A stretch of DNA of 40,990 nucleotides, from NCBI GenBank assembly GCA_029560815.1, contig JAKQKF010000060.1, positions 1 through 40,990 on the forward strand, written 5' to 3'. The notes below the pieces were generated by a model. That model was not told where the DNA came from, did no database searches, and worked only from the letters and a program-made list of their open reading frames with translations. The translations under genes were made by a program, and so were the position numbers. This document shows positions 1 to 40,990 of this stretch, piece after piece (position 1 is the stretch's first letter; each line of letters begins with the position of its first letter). This DNA comes from a bacterium (GTDB lineage Bacteria > KSB1 > UBA2214).

Positions 1-630
1 GCGGCGATGAATTCGTCGGCCTCGGCGACGGCCGCTTCGATGTCGGAGACCAGCTTGTCCACCCTCGACTCCACCGTAATCACCTCTTCGCTCAATCCGG
101 CGATCGCTTTGGCGTTGAGATTGTGCTTCAGATAGAGCACCTGATCACGCAGCGGCACCAGCGCCGGCTCCAGGCGCGATTCGGCTTTTTTCATCGCCTT
201 CATGAGCTGTTCATACTTTTCCCCGGCGGCATCATATTTTTGCTGGCTGGAACGGCGCAGGGTCTCGCTGTTGTACTGGGCGATCTCTTGTTTCCATTCG
301 TCGAAAAGGGCCTGTGAGACCTCCTCAACCGATTTGATGCGGCTGCGCACAGCTTGAGCCTCGGTCTCACTCTTCTCGAGGGTGGCGCTCAGCTGGTTGT
401 ATTTCTTCTCGAGATCACCGCCCTGCACGGCGACGACGCTCTTGAACTGCTCCAGAGCATTGACGAACTGCTCCTTGGCTTCTTTCTGGGTGTCCCGCGC
501 CGCCTTGACGCGGTCGACCATGATTTCACGTTTCTGGATGCCGATCTTTTCCATCCCCGCAAAGTAGAGCGTGCTGCAGCCCAAAAGGCCGGTCAGCGCG
601 AAGAGGGGGATGAATGTTTTGATTTTCATG
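1..630 (-). CDS. DUF2959-family lipoprotein, partial, apparent frameshift in signal peptide
   Basis: The reading frame from about 602 down to the window edge encodes a helical, charged protein. It contains GMEKIGIQKREIMVDRVKAA, then QGGDLEKKYNQLS, ALFDEWKQEI and LKHNLNAKAI, which I recognise as DUF2959 (function unknown, usually a lipoprotein of about 215 residues). The 3' end lies outside the window. The natural start is ATG at 630, with AGGAGA 4-9 bases upstream and a near-perfect promoter behind it. That ATG frame encodes MKIKTFIPLF and then leaves the family frame. Removing one base near 598-604 (CTCTTCCGCG on the minus strand) restores a lipoprotein signal ending in LTGLLGC. Without the shift the first in-frame ATG is at 554, inside the conserved domain. 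The shift is therefore either a real mutation or a sequence/assembly error. It lies downstream of leuD but has its own promoter. Confidence 0.72.
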
Positions 631-668
631 GCTTCTCCTGGCAGCAAGTGGTTTTTATTTAGCTGATT

Positions 669-696
669 AATATACCAAAAGAATGGGCTTTGTCAA
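669..696 (-). promoter_or_regulatory. sigma70-type promoter of the DUF2959 gene
   Basis: On the minus strand a perfect -35 hexamer TTGACA (696-691) is followed by a 16-base spacer and TATATT (674-669). The -10 lies about 40 bases upstream of the ATG at 630, leaving a short leader containing the AGGAGA ribosome binding site. It makes the DUF2959 gene independent of the leuD transcript. Confidence 0.72.
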
Positions 697-746
697 AATT
701 AAAAATCTGCCCTCTGCCTGGCCGTTTCCGGTCTTTCCTTCTCCAC

Positions 747-1355
747 TCAAGCCCGCGTTGATACGCGCGGCGGATGGCTCGCTTCGTAGACGGCGATCTG
801 CTCCTGCCGCTGCAGCAGGTAGCCGAGGGAATCGACACCCTCAAGCAGACAGCTCTTGTTGAAAGGATCGATGGCGAATCCGACGCTCCGGCCGCCTGGG
901 AGCAGCAGAGTTTGGGCGGCGAGATCAATGGTCAGCAGGGCATCGCCGCCCGCTTCGCCGCTGCCTGACAGCTCCGCGAGCAGTTCAGCCGTCACGATCA
1001 GAGGCAGGATGCCGTTCTTGAGAGCGTTGTTGCGAAAGATATCGGCAAAACTGCTGCTGATGATCGCACGGAAACCATAGCCCGCCAGCGCCCAGGGGGC
1101 GTGCTCGCGGCTCGATCCGCAGCCGAAATTGTCGCCGGCGACGAGGATTTTGGCACGCTTCCCCTCCGGCCGGTTGAGGATAAAGCCCGGAAGCGGATCG
1201 CCGAATTCGTCATAACGCCAGTCATAAAAGAGATTCCCGGCCAACCCGTTTTTGCCGGTCACCTTGAGGAAGCGGGCCGGGATAATCTGGTCGGTGTCGA
1301 TATTGGCGACCGGAAGAGTGATATAGTGGCTGGTCAAAATGGTAAATTTTTCCAT
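747..1355 (-). CDS. leuD: 3-isopropylmalate dehydratase small subunit
   Basis: LeuD forms the swivelling domain of cytosolic isopropylmalate isomerase. With LeuC it converts 2-isopropylmalate to 3-isopropylmalate, and in a cimA pathway also citramalate to 3-methylmalate. Visible signatures are NIDTDQIIPARFL near residues 18-30 and GDNFGCGSSREHAPWAL at 74-90, the substrate-binding loop of the aconitase C-terminal family. The product is 202 residues, typical for the two-subunit bacterial form. I chose the ATG at 1355, which has GGAG eight bases upstream. An in-frame start at 1388 would add 11 residues (MLNKPPSGESA) that do not resemble the family. It lies 124 bases behind leuC in the same orientation and is very likely cotranscribed with it. 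Confidence 0.95.
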   Translation of the reverse strand: MEKFTILTSHYITLPVANIDTDQIIPARFLKVTGKNGLAGNLFYDWRYDEFGDPLPGFILNRPEGKRAKILVAGDNFGCGSSREHAPWALAGYGFRAIISSSFADIFRNNALKNGILPLIVTAELLAELSGSGEAGGDALLTIDLAAQTLLLPGGRSVGFAIDPFNKSCLLEGVDSLGYLLQRQEQIAVYEASHPPRVSTRA

Positions 1356-1479
1356 TGCACTTTCTCCGGAAGGAGGTTTGTTCAGCACGGGCGATCGGCC
1401 GCGCGCCAGACGAAATAGGATGCCCAGAGCGCCAGATGGGGCAGCAGCGCCCCATTGCTTGCCGGCGCTGCAGCGGTGG

Positions 1480-2895
1480 TCAGAGCAGCTCGCGCGGATC
1501 GGCGACGCAGCCGCGAATCGCGCTGGCGGCTGCGGTGATGGGGCTGGCGAGAAGGGTCCGCCCCCCCTTGCCCTGTCTGCCCTCGAAATTACGGTTGCTG
1601 GTGCTGACGGCGTATTCGCCGGCGGCGATCTGATCGCCGTTCATGGCGATGCACATACTGCAGCCCGGCTCCCGCCATTCGGCCCCGGCTGCAATGAAAA
1701 TCCGGTCCAGTCCCTCGGCTTCGGCCTGGCGTTTGACCGCCTGTGAGCCCGGGACCACCAGCGTCCGCACTCCTGAAGCGACCCGTCGGCCCTGGAAGAG
1801 GCCGGCGGCCTGGCGCAGGTCGCTGATTCTGCCATTGGTGCAGGAGCCGATAAAGACGACATCGATTTTCTGGCCGAGGATCGGCCGGCCCGGCGCCAGT
1901 CCCATATAACGCAAAGCTTTCCCGAGGGCGTCCCGACTCTCTCGCACCCCGACGGCTGCCGGATCGGGGATAAGGCCGTCGATGGCGATCCCCATGGCTG
2001 GATTGGTTCCGAAGGTGATCATCGGTTTGAGGGCGGCGGCCTCGAGCTGCACGCTCTCATCGAAAGCGGCGCCGGGATCAGTGGCGAGACGGCGCCAGCG
2101 GTCGAGCTGCTTTTCCCGCTCCACACCGGTTGGGGCGAAGGGCCGGCCCGCCAGATAGTCAAAGGTGACCTCATCGGGGGCCACCATCCCGGCGCGGGCT
2201 CCGGCCTCGATGCTCATGTTGCACAGGGTCATGCGCCCCTCCATGTCGAGACCGCGGATGGCGCTGCCGCAGTACTCGATGACGCAGCCGGTCCCGCCGC
2301 TGACACCGATTTTGGCGATCAGGGCGAGGATGATATCCTTGGCCGTCACCCCCGGCCCTGACGTTCCTTCAACCCGCACTTCCATCGTGCGCGGCCGATT
2401 CTGGAGCAAGGTCTGGGTCGCCAGCACATGTTCGACCTCGCTGGTGCCGATGCCGAAAGCGAGAGCCCCGAAGGCGCCGTGGGTGGCCGTATGGCTGTCG
2501 CCGCAGACGATGGTCATTCCCGGCTGCGTGAGCCCCAGTTCGGGTCCGATGACGTGGACGATGCCGCGCCCGGGATGGGCGGTGCCGTAGAGGGGGATGC
2601 CGAATTCGGCGCAGTTTTTCTCGAGCTGCCGGACCTGAGCCGCCGCCAGCGGGTCACTCCAGGGCAGGGAGGGGTTGAGCGTCGGAATGGAATGGTCCAC
2701 CGTCGCAACAGTCTGTCCGGGACGGCGTACACCGAGACCGCGCTCGCGCAGTCCCTGAAAGGCCTGCGGTGAAGTCACTTCATGGACGAGATGGAGATCG
2801 ATGTAAAGAAGGGCCGGAGCGCCGGGCTCCTGGCTCACGATATGCTCGTCCCAGATTTTGGCAAAGAGGTTTTTCGGAGGGGTGTCGCTCATCAT
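1480..2895 (-). CDS. leuC: 3-isopropylmalate dehydratase large subunit
   Basis: LeuC is the [4Fe-4S] catalytic subunit of isopropylmalate isomerase. The 471-residue product carries the aconitase-family signature [20 protein letters not shown] and the three cluster cysteines: one in FIGSCTNGR near residue 350, and two in EPGCSMC near 412-415. Length and motif order match the E. coli-type LeuC rather than the shorter archaeal/homoaconitase type. Two adjacent ATG codons (2895 and 2892) are possible starts. The stop of ilvD is only 10 bases upstream, so ilvD and leuC form one transcription unit, with leuD following. Because cimA is encoded on the opposite arm, the enzyme probably serves both leucine and isoleucine synthesis. 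That double role is inference from gene content. Confidence 0.96.
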
Positions 2896-2905
2896 GCACC
2901 ACTTT

Positions 2906-4588
2906 CTATTCAGGTTCGTTGTTTTCCAGCACCGCGCCGGTGTCGGCGGAGGTGACCAGCCGGGTGTAGCGCGCCAGCCAGCCGCGCCGGTAGCGGGGCT
3001 GAAAGGCCGGCAGGGAGTCCAGCCTGCGCTTGATCTCGGCCGCGTCCAGCAGGGTGTCGAGTGTGCAGTTATGCAGATCGATCAGGATGGGATCGCCCTC
3101 GCGCAGGGCGGCGATCGGGCCGCCGGCCGCCGCTTCGGGGCTGACGTGGCCGATGCAGGCCCCGCGGGTGCCGCCCGAGAAACGGCCGTCGGTGATCAGG
3201 GCGACGCTCTCGCCCAGCCCCATCCCCATGATCGCCGAGGTCGGCGCCAGCATTTCGGGCATGCCCGGTCCGCCCTTGGGACCGCAGTAGCGGATCACCA
3301 CCACATCACCGGGCTTGATCCGGCCGCCGTTGATCGCGGCGATGGCCTCCTCCTCGCTGTCAAATACCCGCGCCGGACCCTGGTGGTTCCACATCCCGGG
3401 GGCCACAGCCCCGGTCTTGACGGCTGCGCCCCGCGGCGCAAGATTGCCGAAGAGGAGCGCCAGACCGCCACGGAGGGCGTACGGATTCCCGATCCGCCGG
3501 ATCACCTCCTCGTCGTGGATGAGTGCCGGAGCGATGTTCTCACCCAGGCTCCTGCCGGTCACGGTGAGGGCGGTCTCATCCAACAGCCCGGGTATGTTGG
3601 TCAGCTCTTTGAGGATGGCGGAGATGCCCCCGGCGCGGTCGACGTCCTCGATGTGAACCGTTCGCGAGGCCGGCGAGACCTTGCAGAGGTAGGGCACCCG
3701 CTTCGCCAGGCGGTTGATCTCCTGCAGATCGATCTTGACCCCCGCCTCGTGCGCGATGGCCAGGGTATGCAGGATGGTGTTGGTCGATCCGCCCATGGCC
3801 AGGTCGAGGACCAGGGCGTTGTGAAAAGCCTGCGGCGTGAGGATATCCAGGGGCTTGAGATCGCGTGCGAGCAGTTCCATCACCGCCGGCCCGCTCCGGC
3901 GGATCAGCTCCTCCCGGCGGGGATCGATGGCGAGGATGGTCCCGTTGCCCGGCAGGGCCATGCCAAGGGCCTCCATCAGACAGTTCATGCTGTTGGCGGT
4001 GAACATCCCTGAGCAGCTGCCGCAGCCGGGACAGCCGCGGTCCTCGAGCTCCTTGAGTGCTTCAGCCGGAATCCTGCCGGCGTGATACTGACCAACCCCC
4101 TCAAAGATCGAGATCAAATCAACCGGTTCGCCCGCAGCTGTGCGGCCCTTGGCCATCGGGCCGCCGGAGATGAAGAGGGCCGGGATGTTCAGCCGCGCCG
4201 CCGCCATCAGCATGCCCGGCACGATCTTGTCACAGTTGGGGATGCAGACCAGGGCGTCGAGCCGGTGCGCCTCAGCCACGGTCTCGACGCAGTCGGCGAT
4301 CAGCTCGCGCGAGGCGAGGCTGTAGTTCATGCCGGCATGCCCCATGGCGATACCGTCGTCGACGCCGATGGTATTGAACTCAAACGGGACGCCGCCGGCC
4401 GCGCGCACCGACGCTTTCACCTTGCGGCCGAACTCCTGGAGGTGGACATGGCCCGGAATCAGGTCGATATAGGAGTTGCAGATGCCGATGAAGGGTTTTT
4501 CCATGTCCGCATCGGTCAGGCCGGTGGCCTTGAGCAGGCTGCGGTGTGGCGCGCGGTCGATGCCCTTTTTAACGCTGTCTGATCTCAT
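2906..4588 (-). CDS. ilvD: dihydroxy-acid dehydratase
   Basis: IlvD dehydrates 2,3-dihydroxy-isovalerate and 2,3-dihydroxy-3-methylvalerate to the 2-keto acids that precede valine/leucine and isoleucine. The 560-residue product begins [21 protein letters not shown] and carries [28 protein letters not shown] and [19 protein letters not shown], which supply the Fe-S cluster cysteines of the IlvD/Edd family. The C-terminal [23 protein letters not shown] motif is also intact. The open frame extends upstream to 4891, but that stretch antisenses another gene. The ATG at 4588 is supported by GGAGG with a 6-base spacer. No leader ORF or convincing promoter was found in the 148-base gap upstream, so it may be read from the lactonase promoter. 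Confidence 0.96.
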
Positions 4589-4736
4589 CCGTTGCCTCCA
4601 GAATAAAAAAGTCAAGCTCCATCGCCCGAAAGCTGAAGCCTGTGTAAAACAGAGCATGTGCAACCGGAGTAGTATCGCCCCCGCGCCGGCAGTATGATTA
4701 TCCGGCGGGAGGCTGATCCAAAATCGCGGCCGGAAA

Positions 4737-5858
4737 TTACTGCGCGAATTTGAGGCAGGCGGGAGCGGTGGTCCTGAACTCCTGCTGCAGAGGAACGGGC
4801 AGGCCGCTCCGCTGATCGATCTCAAAGAAGACGGCACTATCCGAGCGCTGGTTGGCCACCACCAGGTATCTTCCCGAGGGATCGATGACAAAATTGCGCG
4901 GCCAGTCGCCGCCGCAGGGGGTATGGCCGGCCAGGGTCAACCGGCCGTCCGGCGCAATCGAGAAAGTGACGATGGAGTTGTGGCCGCGGTTGGTGCCATA
5001 GAGAAAACGGCCATCCCGGCCGAGGTGGAGATCGGCACAATAATTGATACCGCTAAAACCTTCGGGAAGAGTGGAGACCGTCTGGATCTCCTCGAGAGCG
5101 TCCGAACTGGACGAAAAGAGAGTGATGGTCGAATTGCGCTCGTTGATCACGTAGAGGCAGGCGCCCTCCCTGCTGAAAGCAAAATGGCGCGGACCGGCGC
5201 CCTTCGGCAGCGCCGCCTCGCCCTGCGCAACCGGCCGCAGCACACCCGCGCTGCGGTCGAGGTCGTAACGTGTCACCCGGTCGAGGCCGAGGTCGGTGAC
5301 GAGGATGCGGTCGCCGGCGGGTCCCGGTGCGATCATGTGCGCCCGCGCGGTGCGGCCCTCCCCCCCGTCGAATTTATGAAAATCGGTCACCGCTTCCGGG
5401 AGGCCCCGGGCGTCGAGACGGACGACGGCGACGCTCCCTCCGCCGTAATTGGCGACGAGCAGATAATCCTCCGCCCGCGAAAAAGCGATATAGCAGGGAC
5501 CTCCATCGGGCACAGCCAGTTCGCTGACCTTGCGCAGCGCGCCGGAAGCGGCATCGATCGCCAGGGTAGTGATGCCACCGGCCTTTTCACCGCCGAAATC
5601 ATCGACCTCATTGATGGCATGGATCAGCCCCCGCTTTGCGGAGATGCAGAAATAAGAGGGGTTGATACCCGCGTCGCCCTCGGCAGCAAGGTGGAATTCA
5701 CCTTTACCGGCGTCCCACCGCACCGCCTGCAGGCCCGCTCCGCCCTGTTCATTGTACTTGCCGATGTAGAGGAGGGGCAGCCGGCCGCCACCGCAGCCGG
5801 CCCCGAAAACAGAAATCATCATGGCCATGCCCGCCAGAACCTGTGCCAACCATCTCAT
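4737..5858 (-). CDS. lactonase-family beta-propeller protein, probable lipoprotein
   Basis: This 373-residue protein resembles the PF10282 lactonase family (YbhE/Pgl-type 6-phosphogluconolactonase), seven-bladed beta-propellers. Typical blade segments are [67 protein letters not shown] and [18 protein letters not shown]. The N-terminus has a hydrophobic segment ending in a lipobox-like GAGC (Cys22), so an envelope location is likely, unlike cytosolic E. coli Pgl. The substrate cannot be assigned. Beta-propellers of this family also include muconate cycloisomerase-like and uncharacterised members. GGGAG lies 6 bases before the ATG. It sits at the head of the leftward ilvD-leuCD arm, facing away from the ilvBNC operon. 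Its promoter is overlapped by a palindrome. Confidence 0.85.
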
Positions 5859-5897
5859 AGAATACTCCCGGCAACCGCGGCCCAGAGCCGCTGTAAT

Positions 5898-5915
5898 TTT
5901 TCACTTCCGTGAAAA
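5898..5915. promoter_or_regulatory. candidate operator palindrome over the lactonase -10
   Basis: TTTTCAC at 5898-5904 and GTGAAAA at 5909-5915 form a perfect 7-bp inverted repeat around a 4-base centre. It overlaps the -10 hexamer (5912-5917) and the expected start site. Position and symmetry fit a repressor operator. As RNA it could instead form a 5' hairpin. No regulator gene is present nearby to link to it. Confidence 0.45.
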
Positions 5916-5940
5916 TAACACTTCAGGCGTTTAATGTCAA
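5912..5940 (-). promoter_or_regulatory. sigma70-type promoter of the leftward lactonase/ilvD/leuCD arm
   Basis: On the minus strand TTGACA (5940-5935), a 17-base spacer and TATTTT (5917-5912) precede the lactonase ATG by about 53 bases. The -35 is a perfect consensus. It is the only clear promoter found for the leftward genes between 5858 and 747. Confidence 0.75.
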
Positions 5941-6016
5941 GCACTATCCGCATTCTGGCAAGTCCGCCCGAATAAAGGGCTGCGGGCAACTATTTTATCC
6001 TGACTGAAGAATTAGT

Positions 6017-6045
6017 TTGACATTGGACCATTTTTCGGTTATATT
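6017..6045 (+). promoter_or_regulatory. sigma70-type promoter of the ilvBNC-leuAB-cimA operon
   Basis: A perfect TTGACA (6017-6022), a 17-base spacer and TATATT (6040-6045) lie 35 bases upstream of the leader ORF start at 6081. The predicted transcript would begin near 6052 and contain the leader ORF and the attenuator hairpins before ilvB. Confidence 0.8.
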
Positions 6046-6080
6046 AAAAAAATAGACCCTATTAACCCGTCAGGACCACC

Positions 6081-6242
6081 ATGCACCACGCGCATCACAT
6101 CGCTCTTTCCCGCTTTCATGACTCCGGTCATGACGGCCTGGGTGTGCTGCGCTCCCACCTCGCATTATCCACAGGCTCCCTGCGGGCGCTCGCTATTCTG
6201 CATCTCATTCTTATTAACCTCTTGCTTCTGATTATCTACTAA
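6081..6242 (+). CDS. BCAA attenuation leader peptide
   Basis: This 53-codon ORF (ATG at 6081, TAA at 6240-6242) has AGGA five bases upstream and lies directly behind a near-consensus promoter. Its C-terminal part reads LAILHLILINLLLLIIY. Residues 34-52 contain nine Leu and five Ile, the amino acids made by the downstream operon. The codons for Leu47-49 overlap the first arm of the attenuator hairpins, as expected for ribosome-mediated attenuation (compare the ilv and leu leader peptides of enterobacteria). The N-terminal half is unusual: it is His-rich (MHHAHH; eight His in total) and the peptide is longer than the usual 15-35 residues. It has no resemblance to a functional protein and probably acts only by being translated. 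Confidence 0.82.
   Translation: MHHAHHIALSRFHDSGHDGLGVLRSHLALSTGSLRALAILHLILINLLLLIIY
6116..6133 (+). other. perfect hairpin inside the leader ORF
   Basis: TCATGAC (6116-6122) and GTCATGA (6127-6133) form a 7-bp stem with a 4-base TCCG loop within the leader coding sequence. It could act as a transcriptional pause signal that synchronises ribosome and polymerase. That role is inference. Confidence 0.45.
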
Positions 6243-6346
6243 ATCAAGGCTGCAAGAGGAAAACCGCACTTTACTCCACCATTTTTCAATACCCCGTACC
6301 CATTGCGTATTCCCTCTGCAGCCGCAGGCTCATAACGGCTTGCCGC
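6218..6346 (+). promoter_or_regulatory. ribosome-mediated attenuator with alternative hairpins
   Basis: Four complementary segments are visible. Segment 1, CCTCTTGC (6218-6225), lies inside the Leu codons of the leader. Segment 2, GGCTGCAAGAGG (6248-6259), starts five bases after the leader stop. Segment 3 is CCTCTGCAGCC (6313-6323). Segment 4 is the 3' arm of the terminator (6336-6346). 1:2 pairs over 8 perfect bp. 2:3 pairs over 11 bp with one bulged A (antiterminator). 3:4 forms the terminator. The pairings are mutually exclusive. Ribosome stalling at scarce Leu/Ile-tRNA would mask segment 1 and allow 2:3, so transcription continues. A ribosome reaching the stop codon would cover segment 2 and allow termination. 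Segment complementarity is seen directly; the mechanism follows the known enteric model. Folding energies were not computed. Confidence 0.8.
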
Positions 6347-6354
6347 TTATTTTA
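6321..6354 (+). terminator. attenuator terminator upstream of ilvB
   Basis: GCCGCAGGC (6321-6329) pairs with GCTTGCCGC (6338-6346), giving seven Watson-Crick pairs, one G-U and one mismatch with an 8-base loop. TTATTTTA (6347-6354) follows immediately. An overlapping alternative stem, GCAGCCG with CGGCTTGC (6318-6324 with 6336-6343, one bulge), is also possible. The U-tract is interrupted, so termination is probably partial, as expected for an attenuator. Confidence 0.68.
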
Positions 6355-6391
6355 GTTGCCGGCGGCGGCCCCCAGCAGAAGGAATATCATC

Positions 6392-8110
6392 ATGACCGGC
6401 GCAGAGATGATCATCCACGCCTTGCAGCAGGAGGGTGTGCGCGCCCTCTTCGGATATCCGGGCGGCATGGTGATCGACATCTTTGATACACTCTATTCGG
6501 CGGGGATGCCCTTCTACCTCACCCGCCATGAGCAGGGGGCGGCGCATGCCGCCGACGGCTTCGCCCGCGCCACGGGCGAGGTCGGGGTCTGTGTGGCGAC
6601 TTCCGGCCCCGGCGCCACCAATCTGGTCACCGGACTGGCAACCGCCTATATGGACTCCATTCCGCTGGTGGCCATAACCGGCCAGGTCCCGACCAGCCTG
6701 ATCGGCAACGACGCCTTTCAGGAAGCGGATATGCTCGGCATCACCCGCTCGATCACCAAACACAATTTCCTCGTCAACGAGGTCGATGAGCTGCCCCGCC
6801 TGCTCAAATCGGCCTTTTATATCGCCCGCAGCGGCCGTCCAGGTCCCGTCCTCATCGACATCCCCAAGGATATCCAGCAAGCCGCAACCTCCGTTCCCTA
6901 TCCGGAAGAGGTGAGCATCCGCAGCTACAAGCCCACCATCGCCGGCCACCTGCCCCAGATCCAGAAAGCCGCCGCCCGCATCAACCGTGCCGAACGGCCC
7001 GTCATCTTCGCCGGCGGCGGAGTCATCTCCAGCGGCGCCGCCGGCGAACTGGCCTTTCTGGCCCGCCACATCCAGGCGCCGGTCACCACCTCCCTGATGG
7101 GACTGGGGGCCTTTCCCGAGACCGACCCCCTCGCTCTCAAGATGGTGGGCATGCATGGCTCCGCCTACGCCAACTATTCCATCCAGGAGGCCGACCTTCT
7201 CATCGCCATCGGCGTGCGCTTCGATGACCGCGTCACCGGCAAGGTGAGCAAGTTCGCCCCCCGGGCGGAGATCATCCACATCGACGTCGATCCCGCCACC
7301 ATCCGCAAGAATGTCAAGGTCTCCATCCCCCTGGTCGGTGACATCCGCTGTGTCCTCACCGAGCTCAATCAGCTGGTCGAGAGCAGAAGCCACGAATCCT
7401 GGCTGCAGGTGGTTGCGGGCTGGAAGAGGGATCATCCCCTGCAGTACACCCAGAATGGCGGCATCTCACCGCAGGCGGTGATTCGCACGATTGCGGAGAT
7501 GACCGGGCACCAGGCGATCATCGCCACGGAGGTGGGGCAGAACCAGATGTGGAGCGCCCAGTTCTACGATTTCATCGAACCTCGCACCTGGATCAGCTCG
7601 GGCGGCCTCGGCACCATGGGCTTCGGTTTCCCGGCGGCGATCGGGGCGCAGGTGGCCCATCCCGGCCGGCTGGTCATCGACATCGCCGGCGACGGCAGCA
7701 TCCAGATGAACATTCAGGAGCTGGCCACCGCCGCTCTCTACAACCTGCCGGTCAAGATCGTCATCCTCAATAACCGCTCACTCGGCATGGTTCGCCAATG
7801 GCAGTCCATTTTTTACAAGCGCCGCTTCTCCGGCGTCTGCCTCAACCGCGACGCCCGCTGCCCCGAACAGTGCGACGGCAGCAGCGATTCCTGTCCGATC
7901 TACCTGCCTGACTTTGTCAAGCTGGGTGCAGCCTATAACATCCCGGGTTTCCGCTCGGACCGGCCCGGGGAGGTGATGCCGATCCTGGAAAAAGCCTTCG
8001 CTCATGCAGGGCCCGCCATCGTCGAATTCATGATCAGTGAGGAGGAGAACGTCTTCCCGATGGTGCCGGCAGGAGCGGGATTGAACGAAATGCTGAGAGG
8101 AATGGCCTGA
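6392..8110 (+). CDS. ilvB: acetolactate synthase large subunit
   Basis: The large subunit of acetohydroxyacid synthase (572 residues) condenses pyruvate with pyruvate or 2-ketobutyrate using thiamine diphosphate, FAD and Mg. Domain order is the N-terminal ThDP pyrimidine domain with catalytic Glu47 in RHEQGAAHAADGFARATG, a central FAD/NAD-like domain, and the C-terminal pyrophosphate domain with GDGSIQMNIQELATA from residue 433 ending in ILNN. The ATG at 6392 has AAGGA upstream; a TTG at 6356 would run into the attenuator terminator. An uncommon feature is an insertion before PDFVKLGAAY with four cysteines (Cys483, 490, 494, 501; C-x6-C-x3-C-x6-C). It is first in the attenuated operon, and its stop overlaps the ilvN start by one base. 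Confidence 0.97.
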   Translation: MTGAEMIIHALQQEGVRALFGYPGGMVIDIFDTLYSAGMPFYLTRHEQGAAHAADGFARATGEVGVCVATSGPGATNLVTGLATAYMDSIPLVAITGQVPTSLIGNDAFQEADMLGITRSITKHNFLVNEVDELPRLLKSAFYIARSGRPGPVLIDIPKDIQQAATSVPYPEEVSIRSYKPTIAGHLPQIQKAAARINRAERPVIFAGGGVISSGAAGELAFLARHIQAPVTTSLMGLGAFPETDPLALKMVGMHGSAYANYSIQEADLLIAIGVRFDDRVTGKVSKFAPRAEIIHIDVDPATIRKNVKVSIPLVGDIRCVLTELNQLVESRSHESWLQVVAGWKRDHPLQYTQNGGISPQAVIRTIAEMTGHQAIIATEVGQNQMWSAQFYDFIEPRTWISSGGLGTMGFGFPAAIGAQVAHPGRLVIDIAGDGSIQMNIQELATAALYNLPVKIVILNNRSLGMVRQWQSIFYKRRFSGVCLNRDARCPEQCDGSSDSCPIYLPDFVKLGAAYNIPGFRSDRPGEVMPILEKAFAHAGPAIVEFMISEEENVFPMVPAGAGLNEMLRGMA

Positions 8111-8604
8111 TGAGACATATCATCAATCTGGAAGTGGAGAACAGCGCCGGGGTGATGGCGCGCATCGTCGGGCTCTTCAGCGCCCGCGGCTACAATATTG
8201 AGAGCATCGTCGCCGGCAAGGCGATAGAGGAGTGCACTGCCCGCATCACCCTGGTCGTAATCGGCGATGACCGGATCATCGAACAGGTTAACAAACAGCT
8301 CAACAAGCTGATCGACGTCATCCGCGTCACCGATGTGACCAGAGAGGATTTCGTCAACCGCGAGCTGCTGCTGGTCAAGATCCACTGCCAGCCGGCCAGG
8401 CGAACCGAGGCCTCGCTGGTCGGTAACATCTTTAGCGCCAAGGTCGTCGACATCTCGGCCAAATCGCTCACCTTTGAGCTGGCCGGCAGCGAGTCCAAGG
8501 TGGCCGCTTTTCTGCAGACTCTGCGGCCCTTCGGCCTGAAGGAGGTAGCCCGCACCGGCCCGATCGCGATGGTCCGCGATTTCAACCCCAGAAGCAGTGA
8601 GTAA
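8110..8604 (+). CDS. ilvN: acetolactate synthase small (regulatory) subunit
   Basis: The 164-residue regulatory subunit of acetohydroxyacid synthase activates IlvB and confers valine feedback sensitivity in known homologues. The N-terminal ACT domain (about residues 3-75) begins IINLEVENSAGVMARIVGLFSARGYNIESIVAG, the classic IlvH/IlvN motif, and the C-terminal ALS_ss_C domain ends ARTGPIAMVRDF. Length matches the family. The start codon shares a base with the ilvB stop (TGATG), indicating translational coupling and stoichiometric synthesis. The symbol ilvH would be equally acceptable. Confidence 0.96.
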   Translation: MRHIINLEVENSAGVMARIVGLFSARGYNIESIVAGKAIEECTARITLVVIGDDRIIEQVNKQLNKLIDVIRVTDVTREDFVNRELLLVKIHCQPARRTEASLVGNIFSAKVVDISAKSLTFELAGSESKVAAFLQTLRPFGLKEVARTGPIAMVRDFNPRSSE

Positions 8605-8609
8605 AAGCG

Positions 8610-8689
8610 TTTCACACGGAGTCACGGAGACACCGTGGTGGCTAAACAGCTGTTTTCAATCTCAGTGACCTCTGTGCCACTGTGAGAAA
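8610..8689. repeat. imperfect inverted repeat in the ilvN-ilvC gap
   Basis: Arms at 8610-8629 (TTTCACACGGAGTCACGGAG) and 8670-8689 are complementary at 15 of 20 positions plus two G-U pairs, around a roughly 40-base loop. The element fills almost the whole ilvN-ilvC gap. Its arms resemble those of the second inverted repeat at 12389-12468 in style (GGAG/CACGGAG versus GCAGAGG). I take both as members of a dispersed palindromic repeat class. It may modulate read-through or mRNA processing inside the operon; no U-tract follows. Confidence 0.6.
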
Positions 8690-8730
8690 TGAGTTGGTTC
8701 CCGATAAATCATTATCGCAAAGGAGATAGC

Positions 8731-9720
8731 ATGAAACTTTATTATAAACAGGATGCCGATCCCGGCCTGCTGAAGGACAAAACCGTCGCCGTGCTCGGCT
8801 ACGGCAGCCAGGGCCACGCCCACGCCCTCAACCTCCGCGACAGCGGCATCAAGGTCGTCGTCGGCCTGCACGCCGGCAGCCATTCAAAAACCGCGGCCGG
8901 GAAGGAGGGGCTGCAGGTGCTGTCCGTGCAGGAGGCCTGCACCGCCGCCGATCTGATCATGGTGCTGCTTCCCGATCAGACCCAGCCCGGAGTCTACGCC
9001 GAGTCGATTGCGCCCGCACTCACCTCCGGCAAAGTGCTGGCCTTTGCCCACGGCTTCAACATCCACTTTCACCAGATCCTCCCCCCCGCCGGCGTGGATG
9101 TAATCATGATCGCCCCCAAATCGCCGGGTCATCTGGTGCGGCGGGTCTATCAGGAGGGCAACGGCGTGCCCTGTCTCATCGCCGTACATCAGAACGCTTC
9201 CGGCCGGGCGCGCGAGATCGCTTTGGCCTATGCCAGGGGGATCGGCGGCACCCGCGCCGGCGTGCTTGAAACCTCTTTCCGTGAGGAAACCGAAACCGAC
9301 CTCTTTGGCGAGCAGGCAGTGCTCTGCGGCGGGGTCACCGAGCTGATCCGCGCCGGCTATCAGACGCTGGTTGACGCCGGCTATGAACCGGAGATCGCCT
9401 ATTTCGAATGTCTGCATGAACTCAAGCTGATCGTCGATCTCATCAACGAGGGGGGGCTTACGCGGATGTACTATTCGGTCAGCGACACCGCCGAGTTCGG
9501 GGGGCTGACCCGCGGGCCGCGGGTGATCGGTTCCGAGAGCCGCAGGGCTATGGCGGAGATCCTGGCCGAGATCCAGAGCGGCCAGTTCGCCACCGAATGG
9601 GTGCTGGAGAACCAGGCCCATGCGCCGCGCTTCAAGGCCCTGCGCCGCATGATGCAGGAGTGGCCGATCGAAAAGGTGGGGGCGCAGCTGCGCAGCATGA
9701 TGAGCTGGCTGAAAAAATGA
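8731..9720 (+). CDS. ilvC: ketol-acid reductoisomerase
   Basis: This 329-residue class I KARI isomerises and reduces 2-acetolactate (and acetohydroxybutyrate) to the 2,3-dihydroxy acids using NAD(P)H and Mg. The Rossmann motif [11 protein letters not shown] begins at residue 23. The cofactor-specificity loop reads [12 protein letters not shown]; its serines could contact the NADPH 2'-phosphate, but specificity cannot be settled from sequence alone. Metal ligands Asp190 and Glu194 are in [14 protein letters not shown]. The C-terminal knotted domain is short, as in class I. The start is at MKLYYK, with AAAGGAG six bases upstream; an earlier ATG at 8689 lies in the repeat. The leuA ribosome binding site follows within 10 bases. 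Confidence 0.97.
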
Positions 9721-9734
9721 CAAGGAGGCACAAC

Positions 9735-11288
9735 GTGCCGCAAGAACAGGTTTTGATCTTCGACACCACCCTGCGCGATGGGGAGCAATCCCCCGGCGCC
9801 AGTCTCACCGTGAGCGAAAAGCTGACCATCGCCGAACAGCTTGCCCGCCTCAGGGTCGATGCCATCGAGGCCGGTTTCCCGGTCTCCTCGCAGGCCCAGT
9901 TCGACGGAGTGCGCCTCATTGCCGGTCAGGTCAAGGGGCCGGCCATCGTCGCGCTGGCCCGCTGCATCGACGCGGATATCGATGCGGCCTGGGAGGCCCT
10001 GAAGGGGGCAGAGCGGCCGCGCATCCATGTTTTCGTAGCCACCTCCAGGATCCATATGGAGAAGAAATTCCGCAAGAGCGAGGAGGAGATCCTCGCGATG
10101 GCTGTCGCCGGGGTCAGGCGGGCCAAGTCCTGCTGCAGGGAGGTGGAATTCTCACCCGAGGACTCTTCCCGTACCGGGGTCGATTTCCTGCTGCGCATCG
10201 TCGAGGCGGCCATCGATGCCGGCGCGACCTCGATCAACATACCCGACACGGTAGGTTTTGCCATGCCCGAGCAGTTCGGCGCCCTGATCCGCACGGTGCG
10301 CGAAAAGGTGCCCAACATGGCGCGGGCTGTGCTCAGTGTCCACTGTCACAATGATCTCGGCATGGCGGTCGCCAATACCCTGGCCGCGATCCGGAACGGG
10401 GCCGGCCAGGTGGAGGTGACCGTTAACGGGGTCGGCGAACGCGCCGGCAATGCCTCTCTTGAGGAGGTGGTCATGGCCCTCAAGACGCGGGCCGACTTTT
10501 ACCAAAAGAGCACCGGCATCGAAACCCGCGAGATCATGCGCACCAGCAAGCTGGTCTCGTCGCTGATGGGCATCCCGGTGCAGCCCAACAAGGCCATCGT
10601 CGGCGCCAACGCCTTTGCTCACGAATCGGGCATCCATCAGGATGCCGTGATCAAGGACGCCGCCACTTACGAGATTATGACTCCCCAGGAGATCGGCCTC
10701 TCCTCAAATGCCATCGTCCTCGGCCGCCACTCCGGCCGCCACGGTCTCAAGAACCGTCTGTCGGAGCTGGGTTACGCCCTCCAGCCCGCCGAACTCGACG
10801 TGATCTATCAGCGCTTCCTCGAGATCGCCGACCGCAAGAAGGAGGTCTATGACGAGGATCTCCTCGCCCTGATGAGCGCCGAGACCGGCGAGACGGCCGA
10901 GACCTGGAAGCTCGACTATTTTCACATCCTCTCGGGCAACAAGACGGTGCCGACCGCGACCGTGGTGCTGCGCCGCGGCGAGGAGAGCCTGCAGGAGGCG
11001 GCCGTCGGCGACGGCCCGGTCGACGCCGCCTATAACGCCCTCAACCGCATCGTCGATCTGCCGGTCACCCTCCAGGACTACAATTTGCGCGGGGTCACCG
11101 GGGGCAAGGAGGCGGTCGGCGAGGTGGTCGTCCGCGTCCGCCATCAAGGCACAACCTGGCTCGGCCGCGGCGCCTCCACCGACATCATCGAGGCCTCCAT
11201 CCGCGCCTATCTCAATGCTCTCAACCGCATCCTGGCCGCAGGGGCCTCCCCCGCCCGGCCGGAGCATAACCAGGGAGAATCTCTATGA
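9735..11288 (+). CDS. leuA: 2-isopropylmalate synthase
   Basis: LeuA condenses 2-ketoisovalerate with acetyl-CoA, the first committed step to leucine. The TIM-barrel HMGL-like domain starts with [16 protein letters not shown] (Arg14, Asp15), and [18 protein letters not shown] holds the metal-binding His203/His205. [19 protein letters not shown] is the second signature. The C-terminal third (from about residue 390) is the LeuA dimer/allosteric domain that binds leucine. I start at GTG 9735 because AAGGAGG lies exactly six bases upstream. An ATG at 9717 overlaps the ilvC stop, but the strong SD would then lie inside the gene. At 517 residues it is typical of the LeuA type 1 group. Its stop overlaps the leuB start (ATGA). 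Confidence 0.96.
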
Positions 11289-12349
11289 AAAAACAGATCG
11301 CCATCCTCCCGGGCGACGGCATCGGTCCGGAGGTGGTCCATGAAGCAGTGCAAGTGCTCGAGATCGCCGGCCGGCGATGCGGCCTTGAACTCGCTTTCAA
11401 GCAAGCCCTGGTCGGGGGCTCGGCGCTCGAAAATTGCGGGGAGCCCCTGCCGGCGGCCACCCTCGATCTCTGCAAGCGCAGCGACGTGGTGCTGCTCGGG
11501 GCGATTGGTCATCCCCGCTGGGACACCCAGCCCCCCGAGCGGCGCCCGGAACGCGGCCTGCTTGGCCTGCGCGGCGAACTCGGCCTCTACGCCAACCTCC
11601 GTCCGGCCCGCATCTATCCGAGTCTGGCGGAGGCCTCGAGCCTCAAGGCCGAGCTGGTGCGCGATATTGACATCCTCATCGTGCGCGAACTCACCGGCGG
11701 CCTCTATTTCGGCCAGCCGCGCGGGCTTTTGGAGGATCGCGGCTACAACACCATGATCTACCACCGCCACGAGGTCGACCGCATCGCCCGGATCGCCTTC
11801 GAGGCCGCCCGCCGGCGCCGGGGCAAGGTGACCTCGGTGGACAAGGCCAACGTACTCGAGGTTTCGCAGTTCTGGCGCCGGGTCGTGATCGAGGTCGCCG
11901 GAGAGTACCCCGATGTCGCCCTCGATCATATGTACGTCGACAACTGCGCCATGCAGCTGGTGCGCAATCCGGGCCAGTTCGACGTCCTCCTCACCGAAAA
12001 TATGTTCGGGGATATCCTCAGTGACGAGGCCGCGATGCTGACCGGCTCGCTGGGCATGCTCCCCTCGGCCAGCCTCGGCAGCGGCACCGCCCTTTATGAA
12101 CCCGTACACGGCTCGGCGCCCGACATCGCCGGCCGGGACCTCGCCAATCCCATCGCTACCATCTCTTCGGTCGGGATGATGCTGCGCTACAGCTTTGATA
12201 TGGCCGGGGAAGCCGACAAGCTCGATCAGGCGGTCAGCCGGGTTCTCGAGAGCGGAGCGCGCACCCGCGACATCGCACCGGCCGGGACGCCATGGATCGG
12301 CACGGCGGAGATGGGGGCAAGAATTCGCCAAGCCTATACTGATATCTAG
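11285..12349 (+). CDS. leuB: 3-isopropylmalate dehydrogenase
   Basis: The 354-residue LeuB oxidatively decarboxylates 3-isopropylmalate with NAD+, and probably 3-methylmalate for the citramalate route. It begins with [20 protein letters not shown] and carries [28 protein letters not shown] and [40 protein letters not shown] (motif in two parts, residues about 218-257), matching the isocitrate/isopropylmalate dehydrogenase family. Translation is coupled to leuA by a 4-base overlap with GGGAG upstream. A 143-base gap with a large inverted repeat separates it from cimA. Confidence 0.96.
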
Positions 12350-12388
12350 GTTATATCTTTCAGAAACCTGACAACCCGGAAAATAAAT

Positions 12389-12468
12389 CGCGCAGAGGAG
12401 CCGGGCGGCAGAGTAGAAGAGGATTTTTCCAGCTTCTGTTTGTCTCCGCTTCCCGGCGCCTCTGCGCG
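12389..12468. repeat. long inverted repeat in the leuB-cimA gap
   Basis: CGCGCAGAGGAGCCGGG (12389-12405) and CCCGGCGCCTCTGCGCG (12452-12468) are complementary at 16 of 17 positions around a 46-base loop whose ends can pair further (CGG and AGAAG tracts). There is no U-tract after the stem, so it is not a standard terminator. Together with the repeat at 8610-8689 it suggests a dispersed intergenic palindrome present twice in the same operon. Confidence 0.72.
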
Positions 12469-12492
12469 CATTGTCTGCACAAGGAGCCCTGA

Positions 12493-14070
12493 ATGCAAGA
12501 TCGGTTGATACTCTACGACACCACCCTGCGCGACGGCGGCCAGAGCGAGGGGATCTCCTTCTCGGCCGGCGACAAGCTCAAGATCGCGCAGCGGCTCGAC
12601 GCTTTCGGCGTGGATTACATCGAGGGCGGCTGGCCGGGCTCCAACCCCAAGGACCTCGAATTCTTCCACCGCGCCGCCGCTGCGCCCTGGAAAAACGCCC
12701 GCATCGCCGCCTTCGGCAGCACCCGCAAGGTCAACACCCCTGCCGGCGAGGATCCCAACCTCCACGCCCTGCTCGAAGCGGAGACCCCTGTCATCACCAT
12801 CTTCGGCAAATCATGGGACCTCCATGTCATCGAGGGACTGCGCACCACCCTCGAGGAGAACCTCAACCTCATCCGCGATTCCGTCGCCTTTCTCGATGAC
12901 CATGGCAAGGAGGTCATTTACGACGCCGAACACTTTTTTGACGGCTATCTCGCCGATCCCGAATATGCCCTCCGCACCCTCGCAACAGCGCAGGAAGCAG
13001 GCGCTGCCTGCATCGTCCTCTGTGACACCAACGGCGGCACTCTCACGCTAAAGCTGGTCGAGATCATCCGGGCGGTCCAGGCGCGCTTCCCGGGCATGCC
13101 GCTCGGCCTGCATGCCCACAACGACGGTGACGTCGCGGTGGCCAACAGCCTCGCCGCCCTCGGCCTCGGCCTGCGCCATATCCAGGGGACGATCAACGGC
13201 TACGGAGAACGCTGCGGCAACGCCAATCTCTGTTCGATCATCGCCGGTGCGTCACTGAAACTGGAAATCCCGCTCGCGACAGCAGTCGCGCTGCAGGAGC
13301 TGACCAGCCTCTCCCGCTATGTCAGCGAAATCGCCAACCTCCCCCATCACGAGGCAAGCCCTTACGTGGGCAACAGCGCTTTCGCCCACAAGGCGGGCAT
13401 ACATGTCAGCGCCATCCAGCGCAACCGCCGCACCTATGAGCATGTCGCGCCGGAGCGGGTCGGCAACCACCGCCGCGTCCTGGTCTCGGACCAATCCGGC
13501 CAGAGCAACATCCTTTACAAGGCTGGCGAGATGGGCATCGATATCACCAGCGACCGGGCGGAAGTCCGGAAAATGGTCAGTCAGCTCAAGGAGATGGAAC
13601 ATCTCGGCTACCAGTACGAGGGGGCGGACGGCTCGCTCGAAGTGCTGATCAAAAAGAGCGCGGGCCAATATGCCCCCTATTTCAGCCTGGAAAGCGCGCG
13701 CGTGATCATCGACAAGAGTGAAAACGGCTTTCTTCGCGCCGAGGCCATCCTCAAGATCAACGTCAAGGGGCAGATCGAGCACACCGCTGCCGAGGGGCAC
13801 GGTCCGGTTGACTCCCTGGACCGCGCCCTGCGCAAAGCCCTCCACCCCTTCTACCCCGGCCTGGAAAACGTCAAACTGGCGGACTATAAGGTGCGTGTTC
13901 TCAACAGCGACCTCGCCACCGCAGCCACCGTGCGCGTCTATATCGAATCGACCGACGGCAAAAGCTCCTGGGGCACGGTGGGGGTCTCGGAGAATATTAT
14001 CGAGGCGAGCTGGCAGGCCCTGGCCGACAGCATCGACTATTATCTCATGCGGACGATCAACGGGACATAA
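12493..14070 (+). CDS. cimA: (R)-citramalate synthase
   Basis: This 525-residue HMGL-like enzyme begins ILYDTTLRDGGQSEGISFSAGD and has LGLHAHNDGDVAVANSLAA (metal ligands His207 and His209) and QGTINGYGERCGNANLCSI. These are hallmarks of the CimA subfamily (TIGR00977) rather than LeuA; the family condenses pyruvate and acetyl-CoA to citramalate. The long C-terminal region (about 400-525) is the LeuA-like allosteric domain. With LeuCD and LeuB this yields 2-ketobutyrate, giving an isoleucine route that does not need threonine deaminase. An AAGGAG motif lies 6 bases upstream. A homocitrate-synthase-like role is possible but less likely, because it sits in the ilv-leu operon and no lysine genes are adjacent. 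Confidence 0.92.
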   Translation: MQDRLILYDTTLRDGGQSEGISFSAGDKLKIAQRLDAFGVDYIEGGWPGSNPKDLEFFHRAAAAPWKNARIAAFGSTRKVNTPAGEDPNLHALLEAETPVITIFGKSWDLHVIEGLRTTLEENLNLIRDSVAFLDDHGKEVIYDAEHFFDGYLADPEYALRTLATAQEAGAACIVLCDTNGGTLTLKLVEIIRAVQARFPGMPLGLHAHNDGDVAVANSLAALGLGLRHIQGTINGYGERCGNANLCSIIAGASLKLEIPLATAVALQELTSLSRYVSEIANLPHHEASPYVGNSAFAHKAGIHVSAIQRNRRTYEHVAPERVGNHRRVLVSDQSGQSNILYKAGEMGIDITSDRAEVRKMVSQLKEMEHLGYQYEGADGSLEVLIKKSAGQYAPYFSLESARVIIDKSENGFLRAEAILKINVKGQIEHTAAEGHGPVDSLDRALRKALHPFYPGLENVKLADYKVRVLNSDLATAATVRVYIESTDGKSSWGTVGVSENIIEASWQALADSIDYYLMRTINGT

Positions 14071-14091
14071 AACGGAACTGCGCAGATAGCT

Positions 14092-14631
14092 CTATTGCAC
14101 GGGCGGTTCAGGGACCGGGCTTTGGTCCACGTAGATGAGCTGGTCGACGGGAAAGTTCAGCGCCCGGGCCTTGCCGACCAGCCCGGTCAATACATCCTGA
14201 GAAAGCTGCGGTTCGCGCGCCAGGATCCAGAGGTATTTAGTGCTGTTGCTGCAGATCAATACCCGCGAGTAGGCGTCATCGAGATCGATGATGTTGTAGC
14301 CGCCGTAAAAAGGGCCGAAAAAAGAGACCTTCAACCGCCCGATGTTCCGCTCGCCGACGAATTTGGCCTTGCCCACCGCCTCCTTCCACTTCTTTTTTTC
14401 CTCCTGGTATCCCCGGTTGACCACCCGCACCGAGCCGTCCTCATTGAGCGCATAGAACGCCGTGGCGCGGCTGAGCCCCCGTTCGAAGGAGTGGTCGAGG
14501 CGGGCGATCTCGTACCAGGTGCCGAGGTAGCGGTCCAGGTTAAAATTCTCGACCGGCACTGCGCCCTGGGGCAGCGTGCCGGCACAACCGGCGAGTCCCG
14601 CCAGCAGGGCAAAACAGAGCAGTTGCTTCAT
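14092..14631 (-). CDS. blc: outer membrane lipocalin (Blc type)
   Basis: This 179-residue protein has a canonical lipobox (LAGC, Cys16), so it should be anchored to a membrane, probably the outer one. The lipocalin fold signatures are NFNLDRYLGTWYEIARLDHSFERG, with the conserved G-x-W, then VVNRGYQ and YLWILAREPQLS. Length and motif order match bacterial Blc lipocalins, which bind fatty acids or lysophospholipids and help membrane maintenance under stress. AGGAG precedes the ATG. It converges on cimA with only 21 bases between the stops, and diverges from the LysDH-like gene. Confidence 0.92.
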   Translation of the reverse strand: MKQLLCFALLAGLAGCAGTLPQGAVPVENFNLDRYLGTWYEIARLDHSFERGLSRATAFYALNEDGSVRVVNRGYQEEKKKWKEAVGKAKFVGERNIGRLKVSFFGPFYGGYNIIDLDDAYSRVLICSNSTKYLWILAREPQLSQDVLTGLVGKARALNFPVDQLIYVDQSPVPEPPVQ

Positions 14632-14772
14632 GGTTTGAACTCCTTTTAAGGATGGCAGTAAATAAACGCCTCTGTCAAAGGCCTTGTAAATATGGCAAAA
14701 TACTTTTACTTTTCCACAACAATTTTATCCCGGATCACCTGAACCGCAAACCAGCCAGCTGAAAGGGACTCT

Positions 14773-15903
14773 ATGAAAAAGATCATGGTGCTCGGCGCCG
14801 GACTCGTCGGCCGGGCCATGGCCATCGACCTCTGCCGCGATTATGAGGTCACTTCCGTGGACATCCATGCCGATACGCTGCTCAAACTGGCCCAGGAGCA
14901 CCCGATCCGGACCGTGACGGCTGACCTCGCACAGTTCGAAACTATCGGCCCCCTGGTGTCCGGCCAGGATCTGGTCATCGGCGCCCTCCCCGGCTTCATG
15001 GGCTGCAAAACCCTGGAAGCCGTGATCTCCGCGGGTGTGAACTGCGTCGATATCTCCTTCTTCCCCGAGGACCCCTTCAGCCTCGATGCCCTGGCCAGGG
15101 CCAGGGGCGTCACCGCCGTGACCGACTGCGGCGTAGCGCCCGGCATGAGCAACCTCATCATCGGCCATCATCAGCGCTCCATGCAGATCGACTCTTTCGA
15201 GTGTCTGGTGGGCGGTCTGCCGCAGACGCGCACCTGGCCATTTGAGTACAAAGCCCCCTTCTCCCCTCTCGATGTGATCGAGGAGTATCTCCGCCCGGCC
15301 CGCCTGGTGGAGAACGGGCGCATCGTGACCCGGCCGGCGCTGTCCGAGCCGGAGCTGGTGAATCTCGCCCCGGTCGGCACGCTCGAAGCCTTCAATACGG
15401 ATGGGCTGCGCACGCTGCTCACCACGACCAAAATTCCCGAGATGCGCGAAAAGACCATGCGTTACCCGGGCCACTGCCAGCTGATGAAAATCCTGCGCGA
15501 ATCCGGCTTTTTCTCGGATGAGCCGATCTCTGTCCAGGGCGTCATGGTCGCCCCGCGCGCACTGACCAGCCGGCTGCTCCTGCCGCTGTGGCAATTGGGT
15601 GAGGAGGAGCACGAGTTCACCATCATGCGCATCACTCTCGAAGGGCGAGCCGGCGAACGGCGGCTGAGACATATCTACCATCTCTATGACACCTATGATC
15701 CGGCCACCCGCACCTCCTCCATGGCGAGGACGACCGGCTACACCGCCACGGCCGCGGCGCGCCTGATTCTGAACGGCCATTTCGTTCGCAAAGGTATCTG
15801 CCCGCCGGAATACATCGGCGGAGAGGGGGAGTGTTTCGAGCGGATCATGGCCGATCTCGCCGGACGCCGGGTCCGCTATGTGCATGAAGAAATTGTGCTC
15901 TGA
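14773..15903 (+). CDS. saccharopine dehydrogenase-family protein, L-lysine 6-dehydrogenase-like
   Basis: The 376-residue protein starts with a Rossmann NAD(P)-binding motif, MVLGAGLVGRAMA. It continues with the saccharopine dehydrogenase pattern TDCGVAPGMSNLIIGHH (about residues 117-133) and ends with MARTTGYTATAAARLI and KGICPPEYIGG. These features are those of L-lysine 6-dehydrogenase (EC 1.4.1.18, as in Geobacillus), which oxidises the epsilon-amino group of lysine. Related enzymes include saccharopine and carboxynorspermidine dehydrogenases, so the substrate is probable rather than certain. It is monocistronic, with blc divergent upstream and a convergent membrane gene downstream. AAAGGGA lies before the ATG. 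Confidence 0.82.
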   Translation: MKKIMVLGAGLVGRAMAIDLCRDYEVTSVDIHADTLLKLAQEHPIRTVTADLAQFETIGPLVSGQDLVIGALPGFMGCKTLEAVISAGVNCVDISFFPEDPFSLDALARARGVTAVTDCGVAPGMSNLIIGHHQRSMQIDSFECLVGGLPQTRTWPFEYKAPFSPLDVIEEYLRPARLVENGRIVTRPALSEPELVNLAPVGTLEAFNTDGLRTLLTTTKIPEMREKTMRYPGHCQLMKILRESGFFSDEPISVQGVMVAPRALTSRLLLPLWQLGEEEHEFTIMRITLEGRAGERRLRHIYHLYDTYDPATRTSSMARTTGYTATAAARLILNGHFVRKGICPPEYIGGEGECFERIMADLAGRRVRYVHEEIVL

Positions 15904-16014
15904 ACGGTCCCCGGCAGGGGCCTGGGCTGCGGAGAGAGGGGGGATTGGAGAACGATGACGCCAGCGCGCGGGGGCGTGCAGGACCTTCGCGGCGGCCGCC
16001 GGGAGTGGCCCGGA

Positions 16015-16028
16015 GCTGCGGCCGCAGC
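16015..16028. other. GC palindrome between convergent genes
   Basis: GCTGCGGCCGCAGC is a perfect 14-base palindrome, flanked by partly complementary GGCCCGGA and CCGGAGCC. It lies just past the stop of the minus-strand gene ending at 16035 and 112 bases after the LysDH-like gene. It may be a bidirectional terminator stem, but no U-tract follows on either strand. Confidence 0.35.
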
Positions 16029-16034
16029 CGGAGC

Positions 16035-16376
16035 CTACTCAGTCTTATCTTTCTTTTTAGAGGGTGCGACGGTGATGAGGATGCCGCCGATGATCATTGC
16101 GGCCAGGCCGTATACATAGCCCCCGAGATCAGGATTGAAGCCGATCCCCGGCTGGGAGAGACGGGAATACTCCAGTCCGCAGAGGACTACTCCGACGAGA
16201 ATAATCAAGGCGCCGATCCACTTGGCATAAAGAGATGAAAGCGTCAGAATCAGGCCGGAGAGTATGAGGAGGGGTTTTTCATCAGGCTCGGGCTTGAGCT
16301 TGAAAGCCATATAGAGGAGATACCCGCCTGCGAGAAAGAAGCAAGTGCGCACAACCGCCTTGGTGGTGTCTTTCAC
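16035..16376 (-). CDS. small three-helix membrane protein, unknown function
   Basis: I do not recognise a family for this 113-residue protein. Three hydrophobic segments are clear: about residues 8-25 (VRTCFFLAGGYLLYMAF), 35-70 (a helical hairpin around LSGLILTL and WIGALIILVGVVLCGL) and 86-104 (GGYVYGLAAMIIGGILITVA). A basic tail, PSKKKDKTE, probably lies in the cytoplasm. The start is GTG at 16376, with GGAGGA seven bases upstream; there is no better ATG. A matching promoter lies 80-110 bases further upstream. It converges on the LysDH-like gene and diverges from the outer-membrane protein operon. Confidence 0.72.
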   Translation of the reverse strand: MKDTTKAVVRTCFFLAGGYLLYMAFKLKPEPDEKPLLILSGLILTLSSLYAKWIGALIILVGVVLCGLEYSRLSQPGIGFNPDLGGYVYGLAAMIIGGILITVAPSKKKDKTE

Positions 16377-16454
16377 AGTACGCTCCTCCAGCGCTATCGG
16401 ACCTGTTCGCGTGAAACCGGCTAGATCATGCGGTTGCTCTTGCCAAACCTCTTT

Positions 16455-16483
16455 ATTTTAACAATAAACAGTACCAATAACAA
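16455..16483 (-). promoter_or_regulatory. candidate promoter of the small membrane protein
   Basis: On the minus strand TTGTTA (16483-16478), a 17-base spacer and TAAAAT (16460-16455) match sigma70 hexamers at 4/6 and 5/6. The GTG start lies 79 bases downstream. Confidence 0.5.
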
Positions 16484-16562
16484 GCGTTTTACGCCTTCCG
16501 CTGCAGCCACTCGTCCCGCAGGATCCAGGCAGGGCCGGACACCGGCGGTTAAGAAATCTTTA

Positions 16563-16591
16563 TTGCATAAGATGATTATATCATTTATCTT
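16563..16591 (+). promoter_or_regulatory. candidate promoter of the Lol-like transport locus
   Basis: TTGCAT (16563-16568), a 17-base spacer and TATCTT (16586-16591) lie in an AT-rich island, 81 bases upstream of the barrel gene start. Both hexamers match 4/6. It would drive the whole five-gene set. Confidence 0.45.
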
Positions 16592-16671
16592 CAATATACA
16601 TAACCCATCATAAGCGGACAAGCGAAATTTGCAGTCCGCCTCCGGCTGCGCCCTCAGGCCCGGAATGCAGA

Positions 16672-17844
16672 ATGAATATTTTTAAGTATTTGATTTATAT
16701 AGCAATACTGCTGACACTCCGCCCCGCCATCGCCGCCGATGGCGAACTCCTTGTCAAGGGGCAGGCTTCGTGCTGGGGCAACTACAGCAGCGGCGCCCTT
16801 TATCCGCTCCAGCTGGGCGGCCGCTATATTCCCCAACTCAACGGTCGGCGCACCATCGGCGGCAAAACAGCCGATTTCGAGGCCTCGCTCCATCTCAATG
16901 CCGGATTCTCCGCCCAGCCGTTCGACTCTGCGGAGAGCCGCGGTGACATCAAGCCCTACCGTCTCTGGCTGCGCTATTCGGCACCCCGGTTCGAGATCCG
17001 GCTCGGCCTGCAAAAGATCAATTTCGGCTCGGCTCTTCTGCTCCGCCCCCTGATGTGGTTCGATGCGGCCGATCCGCGCGACCCCCTCCAGCTCACCGAC
17101 GGCGCCTGGGGGCTGCTCGGACGCTATTATTTTCTCAATAACGCCACCCTCTGGCTCTGGCTGCTCCGCCCCGCTGAGCAGCTGAGAAGCTGGGAGCTGA
17201 TGCCGTCGAATCGCAGCCGTCCCGAATGGGGCGGAAGGATTCAGTACCCTCTCCCCGGCGGGGAGATCGGCCTCTCCGGTCATCTCCGTACCGCCGACGG
17301 CCGCGCCCTGGCCGGTGAAGCAGCGCCGGCGGGGGAGGCCTGGACACAAAGGGATGTTCTGGCGGAGATTAGTGAAAGCCGCATCGGCCTGGACGCCAAA
17401 TGGGACTGGCTGGTGGGACTGTGGTTCGAGGGCGCCTGGATCCGCAGCGGCCATTCTCCCGCTCCCCTCAGGAACGAGACCCTGCTGACGATCGGATCCG
17501 ATTATACCTTCGGTATCGGCAACGGCCTCCATCTGCTTTGCGAGAATCTCTGGTTCGCCGCCGGTCCGGAGGGCCCCGGCCTCGATGGCGCCCGCGCGTT
17601 GGCCGGCCTCTCCCTCACCTATCCTCTCAGCCTCTTCGACCAGCTCTCCGCGATCCTGTACGCGGACTGGGACGAGCAGGAGCTTTACCGGTTCGCCAGC
17701 TGGCGCCGGCAGTACGACAACCTGGCCATCAGCCTGATGGCCTGGTTGAATCCGGAGCGGCTGTTCCTGCCCGGACACTCCGGCGAAGGCGGCGCCGTTT
17801 TCGCGGGCCGGGGAGGTCAAATCATGCTGATCTATAACCATTAA
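16672..17844 (+). CDS. predicted outer-membrane beta-barrel protein
   Basis: The 390-residue product starts with a signal peptide (MNIFKYLIYIAILLTLRPAIAA, cleavage likely after AIA). It then consists of alternating amphipathic strands rich in aromatic residues, for example YRLWLRYSAPRFEIRLGLQK, LLGRYYFLNNATLWLWLL and GLDAKWDWLVGLWFEGAWI, ending with IMLIYNH. The pattern fits an outer-membrane barrel of about 14-18 strands. I cannot assign a named family; it is reminiscent of DUF1302/porin-like proteins. It is the first of five closely spaced genes ending in a LolA-like protein, so it may be the outer-membrane acceptor or channel of that system. The SD is weak, and the ATG at 16672 fits the signal peptide. 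Confidence 0.75.
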   Translation: MNIFKYLIYIAILLTLRPAIAADGELLVKGQASCWGNYSSGALYPLQLGGRYIPQLNGRRTIGGKTADFEASLHLNAGFSAQPFDSAESRGDIKPYRLWLRYSAPRFEIRLGLQKINFGSALLLRPLMWFDAADPRDPLQLTDGAWGLLGRYYFLNNATLWLWLLRPAEQLRSWELMPSNRSRPEWGGRIQYPLPGGEIGLSGHLRTADGRALAGEAAPAGEAWTQRDVLAEISESRIGLDAKWDWLVGLWFEGAWIRSGHSPAPLRNETLLTIGSDYTFGIGNGLHLLCENLWFAAGPEGPGLDGARALAGLSLTYPLSLFDQLSAILYADWDEQELYRFASWRRQYDNLAISLMAWLNPERLFLPGHSGEGGAVFAGRGGQIMLIYNH

Positions 17845-17855
17845 AGAATCGGACT

Positions 17856-18635
17856 ATGGAAAACCAAACCATCATCGACATCCGGGAGCTGGTCAAGCGC
17901 TTTCCCATCGGCGACGGCACCTTCACCGCCCTGCGGGGCATCACCCTCAGCTTCGAAAAGGGCGAATTCGCCGGCCTGGTCGGCCCGAGCGGTTCGGGCA
18001 AAACCACCCTGCTCAACATCATCGGCTCTCTAGATGCGCCCAGCGCGGGCTCCGTGATCGTGCTAGGTAAGGAAGTCGCGCGGCTCAGCCACCACGAGTC
18101 GGCCGCCCTGCGTAACCACCACATCGGCTTTATCTTTCAGACCTACAACCTGCTGCCGGTCTTTACGGTCTATGACAACGTCGAGTTTCCCCTGCTGCTG
18201 CAAAAGGGCAGCGCCGCCGCACGTAAAAAAGCGGTGATGGAGGCCCTGGAATGGGTCGGGCTGGCGGAAAAGGCGCAGTCCCGGCCCGCCCAGCTCTCCG
18301 GCGGTGAATGCCAGCGCGTCTCCATCGCCCGCGCCATGGTCAAGCGCCCCCAGCTCGTCCTTGCCGACGAGCCCTCCGCCAACCTCGACGCCGACAACTC
18401 GCATCACATCCTGCGCACCATGAAAAGGCTCAACCGCGAGCTGGGCACGACCTTTATTTTTGCCACCCATGACGAGAAGGTGATGCGCTATCTGGATCGC
18501 ATCATAGGGTTAGAGGACGGCCGCGTGGCCCGCGACGAACGGATAGAGAACGCAGCGGAAGGTGACCACCCGCCCGCCTCCGGCGAGGCCGGGAGGTCTG
18601 AACTCCCCGGGGAGGAAGATTATGCTCGCCCTTAG
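17856..18635 (+). CDS. ABC transporter ATPase, LolD/MacB-like
   Basis: This 259-residue ATPase has all motors of the MacB/LolD class: Walker A GPSGSGKTT at 43-51, Q-loop GFIFQTYNLLPVFTVYDNVEFPLLL (positions about 88-112, in two halves), signature LSGGECQRVSIARAM from 147, Walker B LVLADEPSANLD from 167 and the H-loop in FATHDEK. The C-terminal 35 residues, charged and rich in Gly/Pro/Glu, extend past the usual LolD end and overlap the next gene by 14 bases. It is expected to power the two FtsX-type permeases directly downstream. The start lies 11 bases after the barrel gene stop. Confidence 0.93.
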   Translation: MENQTIIDIRELVKRFPIGDGTFTALRGITLSFEKGEFAGLVGPSGSGKTTLLNIIGSLDAPSAGSVIVLGKEVARLSHHESAALRNHHIGFIFQTYNLLPVFTVYDNVEFPLLLQKGSAAARKKAVMEALEWVGLAEKAQSRPAQLSGGECQRVSIARAMVKRPQLVLADEPSANLDADNSHHILRTMKRLNRELGTTFIFATHDEKVMRYLDRIIGLEDGRVARDERIENAAEGDHPPASGEAGRSELPGEEDYARP

Positions 18636-19791
18636 ACTGGCCATAAAAAACCTTCTGGGCGCCGGCCTGCGTACCTGGCTGACCGCCGGCGTCCTCTCCA
18701 TCGCCTTTGTGGTGATGGTCTTTTACCACGGGCTGCTCGACGGCTGGAATCTCCAGGCCCGCAACGACACCCGGGAGTGGGAGATCGGCGGCGGCCAATA
18801 CTGGCATCCCTCCTACGACCGCTTCGATCCCTTTTCACTGCAGGATGCCCACGCGCCCCTCAGCCCGCAGGCGCGGGAACTGACCGCCGCGGGCAGGATC
18901 GTGCCGGTGCTGATCACCCAGGCCACCGCCTATCCCGACGGCCGCATGGTCAACCTCCTTCTGCGGGGCATCCCGGCCGGTCAACAGATCCTCAGCCTCC
19001 CCACCGCCTGCCTGGCAGCCGACTCGGTCGAGATCCCCGCCCTCATCGGCCGGCGCATGGCCGCTGCCCTGCGGCTGCAGCCTGGCGATGCCCTGCTGCT
19101 GCGCTGGCGCGACGTCCACGGGGTCTTCGACGCCCGCGAGGTCACCATCGTCGATATCTTCAAGGCCAACATCCCCTCCATCGATCAGGGACAAATATGG
19201 CTGCCGCTCGACAAGGTGCAGGAGATGACCGGGATGGCGGACGAAGCCACCCTCCTGGTCACGGCCCGGGACCTGCCGCCCGTCCCGCTCGCGGGCTGGA
19301 CCTTCAAGGATCCCGATTTCCTGCTCAAAGAGTTCACGGAGATCATCGAGAGTAAAAAGGCCGGCTCGGCCATCGTCTACGGCACCATGCTGGCCATCGC
19401 CCTGCTGGCGATATTTGACAGCCAGGTGCTCTCGATCTTCCGGCGCCGGCGCGAGATCGGCACCTACATGGCCCTGGGCATGACCCGTGGCCAGGTCATC
19501 CGCCTTTTCACCGTCGAGGGAGCCGCCCACAGCCTTTTCGCCCTGCTCCTGGCTTCGATCTACGGGCTGCCGCTGCTGCACTGGCTCGGCACCCATGGCA
19601 TCTCCATGCCGGAGGTCGCCGACGCTACCGGCATGACTATCGGCGACAAGATGCTCCCGGTCTACAGTGCAGGCATGGTGCTCTTTTCCGTTACTGTGGT
19701 TATCCTGTCGACGGCTGTCGTCAGTTATCTGCCGGCGCGCCGGATCGCCCGTCTGAAACCCACGGAAGCCCTGCGCGGCAAGATCCAGTGA
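18622..19791 (+). CDS. FtsX-type ABC permease, LolC/E-like (first)
   Basis: The 389-residue permease has the MacB/LolC topology. TM1 (about residues 12-35) is followed by a large periplasmic domain of some 210 residues. Three further helices follow near 250-275, 305-328 and 350-375; the FtsX domain includes RRRREIGTYMALGMTRGQVIRLFTVEG (about 273-299, in two halves). It ends YLPARRIARLKPTEALRGKIQ, the typical cytoplasmic tail with P-T-E-A-L. The ATG at 18622 is chosen for GGGGAGG nine bases upstream and the family-like start MLALRLAIKNLL. It overlaps the ATPase gene, indicating coupling. A 72-base gap separates it from the second permease. Confidence 0.92.
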   Translation: MLALRLAIKNLLGAGLRTWLTAGVLSIAFVVMVFYHGLLDGWNLQARNDTREWEIGGGQYWHPSYDRFDPFSLQDAHAPLSPQARELTAAGRIVPVLITQATAYPDGRMVNLLLRGIPAGQQILSLPTACLAADSVEIPALIGRRMAAALRLQPGDALLLRWRDVHGVFDAREVTIVDIFKANIPSIDQGQIWLPLDKVQEMTGMADEATLLVTARDLPPVPLAGWTFKDPDFLLKEFTEIIESKKAGSAIVYGTMLAIALLAIFDSQVLSIFRRRREIGTYMALGMTRGQVIRLFTVEGAAHSLFALLLASIYGLPLLHWLGTHGISMPEVADATGMTIGDKMLPVYSAGMVLFSVTVVILSTAVVSYLPARRIARLKPTEALRGKIQ

Positions 19792-19863
19792 AACCGGGGC
19801 CAGAGAGGCTGGCCAGGGTAACTGCTCCATTCGCCGCCCATTTCGCTTGAAAGGAAAGCCAGC

Positions 19864-21138
19864 GTGATCCGATTTCTCCTCAAGGGCATTTTGCACGACC
19901 GCCATCGCAGCCTCATGCCCATCATCGTCATCACCACCGGCGTCGCCCTCACCGTACTGGCACACGCCTGGATCCAGGGGGTCATGGGCGAGGCCTATAC
20001 CATGAGCGCCCACTTCGCCACCGGCCACCTCAAGGTGATGACCCGCGCCTACGCCGAAGATCAGGCTCAGATGCCGGTCGACCTCGCCCTCACCGGCACC
20101 GGCGAGATGGTCGAACAGCTGGCCGCGGAGATGCCTGAAATCGACTGGGCACCGCGGATCCGATTCGGCGGCCTCATCGATTTCCCCGACAGCGCGGGCG
20201 AGACCCGCGCCCAGGGCCCGGTGGCGGGCTATGCCATCGACCTCCTCTCGCCGGATGCGCGCGAGCCCGGCCGTTTCAACCTCCCCCAGGCCCTGCACTC
20301 CGGCCGCATGCCGCGCGATGAACGCGAAGCCCTCATCACCCACGATTTCGCTGAAAAATTTGCCGTCCGGCCGGGCGACTCGTTCACCTTTTTCGGCAGC
20401 ACCATGGAGGGCAGCCTGGCCTTTCACAATTTCACCGTCGCCGGCACCGTCCGTTTCGGCTCAGAGGTGCTCGACCACGGCGCCATCATCATCGATCTGG
20501 CCGCGGGCCGTCAGACCCTGGCCATGCAGGATGCCGCCGGGGAGATCCTCGGCTTTTTCCGCAACGGCCGCTTCGACAGGCAGGTATCACAGCAGTTCGC
20601 CGACCGCTTCAACAGCGGCCGGCCCCCCGGGGCGGACGAGTTCGCTCCGGTCATGATCACCATGCGCGACCAGGAGGGGATGGCACAGCTGATTGACTAT
20701 ACCAATGCCATCGGCACCATCATGGTCATGATCTTTGTGCTGGCCATGTCCGTCGTCCTGTGGAACACCGGCCTCATCGGCGGCCTGCGCCGCCACGGCG
20801 AATTCGGCGTCCGCCTCGCCCTCGGCGAAGAGAAGAGCCACATCTACAAGACTCTGATCTATGAAGCCCTCCTCATCGGCCTGACCGGTTCGGTGACCGG
20901 CACCCTGCTCGGGCTGGGCCTGGCCTGGTATCTGCAGGTAGTGGGTCTGGATATCGGCAACGCCATGAAGGCCTCGACCATGATGATGCCCTCGGTGGTG
21001 AGGACGCAGATCAGCGCCACCGATTACTGGATCGGCTTCATCCCCGGGCTCTTGTCCATGACCCTGGGCAACGCCCTCTCCGGCATTCGCATCTACAAGC
21101 GCAGCACTGCGCGGCTGTTCAAGGAGCTTGAAGCATGA
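19864..21138 (+). CDS. FtsX-type ABC permease, LolC/E-like (second)
   Basis: This 424-residue permease is a diverged partner of the preceding one, giving a LolCE-like heterodimer. TM1 covers about residues 15-38, a long periplasmic domain contains GSTMEGSLAFHNFTVAGTVR, and TM2-4 lie near 280-303, 335-358 and 385-406. The coupling segment LRRHGEFGVRLALGEEKSHIYK is clear. The final tail, IRIYKRSTARLFKELEA, lacks the P-x-E-A-L motif of its partner. The start is GTG at 19864 with AAGGAAA upstream. The last four bases overlap the start of the LolA-like gene (ATGA). Confidence 0.92.
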   Translation: MIRFLLKGILHDRHRSLMPIIVITTGVALTVLAHAWIQGVMGEAYTMSAHFATGHLKVMTRAYAEDQAQMPVDLALTGTGEMVEQLAAEMPEIDWAPRIRFGGLIDFPDSAGETRAQGPVAGYAIDLLSPDAREPGRFNLPQALHSGRMPRDEREALITHDFAEKFAVRPGDSFTFFGSTMEGSLAFHNFTVAGTVRFGSEVLDHGAIIIDLAAGRQTLAMQDAAGEILGFFRNGRFDRQVSQQFADRFNSGRPPGADEFAPVMITMRDQEGMAQLIDYTNAIGTIMVMIFVLAMSVVLWNTGLIGGLRRHGEFGVRLALGEEKSHIYKTLIYEALLIGLTGSVTGTLLGLGLAWYLQVVGLDIGNAMKASTMMMPSVVRTQISATDYWIGFIPGLLSMTLGNALSGIRIYKRSTARLFKELEA

Positions 21139-21869
21139 ACTACAAAATCCTCTGCCTCGCCCTGGCCTTCCTCTCCGGCTCTTCGCCCGCCCAGACCGCC
21201 GGCGAGATCATTGCCAAAGTCGATGAAAACCTCTCCGCCCGCAACCGGGTGACCGAATCCGCCATGACCATCCACGGCCGGCGCGGCAGCCGCACCCTCA
21301 CCGCCAAAAGCTACGCCGAGGGCACCCGCAAGGCCTTCACCGAGTATCTCTCGCCTGCCGCCGAACAGGGGACCAAGATGCTCAAGCTCGAGGGCCAGCT
21401 CTGGATCTATTCGCCGGGCACCGACCGCACCGTGCAGATCTCCGGCCACCTGCTGCGCCAGTCGATGATGGGCAGCGACCTCTCCTATGAGGATATGATG
21501 GATGACCGCAAGCTCACGGAGATTTACGACGCGGCGATTACCGGCGAGGAGAGCATCGACGGCCGCCCCACCTGGATCCTCGAGCTCACCGCCCGGGTGA
21601 CCGACGCCGCCTATCCCAAACAGAAGATCTGGGTCGACCGTGAGCGTTATATCCCGCTGCGCCAGGAGCTCTACGCCAGGAGCGGCAAACTTTTAAAGAC
21701 GGCGCTGCTGACGGATGTGCAGCAGATAGCGGGACGATGGTACCCGATGAAAATGCTCTACAAGGATATGCTCAGGCAGGGCAAGGGGACGGAGTTCCTG
21801 ACCAAAAAGATCGCCTTCGACCAGGCAATCCCGGAGTGGATCTTTTCCAAAGCCGCCTTGAAGCAGTAG
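21135..21869 (+). CDS. LolA-like outer membrane lipoprotein-sorting protein
   Basis: The 244-residue product has a signal peptide (MNYKILCLALAFLSGSSPAQ) with no lipobox, then the LolA-like fold seen in PF17131: AGEIIAKVDENLSARNRV, MTIHGRRGSRTLTAKSYAEG, KMLKLEGQLWIYSPGTDRTVQI, MMGSDLSYEDMM and IWVDRERYIPLRQELYARSG. These periplasmic half-barrels carry lipid or lipoprotein between membranes. Family members usually sit beside RND/MMPL or ABC exporters. Translational coupling to the second permease ties it to the transporter. Cargo cannot be told from sequence. Confidence 0.88.
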   Translation: MNYKILCLALAFLSGSSPAQTAGEIIAKVDENLSARNRVTESAMTIHGRRGSRTLTAKSYAEGTRKAFTEYLSPAAEQGTKMLKLEGQLWIYSPGTDRTVQISGHLLRQSMMGSDLSYEDMMDDRKLTEIYDAAITGEESIDGRPTWILELTARVTDAAYPKQKIWVDRERYIPLRQELYARSGKLLKTALLTDVQQIAGRWYPMKMLYKDMLRQGKGTEFLTKKIAFDQAIPEWIFSKAALKQ

Positions 21870-21907
21870 GGAATTGGCCCGGGGCGTACGCGGCACATTC
21901 AATTCCC
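21869..21907. terminator. inverted repeat between convergent genes, possible terminator
   Basis: GGGAATTG (21869-21876, starting in the stop codon of the LolA-like gene) and CAATTCCC (21900-21907) form a perfect 8-bp stem around a GC-rich loop containing GCGTACGC. It lies between convergent genes. No clear U-tract is present, so its strength is doubtful. Confidence 0.4.
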
Positions 21908-21932
21908 TCGCAGCCGCCTCTGACTCCAATTC

Positions 21933-21944
21933 GGAAAATTTTCC
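21933..21944. other. 12-base perfect palindrome next to a convergent stop
   Basis: GGAAAATTTTCC abuts the stop codon of the VIT/vWA-like gene ending at 21945. On the minus strand it gives a short stem with an internal T-run and could assist termination of the two-gene VIT unit. Evidence is positional only. Confidence 0.3.
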
Positions 21945-24083
21945 TTATCGCAGCAGCGTCAAACGAATCGTTTTAACCTGATTCTGCGCAGTAATCCGCG
22001 CCACATAGATGCCGCTGGTCACCGGCAGACCCGCATCTGAAGTAGCATCCCAGATGACTTTATAGCGGCCGGCCACGGCGGCGCTGCGCTCGAAACGGCG
22101 TACCAATTGACCCGCGAGATTGTAGATATCCACCCGGAAATCACCCCGCACCGGCACATCGATATGCAGGGTCGTGCGCGGATTGAAGGGATTGGGCGAT
22201 GCTTTAACGCAGAGCAGACTATCCATCACCACCGGATGCGTCTCCACCGGCGTGCTGCCCTTCACCGTCTCATCGACAAACTCCGGCACATAATACGATT
22301 GCCACTTATCCGGAACGAGAAAAGCCGTGTAGGGTGAGAGCACACCGGTTTCCAGACTCAGCGCGATGATCTCATTGACGACCCAGTTGTTTTGATAGCG
22401 CCGCGCCAGCTTTTGCAGCTGCTGCCCATAAAACGCAGTGTAGAGGTGGTCGCTGCCCGGCTGCACCGCCTCCGCCGGGATGACCAGATCCTTTTTGACC
22501 GACTGCTGCAAGGTATTGGCAATGACTGTAACCGACATGGGAAAATTTCCCTGCAGGCGGCCGGTCTGGATGATAGGAAAATCCATGGGATAATAGCCCT
22601 CGAAGGGCGCGTAATCCCGGCGGTCAAAGGTGTAGCCATCCTGCATGCGCGTCTGCACCTCGATCTCGTTATAATGGGCCACCTTTTCAAAAAAGATCGC
22701 CGCCAGAGCGGTTTTCAAGGGGTGAAAGCGATAAAAGAAAAGATGTCCGCCGGTGATGCGCGTTAATTCGGACAGGAACGTGTAGCTGCGGTTGCCATAG
22801 CCGATGTCGCTGCCATAATGGCTCATTGGATAGACATTTTCCAGATCCAGCACATGCATCATGGTATTTTCGGGCAAAAGCGCGAGGATTTCGTATGCAT
22901 ACTCCCTCGACTCATCGGTATATGTGGGAAAATCGGAGCGGTTGGTGATCCAGAGCAGCTCGCCCGTGCCATTGCGCTGCAGGAACGACTGCGCTGCCAG
23001 TAACAGTTCCTGGGAAAAGTTGACATTTAAAAAGAGCCGCCCCGCGAGACGATTAAAGATCCCGTCGATATTTTCCTGCGTTGCGGCAACCCACCCATCA
23101 CTGCCTGGAACGATATCCGCAAATGCCGCTATCACCGAAATGGAATCCGCGGCTGAGAGGCTGCGCTCCAGTGTCTCCTTGAGCGAGGTCACCACCAGAT
23201 CGGATGTCAATCCGCTGCTGTTGCCCGGATTATAATCCAGCAAAATGAGTATCTTGCGCGGACTAGGCGAAAGGGACAGATTCGGGGGATAGACCGCGAG
23301 CTGATAAAAGATCTCCTCGTTCTTTTTAAACGTGGAAATATAGTATTCATCCTGAATTGGCGAAGGCATGACCAATTCGGCGTACTCGCCATAACGCACG
23401 GGCAAGGTGGTTTCCCATAATTTGTCTTCGGGATAGTGTTGAAATACGATATTTTGATATCCCACCACCGCAACGGTATCGGGCCGCGCGTCATAGAAAG
23501 ACAGGACGCGGAGATTTTTGGCGCCGCCGGAAGTAGCTGTCACCTGCGGGATGGGCAGCCAGGTGCGCAGCGATCCGCTCGACGGCCGCGCCGGCACCAG
23601 ATACTGAATCATCACCCGATTGACTTCGAAACGCCGGATCGGAAAAATGCGCAGGGTATACTCCACCTGGCGATTGTAGGTCGGCAGTGAGCGTATCAAC
23701 AGCGCAGGCTCGCGAATCGGACTGGTTTTTTCATCGAACATCTGCAGGGCGGTCCATTTGTCCAGCATGGTGGCGCGCACCACGGAATCGCCTTTCCAGC
23801 AATAGAGGTTATAGACCACCGCCTCTTCGGGCAGCTGAAAGGTCCACTCCAGTTCCAGCTCTTCATAATTTTTAAAAAACCAGGAATTAAAATCATAAGC
23901 GAAAGAGATGTGAAGCTGGTGCTCGATATAGACGCCATGCTGGTAAATCACATCGGTGACCGGTTTGACGTAGAGATTATCATCGCGGTTTTGCGGATAT
24001 CCCGCCTCATAGACGCTGATGCGTGTCGCCCAGGCACAGGAAGCCAGCAAAAGTCCAATATATATTAAGCGCATTGTTTTCAT
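21945..24083 (-). CDS. secreted VIT/vWA-like protein with C-terminal sorting domain (copy 2)
   Basis: This 712-residue exported protein starts MKTMRLIYIGLLLASCAWA (signal peptidase I site after AWA; a lipobox reading LASC is an alternative). A VIT-like beta domain covers about 25-165 (ELEWTFQLPEEAVVYNLYCW and YLVPARP). A vWA-like Rossmann domain starts near 277 with KILILLDYNPGNSS, where the MIDAS motif DxSxS is absent. LSPYTAFLVP near 582 matches the region after the vWA domain of inter-alpha-trypsin heavy-chain-like proteins. Residues 628-712 form a sorting domain (SPNPFNPRTTLHID, then VTSGIYVARI) of the type used by type IX secretion or FlgD-Ig-like C-termini. The ATG at 24083 has GGAGG upstream. 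It lies 14 bases after its paralogue and is probably cotranscribed. Confidence 0.82.
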   Translation of the reverse strand: MKTMRLIYIGLLLASCAWATRISVYEAGYPQNRDDNLYVKPVTDVIYQHGVYIEHQLHISFAYDFNSWFFKNYEELELEWTFQLPEEAVVYNLYCWKGDSVVRATMLDKWTALQMFDEKTSPIREPALLIRSLPTYNRQVEYTLRIFPIRRFEVNRVMIQYLVPARPSSGSLRTWLPIPQVTATSGGAKNLRVLSFYDARPDTVAVVGYQNIVFQHYPEDKLWETTLPVRYGEYAELVMPSPIQDEYYISTFKKNEEIFYQLAVYPPNLSLSPSPRKILILLDYNPGNSSGLTSDLVVTSLKETLERSLSAADSISVIAAFADIVPGSDGWVAATQENIDGIFNRLAGRLFLNVNFSQELLLAAQSFLQRNGTGELLWITNRSDFPTYTDESREYAYEILALLPENTMMHVLDLENVYPMSHYGSDIGYGNRSYTFLSELTRITGGHLFFYRFHPLKTALAAIFFEKVAHYNEIEVQTRMQDGYTFDRRDYAPFEGYYPMDFPIIQTGRLQGNFPMSVTVIANTLQQSVKKDLVIPAEAVQPGSDHLYTAFYGQQLQKLARRYQNNWVVNEIIALSLETGVLSPYTAFLVPDKWQSYYVPEFVDETVKGSTPVETHPVVMDSLLCVKASPNPFNPRTTLHIDVPVRGDFRVDIYNLAGQLVRRFERSAAVAGRYKVIWDATSDAGLPVTSGIYVARITAQNQVKTIRLTLLR

Positions 24084-24097
24084 GGTCGTCCTCCCAC

Positions 24098-26221
24098 TCA
24101 CTTCAGACACGTTATCTTGGCGATCTGACGCTGGTGATCCCGCTGCACGCTGACGAAATAGACGCCGCTGCCAGCGGATTCACTTTTCTCATCTGTACCA
24201 TCCCAGATCAGAAGCAGGCTGCTCTCATGAGCGGGTACATTTTGCCGCCACGCTCGCACCTGCCGGCCCAGCAGATCGTAGATGCGAATATCCACCTGGC
24301 CATCCACAGCCAAAGGATTCATCCGCACCGTGATTTGGAGTTGTGCATTGAAGGGATTGGGATAGGCCCTGACCTCGAATTGTTCAGGAAGAACCGGACC
24401 GGACTTTGCCAGAGTCAGTGTGTCGCCTTCTGCCAGACGCTTGAATCCGGCATAGCCTGCCTCCGAAGGAATCACCAGAGCGCTGTAGGGCGTGACGAAA
24501 TGATTCTCCTTGCCAATCCGGCCGATCTCGTCGATCAGGTTCCAGGATTGAGGCTGGCGCAGCAGCTCTTTCACATGTTGGGCATGCCATAAAGTCTTGA
24601 TCTGTTTGAGCTGCGGAATGCTCGCCGATGAAGTGATTTGCAGTTGTTTATGGAACCACTGTCCGCCGGTATTGCCATAAAAATCGGCGGCAAATGGCAG
24701 GCCGCCCACCGCGCGGCCGATCTCGATAAAAGGATAATAGATCGGATAGTGGGTTCTGGAGAGATCGAAATTATAACGGCCTTTGGTATAACCGCCGGAA
24801 GGCGCAAGATCCACCTCCATGAGATCCAGCGCCGGTGAGAGCAGATCCGCCAAGGCCAGTTTCAGGTGATAGGTTTTCACCGAGCTTGGACGCAGGACAG
24901 CGCCCCGCGTCAGCCGGGCGAGATTTTCATAGAGATAATCGTTGCCGCCCCCTCCGCAAGCAAGGATTTTGATGGCAACATCCTGTTTGAGTTTTGCGAC
25001 GGTTAACGCGATGATATCGTTGGCTTTGGCCACGGGATTGGCGTCCCGTTCCGCCGTGGAGAGCAACCAGATTTCGCCATCTGTTTGCAGCAAGTTGAAA
25101 TAGTCCACAGCCTCGCGCAAGAGCTGAACCGTGGCATTTAATTGCGGAACAGGCTGGCTGCGCATCTCTGCGAAAAGCGTGTTCAAATTTTCAGCGCTGG
25201 CGGACACAAAACGCGGACGCAGAAATCGCGGCGCTAAATCATGCATGAGCAATACATTGATGGAATCGTAGCCTGAGTAGCCCAGTTGCACCACATCCTG
25301 AAACGAGTCGAGGATGAATTCACGGTCACCGCTAGTGGCAGTGCCCACATCGAAGAGTAAAAGAATTTTCTTGAGTGGACGCTGCTGAGGTTCCAGAGGT
25401 GGTATTGCGGACAGGAGATAATAGTTCTCGCTGCCATCCTGAAAAAGATAGAGTTTTGGCTGTGACTGTCTGGATTTCAGCCAGGTCATGCCCCCAAAAT
25501 TGTAGTAGCTCCCGATATCTGTGCCCATGAAACTGCTTTTCCACCAGCCATCTTGTGTCTTGTAAAAAGGAAAAGTCTTGTACGAATGTTCCAGTACAGG
25601 CTGCGTTTCCGGCTCATCGGTATCCAAAAAGTAGTAATTCATCGCCGAGACATCATGATAGGGCGGAAATCCGTAGGTGAACAGCGGACTGCGTTCGTGG
25701 TAAAGTTCGAGCGTGTTTTTAATCAAATAGGTGATCGAGATGTTAAAAGACGTTCCGTACCAGGTCGGAGAAACCTGCATCAGATAGCGCTGGTAATTAT
25801 TGGAGCCGTCATAATTCCGGGAGACGAACTGGCGTAGCAGGCAGCGCGGCCGGTTGATGGCCGTGGAATCAAACAAGCTCTCGGCCGTGAGCAGATCCTG
25901 AGTATGGGCGGTGTGCCAGGTGCCCTCCAACTGCACCGCCGCGCCAATCACGACAGCTGCCTCAGGCAATTCGAACTCGTAATTAAAAACAAAGGGCTCA
26001 TCGTTGGGGCGGTTTCCCCAATAATCCGCTACGATCCTGAACTCGGTGAATGACGTGTACTCCGAGTGATGAAAATAGGATCCCTGATAGAGTTCCGAAG
26101 CCCGGATGCGATATTCGCTCCACTGCTGCTGATCGTTAACGCCGACAAAATAGATCCTGGCCGCAAAAACCGGGCAGAGCATAAGCAGGAAGACAAATAA
26201 TGAAATCTTGAACGTTTTCAA
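24098..26221 (-). CDS. secreted VIT/vWA-like protein with C-terminal sorting domain (copy 1)
   Basis: This 707-residue paralogue of the following gene has the same layout. It has a signal peptide (MKTFKISLFVFLLMLCPVFA) and a VIT-like domain about 30-170 (FNYEFELPEAAVVIGAAVQL). A degenerate vWA-like domain starts near 284 (KKILLLFDVGTATSG, no DxSxS), and a post-vWA motif reads TPYSALVIPSEAG. The C-terminal sorting module covers about 620-707 (YPNPFNAQLQITV, then GSGVYFVSVQRDHQRQIAKI). The start is TTG at 26221 with GGAGG five bases upstream. It is first in a two-gene unit. Sequence divergence between the copies is large, so the duplication is old. Function is unknown; surface adhesion or a structural role is plausible for VIT/vWA proteins. 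Confidence 0.82.
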   Translation of the reverse strand: MKTFKISLFVFLLMLCPVFAARIYFVGVNDQQQWSEYRIRASELYQGSYFHHSEYTSFTEFRIVADYWGNRPNDEPFVFNYEFELPEAAVVIGAAVQLEGTWHTAHTQDLLTAESLFDSTAINRPRCLLRQFVSRNYDGSNNYQRYLMQVSPTWYGTSFNISITYLIKNTLELYHERSPLFTYGFPPYHDVSAMNYYFLDTDEPETQPVLEHSYKTFPFYKTQDGWWKSSFMGTDIGSYYNFGGMTWLKSRQSQPKLYLFQDGSENYYLLSAIPPLEPQQRPLKKILLLFDVGTATSGDREFILDSFQDVVQLGYSGYDSINVLLMHDLAPRFLRPRFVSASAENLNTLFAEMRSQPVPQLNATVQLLREAVDYFNLLQTDGEIWLLSTAERDANPVAKANDIIALTVAKLKQDVAIKILACGGGGNDYLYENLARLTRGAVLRPSSVKTYHLKLALADLLSPALDLMEVDLAPSGGYTKGRYNFDLSRTHYPIYYPFIEIGRAVGGLPFAADFYGNTGGQWFHKQLQITSSASIPQLKQIKTLWHAQHVKELLRQPQSWNLIDEIGRIGKENHFVTPYSALVIPSEAGYAGFKRLAEGDTLTLAKSGPVLPEQFEVRAYPNPFNAQLQITVRMNPLAVDGQVDIRIYDLLGRQVRAWRQNVPAHESSLLLIWDGTDEKSESAGSGVYFVSVQRDHQRQIAKITCLK

Positions 26222-26660
26222 CTTGACCTCCGGTCTGAAAAGAGAACCATTCCCGCCATGATGGCAAAGGACATGGAGAACCCTTTATCCGAGAATAGCG
26301 ACAACGGTACAAACCTTAACAACCAAACAGGCAAGAAACGCTCGCATGGTTAACCGCTGCTCCTCGATACTTTTTGGACAGCCGCGACCATGGTGAGTGT
26401 GGTGAAAAACGCAACCGCGGATACGGATAGGAACAGGGAAGAGCATATGGGGTCCGGTCAACACAGCCAACGCCCACAAAAAACGGCTCTCATGCGGGTT
26501 GGTATTTTTTAAGAAGATTTTTTTTGCAAGGACAGTAATGCAGGCGGACCAGGCTGGTCGACAGACAATTCGGCGCTGTCATTAGAAGTGGAGAGACCGG
26601 TTTTAAGTGGACCGTAGAGGTCCAGGTACGCATTAATCGGATGACCCATTTTTTATCCGG
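26222..26660. other. 439-bp region without a supported gene
   Basis: This gap separates the nuoN stop from the VIT/vWA-like pair. It must contain the end of the nuo transcript and probably the promoter for the secreted proteins. I see a GGACC/GGTCC hairpin near 26620 without a U-tract, and A/T runs around 26505-26530. Short frames of 30-64 codons exist but have no convincing ribosome binding sites or family features. The region is AT-richer than its flanks. Confidence 0.5.
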
Positions 26661-28112
26661 CTACATCCCGATTGCAGCCGCAGCATCGAACACTCCGAGC
26701 AGTCCACCCGGCGCGACCCCCAGCCAGAGCACACCGATCAGGGCGATGACAAGGGCGGCGATCAGACCGGGGTGGGCTTTGGCCGCCTCGGCCGGTTCAT
26801 CCGCCTCGCGCATATAGAGATTGATCACCAGGCGCAGATAATAAAAGACCGAAACCACAGCGTTCAACACTGCGATGACAACCAGGGGAATATATCCCGC
26901 CTTGACGGCGGCGGCGAAGAGGAAAAATTTGCCGAGAAAGCCGCCGGTTGGCGGAATGCCGGCCAGACTGAACATAAAAACTGCCATCGCCAGGCTGACG
27001 AAGGGATAGCGATAGCCCAGGCCGCGATAGCTCTCGAAGCTGAGGCGCTCCTCACGCAGGCCGCGCCCGAGCCAGGCGATCACCCCAAAGGCGCCGGCGT
27101 TCATCAGGGTATAGACCAGCAGATAGTAGAGAATGGCGCTCCGGCCGGCGGCATTGCCGGCCGCCAGGGCGACGAGCAGATAGCCGGCATGGGCGATGCT
27201 CGAATAGGCGAGCATGCGCTTGACATTGGACTGGACGATGGCCATCAGGTTGCCGACGGTCATGGTCAGCACGGCCAGGATCGACAGTATGGTGCCCCAG
27301 GCGATGGTCCCCTCCGGCATGACAAGGGTGACGACCCGCGCCAGCACTGCAAAGGCCGCGGCCTTGGTTCCGGTGGACATGAAGGCGGTCACCGGCGTCG
27401 GCGCCCCCTGGTAGACATCCGGGGTCCACATATGAAAGGGCACCAGGGCCGCCTTGAAGGCGAACCCGACGAGCACCAGGAGGGCTCCCGCGGTGAGAAG
27501 CCAGCCCGAGCCGCCCGCCGCTGCAGCCTCGCGGATGTGCGCCATTTCCAGCTGTCCGGTGGCGCCGTAGATGAGGGCCACCCCGTAGAGGAAAAATCCG
27601 GTGGCGAAAGCGCCGAGAAGGAGATACTTGAGCGCCGCTTCGAGCGAGTCGACGCGCATCTTGCGATATCCGGCCATCACATAGAGGGCGATGGAGAGGA
27701 CCTCCAGCCCGAGAAACACGATCAGAAAATGGGTGGTCGAAGTCATGACCATAAGACCGAAAATGGCCAGGAGCAGCAATCCAAAGAGATCGCCATACTG
27801 AACATACTCTTCCTCGACGCGGTTGAGGGAGATCAGCACCGTGAGCAGACCGCCGAGGAGAAAGAGAGTCTGGAAGGCCAGGGCGAACCGGTCAACCGTG
27901 ACCATGCCCGCAAAACCCCAGCTGGGACGGGACCACAGCCAGATGGTCGCCACCAGGGCCGCCACGAGCCCGGCCAGCGCGATGGCGGAGAGAAATTCGC
28001 GGCTCAGGCTGCGCCGGAAGAGCGGCAGCAGCAGGAGAAGGATGGCTGCGGCCAGGACAATGAGCTGCGGGGAGATCAGATCCAGCTGGATCAGTGGAGC
28101 GGACAACTCCAT
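26661..28112 (-). CDS. nuoN: NADH-quinone oxidoreductase subunit N
   Basis: NuoN is one of three antiporter-like membrane subunits that pump protons in complex I. The 483-residue product has about 14 hydrophobic helices and family motifs FLIVFLGLEVLSIALYVMAGY, KAALVPFHMWTPDVYQGAPTPVTAFMSTGTKAA (about 225-257, two parts) and AYSSIAHAGYLLV. The functional Lys/Glu positions in TM5 (GLE), TM7 (GFAFK) and TM8 are in place. It is the last gene of the operon, 10 bases after nuoM, with GAGGAAAG before the ATG. Length equals the E. coli protein. Confidence 0.97.
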   Translation of the reverse strand: MELSAPLIQLDLISPQLIVLAAAILLLLLPLFRRSLSREFLSAIALAGLVAALVATIWLWSRPSWGFAGMVTVDRFALAFQTLFLLGGLLTVLISLNRVEEEYVQYGDLFGLLLLAIFGLMVMTSTTHFLIVFLGLEVLSIALYVMAGYRKMRVDSLEAALKYLLLGAFATGFFLYGVALIYGATGQLEMAHIREAAAAGGSGWLLTAGALLVLVGFAFKAALVPFHMWTPDVYQGAPTPVTAFMSTGTKAAAFAVLARVVTLVMPEGTIAWGTILSILAVLTMTVGNLMAIVQSNVKRMLAYSSIAHAGYLLVALAAGNAAGRSAILYYLLVYTLMNAGAFGVIAWLGRGLREERLSFESYRGLGYRYPFVSLAMAVFMFSLAGIPPTGGFLGKFFLFAAAVKAGYIPLVVIAVLNAVVSVFYYLRLVINLYMREADEPAEAAKAHPGLIAALVIALIGVLWLGVAPGGLLGVFDAAAAIGM

Positions 28113-28122
28113 GTCTTTCCTC

Positions 28123-29682
28123 TTATTTAGGGTTGATCACTTTCGATTGACTGCCGGACAATTCATCGATGAGGGCGATCTTGTCCAGCTTGATCCTGTG
28201 CTCGTCCAGCATTTTCTGCGCCGCGGCCTCGCTCTTGTCGAGAAAAGTGGCGGGATAGAGACCGATCCAGAGGCAAAGCAGGACGATCGGCACCAGCGTG
28301 GCGATCTCGCGGCCATTCAGATCCTTCAGGGCCTGGTTTTCGGGTTTGTCGAGCTTGCCGTAATTGACCCGCTGAAACATGGTAAGCATGTAAACCGCCG
28401 AGAGGATCACGCCGGTGGTGGCGAGAACCGCAAAGATCTTGTGCGCCTCGAAGGTGCCGAGAAGGATCATGAACTCACCGACAAAACCATTGAGGCCCGG
28501 CAGACCGATCGAAGAGAGTGTGATGATGAGAAAAAAGGTCACAAAGATTGGCATCTGCCGCGCCAGCCCGCCGAAATCGGCGATCATGCGGGTGTGACGG
28601 CGTTCATAGATCATCCCGACCAGAAGGAAGAGCGCGCCGGTGGAGAGGCCATGGTTGACCATCTGAATCAATCCCCCCTGCACCGACTGCAGGGTGAGGG
28701 CGAAAATGCCCAGCATGACAAAGCCGAGGTGGCTGACCGACGAAAAGGCGACCAGCTTTTTCAGATCCGGCTGCACCCAGCTGACCAAAGCACCGTAGAT
28801 GATGCCGATCACCGCCAGCAGCATGATCAGCCAGCCGTATTGCTGCGCGGCATTCGGGAAAAAGGGAATGCAGAAGCGCAGAAAACCATAGGTGCCCATC
28901 TTGAGGAGGATGCCGGCGAGGATGACGCTGCCTCCGGTCGGAGCTTCGACATGGGCATCCGGCAGCCAGGTGTGGAAGGGGAACATCGGCACCTTGATCG
29001 CAAAGGCGAGGCTGAAAGCGAAGAAGAGCCAGACCTGACTCTTGCTGGCGATGAGCATCTGGCTGAGGGCGGTATAGTCAAATGTATAAATGCCGCTCTG
29101 GCCGCCGTGCATGAAATAGAGCGCCAGGATGGCGACCAGCATCAGCACGCCGCCAAACATGGTGAAGAGGAAAAACTTGATCGCCGCATAGAGCCGGCGC
29201 TCCCCTCCCCAGACGCCGATGATGAAATACATCGGGATGAGCATCCCCTCCCAGAAGAGATAAAAGAGGACCAAATCCAGACTCAAAAAAACTCCGAGCA
29301 TGGCGGTCTCGAGCACCAGGAACATGATCATATATTCCTTGACCTTTTTGGTCACGGAGCGCCAGCTGGAGAGGATCACCAGCGGGGTCAGGAAAGCGGT
29401 GAGCATGACCATCAGCAGGCTGATGCCGTCAACGCCAAGGTGGTAGCCGATCCCTGCCGAGGGGATCCATGACCGGTTCTCCTCGAACTGGAAGCCGGGG
29501 TTGGCTCCGTCAAAAGCGGTGAAGAGCGGCAGGGAGAGGAGAAAAACCGCCAGGGTCAGCACCAGGGTGAAGTAGCGGATCAGCGCTTCCTGCTGGCGCG
29601 GCACGAAGAGCAGCACAAGCGCGCCCGCCAGCGGCAGAAAGGTGAGGATGGTCAGTATGGGCATGGTGCTCAAATCACTCAT
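28123..29682 (-). CDS. nuoM: NADH-quinone oxidoreductase subunit M
   Basis: This 519-residue antiporter-like subunit of complex I has about 14 membrane helices. Recognisable are LFYLFWEGMLIPMYFIIGVWGG (catalytic Glu of TM5), FAIKVPMFPFHTWLPDAHVEAP (key Lys of TM7) and LVAFSSVSHLGFVMLGIFAL. The last 35 residues form a charged tail (LDKSEAAAQKMLDEHRIKLD and onward) longer than in E. coli NuoM, likely exposed to solvent. GGGAG precedes the ATG. It sits between nuoL and nuoN as in most proteobacterial-type operons. Confidence 0.97.
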   Translation of the reverse strand: MSDLSTMPILTILTFLPLAGALVLLFVPRQQEALIRYFTLVLTLAVFLLSLPLFTAFDGANPGFQFEENRSWIPSAGIGYHLGVDGISLLMVMLTAFLTPLVILSSWRSVTKKVKEYMIMFLVLETAMLGVFLSLDLVLFYLFWEGMLIPMYFIIGVWGGERRLYAAIKFFLFTMFGGVLMLVAILALYFMHGGQSGIYTFDYTALSQMLIASKSQVWLFFAFSLAFAIKVPMFPFHTWLPDAHVEAPTGGSVILAGILLKMGTYGFLRFCIPFFPNAAQQYGWLIMLLAVIGIIYGALVSWVQPDLKKLVAFSSVSHLGFVMLGIFALTLQSVQGGLIQMVNHGLSTGALFLLVGMIYERRHTRMIADFGGLARQMPIFVTFFLIITLSSIGLPGLNGFVGEFMILLGTFEAHKIFAVLATTGVILSAVYMLTMFQRVNYGKLDKPENQALKDLNGREIATLVPIVLLCLWIGLYPATFLDKSEAAAQKMLDEHRIKLDKIALIDELSGSQSKVINPK

Positions 29683-29716
29683 GAAGATGCTCCCGAATAA
29701 TGGGCAACTGCTTCAC

Positions 29717-31660
29717 CTATAAAAAGAGATAGACGAGGAGTGCGATCACGCCAAAAACAAAAGCCAGGGCGTAGTTCTGGACGAAGCCGGTCTGGAGGGC
29801 GCTCAAGGCCCGCGCTCCGGCGCCGATCAGGGCGGCCGTACCGTTGATCGAGCCGTCGATGATCCTGACGTCGATGAAGCGCCAGAGTGCCGATTCGGAG
29901 AGCCGGCGCAGGGGACGCGCGATGACCGCATCATAGAACTCATCGACATAGTACTTGTTGAAGACCAGGCGGTAAGCCGCGCCGAGTTTGGCGGCTGTGC
30001 GGGCGGGCAGATCGCTCTTGCGCCCGTAGTAGCGCCAGGCCAGCCACAGGCTGACGAGGACGAGCAGAAAAACGATGCCCATGAGCAGCAGCTCGAGGCT
30101 GTGGCCGGCCGCGTGGCTCTCCGCCCCGCCGTGGGCTGCTGCTCCCCGCATCTCCGTACTCGCGGCAAAGACCGGCGCGAGGAAATGTTCAAAGTGGTTG
30201 CTGCCGCCGAGCACCGCCGGGATGCCGACATAGCCGCCGATGACCGAGAGCACCGCCAGGATGATCAGCGGCCAAGTCATCACGCCGGGCGATTCATGCA
30301 CATGATGGGCGATCTTTTCATCGGCGCGCAGGGTCCCGAAGAAGGTCATGAAGATCAGACGGAACATGTAAAAGGTGGTCAGAGCCGCGGCGACGGCGCC
30401 GATGAGCCAGAGCCAGGGCGCCCCATGGACTCCGGACCAGGCCTGCCAGAGGATCTCATCCTTGCTGAAAAAGCCGGAGAAACCGGGAATGCCGGCGATC
30501 GCCAGGGTGCCGATAAGCATGGTCCAGAAAGTGCGCGGCATTTTTGCTTTCAGGCCGCCCATAACGCGCAGGTCGGTCTGATTGGACATGGCGTGCATGA
30601 CGCTGCCGGCCGCCATGAAGAGCAGGGCCTTGAAAAAGGCGTGGGTCATGAGATGAAAGATGCCGGCGGCAAAGGCGCCGACCCCGACGCCGATGAACAT
30701 ATAGCCGAGCTGGCTGATAGTGGAGTAGGCGAGGACGCGCTTGATATCGAACTGGGTCAGACCGATGGTCGCCGCGTAGAGGGCGGTGAGGGCGCCGACG
30801 ACGGCAACGACCGCCGCGGCGGCCGGGGCAAGGGTGTAGATGATGTTGGCACGGGCGATCATATAGACGCCGGCGGTGACCATGGTGGCGGCGTGAATCA
30901 GGGCGCTGACCGGAGTCGGGCCGGCCATGGCATCGGGCAGCCAGACGTAGAGCGGCAGTTGGGCCGACTTGCCGGCGGCGCCGACGAAGAGGAGCAGAGC
31001 GATCGCCGTCAGGGTGCCGGCCCCCATCGGCAGGGCCGCGGCCTGGCCAAAGACCTCGGTGAAATCGAGGGTGTGAAAGGTGGCGTAGATGAGAAAGATC
31101 GCCAGAAGAAAGCCGAAATCGCCGATGCGGTTGACGACAAAAGCCTTGCGCCCGGCATAGGAGTTATAGTCATCCTGATACCAGAAGCCGATCAGGAGGT
31201 AGGAGCAGAGGCCGACCCCCTCCCAGCCGATGAACATCATCAAAAAGTTATTCGCCGTCACCAGGATCAGCATGGCAAAGACGAAGAGGTTGAGAAAGAT
31301 AAAAAAGCGGTTAAAGCCGCGGTCGCTGTGCATATAGCCGATGGCGTAGATGTGGATGATGAAGGAGACGCCGGTGACGACCAGGACCATCACCATCGAG
31401 AGGGGATCGATCTGAAAGGCGATTTCGGTGCTGAGAGCCCCGGCGGTGATCCACCTGAAGAGAGGCACCTCCACCAGCCGTTCCGCCGCTGGCAGCCGCA
31501 GCAGCTCAAAAAAGAGCGCTACCGCTGTGGCAAAGGCGAGTCCCACGGCCGCGCTGGCGATGATGCCCGGCCTGTTGCCGGAGTTCTTCCATCCGGTCAG
31601 CGCATTGATGATCAGCCCCAGCAGGGGGAAAAGGGGTATCAGCCAAACCAAATCGAACAT
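29717..31660 (-). CDS. nuoL: NADH-quinone oxidoreductase subunit L
   Basis: NuoL is the distal proton-pumping subunit of complex I, with the long lateral helix HL that runs along the membrane arm. The 647-residue product includes FMMFIGWEGVGLCSYLLIGFW, AGKSAQLPLYVWLPDAMAGPT, ALIHAATMVTAGVYMIARAN and KRVLAYSTISQLGYMFIGVG. The C-terminal region from about 545 (YYGRKSDLPARTAAKLGAAY, then FNKYYVDEFYD) matches the HL/TM16 end of the family. AGGAG lies before the ATG. Length is slightly above E. coli NuoL (613), owing to the loop rich in Ala/His near residue 505. Confidence 0.97.
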   Translation of the reverse strand: MFDLVWLIPLFPLLGLIINALTGWKNSGNRPGIIASAAVGLAFATAVALFFELLRLPAAERLVEVPLFRWITAGALSTEIAFQIDPLSMVMVLVVTGVSFIIHIYAIGYMHSDRGFNRFFIFLNLFVFAMLILVTANNFLMMFIGWEGVGLCSYLLIGFWYQDDYNSYAGRKAFVVNRIGDFGFLLAIFLIYATFHTLDFTEVFGQAAALPMGAGTLTAIALLLFVGAAGKSAQLPLYVWLPDAMAGPTPVSALIHAATMVTAGVYMIARANIIYTLAPAAAAVVAVVGALTALYAATIGLTQFDIKRVLAYSTISQLGYMFIGVGVGAFAAGIFHLMTHAFFKALLFMAAGSVMHAMSNQTDLRVMGGLKAKMPRTFWTMLIGTLAIAGIPGFSGFFSKDEILWQAWSGVHGAPWLWLIGAVAAALTTFYMFRLIFMTFFGTLRADEKIAHHVHESPGVMTWPLIILAVLSVIGGYVGIPAVLGGSNHFEHFLAPVFAASTEMRGAAAHGGAESHAAGHSLELLLMGIVFLLVLVSLWLAWRYYGRKSDLPARTAAKLGAAYRLVFNKYYVDEFYDAVIARPLRRLSESALWRFIDVRIIDGSINGTAALIGAGARALSALQTGFVQNYALAFVFGVIALLVYLFL

Positions 31661-31747
31661 GTATACTCCTGTCGTTCTCGGAAGTTGTCCGGGGCGCCTC
31701 CGGTCCGCCGCCTCAACCGCTGCTGCGCGGCGAAAGGCGGGGCCGGA

Positions 31748-32056
31748 TCAGCCCTTCAGCAGATTGATCTCGTCGACGTGCACCGTGCCGCGCAGACGAA
31801 AGACCGAGATGATGACCGCCAGGCCGACCGCCACTTCAGCTGCGGCCACAGCCATGATGAAAAAGACGAAAAGCTGGCCATCCAGCGCCTGCCACCTGGC
31901 GGCGAAGGTGATGAAGGTCAGATTGACCGCATTGAGCATCAGCTCGATGCTCATCAGGATGATAAGGGCGTTGCGGCGCACGAGCACGCCCGCCACACCG
32001 ATGGCGAACAGCGCGGCTGCGACGAGCAGAAAATAGTCCAGGGGGATGGCGTTCAT
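31748..32056 (-). CDS. nuoK: NADH-quinone oxidoreductase subunit K
   Basis: This is a 102-residue MrpC-like subunit with three helices. [21 protein letters not shown] carries the conserved glutamate of TM2, and [20 protein letters not shown] carries that of TM3, both required for proton transfer at the E-channel. The ATG at 32056 gives the typical N-terminus, [18 protein letters not shown]; an upstream extension of the frame to 32152 lies antisense to nuoJ and is rejected. It is 13 bases downstream of nuoJ and 87 bases upstream of nuoL. Confidence 0.96.
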
Positions 32057-32069
32057 AGCGATCGGATCC

Positions 32070-32582
32070 TCATTGCTCTTTCGGCAGCTTTTTGCTGCCG
32101 AGGATGATGGCGCCGACGATGCCGGTGAGGAGCAGCACCGAGGCGACTTCAAAGGGATAAAGATAGGTGCTGAAAAGGGTTGCGCCCAGCTTCTCGACGG
32201 TGCCCGACGCCGGGGCCTCTCCGGTCAGGCTGCCGATAAGCCTGGTTCCGGCGGCCACCATCACCAGCAGCTGCACAGCCAGGATGGCCGCGAAGGCGAT
32301 GCCGAAGCCGGTCTGATAGGAGCGTCCGGCCGGCAGCCGGGCCTCTTCGCTGAGGTTGAGCAGCATGATCACAAAGACGAAAAGAACCATGATGGCGCCG
32401 GCGTAGACGATCACCTGCACGACGCTGAGGAACTGGGCGCCGAGGAGAAAGTAGAGTCCGGCCAGGGCGAAGAAGGTGATGATGAGAAAAATGGCGCAGT
32501 AGACCGGATTTTTATGCGTTACCATCAGGAGGGCCGCTGCGATCGCCAGTCCGGCGAAGAGAAAAAAGAGTATCGGAATCAT
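32070..32582 (-). CDS. nuoJ: NADH-quinone oxidoreductase subunit J
   Basis: The 170-residue NuoJ has five predicted helices. TM3, with its characteristic glycine-rich distorted helix, reads [23 protein letters not shown]. The early segment [29 protein letters not shown] (about 26-54, in two parts) also matches the family. The ATG at 32582 is preferred over the GTG two codons upstream. nuoJ follows nuoI after a 156-base gap that contains a strong palindrome. The C-terminal region has a hydrophilic loop ([17 protein letters not shown]) before the last helix, as usual. Confidence 0.96.
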
Positions 32583-32610
32583 GCTCACTTCCCAGGTTAC
32601 AGGTTTTCAT

Positions 32611-32631
32611 CCGGCTGCAGGCTGCAGCCGG
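32611..32631. other. near-perfect palindrome in the nuoI-nuoJ gap
   Basis: CCGGCTGCAG (32611-32620) and CTGCAGCCGG (32622-32631) are exact inverted repeats around one central G. The rest of the 150-base gap is also very GC-rich. As RNA it can form a 7-bp CCGGCTG/CAGCCGG stem just upstream of nuoJ, perhaps separating mRNA segments or adjusting nuoJ expression. Confidence 0.5.
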
Positions 32632-32738
32632 TCATGCCGGGTGGTGTCAGCAGGCCGGCTTTATACGGACCTGCCGCTGCAGCAGTGCCCGCCTCCCGCC
32701 CATGGAGGGGGAGCCCCCGGCCGGCGCAGAGCGGGGAG

Positions 32739-33248
32739 CTACATACCCGTCTCCGTCTTGCTCCGTTCAAAATACTTGCCGTCCGCCGTGATATCGTAAT
32801 TTTTAAGCAGACGCTCCTTGTCCCAGATCAGCGCCTCACGGCTGTAGGCGGAGAAATCGTAAATTTCCGTCAGCTCGATCGCCGCCTCAGGGCAGGCCTC
32901 CTGGCACATTCCGCAGAGTATGCAGCGCAGCATATCGATTTTGAACTCGACCGGGTACTTGTCGCGGTCAGGCCAGGGAGCCACGCCCGCCACCATGCTG
33001 ATGCACTTGGCGGGACAGGCGGTCGAGCACATTTCGCAGGCCACGCACTTGATCCGCCCCTGCTCATCCTTGTTGAGGCGGATGGCGCCGCGGTGGCCCG
33101 GCGGCACCGGCCACTTTTCCTCAGGATAGGAGACCGTATATTTTTTCGAGAAAAAGTGCTTTATTGTGATCCACATGCCCTTGAGGATCCCCGGAAAGTA
33201 GGAAGAATCCCAACGGGCGGGACGATATCCGACATTCTTGACACCCAT
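32739..33248 (-). CDS. nuoI: NADH-quinone oxidoreductase subunit I
   Basis: This is the 169-residue ferredoxin-like subunit of the complex I connecting arm, carrying clusters N6a and N6b. Two 8Fe-type motifs are intact: CVACEMCSTACPAKCI (near residue 70) and CILCGMCQEACPEAAIELTE (near 112). The N-terminus has the amphipathic region LKGMWITIKHFFSKKYTVSYPE that contacts NuoH and the membrane. RBS GGGAG lies 5 bases before ATG. A C-terminal stretch YFERSKTETGM extends beyond the usual end. Confidence 0.97.
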   Translation of the reverse strand: MGVKNVGYRPARWDSSYFPGILKGMWITIKHFFSKKYTVSYPEEKWPVPPGHRGAIRLNKDEQGRIKCVACEMCSTACPAKCISMVAGVAPWPDRDKYPVEFKIDMLRCILCGMCQEACPEAAIELTEIYDFSAYSREALIWDKERLLKNYDITADGKYFERSKTETGM

Positions 33249-33350
33249 AAAACTCCCTGGATTGCATTAATGACAGCTTTTATCAACAGTGCCGGCGGCC
33301 ACTCTGGGCTTCGCCGGCGGCTCTGCGCGATTTCCCGCCTGCAGCTTTTC

Positions 33351-34406
33351 CTAGCGCACGAACAACAGCCCGGTGCCGGTGAGCACAATGTTCAGCAGGG
33401 CCAGGGGGATCAACACCTTCCAGCCGATGCGCATCAGCTGGTCGAAACGGAATCTCGGGATGGTCCAGCGCACCCAGAGAAAGAAAAAGAGAAAAAAGCC
33501 GGTCTTGAGCGTAAAGGCAATGATCGAAAGCAGCACGCCCCAGATGCCGAGCGCCGCCTCATCGACCCAGGGGAAATCCCAGCCGCCGAAAAAGAGGGTG
33601 GTCAGAAGGGCGGCAGTGGTGATCAGCGCGATATACTCACCCATGAAAAACATCGCAAACTTCATCGAGCTGTACTCGGTGTGATACCCGCCGACGAGTT
33701 CGGGCTCGGACTCGGCCAGGTCGAAGGGCAGCCGGTTGGTCTCGGCGAAGGCGGCGACGAGAAAGGTGATGAAGGCCAGGGGCTGCAGAAAGACATTCCA
33801 GCGCGGCAGAAAGCCGAAGAGCAGGCCGCTCTGGTAATCGACGATGCTGCTCAGGCGCAGCGACCCGGTGATCATGACGATGCCGATGACCGACATGCCC
33901 AGCGCAAGCTCATAGCTGATCATCTGCGCCGAAGCGCGCAGGCCGCCGAGGAAGGGATACTTGCTGTTCGAGGCCCAGCCCCCGAGGACCACGCCGTAGA
34001 CCCCGAGCGAGACCAGGGCGAAGATGTAGAGAAAGCCGACGTTGAGGTCGACGATCTGCAGGGGCACGGTGTGGCCGAATAACTCCAGGGTGGCGCCAAA
34101 GGGAATGGCGGCAAAAGTCATCAGGGCCGGCACCAGAACCAGCACGGGAGCGAAGGTGTAGAGCCACTTGTCCGCACCGGACGGGACGACCTCCTCCTTG
34201 AAAAAGAACTTGATGCCGTCGGCGACCGCCTGGAAGAGCCCCGCCGGTCCCACACGGTTGGGGCCGAGGCGGTCCTGGATGAAAGCGCTGACGCGGCGTT
34301 CAGCCCACTCCATGATCATGAGGATGACCAGGTTGACCACGATGACGGCGAGGATCTTTAGCAAAAGGATGCCTATGTCGATCCAGGCAAATCCCAATTC
34401 GTTCAT
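33351..34406 (-). CDS. nuoH: NADH-quinone oxidoreductase subunit H
   Basis: The 351-residue NuoH anchors the peripheral arm and contributes the quinone tunnel. Motifs seen are RVSAFIQDRLGPNRVGPAGLFQ with the following AVADGIKFFFKEEVVP, GGWASNSKYPFLGGLRASAQM, and FAETNRLPFDLAESEPELVGGYHTEYSSMKFAMFFMGEY (about 240-279, read in parts), which holds the acidic quinone-site loop. Eight helices are expected. AAGGAACCGGT precedes the ATG, and the nuoG stop is 10 bases away. The gap to nuoI (102 bases) contains a GCCGGCG/CGCCGGC stem. Confidence 0.97.
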   Translation of the reverse strand: MNELGFAWIDIGILLLKILAVIVVNLVILMIMEWAERRVSAFIQDRLGPNRVGPAGLFQAVADGIKFFFKEEVVPSGADKWLYTFAPVLVLVPALMTFAAIPFGATLELFGHTVPLQIVDLNVGFLYIFALVSLGVYGVVLGGWASNSKYPFLGGLRASAQMISYELALGMSVIGIVMITGSLRLSSIVDYQSGLLFGFLPRWNVFLQPLAFITFLVAAFAETNRLPFDLAESEPELVGGYHTEYSSMKFAMFFMGEYIALITTAALLTTLFFGGWDFPWVDEAALGIWGVLLSIIAFTLKTGFFLFFFLWVRWTIPRFRFDQLMRIGWKVLIPLALLNIVLTGTGLLFVR

Positions 34407-34415
34407 ACCGGTTCC

Positions 34416-35975
34416 TTAGCTCAGTTGAACACCAACATCTGCAAGTTTGAAATAAGAGAGCCCCGCGCAAGCCGGAATACGGGCTGCGAGGTCATTGAAA
34501 ACATCGGCCGCGGTGACCGCCGTCACGGGCTGCTGCAGCAGCGCAGCCACGTCGGCCATGCTGCTCCAGGCCGGTTTGACTCCGGCGGGCGGCTGCAGTG
34601 CGGCGTGGATCCGTTGCAGGCGGCCCCCGGCGTTGACAAAGGTGCCCTCCTGCTCGCTGAAAGAGGTCATGGGCAGGGACACATCGGCCGCCCGGACCAG
34701 ATCGCCGGCAGCGACATCCCAAACCACCAGCATCTCAAGGCCGCTGAGGAGCTTCTTCTGCTCATCAGTCAGCTCGAGCGCGGCACCGCCGCCAAGCAGA
34801 AAGAGCGTCCGGATCTTTCCCTCCCGGATGCCCTGCCAGAGCTCCCGGTCGCTCTCCAGAACCAGCCGGGCGCCGCGGCGGTTGGGGCTTTTATCGGCAC
34901 GGATGGTGAAACCGCTCTTGTAAACAACCTCCTCCCCCTCCGGCGCCGGGGCGTGAAGAAAAACATTGCGCATGCCGAGGCCGTCGGCGAAGAGGCGGCG
35001 CAGCATAAAGTTGTCCTCGACCGTGGCCCAGGCCGATCCGCACAGGGCGGCCTCACCCAGACGCCCCTCTTTCTGCAGCGTGGCGATATGAGCGGCGATC
35101 GCCTCGCAGGCGGCTGCATGGCTGATCGCCTTCTGCTGTTTGTCCCGCGGCGCGGTCAAACGGTCGAGCTCCTCATAGCGGTGGTAAAGGTAGCGGCCGT
35201 CGTCGCAGATCCACTGCTGGTTGACCGCCCCGTTTTCGCGCGAGCGGATACGGTAGATACGGTTATCCTTGTGCTCGAGAAAAATATTGCAGCCGCTGCT
35301 GCAGCCCGGACAGATGCTCCGGGTGCGCTGGAGGTTCCAGACGCGGGCGTTGAAGAGGAAATCCTTGTCGATGAGGCAACCGACCGGGCAGATCTCGACG
35401 ACATTGCCCGCCATCTTGTGGGTCAGACCGCGGCCGGGAAAGACCGAGATGTCGCTGTGGTAGCCGCGGTTCTCGACGATGAGATAGGGCTCGCCGACGA
35501 CATCCTCGAAAAAACGCACGCAGCGGGTGCAGAGGACGCAGCGGTTGCGGTAGAGCAAAATGTTGCCCCCCAGATCCTTGACCGGACGCACCCGCTTCTC
35601 CTCCACCATGCGGCTGTGGGAAGAGCCGTATTTGAAGGTATAGTCCTGGAGCAGGCACTCGCCCGCCTTGTCGCAGATCGGGCAGTCGAGGGGATGGTTG
35701 ATGAGGAAGAACTCGAGCATGCTCCGGCGGGCATCCCTGACCTGTTCGGTCTGGGTATGGACCACCATCCCCTCCTTGACCTCGGTGGCGCAGGAGAGGA
35801 CCAGTTTGGGGCTGCCCTCCAGCTCGACCAGGCACATGCGGCAGCTGCCGGCGATGGTCAGGGCCGGATGGTAGCAGTAATGGGGGATCTCGATGCCATG
35901 GGCTAGTGCCGCCTTGAGGATGGTCGTGCCGGCATCGACGGTGATCTCTTTTCCATCTATCTTGATAGTGGGCAT
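34416..35975 (-). CDS. nuoG: NADH-quinone oxidoreductase subunit G
   Basis: This iron-sulfur subunit of the NADH module has 519 residues, far shorter than E. coli NuoG (about 900) because the molybdopterin-like domain is truncated. Clusters are visible in order. N1b is in HYCYHPALTIAGSCRMCLVE plus a later SC. N5 is in HPLDCPICDKAGEC. N4 is in NRCVLCTRCVRFFED with EICPVGC. N7 is in CPGCSSGC followed after exactly 27 residues by C. The N7 motif CxxCxxxCx27C occurs only in a subset of complex I enzymes, including E. coli and Thermus. The remainder (about 235-519) is a shortened molybdopterin-oxidoreductase-like region. The SD is weak. It lies 10 bases upstream of nuoH. Confidence 0.95.
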   Translation of the reverse strand: MPTIKIDGKEITVDAGTTILKAALAHGIEIPHYCYHPALTIAGSCRMCLVELEGSPKLVLSCATEVKEGMVVHTQTEQVRDARRSMLEFFLINHPLDCPICDKAGECLLQDYTFKYGSSHSRMVEEKRVRPVKDLGGNILLYRNRCVLCTRCVRFFEDVVGEPYLIVENRGYHSDISVFPGRGLTHKMAGNVVEICPVGCLIDKDFLFNARVWNLQRTRSICPGCSSGCNIFLEHKDNRIYRIRSRENGAVNQQWICDDGRYLYHRYEELDRLTAPRDKQQKAISHAAACEAIAAHIATLQKEGRLGEAALCGSAWATVEDNFMLRRLFADGLGMRNVFLHAPAPEGEEVVYKSGFTIRADKSPNRRGARLVLESDRELWQGIREGKIRTLFLLGGGAALELTDEQKKLLSGLEMLVVWDVAAGDLVRAADVSLPMTSFSEQEGTFVNAGGRLQRIHAALQPPAGVKPAWSSMADVAALLQQPVTAVTAADVFNDLAARIPACAGLSYFKLADVGVQLS

Positions 35976-36005
35976 GGGTTCATTCTGCTGGTTAGTGGGA
36001 TTCCT

Positions 36006-37277
36006 TTAGCGCCGCTGCGGACAACGGCCGAGTTCGGCATGAGCCGCGAACTCGTCGCGAAACTGTTTGAGAAAACTCGCCGCCGGCATGGCTGCGGCAT
36101 CACCAAGCGGACAGATCGTGCGAAAATTGATATGACGGGCGATATCCTCCAGAAGGGGCAGGTCTTCGGGGCGGCCTCCGCCCATCTCGAGGCGCTTGAG
36201 GATCTTGACCATCCAGGTCGTCCCCTCGCGGCAGGGGGTGCATTGGCCGCAGGACTCATGGGCGTAAAAGCGCTCAAGGTTGTAGAGAGCGTTGACCATG
36301 CAGGTATCCTCGTCCATGATGATCACGCCGGCGGAACCGAGCATGGAGCCGGCCGCGGCCAGCGACTCGTAATCCATGCTGACGTCGATCTGGTCGGCCT
36401 TGAGCACCGGTACCGAGGAGCCCCCGGGGATGACCGCCTTTAATTTTTTGCCGCCGCGGATGCCCCCACAGTCATCGAAGATCAGCTCCTTGAGGTTCTT
36501 GCCCATGGGAAATTCATAGAGCCCGGGCCGTTTGACGTGGCCGCTGACGCAGTAAAGTTTGGGGCCGGTGTTCTTGGGATTGGGCCCGATGGCGGCGAAC
36601 CACTCGGCGCCATGGTTGAAGATCAGCGGCAGATTGGCGAGGGTCTCGACGTTATTGACCACAGTCGGGCTCTTGAAGGCGCCGACGACCGCCGGAAAGG
36701 GGGGTTTCAGGCGCGGCCAGCCGCGCTTGCCCTCGAGCGATTCGAGCAGGCCGGTCTCCTCGCCGCAGATGTAGGCGCCGGCGCCGCGATGGACAGTCAC
36801 CTGCAGATCGTAGCCGCTGCCGAGGATATTCCTGCCGAGCAGATTCTTCGCCTCCGCCTCGGCGATAGCCTCCTCCAGCACCTGGGCGCCATGGACGAAT
36901 TCGCCGCGGATGTAGATGTAGGCGCTGTGGGCATCGATGGCGAATGAGGCGATGGCGATGCCCTCGAGGAGCATGTGGGGCTCGTGCTCGATCAGATAGC
37001 GGTCCTTGAAGGTGCCGGGCTCGGACTCGTCCGCGTTGCAGACCAGATATTTCGGCTTTTCCGAATCGCGCGGCACAAAGCTCCATTTCATGCCGGTTGG
37101 GAAACCCGCGCCGCCGCGGCCGCGTAGTCCCGACTTTTTAACCTCTTCGATGACGTCGGCCGGCTGCCACTGCCTGACCACCTTCTGCCAGGCCGAATAG
37201 CCCTGCGCGGTGAGATAAAAGTCCAGGCTCTTCGATTCCGGCTTGCCAATGTTGTGGAGGAAATATTGCTCGCTCAT
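36006..37277 (-). CDS. nuoF: NADH-quinone oxidoreductase subunit F
   Basis: NuoF is the 51-kDa subunit that oxidises NADH through FMN. The 423-residue protein has the NADH/FMN-binding motifs GLRGRGGAGFPTGMKWSFVP and CNADESEPGTFKDRYLIEHEP, then GAGAYICGEETGLLESLEG. The N3 cluster ligands are in ESCGQCTPCREGT plus the distant Cys in FRTICPLGDAAA. It begins MSEQYFLHNIGKPESKSLDF and ends with an arginine-rich CPQRR. Its presence, with NuoE and NuoG, shows that this complex I uses NADH rather than ferredoxin or F420. Confidence 0.97.
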   Translation of the reverse strand: MSEQYFLHNIGKPESKSLDFYLTAQGYSAWQKVVRQWQPADVIEEVKKSGLRGRGGAGFPTGMKWSFVPRDSEKPKYLVCNADESEPGTFKDRYLIEHEPHMLLEGIAIASFAIDAHSAYIYIRGEFVHGAQVLEEAIAEAEAKNLLGRNILGSGYDLQVTVHRGAGAYICGEETGLLESLEGKRGWPRLKPPFPAVVGAFKSPTVVNNVETLANLPLIFNHGAEWFAAIGPNPKNTGPKLYCVSGHVKRPGLYEFPMGKNLKELIFDDCGGIRGGKKLKAVIPGGSSVPVLKADQIDVSMDYESLAAAGSMLGSAGVIIMDEDTCMVNALYNLERFYAHESCGQCTPCREGTTWMVKILKRLEMGGGRPEDLPLLEDIARHINFRTICPLGDAAAMPAASFLKQFRDEFAAHAELGRCPQRR

Positions 37278-37296
37278 GCGCCTCTATCCTGCTAAA

Positions 37297-37770
37297 TCAG
37301 GGCAAATTCGCCAAAATGGCGTCGATTTTCTCGACGGTAAGATTCTCGTAATAATCGTCGTTGATCTGCATCACCGGGGCGGTGCCACAGGAGCCCAGGC
37401 ACTCCACCTTTTTAAGGGTGAATTTCCTGTCAGGCGTGGTCTCACCCACCCTGATTCCCAGCTTTTTCTCGAGGTGGTCGACCAGCGATTCGGCACCGAG
37501 CAGGGCGCAGGAAAGGGTGGCGCAGACCTGGATGGTATAGCGTCCCTCCTCCTGGCGCGGATAGAGGGTGTAAAAGGAGACCACATCCATGACCTGGAGC
37601 GGGGAGAGCCCGAGCAGACCGGCGATGTATTCCATCACCTCCGGTGTGATGGTCTTGAACTCGGATCTGGCGATGTGGAGTACCTGGAGGAGCGCCGCCT
37701 CCTTGTCGGGATAGTGGCCGAGAAGTTTTTCAACTCTCTTCAGGGCCGTTTCGCTGAAAGCTATGCTCAT
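37297..37770 (-). CDS. nuoE: NADH-quinone oxidoreductase subunit E
   Basis: This is the 157-residue thioredoxin-fold subunit with [2Fe-2S] cluster N1a. Ligands are in CATLSCALLG (C-x4-C) and in VECLGSCGTAPVMQIN (C-x3-C). The N-terminal helical region contains DKEAALLQVLHIARSEF and VMDVVSFYTLYPRQEEGRYTI, typical of the 24-kDa family. AGGA precedes the ATG. nuoF follows after 19 bases, while a 115-base GC-rich gap separates it from nuoD upstream. Confidence 0.97.
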   Translation of the reverse strand: MSIAFSETALKRVEKLLGHYPDKEAALLQVLHIARSEFKTITPEVMEYIAGLLGLSPLQVMDVVSFYTLYPRQEEGRYTIQVCATLSCALLGAESLVDHLEKKLGIRVGETTPDRKFTLKKVECLGSCGTAPVMQINDDYYENLTVEKIDAILANLP

Positions 37771-37885
37771 CTCTGATCGTCCTGCGGGCCTTGGGCCCGG
37801 TTAAAAAGTTCGTCGGGAGGAGTGTCTTCGCCCCGTCGGCCAGGGCAGCGCCGGGGCCGCAGGTGCGCCCGGGCGGTGCCGGCAT

Positions 37886-39130
37886 TTAACGGTCGAGCTC
37901 GCCTGCGATGATATTCAGACTGCTGAGGATGGCCACGGTATCGGAGAGCAGGCGGCCGCGCAGCAGGCTGGGGATGATCTGGAAATTATAGAAAGAGGGG
38001 GGCCGCACGCGGAACCGGTAGGGGCCGTTGCCCTCGTTGCTGATGACGTGATAGCCGAGTTCGCCGTTTGGACCCTCGGTGGGGATATAGGCCTCCCCGC
38101 GGGGGGCGCGGGCACCGCGGTTGAGCATGATGATCTCGAACTGGTGGATCAGACCTTCGATCGAGCCGTAGACGGCATCCTTGTGCGGCAGGGTCACTTT
38201 GGTGTCCGAATCGGCGAAGAGTTCGCCCTCCGGAAAGCCGGCGATCGCCTGGCGGATGATGCTGACCGACTGGCGCATCTCCTCGAGACGCACCATGTAG
38301 CGGTCCCAGACATCGCCGGTGCTGCCGACGGGGATATCGAAATCAAAATCTTCATAGCCGGAATAGGGCGACGCCTTGCGCAGATCGAAGGGGACGCCGC
38401 TGCCGCGCAGGCAGGGCCCGGTGATGCCGTAATCGGCCGCCGCTGCGGGGGTGATGATGCCGACCTCCCGGGTCCGGCCGATATAGATCGAATTGTGGGA
38501 AAGGAGCCGGTCCACTTCATCGATGGTCTTGAGCAGGCCGTCGCAGACGGCGAGCGTGCGCGGCAGGAAATCCGCGGGGATGTCGCGGTCGCGGGCGAAG
38601 CCGCCGACACGGGCATAGCTGACGGTAAGACGGGTGCCGGTGAGCAGCTCGTAGAGGTTGTAGATATTCTCGCGCTCACGGATCAGATAGAGCAGGGCTG
38701 TGAAGGCTCCAAGGTCCATGGCGTGAGTGCCGATGCAGACGGCATGATCCATGATGCGGCCGAGTTCGGTGAGGATGACGCGGAGATACTGCGCCCGCTT
38801 GCTCACCTCGATGCCGAAGAGTTTCTCGACCGACAGGATGTAGGCGAGGTTGTTGTTGAAGGGCGAGACGTAATTCATCCGGTCGGTGATGGTGACGACC
38901 TGATTGTAGGTGCGGTACTCGCCGAGCTTTTCAAAACCGTGGTGGAGGTAGCCGATTTCAGGGACGCAGTCGATGATGCGCTCGCCGTCGAGTTCGAGCA
39001 CCAGCCGCAGGGTGCCGTGCGTGGCGGGATGGGAGGGCCCGAAGTTGAGAAAGAGCCGCTCCTCCTGGGGCTGGTAGACGAACTCGTGGAAATCGGTCTC
39101 TAGGTAGAAGTTCTCGTTATTGGTATCCAT
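37886..39130 (-). CDS. nuoD: NADH-quinone oxidoreductase subunit D
   Basis: The 49-kDa subunit forms the quinone site together with NuoB and NuoH. The 414-residue product includes LFLNFGPSHPATHGTLRLVLELDGE (residues about 25-49, two parts), where the HPATHG loop carries the quinone-contacting His. It also has GYLHHGFEKLGEYRTYNQ and ends YNFQIIPSLLRGRLLSDTVAI, LSSLNIIAGELDR, the conserved C-terminal Arg. The ATG at 39130 (GGGAAG upstream) is preferred over a TTG 21 bases earlier. C and D are separate genes, not fused as in E. coli. Confidence 0.97.
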   Translation of the reverse strand: MDTNNENFYLETDFHEFVYQPQEERLFLNFGPSHPATHGTLRLVLELDGERIIDCVPEIGYLHHGFEKLGEYRTYNQVVTITDRMNYVSPFNNNLAYILSVEKLFGIEVSKRAQYLRVILTELGRIMDHAVCIGTHAMDLGAFTALLYLIRERENIYNLYELLTGTRLTVSYARVGGFARDRDIPADFLPRTLAVCDGLLKTIDEVDRLLSHNSIYIGRTREVGIITPAAAADYGITGPCLRGSGVPFDLRKASPYSGYEDFDFDIPVGSTGDVWDRYMVRLEEMRQSVSIIRQAIAGFPEGELFADSDTKVTLPHKDAVYGSIEGLIHQFEIIMLNRGARAPRGEAYIPTEGPNGELGYHVISNEGNGPYRFRVRPPSFYNFQIIPSLLRGRLLSDTVAILSSLNIIAGELDR

Positions 39131-39162
39131 GCTCTTCCCGGTGGTTGTCAATCCGCACCTCT

Positions 39163-39675
39163 TTACTTCGTCTTGGGATTTTCTATCCTGGTAAAATTTT
39201 CGCGATAGCCAATGCCCTGGAGAGGAAAATCCTTGCGCAGGGGGAATCCGCTGAAATCATCCGGACAGAGGATGCGGGTCATGTTCGGATGGCCGGTGAA
39301 GGTGATGCCATACATGTCGTGGACCTCGCGCTCGGCCCAGTTGGCCGCGGCCCAGAGCGGGACGGCACTGGCGAGGTGCGGATCCTGCTCGGGGACCGGG
39401 ACGCGCACACGCAGGCGGTGGTTGTGGCCGGAACTGTAGAGCTGATAGATCACCCCATAGCGCTCCCTCCCCCCCATCTCCAGATAGTCAACCCCGAAGA
39501 GATCCATGAGAAAATCGTACGCCAGGTCCGCGTTCTCCTTGAGGAACCTGAGCAGTTCGATATGATCATCGCGGCTGGTGGTGAGGGCCAGCTGCCCGCA
39601 CTCCTCCTCAGCGGCGAGTATCCTGTCGCCGAAGCGGGCGAGGAGCTGATCCCTGATTTCCTGATTGGTGGCCAT
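39163..39675 (-). CDS. nuoC: NADH-quinone oxidoreductase subunit C
   Basis: The 170-residue 30-kDa subunit of the hydrogenase-like module carries the family signature ANWAEREVHDMYGITFTGHP and ends CPDDFSGFPLRKDFPLQG plus a short tail. The N-terminal half has DLFGVDYLEMGGRERYGVIYQL. It binds no cofactor. AGGACGTT is upstream of the ATG. nuoB lies 32 bases upstream and nuoD 32 bases downstream. Confidence 0.97.
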   Translation of the reverse strand: MATNQEIRDQLLARFGDRILAAEEECGQLALTTSRDDHIELLRFLKENADLAYDFLMDLFGVDYLEMGGRERYGVIYQLYSSGHNHRLRVRVPVPEQDPHLASAVPLWAAANWAEREVHDMYGITFTGHPNMTRILCPDDFSGFPLRKDFPLQGIGYRENFTRIENPKTK

Positions 39676-39707
39676 AACGTCCTGTTCCGGAATGGGTTAC
39701 AAAGCGA

Positions 39708-40187
39708 TCAACGGTACTCGCTCGACCGTTCCTGTTGGATTTTCTGCTGGAGCTTCATCACGGCGTCGATCACCGTCTCGGGACGCGGCGGGCAGCCCGG
39801 CACATAGGCGTCCACCGGAATAAAATTGTCGATGCCCTGGATGGTCGAATAGGTATCGAAAACCCCGCCCGAGGAGGCGCAGGCCCCCATGGAAATGACC
39901 CATTTGGGATCGGGCATCTGACGGTAGATCTGCTGCAGGATGTGCATCATCTTGATATTGACGCGCCCCGAAACGATGAGAAGATCGGATTGGCGCGGGG
40001 AAAAACGCATCGCCTCGGCGCCGAATCGGCCCATGTCGTATTTGGGGCCGAGGACGCACATGAACTCGATCGCGCAGCAGGCGGTGCCGAAGGGCATGGG
40101 CCAGAGCGAGTTCTTGCGGCCCCAGTTGATCACGGCATCGAGGGTGGTGGTGATGATGCCATCACCCAGCTTGCTCTCTATTCCCAT
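39708..40187 (-). CDS. nuoB: NADH-quinone oxidoreductase subunit B
   Basis: The 159-residue PSST subunit holds terminal cluster N2, which reduces quinone. N2 ligands are visible as the tandem cysteines of TACCAIEFM, the Cys in [10 protein letters not shown] and that in [29 protein letters not shown] begins the family core. AGGAG lies seven bases upstream of the ATG. The first ten bases of nuoB overlap the end of nuoA, indicating coupling. Confidence 0.98.
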
Positions 40188-40543
40188 TCCAGGGCTCCTT
40201 TTTTCCAGGCGTACACATAGCCGACCAGCAGCAGACCGATGAAGAGCAGCATCTCCCAGAAGATAAAACTGCCAAGGGAGAGATACTGCCGGTAGACTAC
40301 CGCCCAGGGGTAGAAGAAAACCAGCTCGATATCGAAAAGGACAAAGAGCATGGCGATGATGTAGAAACGGATGGAAAAACGGACGCGCGGGCTGCCGACC
40401 GGAATCTTGCCCGATTCGTAGGTTGACAGTTTGACAGGATTGGGACGGCTGGGTCCAAAGAGGTTGGTGAGAATGAGAATGGCGACGCCAAGTATCGCTG
40501 AGACCGCGAAGAGGAGCAGGATCGGCAATAGGTCATGAAGCAT
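40178..40543 (-). CDS. nuoA: NADH-quinone oxidoreductase subunit A
   Basis: NuoA is the three-helix membrane subunit next to NuoH. The 121-residue product carries [21 protein letters not shown] (the conserved surface loop) and [21 protein letters not shown], in which the acidic residues of TM2 are typical. It ends in [15 protein letters not shown]. It is the first gene of the minus-strand nuo operon, with GAGAGGC before the ATG and a candidate promoter about 110 bases further upstream. Confidence 0.97.
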
Positions 40544-40651
40544 GCGATGCCTCTCGTTTATGGCTGATCACGATTGCGGGGAGGCCCAACCGCGCGGGGA
40601 GCGCGGGCCGGACGATTCAGGAGGTGAGCCATCCCCGGTACTGGAACCAAA

Positions 40652-40680
40652 TAAAATAAGCCGATGAATTTCAAAAAGCA
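40652..40680 (-). promoter_or_regulatory. candidate promoter of the nuo operon
   Basis: On the minus strand TTGCTT (40680-40675), a 17-base spacer and TATTTT (40657-40652) lie in an AT-rich patch within otherwise GC-rich DNA, 109 bases before nuoA. The hexamers match 3/6 and 4/6. It is the best candidate in the gap. Confidence 0.45.
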
Positions 40681-40725
40681 AGCGAATTATTTGGCGGCCC
40701 GTCCTCAACCACTCTTCCAGCTTCA

Positions 40726-40811
40726 GCCCGCCGGGCGGTTCGCCGGCATGCGCTGGCGAGGGATTCGTGCACCCGCATCCGCCGCTCTTCCCGGTGTGGC
40801 CCGCCGGGCGG
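40726..40811. repeat. pair of 13-base direct repeats upstream of nuoA
   Basis: GCCCGCCGGGCGG occurs at 40726-40738 and again at 40799-40811, 73 bases apart. Each copy is itself nearly palindromic, and both lie upstream of the candidate nuo promoter. They could be protein-binding sites or local GC-rich duplications. This 447-base end segment has no gene I can support. Confidence 0.45.
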
Positions 40812-40876
40812 GCTATCACATGCCGGAATGCTGAGCAGGGTCAATCAGAAAAAAATGAAAATAATTCAGAAAATGC

Positions 40877-40905
40877 TTGCTTTTTTATTGAAAAGATTGT
40901 ATTAT
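40877..40905 (+). promoter_or_regulatory. candidate rightward promoter at the window edge
   Basis: TTGCTT (40877-40882), 17 bases and TATTAT (40900-40905, with an overlapping TATAAT at 40903-40908) lie in a strongly AT-rich stretch. A 23-codon ORF starts at 40918 (MYAFARLPYSVTEFVREQ...) and stops at 40987, but has no ribosome binding site. The promoter probably serves a gene beyond the window. Confidence 0.4.
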
Positions 40906-40990
40906 AATATATCAAAAATGTACGCTTTTGCGCGCCTTCCATATTCGGTGACGGAGTTTGTTAGAGAACAGATCCAAAGAATCGTGTAGA

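Follow-up and report, generated by a model that had tools for sequence, protein, structure and literature searches.

A leucine- and isoleucine-rich leader peptide and predicted RNA switch ahead of ilvBNC-leuAB-cimA in candidate division KSB1, with a proposed Rho-dependent output

The ilvB leader region and its surroundings

We analysed a stretch of bacterial DNA (the window, meaning the whole 40,990 nucleotides) that groups with candidate division KSB1, in which a leader region precedes a run of genes identified with NCBIfam as ilvB, ilvN, ilvC, leuA, leuB and cimA. On the opposite strand NCBIfam identifies a 6-phosphogluconolactonase-like gene (score below the curated cut-off), ilvD, leuC and leuD; these occupy 5858-750 (-) and follow a divergent promoter-like site at 5940-5912 (-). 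Only about 50 nt separate that site from the first minus-strand gene, and thus there is no room for a comparable leader on that side. In the genome collection, the nearest relatives of the window's IlvB are L002 (92%) and the KSB1 MAGs L001 (84%), L003 (72%) and L004 (71%). IlvB matches occur in 61 of the 82 genomes of the phylum of G001, and many of these matches are remote members of its enzyme superfamily. The genomes compared are MAGs, many fragmentary, and phylum membership is as given by the collection.

The leader region and the first gene behind it comprise the following features:

6017..6045, + strand: sigma-70-type promoter, TTGACA-17-TATATT, with 11 of 12 consensus bases
6072..6075, + strand: AGGA, by its sequence the likely Shine-Dalgarno site of the leader ORF
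6081..6242, + strand: leader ORF, 53 codons and a stop, Leu/Ile-rich in its C-terminal part, with counterparts in 17/17 usable clade loci
6218..6225, + strand: segment 1, CCTCTTGC, over Leu codons 47-49
6248..6259, + strand: segment 2, GGCTGCAAGAGG, alternative partner of segments 1 and 3
6260..6311, + strand: spacer poor in G and rich in C (52 nt with 4 G and 18 C), which makes up the 2:3 hairpin loop; proposed Rho-binding stretch
6312..6323, + strand: segment 3, CCCTCTGCAGCC, partner of segment 2
6320..6355, + strand: terminator-like hairpin (6320-6347) and T-rich tract TATTTTAG, unconserved and absent in the nearest relative
6325..6328, + strand: CAGG bordering segment 3 on its 3' side, recurring in relatives
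6379..6383, + strand: AAGGA, by its sequence the likely ilvB Shine-Dalgarno site
6392..8110, + strand: ilvB, first gene of the putatively controlled ilvBNC-leuAB-cimA run

A sequence-only reading of this DNA had described a complete classical attenuator here, and much of its account of the leader held up. The near-consensus promoter is in place (24 of its 29 bases are identical in L002), as are the leader ORF with its own Shine-Dalgarno site and the run of nine Leu and five Ile in 19 codons, found at codons 34-52. The 53-residue peptide has the C-terminus NLLLLIIY ahead of a stop codon at 6240-6242 and carries, by reading, at least 13 Leu/Ile/Val in its last 20 codons, the window standing outside the shuffle-control set described below. 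Such leader ORFs are short and easily missed in annotation. The geometry proposed for ribosome control is also present, with segment 1 on the codons of Leu47-49 and segment 2 starting 5 bases past the leader stop.

Pairing between segments 2 and 3 (2:3) in the window was equalled by 1 of 200 shuffles, and predicted equilibrium pairing probabilities are 0.975 for 2:3 and 0.012 for 1:2, the latter a pairing that could count only during RNA synthesis. That the pairings are mutually exclusive is correct for 1:2 and 2:3, which share segment 2, but only partly so for 2:3 and 3:4, because formation of 2:3 costs the 3:4 hairpin just three foot pairs (6320-6322 with 6345-6347), and the inner pair 6324-6343 keeps a probability of 0.99 with or without 2:3. 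In the folding for competing structures that was suggested with the original claim, the foot pair 6320-6347 switches from a probability of 0.86 with segment 2 masked to 0.0 with 2:3.

Recurrence of the sensor half in KSB1

We took as usable those loci with ilvB first and upstream sequence at hand in the clade nearest the window. All 17 have a leader ORF with 9 to 15 Leu/Ile/Val in its last 20 residues, and all 17 have CCTCTTGC or a near variant in the last codons together with a complementary stretch past the stop. Counting the window, segment 1 is present in 18/18 loci in a constant frame that encodes Leu-Leu, and it lies exactly 14 nt ahead of the stop in 13 of these 18; the segment 2 motif is present in 17 (the deviant is L101). 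At L090 both arms are changed, CCTTTTGC pairing with GCAAAAGG. Comparison of the window with L002, its 92% relative, shows 62/63 identical positions in the last 20 leader codons and stop and 22/22 in the next 22 bases, 23/37 in the spacer, 15/22 in segment 3 and its flanks, and 21/31 in the proposed terminator.

At L100 and L103, ilvB lies behind ilvD and is without such a leader, which sits before ilvD; these ilvD-first loci are represented via L144 and L145. L152, cut by a contig end, and L098, which had no upstream sequence, fall outside the counts. The arrangement recurs deeper in the phylum: all 17 ilvD starts examined, sampled from part of the KSB1 phylum only, have an upstream ORF with 9 to 16 Leu/Ile/Val in its last 20 residues. 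In 14 of these 17 ilvD-first leaders, segments 2 and 3 are unlike those of the ilvB group in sequence, and their pairing beats at least 198 of 200 shuffles. As each ilvD leader was the ORF that scored highest on Leu/Ile/Val number and inverted repeat combined, the 2:3 pairing is the more independent evidence in this group. The second ilvD copies of G040, G003 and G005 (L147, L148 and L149) have BCAA-rich upstream ORFs, with 2:3 pairing not above chance and weak or no signal in the hairpin scan described below. The set of 32 ilv leaders used from here on includes the window and excludes these three second copies.

Shuffling and permutation controls point the same way. An ORF whose last 20 codons include 11 or more Leu/Ile/Val was found in 13/16 real ilvB-first regions (a set of which the window is not a member), compared with 0.6% of 1600 shuffled upstream regions. 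In 28/32 leaders no more than 10 of 200 shuffles equalled the 2:3 pairing; L090, L095, L097 and L101 failed. When partners were permuted 10000 times, the native mean for 1:2 was reached 3 times in the ilvB group and 0 times in the ilvD group, and that for 2:3 once and 0 times, respectively; as the loci are related, these pairing statistics are approximate. Additionally, 1:2 becomes weaker in 30/32 cases when the leader is recoded with random synonymous codons (mean z -1.9); L133 and L142 show the opposite.

In other phyla, 3 of 75 further ilvB loci (L006-L080), some of which are without a start or full upstream sequence, have an ORF whose last 20 codons hold 11 or more Leu/Ile/Val. Upstream of ilvB in L035 and L052 (Fibrobacterota) lie two BCAA-rich small ORFs ending ETGL, perhaps a different kind of leader.

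Alignment of homologous regions, the test proposed for the original claim, thus found the Leu/Ile run, 1:2 and 2:3 kept at every usable ilvB-first locus, and the leader with 2:3 at most ilvD starts; for 3:4 the same test went against the claim. On this comparative evidence, we consider it very probable that the sensor half, comprising the leader, its regulatory codons and the 1:2/2:3 switch, is real.

Terminator hairpins and other candidate outputs

The window's hairpin has a predicted energy of -12.9 kcal/mol, and 5 of the 8 bases behind it are T (p 0.03 in a comparison with 60 shuffles); its U tract is weak and broken. Our scan sought single hairpins with 5 or more pairs and, in the 8 bases behind them, 5 or more T, and reached at most 180 nt past the stop, so that L094, L138, L144 and L146 were covered in part. 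Only 4/32 KSB1 ilv leaders have a hairpin of at least 8 kcal/mol with a U-run (the window 12.9, L144 12.4, L090 9.9 and L094 8.5), and 6/32 reach p <=0.05 against shuffles. The E. coli leaders thrL, leuL, ilvL, hisL, trpL, pheL and ivbL have a hairpin and U-run in 7/7 cases, each of at least 13.4 kcal/mol. A conserved 3:4 fold without a U-run was dismissed, as segment 3 and its tail fold like shuffled sequence across the 32 leaders (mean z 0.02; 3/32 below -1.5). Pairing of segment 3 with its own next 40 nt is slightly better than with permuted partners among the ilvD leaders (p 0.04), and among the ilvB leaders it is no better (p 0.30). The possibility that 2:3 is itself the terminator was dismissed by eye, there being no U-run after arm 3. 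In L138, a long inverted repeat, built of GTGAGTGGT-like units and perhaps a repeat element, lies between leader and ilvD.

Leaders of the trp and his operons in KSB1 present a different picture. Twenty of 30 trpE loci (L160-L189) have a Trp-rich ORF, and 18 of these were tested, L174 and L176 being omitted for their scattered Trp. A strong hairpin with a U-run was found in 16/18 (16/20 overall); the two failures were L179 (far upstream) and L182, for which the wrong ORF was taken and whose WWW ORF has a 19.3 kcal/mol hairpin. Among 30 hisG loci (L190-L219), 14 His-run ORFs were seen, 10 of them with a hairpin of at least 11.5 kcal/mol and a U-run; in L190 and L195 the ORF precedes the gene upstream of hisG, a gene that resembles hisZ. 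The Trp-run and His-run leader ORFs at these loci are unannotated. Fourteen genomes have both an ilv leader and a trp or his leader; all 14 carry the hairpin at the trp/his leader and 2 carry it at the ilv leader, the trp/his entries being those found with a leader. The window's nearest relatives show the same difference, with a his hairpin of 16.9 kcal/mol and no ilv hairpin in G002, and hairpins of 20.4 (his) and 4.6 (ilv) in G001.

It is in this output half that the description as a complete classical attenuator is not supported: the 3:4 terminator is not conserved, and the trp and his leaders of the same genomes have strong terminators. A classical intrinsic attenuator would have segments 3 and 4 terminate transcription at 6320-6355, with 2:3 weakening the hairpin by taking the foot pairs beside the U tract, and the window itself fits this design in its hairpin energy, the T content behind it and the loss of the foot pair once 2:3 forms. 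We nevertheless find this explanation rather unlikely, as the hairpin is missing even in the 92% relative L002, 28/32 ilv leaders are without a hairpin of at least 8 kcal/mol and a U-run, the inner hairpin survives 2:3, and the U tract is broken.

A further candidate signal lies at the edge of segment 3. CAGG occurs in 16/32 ilv tails against 2.0 expected from mononucleotide shuffles, and a Gibbs motif at this edge scores 6.67 bits, above the 5.0-5.7 of 6 shuffled sets. Both would suit a leader and switch that are real and act through some other factor, through pausing of RNA polymerase or through RNA decay, with CAGG perhaps as the signal. This seems improbable to us, given that the control sets are small, motif positions vary and several loci are without a match near segment 3. 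Rfam, whose leader and riboswitch families include T-box, Leu leader and the ilvB motifs, returned 0 matches at gathering score in the window and in 20 KSB1 loci. At E up to 5 there was one 15.3-bit match, which we took as chance.

Translational control, whereby segment 3 (CCUCU) would mask the ilvB Shine-Dalgarno site unless held by 2:3, has its best case in the window, whose segment 3 favours its own ilvB site above that of every other locus (rank 0, z -3.6), and in L101, L102 and L140, which rank 0 to 2. Over the 32 loci, however, native pairing is not above permuted (p 0.13), and predicted accessibility of the start region is the same in both states (mean +0.04, Wilcoxon p 0.14; window 0.36 in both). 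On these two results we rejected this pairing as a general mechanism, and translational control is a highly doubtful explanation. Coincidence of ORF and pairings can be set aside almost entirely, as nothing beyond the general weakness of short motifs speaks for it, and phylum-wide conservation and arms changing together speak against it.

A proposed Rho-dependent OFF state and its relation to known leaders

The window may possibly combine three outputs, namely the -12.9 kcal/mol hairpin, the C-rich spacer and segment 3-SD pairing. We give most weight to the spacer, because its composition is common to relatives and the hairpin and SD pairing are absent from most. The 2:3 loops are 19-78 nt long (median 40), and of their 1254 nt in total G makes up 5.6% and C 27.1%, compared with 25.7% G and 14.9% C in the stretch between segment 3 and the gene (at most 60 nt), and C exceeds G in 32/32 ilv 2:3 loops. 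Of the 32 loci, 16 have their strongest C-over-G 50-mer, sought over the surrounding 0.8-1.5 kb, centred between stop and segment 3, with 2.2 expected; the window's lies 167 nt ahead of the stop, outside the spacer. Within 130 nt of the stop, 22/32 ilv leaders have a 40-mer containing 8 or more C and no more than 2 G, against 0/16 trp leaders, which are without the C-over-G bias; in a control, 8/32 of 200-nt pieces further upstream, both strands considered, contain such a 40-mer. The seven E. coli leaders have no 40-mer with fewer than 4 G. A regular-C pattern modelled on that of a Rho predictor occurs in just 11/32 ilv leaders.

Rho is near-universal, and thus its gene, encoded in 10/10 related genomes tested, says little by its presence. 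Seven of the ten (G001, G003, G004, G005, G009, G044 and G045) carry an additional Rho-like gene that is shorter than the one for full Rho; in G009 this shorter gene has two internal stops. Rho prefers C-rich, weakly structured RNA (PMC6386406). Taken with the C-rich, G-poor loop and the presence of Rho in all ten genomes, this preference makes Rho, as a proposal, the best-supported output that can be named. Alternatively, low G may serve only to keep the 2:3 loop unfolded.

Our preferred reading is a ribosome-mediated BCAA attenuator whose OFF state acts through Rho. It builds on features supported by sequence comparison: the leader, its regulatory codons, 1:2 and 2:3, their geometry, the missing conserved terminator and the G-poor loop. 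Leader translation and stalling, the direction of control and the role of Rho are what we infer from them, and for sensor and output together we hold the chances to be about even. With Leu (and Ile/Val) tRNAs charged, the ribosome would reach the leader stop and cover segment 2, or segment 1 would hold segment 2. With segment 2 so occupied, 2:3 would be absent and the G-poor, C-rich stretch and segment 3 would be left open, and transcription would stop before or early in ilvB, most likely via Rho loading on the open stretch; the OFF state is probably Rho-dependent, and in the window species the hairpin 6320-6347 may contribute to termination. When Leu is short, the ribosome would stall at the Leu codons of segment 1, releasing segment 2, so that 2:3 could form, close the C-rich stretch in a hairpin loop and allow RNA polymerase to read through.

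A wider and more tentative suggestion, to which we give somewhat less than even credence, is a phylum-wide class of attenuators, in which a starvation-induced antiterminator hairpin locks a Rho-binding stretch in its loop for ilv, and trp and his use intrinsic terminators. Our data point towards attenuation by the translating ribosome at the ilv, trp and his operons of a candidate phylum. Additionally, leaders with and without intrinsic terminators form a natural contrast within single genomes, and thus provide a testable question: can a 1:2/2:3 leader switch be wired to Rho in place of a terminator hairpin?

Our literature search, in sources that include only a minority of subscription journals, found no paper on KSB1 leader peptides or amino-acid attenuation and, among titles and abstract openings, no BCAA leader described as acting through Rho. 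A paper on M. tuberculosis reportedly deals with Rho and uORFs, and the tna leader is a uORF-controlled, Rho-dependent one. Attenuation outside Proteobacteria, put forward by the sequence-only reading as an extension, is supported for BCAA leader peptides by comparison within KSB1, but the idea itself was already known. Such control has been shown or predicted in enterics, Corynebacterium, Mycobacterium, Streptomyces, Staphylococcus, Lactococcus and Streptococcus (PMC1262725, PMC10272879, PMC13236596 and PMC5794164). What is new here is KSB1 as host group and the missing terminator.

Among known systems, E. coli ilvL, ivbL, leuL, trpL, hisL, thrL and pheL share with the KSB1 ilv leaders a leader rich in the controlled amino acids, a stop near segment 2 and alternative 1:2/2:3 pairing; all seven differ in having a strong hairpin and U-run, whereas KSB1 ilv leaders mostly have none and have a long G-poor 2:3 loop. 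Actinobacterial ilvB leaders, as described for the Corynebacterium ilvB-II motif (PMC10272879) and Mycobacterium ilvB1 (PMC13236596) and in PMC1262725, share a BCAA-rich ORF before ilvB and proposed control by translation speed, but have a Rho-independent terminator; the window and the 20 KSB1 loci scanned match no Rfam family at gathering score. The Staphylococcus aureus ilv-leu leader likewise has Ile and Leu codons, and the KSB1 leader stands before ilvD in part of the phylum; in S. aureus, however, the terminator is conserved across staphylococci and the antiterminator is another one (PMC5794164).

Related to the proposed KSB1 output are Salmonella speF/orf34 (PMC6386406) and E. coli toiL-topAI (PMC12121999), in which a short ORF governs Rho-dependent premature termination, and tna, which is named in PMC1262725. 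None of the three is known to combine BCAA-synthesis genes, a 1:2/2:3 switch and a C-rich stretch in the antiterminator loop, and in KSB1 the part of Rho is a proposed one. Mycobacterial cys leaders share a leader peptide with regulatory codons, the lack of a terminator and a suggested role for Rho (PMC1262725). They differ in that neither a conserved hairpin nor a conserved polypyrimidine motif was found there, whereas in KSB1 the 2:3 pairing and its G-poor loop recur.
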